Both the position numbers and the translations under genes were made by a program. Positions 1 to 29,825 of a stretch of 29,825 bases of DNA are shown one piece after another. The notes under the pieces were generated by a model. That model searched no databases. It worked only from the letters and a program-made list of their open reading frames with translations, and had not been told where the DNA came from. Source of the stretch: a virus; IMG/VR virus record IMGVR_UViG_3300035204_000738, positions 1 to 29,825 of that record; one strand, given 5' to 3'. Positions within the stretch are counted from its first letter, which is position 1. Each line of letters opens with the position of its first letter.

Positions 1-26
1 TATATTATTTATTTATAAACAAAGGA

Positions 27-281
27 ATGACACAGAATAAAGCGATAGCTTCTGTATTGGGATTAGGATTATTTAAGGAAGGGATAGATGCGTTAGTTCC
101 CTGGGAAACATATGGTAGATGGGGTGGTGATGGATTTTCCAAAAATGATATAGTGTATAATGTAATAGGTGTAGGTTCAGCTTACATCATAGATAGGTTG
201 TGGGAGAATAGTTATGAAAATGGGTCAGCGTATATTGAGATTTATCCTGGATACATTCGGTTTAATATATATTTCGATTGA
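27..281 (+). CDS. small hypothetical protein
   Basis: An 84-residue protein that I do not recognise. The ATG has an AAAGGA Shine-Dalgarno four bases upstream. Two mildly hydrophobic glycine-rich stretches (about residues 7-24 and 44-56) could associate with membrane, and the middle is rich in Trp and Gly. Its last 68 bases overlap the next gene in a different frame, a larger overlap than elsewhere in the window. Either the end of this frame or the exact start of the next is therefore less certain. A TTATTTATA sequence at 9-17 resembles the promoter-like motif found before other blocks here. Confidence 0.5.
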   Translation: MTQNKAIASVLGLGLFKEGIDALVPWETYGRWGGDGFSKNDIVYNVIGVGSAYIIDRLWENSYENGSAYIEIYPGYIRFNIYFD

Positions 282-546
282 AAGGTTCGTAGAATATCCT
301 GATGATGATGAAATATTAGGTGTAGATATTGATGGTGACTTACACAAAATGAGTCGCCAGCAGTTATGTAGATATATGGATGCCGTTCTACCAGAGAGCG
401 GTTTTTTTGATTTACAAAGTACATCTAAAATAAGATTAGGTTGTCAGCTATTAAGAAACTTTCATTTGATGAAAAAAGAATTACAAGTTAAGCGGGATGA
501 GATGGAGAAATCAAATGATGATATTAGGAGCGAAGCTCACGCTTGA
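214..546 (+). CDS. hypothetical protein with hydrophobic N-terminus and coiled-coil tail
   Basis: A 110-residue protein of unknown function. A GGGAG Shine-Dalgarno at 200-204 lies a good distance before the ATG. The first 25 residues are hydrophobic and could be a membrane anchor or uncleaved signal. The middle is acidic (DDDE near residue 30). The last 35 residues are charged, alternating Lys/Glu/Arg, and look helical or coiled coil. It overlaps the genes on both sides out of frame. Three overlapping small genes with membrane-like segments recall phage lysis or inner-membrane cassettes, but nothing in the sequence fixes that role. Confidence 0.55.
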   Translation: MKMGQRILRFILDTFGLIYISIERFVEYPDDDEILGVDIDGDLHKMSRQQLCRYMDAVLPESGFFDLQSTSKIRLGCQLLRNFHLMKKELQVKRDEMEKSNDDIRSEAHA

Positions 547-841
547 TGTCGTAGAAGTATTACTTATATTGATGTTAGCTGGTGGAGTTGCTTATTGGCA
601 CGACAAATCAAAACCAGTTGTTTATGATATAATTGGATATAATGGTCGGGACTCTATCCAAGTTAGGCAAAATCATATTCCAAAAGGAAATTATTTTTGC
701 CCAAAGTATTGTGATGTAGCTCACGCTCATATAGCCCACCCAGTTACTTGGAAATGTGATATGGATATATGTGATCATTATTTATATCATATCCCACCAG
801 ATAATATAAAACCACGAAAACCACATTTATATAAAAATTAA
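515..841 (+). CDS. small membrane-anchored Cys/His-rich protein
   Basis: The start is taken at the ATG at 515, which has GGAG eight bases upstream; an in-frame ATG at 497 is possible. One strong hydrophobic segment, ending GGVAYW, occupies roughly residues 8-28 and is followed by a short basic stretch. The C-terminal domain holds four cysteines in two pairs (FCPKYC and CDMDIC) with His in HAHIAH and DHYLYH. That pattern suggests a metal site or disulfides, depending on which side of the membrane it faces. I do not recognise the family. It ends just before a promoter-like region and is the last gene of the first group. Confidence 0.6.
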   Translation: MMILGAKLTLDVVEVLLILMLAGGVAYWHDKSKPVVYDIIGYNGRDSIQVRQNHIPKGNYFCPKYCDVAHAHIAHPVTWKCDMDICDHYLYHIPPDNIKPRKPHLYKN

Positions 842-854
842 ATAAAAATAGTTC

Positions 855-884
855 TTGGTATATATGTATATAATGTAGTATATT
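855..884 (+). promoter_or_regulatory. sigma70-like promoter before the metabolic operon
   Basis: TTGGTA at 855-860 and TATATT at 879-884 are separated by 18 bases, and the next gene starts 17 bases downstream. The same -10 (TATATT) with a TTG-type -35 at 17-18 bases occurs before the genes at 6981 and 8232. That recurrence supports use by the host housekeeping sigma factor early in infection. Confidence 0.5.
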
Positions 885-900
885 ATTATATGAGACAAAC

Positions 901-1317
901 ATGGCAAAGAAAAAGAAACAAGAATGGATAAGTTTTTACGAAAACGGAACTCGTTATATGTTGTGTAAACATTGTCAATCTGATTATGTTGAAGCAAGTG
1001 ATAACGCTGTTGCTGTTACCTGCGCGCGATGTACTGCTATTAAATGTTTACAACACACATCATTGGAAGACATGGTGCCATCATTAAAAAAGAAAACAAC
1101 AGGACGACCACCCGGTTGGCATTTTATGAATGAGTTTGTTGACAAAGATGGTAATGTGTTTCATAAAGGAAAAGAACAACCTGAATTAAAAGGTACTCTT
1201 AAACCTACTAAAGTGAAACCACCAAAGAAAAGAAAGAAATTAACAAAGGATGAAAAATTGTATAGAGATATAAACAAATGGAAAAAACGAAAAAAAGCCA
1301 GGAGGGCAAAAAAATGA
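901..1317 (+). CDS. zinc-ribbon protein with highly basic tail
   Basis: 138 residues. The N-terminal part has two Cys pairs (CKHC near residues 22-25 and CARC near 41-44) spaced as in a zinc ribbon. An AT-hook-like GRPPGW follows near residue 68. The last 40 residues are almost all Lys and Arg. This points to a nucleic-acid-binding protein, perhaps acting on transcription or DNA packing, but the family is not recognised. It follows a sigma70-like promoter. Its stop codon overlaps the next start as ATGA, so it heads an operon running through thioredoxin, deformylase and the IMPDH-like gene. Confidence 0.7.
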   Translation: MAKKKKQEWISFYENGTRYMLCKHCQSDYVEASDNAVAVTCARCTAIKCLQHTSLEDMVPSLKKKTTGRPPGWHFMNEFVDKDGNVFHKGKEQPELKGTLKPTKVKPPKKRKKLTKDEKLYRDINKWKKRKKARRAKK

Positions 1318-1544
1318 TTGATGATTTTATGAGTGTATTAGAAGATTATGCAGGTGTTAATTTACATAGTGAATCAGGTCGTAAATCAGTAGCACAAGCA
1401 CTTATTGATTATATGTGTGAACATCACATAGTAATGTACACAGACTTGGATGGTGCTATGAGTGATCCAAATATGATAGAGTTTATTAAAAATTGTGGAT
1501 GTAATGTAAATCAAACTGAATTACAACTTGAGCGGGGACTATAA
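1314..1544 (+). CDS. small hypothetical protein
   Basis: A 76-residue acidic protein of unknown function. The start is set by a strong AGGAGG Shine-Dalgarno at 1299-1304 and the ATGA overlap with the zinc-ribbon gene; a longer frame from 1278 lacks such a site. It appears globular and helical, with two Cys near the C-terminus (NCGCN). Translational coupling to both neighbours suggests it belongs to the same operon as the thioredoxin gene. Confidence 0.7.
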   Translation: MIDDFMSVLEDYAGVNLHSESGRKSVAQALIDYMCEHHIVMYTDLDGAMSDPNMIEFIKNCGCNVNQTELQLERGL

Positions 1545-1547
1545 AGA

Positions 1548-2000
1548 ATGATAGATAAACTAACCACAGAAGAATTTAAGAAAACTATTTACGATATAGA
1601 TAATACAGAAAATGCAGATGAATTAAAATTTTTAGGTAATAAACCAACACTTATAGATTTCTATGCTGATTGGTGTGGACCTTGTAAGATGTTAGAACCA
1701 ATACTTGAAGAACTTGCGGAAGAATATGAAGATAAAATAAATATCTTTAAGGTTGATGTTGAAAAAGAAATGCAATTAGCAGTTACATTTGGAGCAATGA
1801 GTCTTCCAACTTTATTATTCATACCAGAAAGTGATAGACCAACACTAAGTCCCGGAGCTCCAGGAAAACAATTATTAGTAGAAATGATAGAACAAAAATT
1901 ATTAGATAATAAAAAAAACACTGCAACCGATGAACGACTTGATACTGCAGTTAAAACATTTAATTCACTAATGGATAAAATAAAAGAGGTATTAAAATGA
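1548..2000 (+). CDS. trxA: thioredoxin
   Basis: A thioredoxin-fold protein with the classical active site WCGPC at residues 42-46 and the cis-proline loop SLPT at 85-88, both in the usual spacing. Thioredoxins reduce protein disulfides in the cytoplasm and supply electrons to ribonucleotide reductase, a common reason for phages to carry one. At 150 residues it is about 40 longer than a typical thioredoxin. The extra length is a C-terminal helical tail after residue 110, rich in Lys, Asp and Thr. Its stop overlaps the deformylase start (ATGA). The extension could tether it to a partner; that is inference. Confidence 0.92.
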   Translation: MIDKLTTEEFKKTIYDIDNTENADELKFLGNKPTLIDFYADWCGPCKMLEPILEELAEEYEDKINIFKVDVEKEMQLAVTFGAMSLPTLLFIPESDRPTLSPGAPGKQLLVEMIEQKLLDNKKNTATDERLDTAVKTFNSLMDKIKEVLK

Positions 2001-2575
2001 TCATTACAGAAATGACTAAGTTACAGAAACTATGTGAAGAAGTTAAAACCATCAAAGAAGGTGAGGAGATTGGTGCTCAGCTTCTTAAAGAATTAACCGA
2101 AAGTCAAAATGGAATTGGATTGGCAGCAAACCAAATCGGTATTAACAAAAGAGTTTGTGTTGTCAATGTCAAAGAACCACTTGTTCTAATCAATCCACGA
2201 ATAACAGAAACATCAGAAGAAAAGTTTATCTTTCCAGAAGGTTGTTTATCATTTCCAGGACAACATATTAGAACAGAAAGATTTACTGAAATAACAATTG
2301 AAGCAGATAATCACGAAGGTAAATTATCTTTCTCTGCTGATAGTGAAGATGTAAATGATGCCTTTGAGTGTGCTTGTGTTCAACACGAGATTGATCATTT
2401 AGATGGTGTTACAATGTTTGATAGAGAGTGGAAACAACAACCTATTAGAGTTGAAAAGAAGTTTGGTCGTAATGAAAAAGTTACAATCACAGATGGTAAA
2501 GAAACCAAAGAACTTAAATGGAAGAAAGCCGAACCTCTTGTAGAGAGTGGTGATTGGGAGATGGCTACTGTTTAA
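1997..2575 (+). CDS. def: peptide deformylase
   Basis: Removes the formyl group from the N-terminal Met of new proteins. All three family motifs are present: GIGLAANQ at residues 39-46, EGCLS at 81-85 with the metal-ligand Cys83, and HEIDH at 130-134 with ligands His130 and His134 and catalytic Glu131. Length 192 residues. The C-terminal 45 residues after the metal site are charged and differ from short phage deformylases. The gene is coupled to thioredoxin upstream and to the IMPDH-like gene downstream (TAATG overlap). A phage deformylase is known in several marine phages. Here it lies within 2.7 kb of an initiator-like tRNA and a tmRNA. Confidence 0.95.
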   Translation: MIITEMTKLQKLCEEVKTIKEGEEIGAQLLKELTESQNGIGLAANQIGINKRVCVVNVKEPLVLINPRITETSEEKFIFPEGCLSFPGQHIRTERFTEITIEADNHEGKLSFSADSEDVNDAFECACVQHEIDHLDGVTMFDREWKQQPIRVEKKFGRNEKVTITDGKETKELKWKKAEPLVESGDWEMATV

Positions 2576-3588
2576 TGAAAGAATATCTTACCTATGATGA
2601 TGTTCAGATAGTTCCAAAACTTTCTGATATTAAACACCGTTCAAATTGTAGTATATCCACCAGAGTAACAAAAAATTGGGAATTAAACATACCCATTGTA
2701 TCCTCGCCTATGGATACAGTTACAGAATTTACTATGGCTCAAGAGATGAATGAGTTGGGTGGATTAGGTATCATTCATAGATTTATGGGAATACACGAAC
2801 AGGCAGACCATGTAGGTAGAGTTACATTAGGACCACCATCCGCTGCTATTGGTGTTACTGGAGATTTTGTAGAACGAGCCCAAGAGTTAGTTAATAGTGG
2901 TTGTAAAATATTATGTATGGATGTAGCTCATGGACATCACAAATTAGTTAAAGAAGCAATTAGGAGAATAAAAAATGAAGTTATGGGAAAAGTTGACCTC
3001 TTGGTTGGAAACATTTCAACTGGAGAGAGTGCAAGAGACCTTTGTGAATGGGGAGCAGATGGTCTTAGGATTGGTATCGGCGGTGGTAGCCTTTGTAGTA
3101 CTCGTATTCAAACTGGTGTGGGAGTACCTATGGTTAGTTCCATTCTTTCTTGTGTTGCTGTTGCAGATGAGTATGATGTTCCTTGTATGGCTGATGGTGG
3201 GATTAGGAGCAGCGGTGATGTATGTAAAGGACTTGGCGCCGGTGCGGACACGGTAATGTTGGGTTCACTATTAAGTGGAACTAAAGAAACACCGGGTGTT
3301 ATAACCAAACAAGGTCAATGGCCAAATGAAGTATTACAGAAGAAGTATAGGGGTAGTGCATCAGTTGAGTCTAAAATGGATAGAGGAGAAAATAAAAATG
3401 TGGAAGGATATTCTACAACAATACCGTATAAAGGCAAGGTTAAAAGAATTGTTCAAGATATTATTAGTGGTCTTAGGTCTTCTATGTCTTATGTGGGTGC
3501 AAATAACATTGAAGAATATCAGTCAAAATGTGAATTTGTTAAAGTAACCAACGCCGGGATAATTGAAGCTAAGCCCCATCTTTTATAG
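2575..3588 (+). CDS. guaB: IMP dehydrogenase/GMP reductase family enzyme, no CBS domains
   Basis: A TIM-barrel purine nucleotide enzyme. The start at 2575 overlaps the deformylase stop as TAATG. Visible features are TYDDVQIVP at the N-terminus, SSPMDTVTE (43-51), the catalytic-cysteine loop GGGSLCST with Cys174, the phosphate loop DGGI and GAGADTVMLG (221-230). The YRG at 258-260 and the C-terminal EFVKVTNAG are more like IMP dehydrogenase than GMP reductase. At 337 residues it lacks the CBS pair that normally interrupts the barrel near residue 85, so allosteric purine control is probably lost. IMP dehydrogenase makes XMP, the step that commits IMP to GTP. GTP is the substrate of FolE encoded at 9779, so it may feed the 7-deazaguanine pathway as well as replication. 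The choice between the two activities is not settled by motif reading. Confidence 0.9.
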   Translation: MKEYLTYDDVQIVPKLSDIKHRSNCSISTRVTKNWELNIPIVSSPMDTVTEFTMAQEMNELGGLGIIHRFMGIHEQADHVGRVTLGPPSAAIGVTGDFVERAQELVNSGCKILCMDVAHGHHKLVKEAIRRIKNEVMGKVDLLVGNISTGESARDLCEWGADGLRIGIGGGSLCSTRIQTGVGVPMVSSILSCVAVADEYDVPCMADGGIRSSGDVCKGLGAGADTVMLGSLLSGTKETPGVITKQGQWPNEVLQKKYRGSASVESKMDRGENKNVEGYSTTIPYKGKVKRIVQDIISGLRSSMSYVGANNIEEYQSKCEFVKVTNAGIIEAKPHLL

Positions 3589-3596
3589 ATTTCCTT

Positions 3597-3605
3597 ATAT
3601 TTATA
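3597..3605 (+). promoter_or_regulatory. ATATTTATA motif, candidate late promoter
   Basis: ATATTTATA, preceded by TTCCTT, lies 22 bases before the start codon at 3628 with an AGGAG between them. The same nine bases recur in intergenic positions 4204, 4683, 5984 and 14203, each on the + strand before a new block. T4 late promoters have only a -10-type octamer (TATAAATA) read by gp55, and this phage encodes a gp55-like sigma factor. Confidence 0.5.
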
Positions 3606-3627
3606 TATAGATTAGGAGATAAAATAT

Positions 3628-3996
3628 ATGTCAGAACAAAAAATAACAATAAAAGAGTTAATTCAAGATATTGATTTTAGATTATCACATCTTGAAGATA
3701 TAACTGCAGATAACAGAAAAGTTATGATTAAACTTGTGGAGCAAGGAAATACAATAGTTAAATTTCTAAAACAGTTTGAGGTTCAGGATGTTACAGAAAG
3801 TGAATTGGGATTGCCAGAGTTACCATTTTCATCAGAAAATGATGATGTGGATGAAGAAGAACGAGTGGGTAGAATACAATCCATTAAAGAAGCAATAGAT
3901 GACTATATGGATAAGCATGACCAATTAAAAGAATTTGAGAAAGAATTAAAAAAGAATAAAGATAAATTAACACCGGGACAGATGGGTGAAAGTTAA
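3628..3996 (+). CDS. hypothetical coiled-coil protein
   Basis: 122 residues, acidic, with a predicted helical N-terminal half (regular leucine/isoleucine spacing) and a second charged helix at the C-terminus (about residues 88-115). An acidic linker (ENDDVDEEE) joins them. No enzyme motif is visible and I do not recognise it. It has a good Shine-Dalgarno (AGGAG at 3614-3618) and follows an ATATTTATA motif, so it is probably expressed late. It overlaps the next gene by 11 bases. Confidence 0.7.
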   Translation: MSEQKITIKELIQDIDFRLSHLEDITADNRKVMIKLVEQGNTIVKFLKQFEVQDVTESELGLPELPFSSENDDVDEEERVGRIQSIKEAIDDYMDKHDQLKEFEKELKKNKDKLTPGQMGES

Positions 3997-4171
3997 ATAC
4001 TTCATTATATTATTTATTTTTGGGAACATTTTATTAGCTGATGAATATAATAATAATTCAGTTAAACAGGTTACAATACAATCACAAACAGAAGAAGATG
4101 AAAATCTTTACCGAAGTAGAAAAGGAAAGAAAGGTAAAAAACGCCGAAGAGGTGGTAACGGATTAAGATAA
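3986..4171 (+). CDS. tiny secreted basic peptide
   Basis: A 61-residue product from a GTG start that overlaps the upstream gene. Residues 1-18 form a classic signal peptide: Lys near the N-terminus, a hydrophobic core, then LLA before DEYN. The mature part is about 43 residues, with an acidic middle and a C-terminal cluster of Lys, Arg and Gly (RKGKKGKKRRRGG). Secretion of a cationic peptide could mean membrane or envelope action, but there is no direct evidence. The weak Shine-Dalgarno and short length lower confidence that it is translated. Confidence 0.55.
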   Translation: MKVKYFIILFIFGNILLADEYNNNSVKQVTIQSQTEEDENLYRSRKGKKGKKRRRGGNGLR

Positions 4172-4203
4172 AAAAAGCTTGTTTCGTATTACTTAATATA
4201 CTT

Positions 4204-4212
4204 ATATTTATA
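4204..4212 (+). promoter_or_regulatory. ATATTTATA motif before the tmRNA
   Basis: ATATTTATA ends 12 bases before the first base of the tmRNA. The position fits a -10 element giving a transcript that starts at or just before the mature RNA. It is the closest such spacing in the window and gives the motif its best independent support. Confidence 0.5.
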
Positions 4213-4223
4213 CTTAATCAATT

Positions 4224-4565
4224 GGGGATGAACTAGTTTCGATTGGTGTTTTTTGATATAGAGGTGCAAGTAGATTGATTTACTTTATAAATCAAAGTCA
4301 GATAATAACTGGCAACTATAATACACAAGTAGCCTACGCATAGGCTTCCGTTACCTTATTGATTCTAATAGATAAGAAGTAGCGTTATCCCGGATTAGAA
4401 AGAACCTGAATAAACAGTAAATTCCTGTTGGTTATCACAACTACGATAGGTTAAATCAGAACAGTTGGATTGACTTTGTTAGTAAGAAAGAAACTAACTA
4501 AACTTGTGAATGACTTTTATATTAAGGATGTCAAGACGTGGGGGCAGTACCCACCATCTCCACCA
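4224..4565 (+). ncRNA. ssrA: transfer-messenger RNA (tmRNA), one-piece form
   Basis: A 342-base tmRNA that rescues stalled ribosomes by trans-translation. The 5' GGGGATG (4224-4230) pairs with CATCTCC (4555-4561), giving a 7-bp acceptor stem with the G3-U70 wobble that AlaRS reads; A73 and an encoded CCA end at 4565. The conserved AGGTGCA follows the 5' tRNA-like part. The best tag frame starts at 4311 (GGC) and ends at TAG 4341-4343, reading GNYNTQVAYA. The stop lies in the perfect hairpin AGCCTA-CGCA-TAGGCT, as usual for tmRNA. The T-stem GTGGG/CCCAC is intact, but its loop reads GGCAGTA instead of the normal TTCGANT type. The tag end (AYA) also differs from the common ALAA. No smpB is seen in the window, so host SmpB would be needed. 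Confidence 0.93.
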
Positions 4566-4567
4566 AT

Positions 4568-4642
4568 TGCGGGTGAGTGAAACGGATAATCAGCGCTGGG
4601 TTCATATCCCGGAGATAATGGGTTCGACTCCCATACCCGCTA
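4568..4642 (+). tRNA. tRNA-Met(CAU), initiator-like
   Basis: It begins two bases after the tmRNA CCA. The anticodon arm CTGGG-TTCATAT-CCCGG carries CAU. The T-arm ATGGG-TTCGACT-CCCAT has a canonical loop, and the variable loop is five bases. Acceptor bases 2-7 (GCGGGT) pair with ACCCGC, leaving a U1-U72 mismatch. The unpaired 1-72 position and three consecutive G-C pairs above the anticodon loop are hallmarks of bacterial initiator tRNA. The D-arm is irregular: GTGA pairs with TCA plus C only if one G bulges, and position 8 is G rather than U. CCA is not encoded. It could instead be an Ile-type CAU tRNA or a degraded gene. Confidence 0.75.
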
Positions 4643-4682
4643 CAAAACTTAAAAAAAATACTATGTTTTTGTGATATATATC

Positions 4683-4691
4683 ATATTTATA
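4683..4691 (+). promoter_or_regulatory. ATATTTATA motif before the outer-membrane protein cassette
   Basis: ATATTTATA about 180 bases before the start codon at 4873. If used as a promoter it gives a long leader containing the hairpin region at 4725-4824. Confidence 0.45.
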
Positions 4692-4724
4692 CATAGTAAA
4701 TAAGTTACATAGTTATTATATGCG

Positions 4725-4824
4725 ATTCTTAAAAGCACATATCAAAAGAGGCATCTAGTCTCGATAGGTTAATCCGGTTAATACATATTATGTTATTAGA
4801 TGGTAATTTTTTGCCTTTAAGAAT
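4725..4824 (+). ncRNA. possible structured leader RNA or cis-regulatory element
   Basis: ATTCTTAAA (4725-4733) is perfectly complementary to TTTAAGAAT (4816-4824) across a 100-base interval. Inside it CATCTA (4752-4757) pairs with TAGATG (4797-4802). The apical part repeats GGTTAAT twice (GGTTAATCCGGTTAAT). Nested stems in a non-coding leader of a single gene suggest a regulatory RNA, an mRNA stabiliser or a small RNA. It does not match a riboswitch I know. The surrounding DNA is AT-rich, so chance pairing is possible. Confidence 0.4.
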
Positions 4825-4872
4825 TTTACATATAATAAAAAACAGTAAATCGTTAAATAACGGAGGAAACGA

Positions 4873-5640
4873 ATGAAGAATAGTATAAGAAACTTAATCA
4901 TAACCTTTGCTTTTGTGGCAGGTATTTTTGGTATCACACAAGCGCAAGTAAGCGGTGAGTATTCAACAGATGTTACATTTGGTGAAACTACTACATTTTC
5001 CAGTCCTTATACTGGAATTATACTTGAAGGTGATGGTTGGGAATTAAGTACAAATCTATCAGATGGTAATGTAAATGTTGAAGAAGCCAAATATAATTGG
5101 GTAATTTCAGATGCAATTACAGCAACATTTGGTAGTCAGGCAGAACCATATGGAGTTGCTTGGGGGTCACACAGACCATCAGGTACTGCATGGGCATCTG
5201 CTCCACGAGAACATTCAGTAAGTACAGGTGTTGGTGTTTCAACAGCTGCTTTTGGTGTTGGAGCAAGTGCTTTTTATGGTGATGATTCATATTGGGCAGC
5301 AAGAGCTTCCTATGATGTATCAGCGTTTGGGATAAATTCTACAATAGGATTATCTGTAAACAGTAACGATGCTCAACTAATTGATGTTTCTAAAAGTGGT
5401 GCCGTATTAGGTATTCCTTTTAATTCATCTTTTGAATACGACTTAGCAAATGACGGAGCTTATTGGCTTCGCAGTGATTGGTCTCCAGATTTTGCAAAAG
5501 GCGCTTCTGCACTTGTTGGATATAATTCCGATGGTGAAGTGTCATATGGAGTTGGGTATAAATGTTCTGATAACTTAAAGCTTTCGTCTGAACTTTCAGG
5601 TGATGGTGATACAGTTATTAGATTCAGTTATTCATTCTAA
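4873..5640 (+). CDS. secreted outer-membrane beta-barrel (porin-like) protein
   Basis: 255 residues with a clear signal peptide, cleavage predicted after ITQA at residue 24. The mature chain has many short alternating polar/hydrophobic strands rich in Gly, Ser, Ala and aromatics, and ends in RFSYSF. A C-terminal aromatic on an alternating final strand is the recognition signal for outer-membrane insertion by the BAM complex. A strong GGAGG Shine-Dalgarno precedes the ATG. The gene lies between an ATATTTATA motif with a structured leader and a terminator, shared only with a small hydrophobic protein. A phage-made outer-membrane protein would change the surface of the infected cell, for instance blocking superinfection or altering uptake. 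The exact family is not recognised. Confidence 0.8.
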   Translation: MKNSIRNLIITFAFVAGIFGITQAQVSGEYSTDVTFGETTTFSSPYTGIILEGDGWELSTNLSDGNVNVEEAKYNWVISDAITATFGSQAEPYGVAWGSHRPSGTAWASAPREHSVSTGVGVSTAAFGVGASAFYGDDSYWAARASYDVSAFGINSTIGLSVNSNDAQLIDVSKSGAVLGIPFNSSFEYDLANDGAYWLRSDWSPDFAKGASALVGYNSDGEVSYGVGYKCSDNLKLSSELSGDGDTVIRFSYSF

Positions 5641-5667
5641 TAAACACTTAACTATAGGAGATAGAAA

Positions 5668-5898
5668 ATGAATACAAAAGCAGCTTTTGCTACAGTAGGT
5701 GAATGGGTGAGTGGTTTAACTAATATGTTCGCAGGCTTTGTTGGTCTGGGTGTATTGGCTGAACTTATACTTGGAAGCCCACTATTCGGCGTATCAGTTG
5801 TTGGAAACCTTGTTGCGTTAGTTTCGCAATTCGGTGACAATGGATTCGCAGGATTAGTTGCGTTGCTTATTCTTGTTGGTTTATACAACAATAAATAA
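5668..5898 (+). CDS. small hydrophobic membrane protein
   Basis: 76 residues, almost entirely hydrophobic and Gly/Val/Leu-rich, with two or three potential membrane segments (about 17-36, 40-54 and 59-72) and a short charged end (YNNK). The Shine-Dalgarno is AGGAG at 5656-5660. It sits between the outer-membrane protein and a terminator, so the two are probably cotranscribed. It could be a holin-like or bacteriocin-like pore-former or a small inner-membrane partner; the sequence does not decide. Family not recognised. Confidence 0.7.
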   Translation: MNTKAAFATVGEWVSGLTNMFAGFVGLGVLAELILGSPLFGVSVVGNLVALVSQFGDNGFAGLVALLILVGLYNNK

Positions 5899-5923
5899 GT
5901 GATGTGAATCACATATAATATAA

Positions 5924-5958
5924 ATGGGGTTGGTATTTTTAATATCAGCCCCATTTTT
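5924..5958 (+). terminator. rho-independent terminator
   Basis: ATGGGGTTGGTATT (5924-5937) pairs with AATATCAGCCCCAT (5941-5954), 14 base pairs including G-U wobbles, around a three-base loop, followed directly by a T-run. It closes the outer-membrane protein cassette. Confidence 0.88.
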
Positions 5959-5983
5959 AATGAATGAAACCTGAATATATATG

Positions 5984-5992
5984 ATATTTATA
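5984..5992 (+). promoter_or_regulatory. ATATTTATA motif before phoH
   Basis: ATATTTATA preceded by G, 36 bases before the phoH start and 26 bases after the terminator T-run. Placed between a terminator and the next gene, it is a natural position for a promoter. Confidence 0.5.
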
Positions 5993-6028
5993 ATAAACAA
6001 TATCAAATAAATTGGGAGTTATTAAACT

Positions 6029-6904
6029 ATGAGTAAATCTAAGAGTTCTCAAACTAAAAAGGTTTCACTTCACGAATTAAATAATCACAATATAAATAAT
6101 AAACGACAAGCATTGAAAGACTTAAAGATGTTAAACTTTGATGATATACAATTTAAGAACGCAGCACAAAAACGGTTCTATAATACAATATCCAAAAAGG
6201 ATTTAACATTCTGTATTGGTCCTGCTGGCTGTGGTAAAACATACTTATCAGTTCACAAAGCTTTAAGAGAGTTAGGTGATAAAGAGTCTAAAATAGATGG
6301 TATCGTTATCGTCAAACCTCTTGTAGAAGCAGATGGTGAAAAGATAGGTCATCTACCGGGTGATATTGAAGAAAAAACAGCACCCTGGATGATGTCGTTT
6401 TATTATAATATGGAACAGATTATTGGTAAACAAAGATTAAATATCTTGAAAGATGCTAATATCATTCAAGTTATGCCTTTAGCATTTATGAGAGGTATTA
6501 CACTTTCAAATAAATTTGTAGTATTAGATGAAGCACAAAATGCTACACCAGAACAAATAAAAATGTTTGTTACAAGAATTGGTGAAAATAGTAAATATGT
6601 TATCACAGGAGACTTGGAACAATCAGATTTAAGAAATCGTAAAAGTGGATTAGAAGATGCCATTAAACGATTTGCTGGTGTACACGGTGTTGGTTTATCT
6701 ATGTTTAAGGAAAAAGATATTGTAAGACATTCATTAGTAAGAAGATTACTTAAACGGTATCATGATGGGTTTAATATAATTGATGATGTATCAGCTGAAA
6801 CAACAATTTCAATGTGGTTACATGATCATACTGAAATAGAACCACACACTGATGGGTCGTATAATAATCAAAGCGGGGAACATTATTTTAAAATAAAACA
6901 ATAA
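6029..6904 (+). CDS. phoH: PhoH family ATPase
   Basis: 291 residues. Walker A GPAGCGKT at 64-71, Walker B VVLDEAQN at 164-171 and the sensor GDLEQ at 194-198 mark the PhoH/NTPase family, which is widespread in marine phages and linked to phosphate stress and RNA metabolism in bacteria. The role in phages is not established. The 45-residue N-terminus is basic and the C-terminal 45 residues are polar and not conserved. The gene stands alone, between an ATATTTATA motif and a sigma70-like promoter, with GGGAG before the ATG. Confidence 0.95.
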   Translation: MSKSKSSQTKKVSLHELNNHNINNKRQALKDLKMLNFDDIQFKNAAQKRFYNTISKKDLTFCIGPAGCGKTYLSVHKALRELGDKESKIDGIVIVKPLVEADGEKIGHLPGDIEEKTAPWMMSFYYNMEQIIGKQRLNILKDANIIQVMPLAFMRGITLSNKFVVLDEAQNATPEQIKMFVTRIGENSKYVITGDLEQSDLRNRKSGLEDAIKRFAGVHGVGLSMFKEKDIVRHSLVRRLLKRYHDGFNIIDDVSAETTISMWLHDHTEIEPHTDGSYNNQSGEHYFKIKQ

Positions 6905-6921
6905 TGTTATAAAAAAACACT

Positions 6922-6950
6922 TTGATTACATATCAAAGAAGTTGTATATT
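6922..6950 (+). promoter_or_regulatory. sigma70-like promoter
   Basis: TTGATT (6922-6927) and TATATT (6945-6950) are separated by 17 bases, 30 bases before the 3D-domain gene. It shares the longer string AAGTTGTATATTA with the promoter at 8173-8202. Confidence 0.6.
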
Positions 6951-6980
6951 ATATAACAATAATAACAATGGAGATGAATA

Positions 6981-7496
6981 ATGATTAAATCAAACCATGC
7001 ACTCATCATTAACTTTTTATCGTTAGTGATGTTAACAGGTTATTATAGTATTCTGTTGGATGAAGTACACGCTGAAAACTTCGACTTGAGAAAACAGATT
7101 TATCAAGACGAACAACCAGACCTTTACGGTAAACAAGAGTTCAACGTTACTGTAACAATGTATAATCCAACAAGAGGGCAAACAGATTCAACACCAAATG
7201 AATTAGCTGATGGTACAAAAATCAACCCAAACAAAGCATCACACTATAGATATGTTGCACTATCACGAGATTTAATTGCTCGTTGGGGTGGACCATTTGA
7301 TTATGGTGATTATGTGGTGATTGAAGGTACAGGAGCTTATGATGGTGTTTATCAAGTAAAAGACACGATGAATTCCAGGTTCATAAATAGAGTAGATATT
7401 TTAAGGACAGAGGGAAGTAAGTATTTTAAATATGATAATATAACTTTGTATAAATACTTTAAGTATGATCAAGTTACATTACATCAACACGAATAA
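6981..7496 (+). CDS. 3D-domain (MltA-like barrel) cell-wall protein
   Basis: 171 residues. The N-terminal 25-30 residues are hydrophobic, a signal peptide or anchor ending near DEVHAE. The domain at 52-150 matches the 3D fold named for three aspartates, here Asp97 (SRD), Asp128 (VKDTM) and Asp139 (RVDI), related to the barrel of MltA lytic transglycosylases. Such proteins act on peptidoglycan, so release of progeny or DNA entry is a reasonable role. The C-terminus holds a short duplication, KYFKYDNITLY then KYFKYDQVTLH. It begins a small operon with a basic protein and a four-helix membrane protein, which could together be a lysis unit. Confidence 0.75.
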   Translation: MIKSNHALIINFLSLVMLTGYYSILLDEVHAENFDLRKQIYQDEQPDLYGKQEFNVTVTMYNPTRGQTDSTPNELADGTKINPNKASHYRYVALSRDLIARWGGPFDYGDYVVIEGTGAYDGVYQVKDTMNSRFINRVDILRTEGSKYFKYDNITLYKYFKYDQVTLHQHE

Positions 7497-7515
7497 TAAA
7501 TTAGGAGATAGCGGG

Positions 7516-7731
7516 ATGAAAACAATGAGAAGTATTGACGGGAAAAGAATTTTCCGAGTTACAGACGATAAAGCAGCTACATTATATGCAGAAGGTTCAG
7601 CAAATTACGCACCAAAAGAAGAATGGAAAAAAGAGGTTCGTGATATTAAGAAACCAACAGAAACAAAACAAAAGGTTAAATCAAATAAACCATCAAAAGC
7701 ACAGAAAAGACAAATGAGGAAAACGTTATAG
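7516..7731 (+). CDS. small basic hypothetical protein
   Basis: 71 residues from an ATG with TAGGAGA eight bases upstream; a longer frame from 7465 overlaps the upstream gene and has no such site. The first 35 residues look folded (RIFRVTDDKAATLYA), and the rest is a Lys-rich tail. I do not recognise it; the tail suggests nucleic-acid or acidic-surface binding. The next gene starts at the base after its stop. Confidence 0.65.
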   Translation: MKTMRSIDGKRIFRVTDDKAATLYAEGSANYAPKEEWKKEVRDIKKPTETKQKVKSNKPSKAQKRQMRKTL

Positions 7732-8070
7732 GTGATAAATAAGCAAGTTATTTTAGCAACACTTATTTTGGTAGGTGTTCAAATTGTTATTTGGTTTCAA
7801 TTAAATGCTCAATTAAAATGGGAATGGTTTAAAGATAATTCAATGTTATTATCTATATTGGGATTTCCAATATCATATCTTTTAATACTTTCAACGAAAA
7901 TAGGATATGAAGGATTTGGTGAGTTGTGGCCATTACGATTGGTAGGATTTGCTGCCGGAATGATTTCATTTCCGATTATTACTTGGTATGTGTTAGGGGA
8001 AGGTATAACATTAAAAACTGGTATTTCAATGGTATTGGGTTTAATAATAATGTTATTACAGTTTATTTAA
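7732..8070 (+). CDS. four-helix membrane protein
   Basis: 112 residues from a GTG start immediately after the previous stop. Four hydrophobic segments lie at about residues 5-25, 37-54, 64-88 and 92-112, with short loops. The length and helix count are like small-multidrug-resistance/DMT-type proteins, and also like multi-helix holins. No family signature decides between them. Placed after a peptidoglycan-active 3D-domain protein, a holin-like role is possible but unproven. Confidence 0.65.
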   Translation: MINKQVILATLILVGVQIVIWFQLNAQLKWEWFKDNSMLLSILGFPISYLLILSTKIGYEGFGELWPLRLVGFAAGMISFPIITWYVLGEGITLKTGISMVLGLIIMLLQFI

Positions 8071-8102
8071 TTGATCAGTTGTTTATTGTTTATTGTGATC
8101 AA
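8071..8102. repeat. inverted repeat in the queD upstream region
   Basis: TTGATCA (8071-8077) and TGATCAA (8096-8102) form a perfect 7-bp inverted repeat around an 18-base loop, starting at the base after the previous stop codon. No T-run follows, so it is a weak terminator candidate at best. An operator is an alternative. A second small repeat, CAGATAAAAAA, occurs at 8130 and 8159. Confidence 0.35.
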
Positions 8103-8172
8103 CTATAATTAGTATACAGTAAATATAAACAGATAAAAAAAATTGTAACAATATTATTCAGATAAAAAATAC

Positions 8173-8202
8173 TTGTTTTATATAGTAAAAAAGTTGTATA
8201 TT
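8173..8202 (+). promoter_or_regulatory. sigma70-like promoter of the 7-deazaguanine operon
   Basis: TTGTTT (8173-8178) and TATATT (8197-8202) are separated by 18 bases, 29 bases before queD. No further promoter or terminator is evident until 14149, so this element probably drives queD through the late sigma factor gene. Confidence 0.6.
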
Positions 8203-8231
8203 AAAATAATTAAAAATTAAAAGGTATAAGA

Positions 8232-8780
8232 ATGCAATATATTACACGCTCAGGGACATTTGATTATGGACATAGAGTAATGAATGAAAAAATGAAATGT
8301 TTTAATCTTCATGGACATACAGGACTTTATGAATTGACATTTTCTTTTAATACAATGGAAGATATTGGTTATGCTATAGATTTTAAGGAAATTAAAAGAG
8401 TGGCTTGTCAATGGATTGATGATTTGTTAGACCACAGTTTCATTGCCAATCCAAAAGATAAAACTTATATTAAAGCAGCTGAAAAAGAAAATAGTAAATT
8501 ATGGTTGATGTCCTTGAATGGTAAAGGTAATTATTGTAATCCATCAGTTGAAAATTTAGCAAGGGAGATATTCTTAACTATGGAAATTTTATTTGAGGAC
8601 TACACAGATTTGGATATTTCTGAAATTAAATTAAATGAAACTCCAAAATGTTATACAATTTGTAATAGTAAGTCTATTCCAGAACAAGAAAAAACTAATT
8701 TTAGAAAAGTTAATTACCATTCAATTAAATCATATGCGGATGAAAAGGGGATTGTAGAATACGATGACAGAAAGATATAG
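8232..8780 (+). CDS. queD: 6-carboxy-5,6,7,8-tetrahydropterin synthase (QueD)
   Basis: Second step of the 7-deazaguanine pathway, turning dihydroneopterin triphosphate into carboxytetrahydropterin. Zinc ligands are His14 (FDYGH) and His27 and His29 of LHGH. The catalytic Cys23 lies in the CxxxHGH arrangement characteristic of QueD rather than eukaryote-type PTPS. Further signatures are AIDF (49-51) and LDHS (66-69). At 182 residues it is longer than the usual 120-140, with an insertion after residue 70 and a 35-residue C-terminal tail. The first gene of the operon; it overlaps queE by 17 bases. Confidence 0.92.
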   Translation: MQYITRSGTFDYGHRVMNEKMKCFNLHGHTGLYELTFSFNTMEDIGYAIDFKEIKRVACQWIDDLLDHSFIANPKDKTYIKAAEKENSKLWLMSLNGKGNYCNPSVENLAREIFLTMEILFEDYTDLDISEIKLNETPKCYTICNSKSIPEQEKTNFRKVNYHSIKSYADEKGIVEYDDRKI

Positions 8781-9564
8781 AATGGATTATTTACATCACA
8801 GAGAATTGTTAAATTTAGATTGGAAAAAGAAAATACCTATATCTGAAATATATACTTGTTTACAGGGTGAAGGAAAGTATATTGGTATTCCACACATTCT
8901 TATTAGAGTTACAGGATGTAAATTAAGATGTCAGTTTTCTAATTCATTTTGTGATACACCTTACGCTTCTTGGAAACCAGAAAAAGGTAAATATACTTTT
9001 AATGATATTGCAGAGTTTTATGAAACACACTCACATATTAAACACACGATGATTACAGGAGGTGGTCCAACACTACATCCAGAAGTTTTACAGATGTTAT
9101 GTTTGATAGCTAAAAGAAAAGGACATTATATTACTATTGAAACAGAGGGTTCAGAATTTGTACAGACAGTTGGAGATTTTGTTTCCCTATCACCTAAATT
9201 ATCTAATTCAACACCACAACCAGGAACTTGGATGGAATATGCTAATCGTGAAGTTACAGAAAAAGATAAACAACAACACGAAAAGTGGAGATGTAATTAT
9301 GATGATATGAAGAAACTAATTGATAATCATCCAGACTATCAAATGAAACCAGTTATTTCAAATGAAGAAGATTTAAAAGAAGTAAAAGAGTTACAGAAAA
9401 TATTGAATGTTCCAAATAATAAAGTCTGGTTAATGCCTGAAGGATTAGTTGAAGAACAATTAAATGAACGAAGAAAGTGGTTAATGGAGTTATGTACTGC
9501 ACTCGGTTATAACTTTTCAGACCGATTACATATTATCACTTATGGTGATGTACGAGGGGTATAG
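8764..9564 (+). CDS. queE: 7-carboxy-7-deazaguanine synthase (QueE), radical SAM
   Basis: Converts carboxytetrahydropterin to 7-carboxy-7-deazaguanine using S-adenosylmethionine and an iron-sulfur cluster. Family signs: YTCLQGEGKYIG (30-41), a cluster motif in GCKLRC...CDTPYASW, SPKL, and a C-terminal DRLHIITYGDVRGV matching the RLH..wGd.rG end of QueE. Two departures from usual motifs are seen. The cluster cysteines are Cys52, Cys56 and Cys63 (CX3CX6C, not CX3CX2C), and the SAM-binding GGEP is GGGP at 99-102. 266 residues. The ATG lies inside the end of queD, which implies coupled translation. Confidence 0.9.
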   Translation: MTERYRMDYLHHRELLNLDWKKKIPISEIYTCLQGEGKYIGIPHILIRVTGCKLRCQFSNSFCDTPYASWKPEKGKYTFNDIAEFYETHSHIKHTMITGGGPTLHPEVLQMLCLIAKRKGHYITIETEGSEFVQTVGDFVSLSPKLSNSTPQPGTWMEYANREVTEKDKQQHEKWRCNYDDMKKLIDNHPDYQMKPVISNEEDLKEVKELQKILNVPNNKVWLMPEGLVEEQLNERRKWLMELCTALGYNFSDRLHIITYGDVRGV

Positions 9565-9786
9565 ATGTATATTGAATATATAGGTTGGATTGGTTTTATA
9601 TTTCTTATTGGTGGTTATTATCTAAATGCTAAACAAAATATTTTGTGTTTTATATCTTGGGTATTTGGAAATATATTATTATTAGTATATGCTGTGATAA
9701 TAAACGCATTACCACAAGTAGCCACAGCATTGGTAGTATTAGTTATGAATATTTATGGTTATTTACAATGGAGTAAGGATGACTAA
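9565..9786 (+). CDS. small three-helix membrane protein
   Basis: 73 residues with three hydrophobic helices (about 6-22, 25-47 and 50-69). Helix 3 begins LPQ and ends NIYGYLQW, which resembles the end of PnuC nicotinamide riboside transporters. A three-helix unit with a PQ pair also recalls SemiSWEET proteins, so a half-transporter acting as an oligomer is possible. It lies directly between queE and folE with no gap on the queE side and overlaps folE by eight bases. A link to pterin, deazapurine or nucleoside movement is suggested by position only. It is much smaller than the known queuosine-precursor transporters. Confidence 0.7.
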   Translation: MYIEYIGWIGFIFLIGGYYLNAKQNILCFISWVFGNILLLVYAVIINALPQVATALVVLVMNIYGYLQWSKDD

Positions 9787-10411
9787 ATTAAAATATGCAA
9801 ATGGTAATAAACCATTAACAGAAGAACAAAAACAAAAGATGATTGAAGAAGCAGCTAAACATTATGGAAACTATATGACAGCTCTTGGATTTGATTGGGA
9901 GAATGACCCAAATAGTTCTGATACACCCATGAGAGTAGCTAAGGCATTTGTAAATGATTTAGCTGAAGGTGTTTATTCAGAAGGTCCAAAGATTACAGCA
10001 TTTGATAATGTTGATAGATATGATGGTATGGTATTTCAAGGAAACATAAAACTACATTCATTCTGTAGTCATCATCATCTTCCATTTGTTGGAGTAGCTA
10101 ATGTAGGTTACATTCCAGGAATTGATGGTAAGGTGATTGGTTTAAGTAAGTTAAATCGTATTGTAGAGTTCTATGCTAGACGACCACAAGTTCAAGAAAA
10201 TTTAACAATGCAAATACATAAACATATTGATAGAGTTTGTGAGAAGAATGAAGGTGTCGCTGTGATGTTAGAGGCTAATCATATGTGTGCTTGTGTTCGT
10301 GGAGTTAAACACGATGCTACAATGAAAACAAGTAAATTGAGTGGAGCTTTTATGGATAGTACAGAATTAGCTCGAACAGAATTTTATGAATTTGTAAGAG
10401 GATTGAAATGA
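9779..10411 (+). CDS. folE: GTP cyclohydrolase I
   Basis: First step of the pathway: GTP to dihydroneopterin triphosphate. The start at 9779 is chosen because GGAGTAAGG lies just upstream; a longer frame to 9755 has no site. Zinc ligands are Cys96 and His99 in CSHHHLPF and Cys170 in NHMCACVRG. The core GLSKLNRIVEFYARRPQVQE (121-140) is nearly the family consensus. 210 residues, the usual bacterial size for the long form. Overlaps neighbours on both sides (queC starts four bases before its end). It also makes folate precursors, but here it sits inside a que cluster. Confidence 0.96.
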   Translation: MTKLKYANGNKPLTEEQKQKMIEEAAKHYGNYMTALGFDWENDPNSSDTPMRVAKAFVNDLAEGVYSEGPKITAFDNVDRYDGMVFQGNIKLHSFCSHHHLPFVGVANVGYIPGIDGKVIGLSKLNRIVEFYARRPQVQENLTMQIHKHIDRVCEKNEGVAVMLEANHMCACVRGVKHDATMKTSKLSGAFMDSTELARTEFYEFVRGLK

Positions 10412-11178
10412 TAAATAAAAATACATTAACAAAACCAATAAATAAAAAAGTATTACTATGCTCAGCTGGTATGGATAGTTACATAATTGATAAACTTGAA
10501 AAACCAGATGTATGTTTGTTCATTGATAGCAAATCAAATTATAGTGAGATAGAAAAAAAGTGGATGATTGAAAATGAAGTGCACTATCATAATCTTGTAA
10601 TAATGGATAATGTGTTAGATTTGTCTATGGTTGAATTAGATAATTTTATTGTACCGATTAGAAATTTATTTTTTGCTGCATTTGGAACATACTTTGGAGA
10701 TGATATTATACTTGGAGCTACTTATGGTGATAGGAGTAGTGATAAGGATTATACATTTCAGGGTATGATGAATGGAGTATTAAATTATATATATGGGAAA
10801 AGTCATTGGTGTGAAGGTAGAAATATAAACTTCAACTTGAAATATAAAGAATGGACAAAAGAAGATTTAATAAAAGAATTTATTAAACAGGGTGGTGATG
10901 TAGAAGAGCTTGTGTTCAATAGTTTCAGTTGTTACACACCAGATGAAAACGAAGAACCCTGTGGTAAATGTAAACCTTGTATTAGAAAGTTTCTTTCAAT
11001 ACTCGGTGCAACTGGTGTTGATATTAGTGAATATTATGATAATAAACCACGAGATTATTTTACAGAAGAAGTTATACAACAATGGATAGGTGAATTAAAA
11101 GTTCCTGTGAATAGACGAGGTAGAGAGAGTGAAGAAACAGAAAATGTGTTATATGATATGTTAGAGGGAAGATGTTAA
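10408..11178 (+). CDS. queC: 7-cyano-7-deazaguanine (preQ0) synthase, QueC
   Basis: ATP-dependent conversion of carboxy-deazaguanine and ammonia to preQ0. The PP-loop reads SAGMDS (19-24) instead of the usual SGGxDS. The C-terminal zinc site is complete: Cys175 in SCYTPDE, then Cys185, Cys188 and Cys191 in PCGKCKPC. FIVPIRN at 80-86 and ILGATYGDR match the substrate-binding regions. 256 residues, about 25 longer than cellular QueC. With folE, queD and queE it completes the route from GTP to preQ0 inside one operon. Overlaps dpdA by seven bases. Confidence 0.92.
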   Translation: MINKNTLTKPINKKVLLCSAGMDSYIIDKLEKPDVCLFIDSKSNYSEIEKKWMIENEVHYHNLVIMDNVLDLSMVELDNFIVPIRNLFFAAFGTYFGDDIILGATYGDRSSDKDYTFQGMMNGVLNYIYGKSHWCEGRNINFNLKYKEWTKEDLIKEFIKQGGDVEELVFNSFSCYTPDENEEPCGKCKPCIRKFLSILGATGVDISEYYDNKPRDYFTEEVIQQWIGELKVPVNRRGRESEETENVLYDMLEGRC

Positions 11179-12380
11179 TACAAAATAAATTTAAGTATTT
11201 CCCATCATTTTCTGTTGGTGGGTTTGGAGACGCTCTACGAAGTAACTATAAATTTTTAGATGGATTTTCTTGTAGATTTTATTCAGAGGATTTTCCAGAA
11301 AAGTTTAGACATAATGAGTTTCTAATATCAGCTGGACACTTTATAAGAAATAATCCAGACTTATATAATGAACATGGTTTTACAAATAAGAATTTAATTA
11401 TGGGTGACTCTGGTGGTTATCAAATATGTTCTGGAGCAACCAAATGGAAACCAGAATTAACACAACAATCATTTGAGTGGTTGGAACGAAATTCTAATAT
11501 AGCCATGAACTTGGATATTCCACCAAGACTTAAATATGATGGTAGGTTTAATGAATGTCTTAATTTAAGTAAAGATAATTTTAAGTACTTTGCAGATAAT
11601 CAAAGTGGTAATGTAGAATATCTAAATGTAATTCAAGGTAGTGATGAACATTCATTTAAGAAATGGTATGACGAAGTTAAACAATACCCATTTCAAGGTT
11701 GGGCTATAGGTGGTTCTGGATTTAGTTACTATAAATTCTTATCAGGACTTATGGTATTGTTGGATGGAAATGAACATCATAATCCAAATATAAAATACTT
11801 TCATATACTTGGTTCATCACGAATTACATACTTTTTAATGTTGATACAATTACAAAAATCATTAAATGAAATTGGAGTTGATATAACTATAACAACCGAT
11901 AGTTCATCACCTGATAGAGCAGTTGTCTTTGGAACTTATTATTCTGGATATAGTATTAAGCGTGGTACTTGGGAAGGTATAGGTTTTCCAAACGAAGCTA
12001 ACCATTCAGATATAATAGATGAATTTGTTGAATTAGAAAATCCAACATTTCCAATCATAAATGAATTTGATGTTGAATTATCAAAGCATGTAGATTTTAG
12101 TTCAGTAAAAGATAGAGTAGCATATAGTACAGGAATGAGATTACATAATTTCCAATTTTTTAAGGATGTAATAAATAAGGTTGAAAGTATTGTTTATGGA
12201 CATGATTTTATTTTACAACAAACATTATCAACAGATATGTACAATATATTACATTCAATTGATGAAATGGTAAAGAGTGATAATCCAAGATTAGTATTTG
12301 AGAAACACAAACCATTATACTCAAAGTTAAGTAATACAAAAAAAGAAGTACAAACAAATACAACACATACATTTTTTTAA
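11172..12380 (+). CDS. dpdA: DpdA-like DNA 7-deazaguanine transglycosylase (TGT fold)
   Basis: 402 residues with features of the tRNA-guanine transglycosylase barrel. DSGGYQ (79-84) contains the conserved acid-base Asp79. MNLDIPP has Asp115, VIQG is at 153-156 and GWAIGGSG at 176-183. TTDSSS with Asp243 is the best candidate for the nucleophile. The zinc-binding cysteines of cellular TGT are absent, which fits the DpdA group that exchanges guanine for preQ0-type bases in DNA. Position directly after queC supports a role in modifying phage DNA, so that host restriction enzymes fail to cut. No queF or amidotransferase is in the window, so preQ0 itself is the predicted base. DNA rather than tRNA as target is inference. 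Confidence 0.82.
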   Translation: MLIQNKFKYFPSFSVGGFGDALRSNYKFLDGFSCRFYSEDFPEKFRHNEFLISAGHFIRNNPDLYNEHGFTNKNLIMGDSGGYQICSGATKWKPELTQQSFEWLERNSNIAMNLDIPPRLKYDGRFNECLNLSKDNFKYFADNQSGNVEYLNVIQGSDEHSFKKWYDEVKQYPFQGWAIGGSGFSYYKFLSGLMVLLDGNEHHNPNIKYFHILGSSRITYFLMLIQLQKSLNEIGVDITITTDSSSPDRAVVFGTYYSGYSIKRGTWEGIGFPNEANHSDIIDEFVELENPTFPIINEFDVELSKHVDFSSVKDRVAYSTGMRLHNFQFFKDVINKVESIVYGHDFILQQTLSTDMYNILHSIDEMVKSDNPRLVFEKHKPLYSKLSNTKKEVQTNTTHTFF

Positions 12381-12391
12381 TAGGAGAAGCA

Positions 12392-13129
12392 ATGCAACTA
12401 ACAGCAGAACAAATACAAAATAATTGGGACAAACTAATAACAATTATTAAAGAAACATTTGAGGGTGAGAGAAAAGAAAATCTGTTAAAGATGTACAATC
12501 ACTTTCAAGAACGAATGATGATAGCACCCGCATCTGGTCAATCACATTTTCATTTATGTGTACCTGGTGGATATGTACAACATATTCTAAACATCATACA
12601 TTACTCAAAAGAGTTTTACAAATTATGGAAAGATAACGGAGCTTATGTAGATGACTATACAGAAGAAGAATTAATCTTCGCCGCGATGCATCATGACTTG
12701 GGTAAAGCTGGTGATTTAGAACAAGACCATTATATTCCAAATCCGTCAGAGTGGCATAGAATAAATCAAGGAAAAATTTATACAAATAATCCTGACTTAA
12801 ATTTTATGACCCCACCAGATAGAGCTATATGGATATTAAATCAGTTTGGTATTACAATGTCACAGAATGAATATATTGGAATTAAATTAACTGATGGGAT
12901 GTATGACGAGGGTAATATTCAGTATCTTAAATCATATGCACCAGAAAAGAAGTTGAAATCTAATATGGCTCATATACTTCATCAAGCTGATATGACTACA
13001 ACTCGTATTGAGTACGAAGATTGGTTACATGCAGATGAAAAAACTAAACAAGTTAAAGCACCAAAAACAAATGATGAACATAAAAAAGTGGAAAACTTAA
13101 AATCAAAGTTTGATGAACTTTTTGCGTAG
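12392..13129 (+). CDS. HD-domain phosphohydrolase
   Basis: 245 residues with HD-superfamily metal ligands: His64 (GGYVQH), His101-Asp102 in AAMHHDLGK, and Asp200 in HQADMTT. Members hydrolyse phosphate esters of nucleotides or second messengers; the substrate is not visible here. It follows dpdA by 11 bases with TAGGAG before the ATG, in the same operon. Candidate roles are trimming nucleotide pools (for example dGTP or deaza-nucleotides) or breaking a host alarm nucleotide. A lysine-rich C-terminal tail follows the domain. Confidence 0.8.
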   Translation: MQLTAEQIQNNWDKLITIIKETFEGERKENLLKMYNHFQERMMIAPASGQSHFHLCVPGGYVQHILNIIHYSKEFYKLWKDNGAYVDDYTEEELIFAAMHHDLGKAGDLEQDHYIPNPSEWHRINQGKIYTNNPDLNFMTPPDRAIWILNQFGITMSQNEYIGIKLTDGMYDEGNIQYLKSYAPEKKLKSNMAHILHQADMTTTRIEYEDWLHADEKTKQVKAPKTNDEHKKVENLKSKFDELFA

Positions 13130-13140
13130 GAGGTAATAAT

Positions 13141-13440
13141 ATGTTATATGATTTATTTTTTGTTTTATTCTTTTTAATAAGTGTTGTATCAACATCACTT
13201 GTATATTTTTCATTGAGAAGAATAAATCAATATGAAAATCTAATATTTCAGTTTCAACAAATAATTGAATATGCTGCCGAAAAAATGAAAGCCGTAGATG
13301 CAAGTGGTCATTACGAAGCAGATGATGAAACTGGATTTTTCTTTCAACAATTAAAAGAGTTACAGGAGTTATTAAATGAATTATTTGAAAACGAACAGTC
13401 AGAGGAGAATAGTAGTGCCAAAGAAAAAGAAAAAGAGTAA
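13141..13440 (+). CDS. membrane-anchored coiled-coil protein
   Basis: 99 residues. One N-terminal transmembrane helix (about residues 3-24, Phe/Leu-rich) is followed by a helical, acidic cytoplasmic or periplasmic part ending in a Glu/Lys-rich tail. AGGAGG is seven bases before the ATG. It overlaps the late sigma gene by 26 bases, so the two are probably translated together. It could be a membrane tether for a partner or a spanin-like protein. Not recognised. Confidence 0.7.
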   Translation: MLYDLFFVLFFLISVVSTSLVYFSLRRINQYENLIFQFQQIIEYAAEKMKAVDASGHYEADDETGFFFQQLKELQELLNELFENEQSEENSSAKEKEKE

Positions 13441-14119
13441 TTATTATTTTGACCAAGATGTTGAAGATGCGATAATAAGATACAATTCCCTAGACCCATC
13501 AGAAAATCAATCAGAACGGAATAAGATTTATCAAGAAGAAATACATTATGCGTTTGATAAGTTATCTGAAAATATTATAAATACATTTAAGTTTGAGTAT
13601 TTTGATGATGTGTATGAAGATGTAAAGATAGAAGTAGTTTCTTTTCTTGTGATGAATATTCATAAATATGACCATACAAAAGGTTCAAAAGCATTTAGTT
13701 ATTTTTCTGTAGTGGCTAAGAATTATCTTATTCTTCATAACAATGCTAACTATAAAAAATATTGTACTCATACTGGAGTAGATATACTTAATACTAAACA
13801 AATATCACAGAGTAAAGAAGCATATTTTTCAGAATTTACAGATGAGATGGTACAGTATTTTAATAATAATATTCCTAACTTATTTAAGAATAAGCGAGAT
13901 ATAGAAGTTGCATATGCTATTGTTGAGTTGATGAAACAGAGGGATGAGATTGAAAATTTTAATAAAAAAGCATTATATGTTCTTATTAGAGAAATGACTA
14001 ATATAGAAACATCTTACATAACAAAGGTAGTTAATGTATTTAAGAGAGAATATAAACATCTTGTTACTCAATTTGAGAAGAATGGAATTATAGAAGATAA
14101 ACGAAATTCATTTTTTTAA
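13415..14119 (+). CDS. 55: T4 gp55-like late sigma factor
   Basis: Directs host RNA polymerase to late promoters. 234 residues from a GTG at 13415 with GAGGAG seven bases upstream; a longer in-frame start at 13376 has no site. It opens with five lysines, as in MPKKKKK. The middle contains the short sigma-2-like segment KAFSYFSVVAKNYL, which corresponds to the core-binding and -10-recognition region of gp55. The C-terminus (YITKVVNVFKREYKHL) is helical. Last gene of the early-type operon, eight kilobases into the block and just before a terminator, after which virion genes start. The regulated motif is plausibly ATATTTATA. Confidence 0.85.
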   Translation: MPKKKKKSNYYFDQDVEDAIIRYNSLDPSENQSERNKIYQEEIHYAFDKLSENIINTFKFEYFDDVYEDVKIEVVSFLVMNIHKYDHTKGSKAFSYFSVVAKNYLILHNNANYKKYCTHTGVDILNTKQISQSKEAYFSEFTDEMVQYFNNNIPNLFKNKRDIEVAYAIVELMKQRDEIENFNKKALYVLIREMTNIETSYITKVVNVFKREYKHLVTQFEKNGIIEDKRNSFF

Positions 14120-14148
14120 CAATATATAAAATATAACAATAACCGATT

Positions 14149-14180
14149 AAAATCCCATTGAAAGATGGGATTTTTTATTT
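14149..14180 (+). terminator. rho-independent terminator after gene 55
   Basis: AATCCCAT (14151-14158) pairs with ATGGGATT (14165-14172) around a six-base loop, followed by TTTTATTTT. It separates the 7-deazaguanine/sigma operon from the virion block. Confidence 0.88.
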
Positions 14181-14202
14181 TATATACATTTTTACAATTC
14201 CT

Positions 14203-14211
14203 ATATTTATA
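14203..14211 (+). promoter_or_regulatory. ATATTTATA motif before the virion block
   Basis: TTCCT then ATATTTATATATGA, closely matching the sequence at 3591-3608. It lies just after the terminator and 37 bases before the first virion gene, with TTAGGAG between. Best candidate for the major late promoter of this window. Confidence 0.55.
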
Positions 14212-14247
14212 TATGAATAGTTACATCAATATATTTAGGAGAAAAAT

Positions 14248-14649
14248 GTGAAATCAAAAGACGAAATATTTGAAGGTAAATCATTTCAAGACTTAACTAA
14301 AGATATTTATAAAAATACAACTGATAGAAAAAAACAGATAGATTTGTTAATATCAGAGATACATGGATTTATTACAACCATAGATGATGTTGTATTGGTC
14401 GCTCCAATTATAAAAGAATATATGGATGTAGCAGTTAAGAATGATGAACATCTTGTTAAGTTGGCAGGTGTGATACAGAGAATTATAGCTAAATCAACTG
14501 GTGGTGACGAAGAGTCATTTTTACTATCAGATGCTGAAAAAGAAGATTTAATATCAGCTCTTCAAGATGATGTAAATGAAATTCAAAGAGAAGCTGATAA
14601 AATAAATGTCATTAAAGAACAATCAAAAAATATTATAAGGGATAATTAG
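14248..14649 (+). CDS. hypothetical protein, first gene of the late block
   Basis: 133 residues from a GTG start (the overlapping ATG at 14246 is followed at once by a stop). Entirely helical-looking, acidic, with regular hydrophobic spacing. No known motif. Placed directly before the gp5-like hub gene with one base between them, so a role in baseplate assembly or as a chaperone is likely by position. An internal ATATTTATA occurs at 14303-14311. Confidence 0.7.
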   Translation: MKSKDEIFEGKSFQDLTKDIYKNTTDRKKQIDLLISEIHGFITTIDDVVLVAPIIKEYMDVAVKNDEHLVKLAGVIQRIIAKSTGGDEESFLLSDAEKEDLISALQDDVNEIQREADKINVIKEQSKNIIRDN

Positions 14650-14650
14650 T

Positions 14651-16045
14651 ATGGGAAATCATCCAGTACATATACCACAACCAAAACAATATCATATTCC
14701 GAATTGGTTGGATGATAATGGAGATGGAGATCCACCACCTCATATTACAATGGATTATTTACAATTTATACCTGGTGTTGTCGTAGGCGTAGTTACAGGT
14801 AAAGATTCTGATAAATATGAAGGTGATTTGAGTAGAATTAGTAGTATTAGAGCACTACCACATATTGGTGGAAAAGAAATGAAAAAGAAATCTATGGTTG
14901 GTGAAGAGGGTAGATATGTTCCTTTACTTAGAGGAATACAAGAAACTCCAACTTTGGGTGATCCAGTTTTATTGTGTGAAATTGGTGGAGTTCAATATTA
15001 TCTTGGTCCATTAAATACAGAAAATAATCCAAATTGGAATGAAGATAAATTTAGTAGCGATGAAGTAAGAAGTGGTCAAGAACATGGAATGAATGCAGAT
15101 TCATTATCTAAAACAAAAGCATTTGCTAATAAAGACCAGTTAAGATTACAAAAATTATTAAATAATAAATTAGATAATCCTATAAATCCAGATGGTGAAT
15201 TGTCAAAAGCAATACATGGTGATTTGGTATTAGAAGGTAGACATGGTAATAGTTTAAGAATTGGAAGTAGAAATGTAAATCCATATTTAATTATATCCAA
15301 TGGTAGATTATCTAATAATCCAGTAGAGACAAGTTTAGATGGAACTATATTTGGAATTTTTACACAAGGTACACTTCATGATCATTTTAATATGGATAAA
15401 AAGAATGGTGAGAAATATGAATTTTTATTGGCTGATGATGAAGTTGATGGTGTTAAACGAAGTATATCAAGAACATTTATGAAACCACTCGCGAGGGGGT
15501 TAGTAGACAAACCAGAAAACGCAGATAATAATATAAATGAAACTATTTATGGATATAGTGGAAATCAAGCATTTCTATCATCAGATAGAATAACTTTTAA
15601 TGCGAGAAATGATAGCATATTTGTATCTGCACTTCAACACATTCATTTAGGTAGTGGCAATTCTATGACTTTTTCTACAAGTCAAAGTATTTTATTTGAA
15701 GCGGCTACACGGGTTGGTGTAAATGTTCCTTTATTTAAAGTGAATAGTGGGATTGTTACTATAGATGGTAGAGATGGAATTATATTGGGAGCACCGGAAT
15801 TGGGTGATAATCCCAATCGAGCTGTATGTGGTGAGGGATTGGTTGATGCGTTAAATTCATTGAAAGTAATTATACAATCTCTTTGTATGGGTGTAACTAT
15901 GGCTGTAGAAAATAGAGCCAAACCTGGTGGTTCAACGGATTATATGACACCAATTATGAAAGATTTAAACAAATGGTATGGTGATGGTGGTAAGAAATTA
16001 GAAGATCAAATTTTAAGTAAACGGGTGTATATTTCACCTTATTAG
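14651..16045 (+). CDS. 5: gp5-like baseplate hub/tail-spike protein
   Basis: 464 residues. Residues 35-125 look like the OB-fold of T4 gp5 and related hub proteins (FIPGVVVGVVTG, then VPLLRGIQETPTLGDPVLL). A linker is followed from about 190 by repeated short beta strands (LVLEGRHGNSLRIGS, SDRITFNARNDSIFVSA, IHLGSGNSMTFST) like the gp5 beta-helix spike. Unlike T4 gp5 I see no lysozyme domain between the two, so peptidoglycan cutting must come from elsewhere, perhaps the 3D-domain protein. The C-terminal 90 residues are helical and unlike T4. Confidence 0.78.
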   Translation: MGNHPVHIPQPKQYHIPNWLDDNGDGDPPPHITMDYLQFIPGVVVGVVTGKDSDKYEGDLSRISSIRALPHIGGKEMKKKSMVGEEGRYVPLLRGIQETPTLGDPVLLCEIGGVQYYLGPLNTENNPNWNEDKFSSDEVRSGQEHGMNADSLSKTKAFANKDQLRLQKLLNNKLDNPINPDGELSKAIHGDLVLEGRHGNSLRIGSRNVNPYLIISNGRLSNNPVETSLDGTIFGIFTQGTLHDHFNMDKKNGEKYEFLLADDEVDGVKRSISRTFMKPLARGLVDKPENADNNINETIYGYSGNQAFLSSDRITFNARNDSIFVSALQHIHLGSGNSMTFSTSQSILFEAATRVGVNVPLFKVNSGIVTIDGRDGIILGAPELGDNPNRAVCGEGLVDALNSLKVIIQSLCMGVTMAVENRAKPGGSTDYMTPIMKDLNKWYGDGGKKLEDQILSKRVYISPY

Positions 16046-16054
16046 GAGATAAAA

Positions 16055-17524
16055 TTGGTAATTGAAGGATTATTAGCATTGGAACAATTAAGTGTGTCTG
16101 ACGCTAATACAACAATTGAGGGTGAGGTTAAAAAAGCACAAGTTTGTGCTAGGACCGGTGTACCAAAATTACCTGGGATTCCAGATATACCTGATATGAT
16201 TAATGCTTGGATGATCTCTAATTGGGAAGGATTAAAAATAGAAATTATAACAGAATGTGAAGAATTTTTAGCTGAGTTTGAAAGTGATACTAATGGTCGT
16301 ATAGTAACAAAAGTAAATAAATTTATCAAAAAACTAAATGATTTTGTAAAAAAATTAAATAAATTGATAGAAGCGATTGTTGCATTGATAGCACCAATTT
16401 GTCCAATTATAACGGCAATTAGTATTATTATGATTGTTGCAAAGGTAATAACTTTAATACCATCTTTTGGTGGTGGTTTTGGTGCGGTAGTAGTAGCAAC
16501 ATCACCCCAAGCCATCGCACAATCAATTTATACATTTGCAGTTGATGTATTAAATAAGATAAATAAAGTTCCATTTGCATTGGTGGGTGTTTTAAATATG
16601 ATTGTTGCTATATATGAATATATAGAGATTGTTTATCATAGAATTGTAATTTCATTAAAAAGACAACAAGCATTATTAGCAAGAATAACTGAAGCATTAT
16701 TACGGACTGCAGATGATTGGTTAGATATAGATTATGATAGAAAAGCTGAAGCAGATGCACGACTGAAAGAAGCAGAAAAGAATTTAAAGAAATGGGAAAC
16801 ATTTAATAATGATATGATGCAACTTGGTAAAGACTTTAAAGATGCACTAAACGATATATCTACTAGGTTAGGATTACAGATGCAGATAAATAATTTAGAG
16901 AAATTGTTTGATTTGGATGATGGTTATTCTGTAGATCCCACACCACCACCACTACCAGAGGAAAAGGTAGTTAGAGAAGAGTGTAGTGTAGATACACCAC
17001 CATTGGATGCTTTGTGGGAAAGGTATCCAGAGAATTATATTGATGAATGTGGTGATACTTGGGTATGTCAAGACCATCCAGATCCAGAAATAACTTGTGA
17101 TTGGGAAAAAGATGGTACTAATATATTTGATGGTGTAGATACAACACCAGTTGTAGATACAACACCAGATGTATCTGCACCTTATTGTGATGAGTTTGGT
17201 AATTGTTGGGAATATGATCTAGATACTGCAAGTTGGAAGTTAATTATTACAGAACCAATTTCTGCAGATGTTCCACTTGGAGAGGGTGATCTTGAGAGTT
17301 TAAGACTTGGACTTTTAGATGAGTTAGATAATTTAGGTGGCCCTGTGACTGGTAATGATTTACTCGAACTTGATGAACACGATAGATTAGCAGTTCAAAA
17401 TTTATTAAATAGTCTTGGAAATACAGTAATTTCAAGTCTATTACATCCACATGGAGATGTTACTATTCAAAAAGCAACAGCAAAAACTGGTAAAAGATAT
17501 GGATTTTATCAATCAGATATTTAA
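16055..17524 (+). CDS. large virion protein with hydrophobic segments
   Basis: 489 residues from a TTG start, supported by TTAGGAG seven bases upstream and no ATG nearby. Residues 104-150 and 173-197 are strongly hydrophobic with Gly-rich turns, unusual for a baseplate-region protein. Residues 200-290 form charged coiled coil, then comes an acidic Pro/Asp/Thr-rich region. Two short cysteine motifs echo each other (DECGDTWVC near residue 330 and CDEFGNCWEYD near 375). The C-terminal 30 residues are polar. Position between the hub and gp25 genes suggests a tail-tip protein. The hydrophobic part could insert in the host membrane during DNA entry. Family not recognised. Confidence 0.7.
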   Translation: MVIEGLLALEQLSVSDANTTIEGEVKKAQVCARTGVPKLPGIPDIPDMINAWMISNWEGLKIEIITECEEFLAEFESDTNGRIVTKVNKFIKKLNDFVKKLNKLIEAIVALIAPICPIITAISIIMIVAKVITLIPSFGGGFGAVVVATSPQAIAQSIYTFAVDVLNKINKVPFALVGVLNMIVAIYEYIEIVYHRIVISLKRQQALLARITEALLRTADDWLDIDYDRKAEADARLKEAEKNLKKWETFNNDMMQLGKDFKDALNDISTRLGLQMQINNLEKLFDLDDGYSVDPTPPPLPEEKVVREECSVDTPPLDALWERYPENYIDECGDTWVCQDHPDPEITCDWEKDGTNIFDGVDTTPVVDTTPDVSAPYCDEFGNCWEYDLDTASWKLIITEPISADVPLGEGDLESLRLGLLDELDNLGGPVTGNDLLELDEHDRLAVQNLLNSLGNTVISSLLHPHGDVTIQKATAKTGKRYGFYQSDI

Positions 17525-17543
17525 TTATAGGAGAACATAAGTT

Positions 17544-17945
17544 ATGAAAATGAGTCAATTAAAAATGGCAATAAGAGAAGTAGTTAGAGAAGAAATAAGA
17601 ATAGGTTTAAGAGAAATTATTGGTGAATTAAAACAACCAACAATAAAAAAATCCAAACCAAAACAAAAAACAAATTATTCAAAAAATCCAATTTTGAATG
17701 AAGTGTTAAAAGAAACAGCAGAAAATGACTGGGAAACATTAGGAGGAGAAACATTCACTTCAAATAAGATGGGTGATATACTTGGTAAGTCTTATGGTGA
17801 TATGATGAATACAGAAGATACAGTAAATGCTAATGGAAATTTAGTAAGAGAGATGGGAATGGATCCAAATGACCCTACAGCTGCTTTCTTAAAAAAAGAT
17901 TATAGAGAACTAATGAACGCGGTGGACAAGAAACAAGGAAAATAA
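17544..17945 (+). CDS. hypothetical virion-region protein
   Basis: 133 residues, ATG with TAGGAGA upstream. The first 30 residues form an amphipathic basic helix (REVVREEIRIGLREII), then a Lys/Asn-rich linker, then a polar region with repeated NDxxxL and DPNDP. A short Arg-rich leader helix of this kind is common in small structural proteins of T4-like phages. No function can be read. It sits immediately before gp25. Confidence 0.65.
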   Translation: MKMSQLKMAIREVVREEIRIGLREIIGELKQPTIKKSKPKQKTNYSKNPILNEVLKETAENDWETLGGETFTSNKMGDILGKSYGDMMNTEDTVNANGNLVREMGMDPNDPTAAFLKKDYRELMNAVDKKQGK

Positions 17946-17949
17946 TTAA

Positions 17950-18393
17950 ATGGCGATATTAGACGAACAGAAAAATAAAAAACCATTTCTAAATGATAGA
18001 GATGAAGATGTCTTTATAGGATTACGATTACCATTAGTATTAGACAATAATAAACTAGCATCAACTACAACTACATTAGATGCTATAAAGAATAATTTAC
18101 AGAATTTTTTATCAACAGAACAAGGTGAAAGAGTAATGCAACCCAATCTTGGAGTAGGATTGAAAAAGTTTTTGTTTGAACCGTATTCTGATGAAATGGT
18201 AGTTTCTATACAAACTACTATAATTGAAGCTTTAGGATATTGGATGCCGTTTATTAGAGTGAATGATATACAAGTGAGTATGTCTGCTAATGAGACTGGT
18301 GATTTTAGGAGTGTATTGGAAGTATCAGTGGATTTTAGTTTAAAAAAAGACCCAACAACTGTTGAGTCTATTCAAGTAAATATTGGAGAATAA
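17950..18393 (+). CDS. 25: baseplate wedge protein, gp25/GPW family
   Basis: 147 residues. The gp25/GPW signature TEQGERVMQPNLGVGLKKFL (about residues 57-76) followed by FEP is clear, and the conserved IRVNDIQVSM strand lies near residue 99. gp25 forms part of the wedge core that starts tail sheath assembly and joins gp6. Its neighbour downstream is gp6, the usual T4 pairing. Gap to gp6 is two bases. Confidence 0.93.
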   Translation: MAILDEQKNKKPFLNDRDEDVFIGLRLPLVLDNNKLASTTTTLDAIKNNLQNFLSTEQGERVMQPNLGVGLKKFLFEPYSDEMVVSIQTTIIEALGYWMPFIRVNDIQVSMSANETGDFRSVLEVSVDFSLKKDPTTVESIQVNIGE

Positions 18394-18395
18394 AA

Positions 18396-20615
18396 ATGCC
18401 ATATGGTAAAAATGAAATAAAAAATAGTAATATAAATTATGTTGGTAAAGATTTTAATGACTTAAAATCATCTTTGATAGGTTATACAAAATCATATTTT
18501 CCAAATGCATATAAAGATTTTAATGAAACATCACCTGGAATGATGTTGGTTGAATTATCTGCATATGTCGGAGATGTATTAAATTTTTATGTTGATCAAC
18601 AATATCGTGAAATGATGTTACCATTGACTGAAGATAGAAGAAATATAATTACATTAGCAAAATCATATGGATATAAAACAAAAGCAATAACTCCTGCGTA
18701 TGTAGATTTAACTATAAAAGATGTTATACCTGCGACAGTCGATGGACAACCAGATTATAGTCATGAAAAATGTATTACTATTGATAGAGGGATGAAACTT
18801 ACTGTTGCTGGTGAACCATCAACAATTTTTGAGACTTTAGATGTTGTTGATTTTAAGGTAAGTTCATCAGCTGATATAAAACCAGAAGTTTTAAGTGTAG
18901 ATAGTACAACTGGAATTCCAAGTGAGTATACTTTAATAAGAAAAGTAAAAGCTATAAGTGGTGAGACTACAACTACAACTTTTACAGTAGGAGAACCACA
19001 GAAGTTTTTAAAACTTACATTACCAGAAACAAATGTTATTGAAATATTAAAAGTAACTGATACTAATGGAAACTTGTGGTATGAAGTAGAAACATTAGCA
19101 CAAGATAAAATACCCACTATAAAACATTATACTTCAGATGATAATAGAAGTACAGCATATAGTAATTTGAGTGGAGATAGTGTAGTTTCTTTACCAGTAC
19201 CATATTCATTAGAATACATTAAAACATCAAAAAGATTTACAGCAGAGGTTGATGAAAATAATAAAACAATTTTAACTTTTGGTAATGGTGTATTAAAAAA
19301 TGGAAATACATTCAATGCAAGTTTTTTAGCAGTTGAACAACAAGGTATAAATTTACCTGGTGGTGAGGAAGATTTGGAGTCTGAAATTGATCCACTTTTA
19401 GGAGATGCTTATGGGACACTTGGAGAAGCACCATCACAAACAACTTTTACTATAACATATAGAATTGGTGGTGGGGTTGGTGCTAATATACCATCTGGAA
19501 ATATTACTACAATAAATAGTATTACAACATTACCTTCTGGTGGAACGACAACTGGAATAACGGTTACAAATGATAAACCAGCAGTTGGTGGTTCATCAGG
19601 TGAAACAATAGAAGAAATACGACATAGAGCTATAAATCATATATCAACACAAAATAGATGTGTAACTAAACAAGATTATGAAGCAAGGGCATTAAATATG
19701 TCTGCTAAATTTGGTAATATAGCAAAAGTGTATTGTGCAAGATCTGGTGCTGTTAGAACAGCTCAGAGACAAAGAACACAAAATTTAGTTGATAAGTTGA
19801 AACAAATTATAAATAAAAATTATGATTATTTTAATCCAACAATAGGAGAGGCCGAAAGAAAAAGACTTTTATATGGCAATGAGAATGAACAGGGAATTAA
19901 GGATTTATTGGATGCCGATAAAAGTGGTGGATTAAATCCAGCTGATTTTGAAATTTTATTTGAAACTCTAGAATTAACTCATCAAAATGTTTCACAAGAT
20001 GATAGATTATACACAGTTGATTTATATTTACTTTCTTATGATAATAATAAGAATTTAATAAATACACCAAATATAGTTAAACAAAATTTAAAACAATACT
20101 TAAATCAACATAGACTAATAACAGATCAAGTATCTTTTTATGATGGATATATAATAAATTTTGGTGTTGTATTTGATGTAGTAGCTCAACAATATGAAAA
20201 TAAAGATGATGTTAAGTTTAGATGTATTCAAGCTATAAAAGATTATTTTAGAATTGAAAAAATGCAATTTAAACAAATTTTATATACTAATGATATTAAC
20301 CAATTATTGATGGATGTAGATGGAGTTAGAGCTGTGAATTATGCAACAATAACACAAGATAAAGATTACAACGCAGAAACAGGAGCGGGTGGAACTGAAG
20401 TAGATGTATTTTCACCAGGATTATTTACAACACTAATTCAATCAAATGGAACTACATCAACAACAAGTAATAGTGGATATGGTTACTATTATGATTTTAG
20501 TAAGTTTTATGGTAAAGATGCTGTGGTTGGAAATGGTATAACATTACCAGCATATGAACCAGCAGTATTTGAATTAAAAAATCCTAATCAAAATATTAAA
20601 GGAATAGTTAGATAA
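18396..20615 (+). CDS. 6: baseplate wedge protein, gp6/J family
   Basis: 739 residues. The N-terminus (NINYVGKDFNDLKSSLIGYT) and the following SPGMMLVELSAYVGDVLNFY match gp6-type baseplate wedge proteins; gp6 joins wedges into the ring. A middle part rich in Thr/Gly strands (160-420) forms the beta domain with RIGGGVGANIPSG near residue 360. GETIEEIRHRAINHISTQNRCVT near 400-420 is the Baseplate J signature. The C-terminal 250 residues are helical and then beta. Length is somewhat above T4 gp6 (660). Confidence 0.92.
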   Translation: MPYGKNEIKNSNINYVGKDFNDLKSSLIGYTKSYFPNAYKDFNETSPGMMLVELSAYVGDVLNFYVDQQYREMMLPLTEDRRNIITLAKSYGYKTKAITPAYVDLTIKDVIPATVDGQPDYSHEKCITIDRGMKLTVAGEPSTIFETLDVVDFKVSSSADIKPEVLSVDSTTGIPSEYTLIRKVKAISGETTTTTFTVGEPQKFLKLTLPETNVIEILKVTDTNGNLWYEVETLAQDKIPTIKHYTSDDNRSTAYSNLSGDSVVSLPVPYSLEYIKTSKRFTAEVDENNKTILTFGNGVLKNGNTFNASFLAVEQQGINLPGGEEDLESEIDPLLGDAYGTLGEAPSQTTFTITYRIGGGVGANIPSGNITTINSITTLPSGGTTTGITVTNDKPAVGGSSGETIEEIRHRAINHISTQNRCVTKQDYEARALNMSAKFGNIAKVYCARSGAVRTAQRQRTQNLVDKLKQIINKNYDYFNPTIGEAERKRLLYGNENEQGIKDLLDADKSGGLNPADFEILFETLELTHQNVSQDDRLYTVDLYLLSYDNNKNLINTPNIVKQNLKQYLNQHRLITDQVSFYDGYIINFGVVFDVVAQQYENKDDVKFRCIQAIKDYFRIEKMQFKQILYTNDINQLLMDVDGVRAVNYATITQDKDYNAETGAGGTEVDVFSPGLFTTLIQSNGTTSTTSNSGYGYYYDFSKFYGKDAVVGNGITLPAYEPAVFELKNPNQNIKGIVR

Positions 20616-20630
20616 GACGGAGAAATATAA

Positions 20631-23135
20631 ATGGCAAATATAGGAAATCAACCGACAAAAAATATATATCAACAATTATTACAAGTATCATCATCGGGTG
20701 AAATATCAGATGTTACTGGTTCCGGATTTGGAGTTTATTTTGATAGAAGTGGAAATATAACTGCTCAAACATACACAGTTTCATCTTCTGTAACAAATGT
20801 ACAATTTCAACAACAAAGTGGTTCAACTATTTTTGGTGATAGCAGTGATGATACTCATGCATTTACTGGAAGCTTAGATATAACTGGAAATGTGTCAGCA
20901 AGTGGGAACATAAGTGGTTCATATAGTGGAAAACTCCAAACTGGACTTTTACAAATAGGTGATGCGGGTAGTAGTAATCTTCAGAGAACTGCAAATAGCA
21001 ATGGGACTTATTTTTCAGCAAATTTGCATAATACAAGTTTTGGAGGTGGGTATATTTCATTTGTTGAAAGTACTACGAATTGGGGCGAATCAGCTATACA
21101 ACATCATGCTGACACGATTGGATGGACAGGAGCTCCTTACAACACCGGCGCCACGGCAACTACATTTAGATTACACGGACCAACAGCTGCACCTAGAATG
21201 TTTAGTTTTGGGTTTGGTGGGGCTGCCAGTCTTCCAATCCGTAAACCCCTTAGTGCAACCAACCCATTTTCATCATCTTGGAATACTGTAAATACTGGGC
21301 AAGTTGGACAGGGTGGAATAAATACTTCATTGGCTATGTTACATATAACTAATTCATTAGCTACGACTTATTCAGCTACACATGGAATGTATTCAAGTGC
21401 ATCTAAAAATATAATACAAGTTGAAGCCGATGGTTCTGAAATTTTCCATTTAAGTGCAAGTGGTGATTTAAGATTAAGTGGTGATATAAGTTCAAGTGGA
21501 ACATTAATTTCAAATGAAATAAACACAATAGGTCACATAACCGCAAGTGGAAACATAAGTAGTTCAACAACATCAACTGCTTCATTTGGTTATATTATAC
21601 TCGAAGGTTCGGGCCCACTTTCGTCAGGGTTAGGTATAAATGAACCACCCGGTACCGGCGGTTCTTATAAGTTAAATGTTTTAGCTGGTAACAACTGGAA
21701 TCACCCAGCTGCTAGATTTGCATACGATAATTCAGTATATCTTGAAATTCAAAATACTGGTATAAATGTAGTGGGTAGAGATTTTAAACTAAAAAAAGAA
21801 GATTCAGAAAAACTTAGATTACAAGATGGTGGTATAAAGGCAACTGGTCACATAACCGCAAGTGGTGATATAAGTTCAAGTGGAAACCTAATAGGAAATC
21901 ACATAACCGCAAGTGGAAACATAAGTTCAAGTGGAAACCTAATAGGAAATCAGATAACCGCAAGTGGAGACATAAGTTCAAGTGGAAACCTAATAGGAAA
22001 TCAGATAACTGCGAGTGGTGATGTTAAATTCCAAAACATGTCGTGGGAAAAAGGACATACAGATCAATATGGGGTATATGCTACTCGACCAGCTGGTAGT
22101 GGATTTTTTATTAAATCTGATGGGGGTTATGGTATGGTAGGTATTACACCCAACTCAGTTTTTAAGGGACTGGGTATTAGAACTGGTATGGTAGATTATA
22201 GACTATTTATTACTGGTTCAGAAAAAGGTAATGTAACAATCGCAATTCCCAATGCAGAGAATAATCCTGATGTTAAATCACAACTTCAAATAGCAGGTGA
22301 TATTTGGACATCTGGTTCAAATGGACACATAACCGCAAGTGGAAACATCAGTCAATCAAGTAATATGACTGCATCTTTCGGTAGAATACATGCGGATGTT
22401 TGGAATGATGGTAGGGGTACAATTTATAATGTTTGTTTAGGTGATCATAGTGGTAGAGAAACAAATGGTACGGCGAATGTTGCAATAGGTTATAATGCCT
22501 TGGATATTAGTCAGGGTGCACAATATTCTGTTGCAGTTGGTTATCAAGCTATGGGTTTTTCAGGAGACAGCGGTACTGCAAGATTTCAGACTGGTATTGG
22601 TTATAGAGCACTTTATTCAAATTCAACTGGTGATTATAATGTTGCAGTTGGTTCAAATGCTGGGATATGGTTAAGTGGTAATAGAAATACTATTATTGGT
22701 GATGAAATCCAATTTATATATACGGGTGCTGGTGCAAACGAAAGTGTATTTCTTGGATATAATGCAGGTTGTACAACAGAGTGGGATACTAATAGTAATA
22801 GTACAGGAAGTATATATATAGGTGCTTATTCTTCGGCAAGTAGTGGTCAGACAGATAATGAGATTGTAATTGGAAGTGGTTCTATTGGTCGTGGTAGTAA
22901 CACCACTACTATTGGTAGTTCACAAACAGTATCAACTTATTTAGAAGGACACATAACCGCAAGTGGTGATATAAGTGGTTCAGCAACATCAACTGGTTCA
23001 TTTGGCCAATTAAGTTTAAAACATTTACCAATAACTGATCCATTAATAACTGGTTCATTATGGGTATCTGGAAGTTCTACGGATGAAAATGGTAAGAAAG
23101 CTGGATTCTTAATGGTATCTGGTATTCACGGATAA
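20631..23135 (+). CDS. tail fibre/receptor-binding protein with ITASG and YadA-head-like repeats
   Basis: 834 residues. A short N-terminal attachment region (1-35) is followed by repeats of the type ITASGNISSSGNLIGN (residues about 80-470 and again near 770), typical of fibre shafts in marine phages. Residues about 600-780 carry NVAIGYNAL, SVAVGYQAM, YNVAVGSNAG and SVFLGYNAG, the trimeric left-handed beta-roll repeat of YadA-type adhesin heads. This suggests a trimeric fibre with an adhesin-like receptor-binding domain. Several identical 17-base stretches encode the repeats. The GC-rich insert near 21145-21165 stands out from the surrounding AT-rich DNA. Confidence 0.83.
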   Translation: MANIGNQPTKNIYQQLLQVSSSGEISDVTGSGFGVYFDRSGNITAQTYTVSSSVTNVQFQQQSGSTIFGDSSDDTHAFTGSLDITGNVSASGNISGSYSGKLQTGLLQIGDAGSSNLQRTANSNGTYFSANLHNTSFGGGYISFVESTTNWGESAIQHHADTIGWTGAPYNTGATATTFRLHGPTAAPRMFSFGFGGAASLPIRKPLSATNPFSSSWNTVNTGQVGQGGINTSLAMLHITNSLATTYSATHGMYSSASKNIIQVEADGSEIFHLSASGDLRLSGDISSSGTLISNEINTIGHITASGNISSSTTSTASFGYIILEGSGPLSSGLGINEPPGTGGSYKLNVLAGNNWNHPAARFAYDNSVYLEIQNTGINVVGRDFKLKKEDSEKLRLQDGGIKATGHITASGDISSSGNLIGNHITASGNISSSGNLIGNQITASGDISSSGNLIGNQITASGDVKFQNMSWEKGHTDQYGVYATRPAGSGFFIKSDGGYGMVGITPNSVFKGLGIRTGMVDYRLFITGSEKGNVTIAIPNAENNPDVKSQLQIAGDIWTSGSNGHITASGNISQSSNMTASFGRIHADVWNDGRGTIYNVCLGDHSGRETNGTANVAIGYNALDISQGAQYSVAVGYQAMGFSGDSGTARFQTGIGYRALYSNSTGDYNVAVGSNAGIWLSGNRNTIIGDEIQFIYTGAGANESVFLGYNAGCTTEWDTNSNSTGSIYIGAYSSASSGQTDNEIVIGSGSIGRGSNTTTIGSSQTVSTYLEGHITASGDISGSATSTGSFGQLSLKHLPITDPLITGSLWVSGSSTDENGKKAGFLMVSGIHG
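21849..22001 (+). repeat. three tandem 51-bp repeats in the fibre gene
   Basis: Units at 21849-21899, 21900-21950 and 21951-22001 encode 17-residue HITASG(D/N)ISSSGNLIGN units, with a partial fourth at 22002. They differ at only a few bases, far less than needed to preserve the protein. The string CACATAACCGCAAGTGG also occurs at 21534, 22326 and 22950. Confidence 0.93.
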
Positions 23136-23150
23136 GAGGAGATTAGATAA

Positions 23151-24335
23151 GTGTATAGATTTATTTATCCAACAAAGGATAGTTACATATACGAACTCAA
23201 CATCAACGATGAAAAGAATTTCGGTGGTGATGATGAACTTATCCTTAAAAAAGATTTTGATGGTTCAACTGGATTAAATGGTGTATCAAGACTTTTACTC
23301 CAATTTGATTTTACAGAAATATCTAAATCACTATCATCAGGAGATATAACAAGTCCAAGTTATTATTTAAGATTATATGAAAAAAAGACATCTGAATTAT
23401 CACCAACTTATCAGATAAATGCTTATGCTCTATCTCAATCTTGGGATGATGGTACTGGTTTAACAGAAGAAGATCCAAATAAAAGAGATGGTGTGAGTTG
23501 GAAAAGAGATGATGAAAGTTTTGATAATTCTGATTGGACTATCGGGGGATTAGAAACAGTTGAATTTGCTTTAGAATCAGCATCAAAACCACTTGACTCT
23601 TTACATCTTCATTTAGATACTGGTAGTAGAAAAGCGGGTGGTGGTGTTTGGTATGATGAGGGGGGATTATTTGCAAATATAGCAGGTGTATCATCTCAAT
23701 CTTTTTCATATGAATCTCCAGATATAGAAATGAATGTAAGTGATATTGTAAATAAATGGATTGATGGTACAAGACAAAATGAAGGATTTATCCTTAAATG
23801 GAGTGGTAGTCAAGAAGATGCAACAGATAAATCCGGTGATATAAGTTTTCATTCATCTGAAGCACAATCTATATTTTCACCAAAATTGGAAGTAAGGTGG
23901 GATAGCCATTTACCTTGTACTGGAAGTAACACAGGGAGTCTAACACAACTTACTATTGATGGAACAAAAGACAATTATCTTTATATGATAAATTTGAGAG
24001 ATGCATATAAAGAAACAGAAACACCGAGATTTAGAGTTGGTGGTAGAGAAAGATACCAAACAAAATCAGTTTCTACAACAAAATCTTCAACATCACCATT
24101 ATTTATACCAGAAGATAGTGGTAGTTATTCAATAGAAGATGTGGAAACTGGTTTAACACTTGTTCCATTTGGTACTGAATCATTATTTAGTTGTGATTCT
24201 ACATCAAATTACTTTACACAAAAATTAAATGATTTTATTGTAAATAGAAAATATAGAATAAAACTTAGATTAAAAACGAATGATAATAAACAACTGATTT
24301 TTGACGATGGGTTTGAATTTAAGGTGGTTAAATAA
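23151..24335 (+). CDS. DNRLRE-like virion protein, copy 1
   Basis: 394 residues from a GTG start with AGAGGA upstream. The N-terminal domain (residues 1-260) opens with FIYPTKDSYIYE and contains LLLQFDFTEI, ALSQSWDDGTG and DIVNKWIDG, the pattern of DNRLRE-type beta-sandwich domains. After SPKLEVRWDSHLPCTGSNTG comes a C-terminal domain with FIPEDSGSYS and VPFGTES. The next gene has the same plan, so a duplication is clear. It follows the fibre gene with 15 bases between, and is probably a fibre or baseplate decoration; ligand unknown. Confidence 0.75.
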   Translation: MYRFIYPTKDSYIYELNINDEKNFGGDDELILKKDFDGSTGLNGVSRLLLQFDFTEISKSLSSGDITSPSYYLRLYEKKTSELSPTYQINAYALSQSWDDGTGLTEEDPNKRDGVSWKRDDESFDNSDWTIGGLETVEFALESASKPLDSLHLHLDTGSRKAGGGVWYDEGGLFANIAGVSSQSFSYESPDIEMNVSDIVNKWIDGTRQNEGFILKWSGSQEDATDKSGDISFHSSEAQSIFSPKLEVRWDSHLPCTGSNTGSLTQLTIDGTKDNYLYMINLRDAYKETETPRFRVGGRERYQTKSVSTTKSSTSPLFIPEDSGSYSIEDVETGLTLVPFGTESLFSCDSTSNYFTQKLNDFIVNRKYRIKLRLKTNDNKQLIFDDGFEFKVVK

Positions 24336-24338
24336 TAT

Positions 24339-25445
24339 ATGCATTACTTTATATTTCCAAATAAAAATACTTATATAACAACAGAATTTCAACAAAAGAA
24401 TTTTGGAAATGATGAAATAGTTGAATTGCGTAAGATATTTAGTGGCAGTTATTCAACATCAGCCGAAGCCACTTCAAGAATACTTATTCAATTTGATTAT
24501 TCAGATGTATCAAGTTCTATTGTAGATGGTACAATAACAAGTCCAAAGTTTTATTTAAGAATGTATGAGGTAGAAGGACAAACAGAATTAGATAAGTCTT
24601 ATTCATTATCTACATTTCCATTATCTCAATCTTGGGAAGAAGGAGTTGGAAAATTAAATAATAATCCAAAAACAAAAGAAGGAGTTACTTGGGAAGATTA
24701 CAATTCTGGTTCTGCTTGGTCATTAGTTCCAAATACAAATGCATCATCTGGAAGTTTAAGTACTGTTGGTGGTGGTGTTTGGATAACTGGTAGTGGGTAT
24801 GAAGCATCTCAATCGTTTGTAAATCAATCTCCCGATGTTGAGATGGATATAACGGATATTGTAAATAAACATTTAGGAGGAGCTGACAATATATCTAATA
24901 ATGGATTTATATTAAGATTTAGTGGTAGTATTGAAACAGATAGTAATCCATATGATTTTAAGTTCTTTTCAAGACATACACATACAATATATTCACCAAA
25001 ATTAGAAGTGAGATGGGATGATCATTCCCCTTGTACTGGTTCTAATACTGGTAGTTTGACTGCATTAACTATGAGTGGAGAATTGGAAAATCATATATTT
25101 ATTAAGGGATTACAACCAAAATATAAAGAAAGTGAAAAGGTTAGATTTAGAGTAGGTTGTAGAAAGAAATTTGTACAAAAAACATTTACAGAGTCAATGC
25201 TTACATCATCTTTTTATATTCCAGAAGGTAGTGGTAGTTATTCACTTGTAGATGTTGCAACAAACACATCAATAGTTCCATTCGGTGCATATACATCAAT
25301 GAGCTGTGATACTACATCAGCTTATTTTGATCAATGGTTGAATGCCTTTGAACCTGGAAGATACTATAAAGTTTTATTTAAGTTAAAATATGATGATGGT
25401 CAAGAAATAATTTATGATAATAATGAAGAGTTTAAGGTGATATAG
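24339..25445 (+). CDS. DNRLRE-like virion protein, copy 2
   Basis: 368 residues, a paralogue of the preceding gene. Matching positions include FIFPNKNTYI, LIQFDYSDV, PLSQSWEEG, DIVNKH, SPKLEVRWDDHSPCTGSNTG, FIPEGSGSYS and VPFGAYTS. Resemblance is closest in the C-terminal 140 residues and weaker between about 110 and 170, where copy 2 is shorter. Only three bases separate the genes. Such pairs can form heteromers or differ in target; the faster-changing N-terminal part is the likely contact surface. Confidence 0.75.
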   Translation: MHYFIFPNKNTYITTEFQQKNFGNDEIVELRKIFSGSYSTSAEATSRILIQFDYSDVSSSIVDGTITSPKFYLRMYEVEGQTELDKSYSLSTFPLSQSWEEGVGKLNNNPKTKEGVTWEDYNSGSAWSLVPNTNASSGSLSTVGGGVWITGSGYEASQSFVNQSPDVEMDITDIVNKHLGGADNISNNGFILRFSGSIETDSNPYDFKFFSRHTHTIYSPKLEVRWDDHSPCTGSNTGSLTALTMSGELENHIFIKGLQPKYKESEKVRFRVGCRKKFVQKTFTESMLTSSFYIPEGSGSYSLVDVATNTSIVPFGAYTSMSCDTTSAYFDQWLNAFEPGRYYKVLFKLKYDDGQEIIYDNNEEFKVI

Positions 25446-25446
25446 A

Positions 25447-27408
25447 ATGCCATATAATAATACAGAAACCAATAAAACTGATGGTGCTTATACTGATCCG
25501 AACCAGAACCCAGATTTATCTAAAAGATGGGAACATGGAAATTTGCAACAATATAAGGAAGAAGTTTATACTAAAATAACCGAATTATTAATGAAAAAAT
25601 ATACAGAATTGGAAGTGGAGCTTGAAGTTGATAACATAGAAGCATTGCAAAAGACATATACAGATGGTACTTTAATGACTGGTAACTCTAATAGTGGTAT
25701 GATGGTTGTGTATGAAAGTGACATAGATGCTAATACAGAAGAAGAAAAAATTAAAGATGCATTGCTTAAATGGTTAGATTTTGCAGATGTATCACAACTC
25801 ACTATAAAAATAGAATCTGATCCATCAAATCTTATTTTTCAATTACCAAATAAAATAGATTTTGATATGAATAAACAACTCGGTGTAATGGGTCTTACAG
25901 ATATAGGTATAAAAGATAATATATCTCAATTTATGGGAATAAAACAAACAAAAACTAATATAAATAGAAATAAATTATCAGAATATGTTGATACTGAATT
26001 TTCTGAACTTATACCACAAACATTTACACATTTGATTGAAAGATATAATAAATTAAAACAACAAATACCATTTTATAGATATAGAACAGATGCGTTTTTT
26101 AATGAATATAGAAATGCTAATGTACCAATTGAATATAGAATTGAAAAGTTTTTTGAGGAGTTTGATAATATAAAGGATGAAATACCAGCGGGTTCTTTAA
26201 CTAATGTTTCATCTATTAACGCTTTAACACAAGCTACTTTATTTGGTTATGGAACTATGACTTATTTATTAAAAGAGGCTCGTATAAAAATGAATGATGG
26301 TGATGTTCCAGAATGGTCAACAAATCAAGTTATAGGTTTTATAGATTTAATAAATAAAATGGAAAGTGATATGGAAACTATTGTTGCTAATAGTAATTTA
26401 TTGGATACAGAAAATGTTGTTCTTGAAGATTTATTGACCAAATATGGTGCTTATGATTTACAATCTGATATTGAGAATTTGACTGCTGAAAATTTCACAT
26501 TACAGGATGATTTTAAAACTGCTGCAGAAACAGCTCAAGAAGTATTGAATACAACTGTTGAAACAAAAGATAGTAAAATATCAGAATTAAATGATAACAT
26601 CACTACAAAAGATAATGAAATATCACAACTAAATAATAATATTACTACTAAAGCTAATACAATATCAGAATTAAATGATAGAGTATCAGAATTAGATAAT
26701 CAAATATCACAACTAAATGATAGTATTGCTACTAAAACTAATACAATATCACAACAAAATGATAGTATTACTACTAAAACTAATATAATATCACAACTAA
26801 ATAATAGTATCACTACAAAAGATGCCAAAATATCACAACTAAATAATAGCATCACTACAAAAGATAATGAAATATTACAACTAAATAATAGTATCACTAC
26901 AAAAGATGCCAAAATATCAGACCTGAATTTTGCACTTTCCCATTTAAAGAATAATGTTTTTGCATCATATACTGATGTAAATGATGATGGTGCAGTAAAT
27001 GTATTAGATATGGTAAATACTCATAATACTTATCGGAGGACTTTAGATACACGAAATACAACTATCACTACAAAAGATAATGAAATATTACAACTAAATA
27101 ATAGTATCACTACAAAAGATGCCAAAATATCACAACTAAATGATATGATAGCTAATCTTCAATCTACTATTTCTTCACCACCTGCTAATACAACGACACC
27201 ACGTGATACTGTTACTAATACAACGACACCGCGTGATGATGTAATAAAATATGGTCATGGAGGAATACATAATAAACAATGTCCTCCGGGACAACATATG
27301 ATGCCAGATGGAACTTGTATGATGGGTGATTATCATGGACAATTACCTGGTCAATATCGTAAAGGTGGGAGAACAACACCAGTACCAACAAAACGGAGAT
27401 TACAGTAA
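25447..27408 (+). CDS. coiled-coil fibre protein with dockerin-like calcium loop
   Basis: 653 residues. Residues 1-340 are mixed helical, with no family recognised. From about 345 the protein becomes a long coiled coil with 14-residue units of the type ISQLNNSITTKDNE (about 375-495). A separate segment follows, with a textbook EF-hand/dockerin loop DVNDDGAVNVLD (residues 510-521; Asp, Asn, Asp at 1, 3, 5, Gly at 6, Asp at 12) and MVNTHNTYRR. Then the same coil repeat resumes. The C-terminal 90 residues carry TTTPRDTVTNTTTPRDD and a His/Cys/Met-rich end (CPPGQHMMPDGTCMMG). A trimeric or dimeric fibre with a calcium-dependent joint is likely; its partner is unknown. Confidence 0.75.
   Translation: MPYNNTETNKTDGAYTDPNQNPDLSKRWEHGNLQQYKEEVYTKITELLMKKYTELEVELEVDNIEALQKTYTDGTLMTGNSNSGMMVVYESDIDANTEEEKIKDALLKWLDFADVSQLTIKIESDPSNLIFQLPNKIDFDMNKQLGVMGLTDIGIKDNISQFMGIKQTKTNINRNKLSEYVDTEFSELIPQTFTHLIERYNKLKQQIPFYRYRTDAFFNEYRNANVPIEYRIEKFFEEFDNIKDEIPAGSLTNVSSINALTQATLFGYGTMTYLLKEARIKMNDGDVPEWSTNQVIGFIDLINKMESDMETIVANSNLLDTENVVLEDLLTKYGAYDLQSDIENLTAENFTLQDDFKTAAETAQEVLNTTVETKDSKISELNDNITTKDNEISQLNNNITTKANTISELNDRVSELDNQISQLNDSIATKTNTISQQNDSITTKTNIISQLNNSITTKDAKISQLNNSITTKDNEILQLNNSITTKDAKISDLNFALSHLKNNVFASYTDVNDDGAVNVLDMVNTHNTYRRTLDTRNTTITTKDNEILQLNNSITTKDAKISQLNDMIANLQSTISSPPANTTTPRDTVTNTTTPRDDVIKYGHGGIHNKQCPPGQHMMPDGTCMMGDYHGQLPGQYRKGGRTTPVPTKRRLQ
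26853..27142 (+). repeat. direct repeat of about 69 bp flanking the calcium-loop segment
   Basis: A 69-base sequence beginning ATCACTACAAAAGATAATG near 26855 recurs without change near 27064. The copies flank the dockerin-like segment, and shorter copies of the 42-base unit lie upstream from 26580. Confidence 0.85.
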
Positions 27409-27409
27409 T

Positions 27410-28450
27410 ATGTCGTTTATAGAATTATATAATAATGATATTTTAGATACTATAAGTGTTGGTAAAGCTATAACTAATTTTGATGAGTCAAATGGTGATT
27501 ATATTAAAGTTGAAATATTTATGGAGAATACGGACAGTGCTATAAATACATTTTATTCTAATAGATTATTATTTAAGTATCCAGATACAGACGATTATTA
27601 TTTTGGGGATTATCACTATCATCCGGAAAATCCGACAATGGGATTTTGTACAAAAAGAATTCATACAGACGATGAAATTACTAATTTACAGCCCATTCCT
27701 ATTGGTGATAATGTAAATGAACCATTAAATTCAGAAATTAAATATCAAAAACATTTTGATATATTTAGAGATAATAATAATGAAATTTATATTAAACCAA
27801 ATGAAATATTAAAAATGGCCAAATTAAAGAAGGCTAAATATAAAATAAGAATTCATTTTTTAAGAAATATAAAATCAACATTGGGTAAATTTTTACATAT
27901 GAATAAAAATAATCTTATTGAAAATGGTAATTTCTTCGCAGGATTAGAAGCGACGCAAACTGGCGATTTGGATAGGTCTTTTGGTAGAAATAATTTTGTG
28001 ATGATACAAAATCCTGGATATGGTAAATTTGTATTGGAACAAGATGGTATAGATAATAATGTATATGACATGCGTGTAACTGGAATTAAACCCAGTACAT
28101 ATTATGTATTTAGTTGTTGGGCTGCATGGGATGCTAATTTTGTTGGTAGTCATAGTATAGTAAATTTTGATGGAGCATCTGCTGATAATACAAGTTCACT
28201 TGAAATTGATGATGACAGTGTTTTTTCACATACAAATGTTGGTGGACTTTTGTGGAATAGAAGATATATAACAGTTTATACACAAACAAATGCTAATCTT
28301 GGTAGTATTAGAATTAAAGTTGGTACATCTGTTGGTAGTAGTAATCCAAACGGAAGAAGATATTTTACCGATTTAAGGTTTGAAGAGGTTGAAAATTTTG
28401 ATGGTGCGTTGTTTGAGTACATTGAAAAATTAAAATTGGAAATTAACTAA
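27410..28450 (+). CDS. virion protein with carbohydrate-binding-like domain
   Basis: 346 residues from the ATG one base after the previous stop; a longer in-frame start at 27326 lies inside the previous gene. The N-terminal half (1-165) is unrecognised and contains HYHPENPTMGF. From about 165 the order LIENGNFFAGLEATQTGD, YDMRVTGIKPSTYYVFSCWA and RRYFTDLRFEEV resembles the beta-sandwich found in carbohydrate-binding modules (N.dFs.gl..W...Y.f), commonly used by phage tips to hold glycans. Ligand and role are inference. The end overlaps the next start by one base (TAATG). Confidence 0.7.
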   Translation: MSFIELYNNDILDTISVGKAITNFDESNGDYIKVEIFMENTDSAINTFYSNRLLFKYPDTDDYYFGDYHYHPENPTMGFCTKRIHTDDEITNLQPIPIGDNVNEPLNSEIKYQKHFDIFRDNNNEIYIKPNEILKMAKLKKAKYKIRIHFLRNIKSTLGKFLHMNKNNLIENGNFFAGLEATQTGDLDRSFGRNNFVMIQNPGYGKFVLEQDGIDNNVYDMRVTGIKPSTYYVFSCWAAWDANFVGSHSIVNFDGASADNTSSLEIDDDSVFSHTNVGGLLWNRRYITVYTQTNANLGSIRIKVGTSVGSSNPNGRRYFTDLRFEEVENFDGALFEYIEKLKLEIN

Positions 28451-29825
28451 TGAAATTTTTAATAAAACAAATATCAACTTCAAGAACAGAAATAAGACTA
28501 ACATTAAATTCAGTAGATATTGATGGTATTCCTTATTATATGTTTGGTACAACTGATAGTACTTTTGATGAGGGAACTATATCTTCTAAATATATACCAC
28601 AATCTATATCTAATTATTCATCAGAAGGTCCAAACCCAGCTATCATTAGGTTGATAGTTGCATATCTGAAAGATACATTAGGTTCAATACCTGGTTTTTC
28701 TGATACTGTTTTAACTGTTGGAGAAAATCAACATATACCTATTGTAAATATATCAGTTGATGATATTAGTCTTTTAACTTTAAGTTCAGATACAGTACCA
28801 TCGGTAGTTATTAAACTTACTGAAAAATTACCAACTTCTATCAAAGAATTAGATGAAGTTTTCATTGAAGATCAAATATTAACTACACAAGAACAAGAAG
28901 TTTATTATATTCCTAAATCAGATGTTCCACTAACACTTCGTGGTTTAGACTATGATGAAGGAATGAAAGATGAAGTTGGTAATTCTGATATACAAAAATT
29001 AGAATATCAAACACATGATGAATTAACATCATCATTTGCACATACTGATAAGACAGTCGTTGGACAGATACTTTCTGGTAGTGACCCAAATCTTAAAATA
29101 GATTACAGTAAGTTTGAGAACCATGTTCATTTTGGGTCTGCTGTGTCTAAACTTGAAAATTTTAAGAGAAAAGTTGGAACTATTGAAACTTATTTGGTTC
29201 AAATTTCACAATCATTAAATCTAACAAGTAGTGTTGCAGTTAAAAGTTTAAGAGAAGATTTATTTACAAAGATACAAGATGAAAAGAATTCATTTACTCC
29301 TTATGAGAAAGAACTTTATTATAATGGTGATAAATTAGGATTTAATTATAATATAAATCTTGGTCAAAATTATATTAAAAATACTCCATTAAATAAAGAA
29401 ACAAAATTATTAAATGATAGTGGTTTTAGTATAGTTCATTCAGTTTCAGGTTCAAATACTGGAGGTGGACATATTGATTTATTTAAGGGATTATATAATG
29501 TAGAAGATAAACCATTTTATAATTATAGTGGTTCATTTTATTTATCATTTTTAATGAAAGGTGATGAAAGTATTGCTGGTAATATAAAATGGGAAAATTA
29601 TAATGAAGAATATATACCAAAATTACCATATGATACTTTATATTCAAGTTCTGTATCAGAACCATCTATAAAATCTGGTTCTTGGAGTAGATATATTTAT
29701 CATGCATCAATGTCTTATTTTACTCCAATATCATCAATACCCATTATTGGTTCACCAGGAAGTATAACTGATTTTACACAAGGTTCAAGTGAAATAGATA
29801 TTTTACAAGGAAATAATGTTACAGG
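28450..29825 (+). CDS. large virion protein, 3' end outside the window
   Basis: Open from ATG 28450 to the window edge, at least 458 codons. The start overlaps the previous stop. The beginning (about 1-140) is beta-rich. Residues near 220-250 (FENHVHFGSAVSKLENFKRK) and the following helix read like a large T4-like structural protein with a coiled part. From about 330 it turns to jelly-roll-like strands with SGSNTGGGHIDLF. No precise role is recognised. Confidence 0.8.
   Translation, partial: MKFLIKQISTSRTEIRLTLNSVDIDGIPYYMFGTTDSTFDEGTISSKYIPQSISNYSSEGPNPAIIRLIVAYLKDTLGSIPGFSDTVLTVGENQHIPIVNISVDDISLLTLSSDTVPSVVIKLTEKLPTSIKELDEVFIEDQILTTQEQEVYYIPKSDVPLTLRGLDYDEGMKDEVGNSDIQKLEYQTHDELTSSFAHTDKTVVGQILSGSDPNLKIDYSKFENHVHFGSAVSKLENFKRKVGTIETYLVQISQSLNLTSSVAVKSLREDLFTKIQDEKNSFTPYEKELYYNGDKLGFNYNINLGQNYIKNTPLNKETKLLNDSGFSIVHSVSGSNTGGGHIDLFKGLYNVEDKPFYNYSGSFYLSFLMKGDESIAGNIKWENYNEEYIPKLPYDTLYSSSVSEPSIKSGSWSRYIYHASMSYFTPISSIPIIGSPGSITDFTQGSSEIDILQGNNVT

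Follow-up and report, generated by a model that had tools for sequence, protein, structure and literature searches.

The question raised by this locus is which base its genes place in the DNA of the phage. The window, i.e. the whole 29,825-bp stretch analyzed here, is a fragment of an incomplete marine phage genome and has no nucleotide match to known phages. At positions 8232-12380 it carries a run of genes encoding, in order, QueD, QueE, a PnuC-like protein, FolE, a QueC-like protein and a TGT-fold DpdA. Neighboring genes overlap or abut (gaps of -17, 0, -32, -4 and -7 nt), which makes the operon a tight one and bears out the mostly overlapping run described in an earlier, sequence-only reading. 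More than 20 related contigs share the gene order, with some genes swapped, which is far more than chance would give, and the cassette is of the known FolE/QueD/QueE/QueC/DpdA kind.

From gene content and order, the conservation of active sites, the DNA-type placement of DpdA and an odd branch of QueC, all of them read from sequence, we infer activity, substrate, product and protection as follows. FolE, QueD and QueE would convert GTP to 7-carboxy-7-deazaguanine (CDG), the QueC-like enzyme would activate the CDG carboxylate with ATP and turn it into a product at the amide level (ADG, preQ0 or perhaps an amide formed with a different amine), and DpdA would swap this base for guanine in the phage DNA after replication, so that modified sites would be shielded from bacterial restriction enzymes. 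There is precedent in phage CAjan, where DpdA together with the preQ0 pathway gives modified, restriction-resistant DNA (PMC6884629). That the operon makes a 7-deazaguanine base, whether preQ0, ADG or another amide, and puts it into phage DNA is probable.

The first three enzymes, like all features described here, are encoded on the plus strand. A QueD-like 6-carboxytetrahydropterin synthase of 182 aa (8232..8780; Pfam PTPS, PF01242, 8.4e-26; PHROG_2389, 2.4e-27) has the motif CFNLHGH. It is followed by a QueE-like radical SAM CDG synthase of 266 aa (8764..9564; PHROG_2076, QueE-like, 2.9e-47), whose cluster motif is CX3CX6C and not CX3CX2C, a form kept in all close relatives read. FolE, a GTP cyclohydrolase I of 218 aa (9755..10411; Pfam PF01227, 2.8e-47), has the motifs CSHH and CACVRG. 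The de novo CDG pathway is thus complete, with metal or cluster ligands in all three proteins, and the presence of folE, queD and queE stands as first read. Together with a DNA-type transglycosylase, these genes point to a probable replacement of some guanine in the phage DNA; CDG synthesis and insertion into DNA are well supported. Between queE and folE lies a small PnuC/NMN-transporter-like membrane protein gene absent from that first reading (9565..9786; 73 aa; Pfam PF04973, 2.2e-7). It is found behind queE in most related contigs, and its product is a possible transporter. Outside the run, a single-domain IMP dehydrogenase/GMP reductase (2554..3588; Pfam IMPDH, 7e-102), scored by NCBIfam at 286 bits as IMPDH against 166 to 205 as GMP reductase, all below cut-off, may feed GTP to the pathway. 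An HD-motif gene (12392..13129; PHROG_5889, 4.8e-11) sits behind dpdA in nearly all relatives and is possibly merely a neighbor of the operon.

The last gene of the run encodes a protein of 402 aa (11172..12380) with a modest Pfam TGT match (5e-4). Because a profile search of PDB sequences gave no match, fold comparison was used: the AF2 model (pLDDT 87.9) retrieved TGT (4e-9) and DpdA 7ui4 (4e-9) in Foldseek, but tRNA and DNA enzymes cannot be told apart by fold alone, as Tgt of human, mouse and bacterial origin and DpdA 7ui4 score alike, at Z 22 to 24. Seven positions, D79, S80, D115, Q155, G180, G181 and D243, are invariant across the 19 sequences of the DpdA alignment, and we take D79, D115 and D243 to be the catalytic Asp residues of TGT. 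As first read, the zinc cysteines are missing: the protein has three Cys, and CxCxxC, present in E. coli Tgt, is absent in 19 out of 19, although this absence is a weak discriminator, as the motif does occur in one phage protein (NCTB). In a tree with four bacterial Tgt sequences, from which archaeal TGT and bacterial DpdA were left out, Tgt forms a separate clade (100/100), while the window protein falls with phage enzymes (99/98), its nearest relatives being the jumbo-phage proteins PA5oct-like, Phosso and 2.275.O (99/98). The branch joining this group to DpdA2 and Tgt is weak. A grouping with tRNA enzymes, named beforehand as evidence against a role in DNA, is thus not what the tree gives. 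With active-site positions kept, the zinc motif absent and a clade outside Tgt, the protein is a predicted DNA-type DpdA.

The same observations bear on whether the genes instead raise queuosine in host tRNA as an auxiliary metabolic function, with the TGT-fold protein acting on tRNA. FolE, QueD and QueE are common to queuosine synthesis, and a related Menderavirus gene has been called a tRNA enzyme (PMC9025141). Against this, the zinc motif typical of tRNA enzymes is missing from the window enzyme, which lies outside Tgt in the tree, and the fragment has no QueF match; we regard a tRNA role as very unlikely.

The identity of the base turns on the penultimate gene, which encodes a divergent QueC-like ATP-pyrophosphatase of 256 aa (10408..11178; PHROG_1550, 8.1e-15; Pfam QueC, 3.5e-9). 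Against the canonical QueC model TIGR00364 it scores 19 bits (cut-off 150). Its motifs are SAGMDS, VPIRN, SSDK in place of YPDC, SCY and CX9CxxCxxC. The canonical signature (YxQxHxxE, YPDC) was taken from PMC13329287, according to which four residues of E. coli QueC, Tyr35 and Tyr131 among them, are essential for preQ0 synthesis, and replacement of either tyrosine alone by Ala abolishes queuosine formation. In the alignment, the YxQxHxxE positions read S, S, Y and E, so that Glu alone is kept and Y35 is gone; in SSDK, Y131 and the Cys are gone and the Asp (D133) is kept. The first Gly of the SGGxDS loop is Ala in the window and in the related record L014, while other members of the branch have SGG. 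What the protein shares with canonical QueC (TIGR00364; E. coli, B. subtilis) is the fold, VPxRN (R99, N100), D133, K165, Y189, the zinc cysteines and most of the ATP loop. Relative to its L014 counterpart, the gene has a dN/dS of 0.08. The protein is thus not a canonical QueC, and its substrate pocket is remodelled around a retained guanine-reading Asp. The absence of two residues essential in E. coli and the SAGMDS loop count against the operon-wide explanation above. Where queC had been called, a QueC family relative is present, but its weak matches and the loss of much of the signature speak against canonical queC. That four enzymes here make preQ0 was therefore an over-reading: three are predicted to make CDG, whereas the fourth is a relative of QueC that has diverged.

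Profile searches gave the protein a weak match to the defense protein QatC, which ranked over QueC in NCBIfam (3.9e-7 against 7e-4, both far below cut-off) and first in PADLOC. The AF2 model (VIA) gave Z 14.3 to QueC 3bl5, 13.4 to Cap9 and 12.4 to QatC, consistent with the fold of all three, and neither QueC nor QatC was in its Foldseek top 50. Cap10 (9ntn) is likewise among the structures matched by the DpdA model, at E 7.7e-4. Such likenesses would fit a pair that modifies a protein, in the manner of QatC or of Cap9/Cap10 in type IV CBASS, and not DNA. D133, however, the residue that in Cap9 recognizes the Watson-Crick edge of 7-deazaguanine and that QueC has too (PMC13279940), is lost in QatC and kept in the QueC-like branch, and in the tree this branch is separate from both QatC and Cap9 (its own support, 93/84, is slightly under the strict mark). 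QatC proteins are some 400 aa long, are extended at both the N and the C terminus and have qatABD neighbors, whereas the window protein has no extensions, no adjacent QatB, and folE and dpdA as neighbors; Cap9 keeps YxDC, which the window protein lacks. In addition, the operon has its own FolE, QueD and QueE, DpdA clusters with phage enzymes, and no QatA, QatB, QatD or CD-NTase was noticed, an observation made without a family-by-family search. Action on a protein is thus highly improbable.

The QueC-like branch is present in several unrelated phage groups, including the cultured Stenotrophomonas phages YB07, Moby and Mendera and the cultured Bacteroides phage BS162P1, and a pattern search of cellular genomes gave no relatives of the window protein. 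A DpdA gene is near the QueC-like gene in all carrier records but one. In phage NCTB (L018/L020) the DpdA-like gene is distant, which, like the incompleteness of the genome, weighs against a DNA-modifying cassette. The QueC-like protein is the sole PF06508 protein of every carrier record searched (the window, L014 and 10 further ones). It could therefore fill the QueC step as a diverged ordinary QueC, with DpdA inserting preQ0. The retained R99, N100, D133, K165, Y189 and zinc cysteines agree with this, and sister phages with canonical-type QueCs have also changed YPDC, to PPDC or PPDS (with YYGQKN), so that the Tyr of YPDC may be dispensable in phages. These sister-phage enzymes, with changes of their own, do not surely make preQ0. 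In contrast, the QueCs of L024 and L023, relatives of Rosebush and CAjan near known dPreQ0 phages, keep Y35, Y131 and all of YxQxHxxE. Ordinary preQ0 synthesis is accordingly plausible, yet short of an even chance.

With Tyr35 and Tyr131 absent, the odds of ADG or some other C7 amide are roughly those of preQ0. The QueC-like enzyme may stop after one round and release ADG, or join CDG to a different amine, in the way that Cap9 uses a glycine amine, giving DNA with dADG or a new 7-amide base. The remodelling around the guanine-reading Asp (PMC13279940) fits such a change, as do genes found next to the QueC-like gene in L056, L058 and L019, for glycosyltransferase-like, PRTase or inositol-phosphate synthase proteins. 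On the other hand, dADG is known in Campylobacter phages according to work cited in PMC8306585, and the QueC of one Campylobacter phage (L022) keeps Y35 and FPDC, so ADG alone needs no such change. We hold this possibility tentatively.

Searches for QueF and GATase_6 found no match in the 29,825-bp record, and neither a QueF above cut-off nor a GATase_6 in the carrier records searched, including longer ones, a result in keeping with ADG or another amide as the product. Weak QueF matches in these records were below cut-off and not counted; the one in YB07 falls on an annotated GTP cyclohydrolase, as expected from the shared fold. The reported lack of queF and amidotransferase genes thus holds within the fragment and carrier records, but as the record is a fragment, the absence of queF is weak evidence. 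Of the sequence-only interpretation, CDG synthesis and a probable replacement of guanine stand, while preQ0 as the base does not; with a divergent QueC relative as the last enzyme, preQ0, ADG and something new read alike from sequence.

Comparison with named DpdA proteins left out DpdA3, DpdA4 and DpdL, families reportedly named in an NAR paper of 2023. Among those compared, the closest by HMM comparison (pairwise E 7e-6) is DpdA2 of Vibrio phages nt-1 and KVP40 (PMC6884629), likewise with a TGT fold and no CxCxxC, although the window DpdA is about 60 aa shorter and has jumbo-phage proteins as nearest tree relatives. The compact CAjan and Rosebush cassettes (second group in PMC6884629; dPreQ0) have the same gene set and DpdA, with no amidotransferase seen. 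The window differs from them in a QueC from the divergent branch without Tyr35 and Tyr131, a DpdA not of the DpdA1 (Seurat) kind and the small PnuC-like gene inside the operon. Sister phages with the same operon have either a canonical-type QueC or a glycosyltransferase and QueD-like protein without QueC, the latter type including PA5oct relatives; FolE, QueE and DpdA are thus kept among close relatives while the post-CDG step is exchanged. The literature consulted holds no chemistry for any carrier of the QueC-like branch. Conceivably, then, though with rather less than even confidence, this is a QueC-family branch tied to phage DpdA and undescribed in that literature, which starts from CDG and makes a DNA base that is not preQ0 (either ADG or an amide of CDG with a different amine), the post-CDG step being a swappable module (canonical-type QueC, QueC-like, or glycosyltransferase and QueD-like) in one phage group.

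Lastly, phage cassettes for 7-deazaguanine are interpreted from lists of genes, with QueC without QueF taken to mean preQ0, and this operon shows that the name QueC may cover an enzyme lacking the published preQ0-forming signature. The cultured carriers YB07 and Moby make the product directly testable. If it differs from preQ0, a further DNA base would be known, along with a handle on substrate specificity in the QueC fold, a fold that bacteria also reuse for defense in QatC and Cap9.

The window, the whole of a 29,825-bp IMG/VR record with a GC content of 31%, is a fragment of a genome, and no match to known phages was found at the DNA level. Among the best phage matches of its baseplate wedge gene (PHROG_219, 7.9e-26) are Microcystis phage Mel-JY01 and Flavobacterium phage immuto (33% identity). 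The operon at 8232-12380 encodes QueD, QueE, a 73-aa PnuC-like protein, FolE, a QueC-like protein (10408-11178, plus strand, 256 aa) and a TGT-fold protein, DpdA (11172-12380, plus strand, 402 aa), with overlapping or abutting genes (gene-to-gene spacing -17, 0, -32, -4 and -7 nt). The gene content and tight packing described in the sequence-only reading were borne out, but the label queC has to give way to a divergent, QueC-like protein. FolE, QueD and QueE would convert GTP to 7-carboxy-7-deazaguanine (CDG), a well-supported step. QueE (8764-9564) and all its close relatives carry the radical SAM cluster motif CX3CX6C in place of the usual CX3CX2C. The small PnuC-like membrane protein (9565-9786; 7516-7755 in the large phage contig L058) recurs in these operons, and is a possible transporter for a pathway base or a precursor. 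A phage-encoded single-domain IMPDH/GMP reductase (2554-3588), also found upstream of the operon in the related contig L008 and in L014, a close relative of the window, may raise the GTP supply.

At E. coli QueC positions (numbering as in PMC13329287), the QueC-like protein has S35, S37, Y39, E42, R99, N100, S131, S132, D133, K134, K165 and Y189, and the zinc cysteines are retained in the alignment. Changing Y35, R99, Y131 or Y189 of E. coli QueC to alanine abolished queuosine formation (PMC13329287), and two of these four residues, Y35 and Y131, are lost here. D133, which Cap9 uses to read the Watson-Crick edge of 7-deazaguanine and which QueC shares (PMC13279940), is missing from QatC but retained in the window protein. 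This residue therefore still points to CDG or some other 7-deazaguanine as the likely substrate, with less certainty about the chemistry that follows activation. The AF2 model (pLDDT 76.5) matched QueC with Z 14.3, compared to 13.4 for Cap9 and 12.4 for QatC, although the altered loop is not resolved in it because residues 110-113 fall below 50. Between the window and L014, the gene has a dN/dS of 0.08, one of the lowest values of any gene in the operon.

The protein belongs to a branch (tree support 93/84) and is not an isolated oddity. Besides L014, relatives were found in IMG/VR contigs (L046-L052, L057), large phage contigs (L053, L055, L056, L058) and L054, and in a phage record from the human gut (L015). 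Further carriers are phage NCTB (L018), Stenotrophomonas Menderavirus YB07 (L019), and Bacteroides phage BS162P1 together with a related record of a gut phage (L016, L017). All aligned members have [S/V/A]-x-D-[K/S] in place of the YPDC stretch, and the TGT-fold gene adjoins the QueC-like gene or lies within a few kb in all carriers except NCTB, where it is distant. The QueC-like protein is the only match to the QueC family PF06508 in each carrier record searched, namely the window, L014 and ten more, of which two are labelled complete genomes; neither QueF above cut-off nor GATase_6 was found in the tested carrier records. A 2026 PF06508 survey described no such phage cluster (PMC13329287), and according to a 2019 paper singleton phage QueCs may differ in function (PMC6884629). 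In YB07, a myo-inositol-1-phosphate synthase gene (8269-9519) lies between folE and the QueC-like/DpdA pair, and a glycosyltransferase-like gene neighbors the QueC-like gene in L056 (6739-7614; PHROG glycosyltransferase, 1.8e-6) and L058 (5113-5979).

The TGT-fold protein has a weak Pfam match (5e-4), and its AF2 model (pLDDT 87.9) matches both Tgt and DpdA (7ui4), an enzyme that inserts preQ0 into DNA. Kept in 19 aligned sequences are GDSGG (D79), NLDIPP (D115), Q155, G180, G181 and TTDSSSPDR (D243), which are the established base-binding and nucleophile positions of TGT; the tRNA-type zinc motif CxCxxC is absent from the window protein. In pairwise HMM comparison, the best relatives were an NCTB protein, KVP40 DpdA2 and a Menderavirus protein; E. 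coli Tgt and DpdA1 gave weaker matches. The expectation that the protein would not group with tRNA enzymes agrees with the tree, in which the bacterial Tgt form a separate, single clade (100/100), as sampled with four Tgt sequences, all of them bacterial rather than archaeal. The window protein instead groups (99/98) with the proteins of PA5oct-type phages, Phosso and Vibrio phage 2.275.O, and the deeper branch uniting this group with KVP40 DpdA2 and Tgt lacks firm support. The YB07 protein groups with KVP40 DpdA2 (100/98), although that of a YB07 relative has been called a tRNA enzyme (PMC9025141). An intein-like insert apparently divides dpdA of L016 (12692-14890) where its nucleophile is predicted to lie (SSDS ... 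HN/TTWLGG), while its relative in L017 is uninterrupted. The best reading is that the QueC-like enzyme would use ATP to alter the carboxylate of CDG, and that DpdA would exchange the resulting base into DNA. That this base is preQ0, earlier proposed to replace some of the guanine, is a tentative choice holding about one third of our confidence; ADG or a new amide holds about another third, and protein or tRNA roles, and others, share the remainder.

Sixteen loci (about eight distinct) follow the order QueD, QueE, PnuC-like, canonical-type QueC, FolE, PRTase, DpdA and HD protein. Nothing occupies the canonical QueC slot after the PnuC-like gene in the window and L014, where the QueC-like gene is instead placed between folE and dpdA; the PRTase is retained in L014 and absent from the window. 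This small PRTase, found near dpdA in L014 (10771-11190), L001 (6170-6577), L058 (7088-7498) and most sister contigs, has xanthine and hypoxanthine-guanine PRTases as its nearest models, and could recover the guanine that base exchange sets free. Behind dpdA in L010 lies a QueC that has YPDC and lacks zinc cysteines; phage QueCs with intact YGQKH and YPDC and all zinc-site cysteines lost occur there (2879-3676) and in L021 (8995-9876). Seven contigs (L001-L005, L008, L028) have a GT4-type glycosyltransferase and a 115-aa QueD-like protein (PHROG_17812) near dpdA, most with the PRTase, and none of those searched has a credible QueC. In a Pseudomonas phage of the PA5oct type, DpdA is accompanied by GT4, epimerase, PRTase and QueE, with no PF06508 match in 286 kb. 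A DpdA cassette with a GT4-type glycosyltransferase and without QueC is carried by Pseudomonas phage vB_Pa-PAC2 (L063). The QueC-less cassettes of the seven contigs and L063 possibly produce glycosylated 7-deazaguanine DNA from CDG. As the window DpdA is closest to that of L014, and next to that of L001, modules have been swapped between close kin. While this kind of system is already known (PMC6884629), the QueC-like branch and the module swapping set this example apart.
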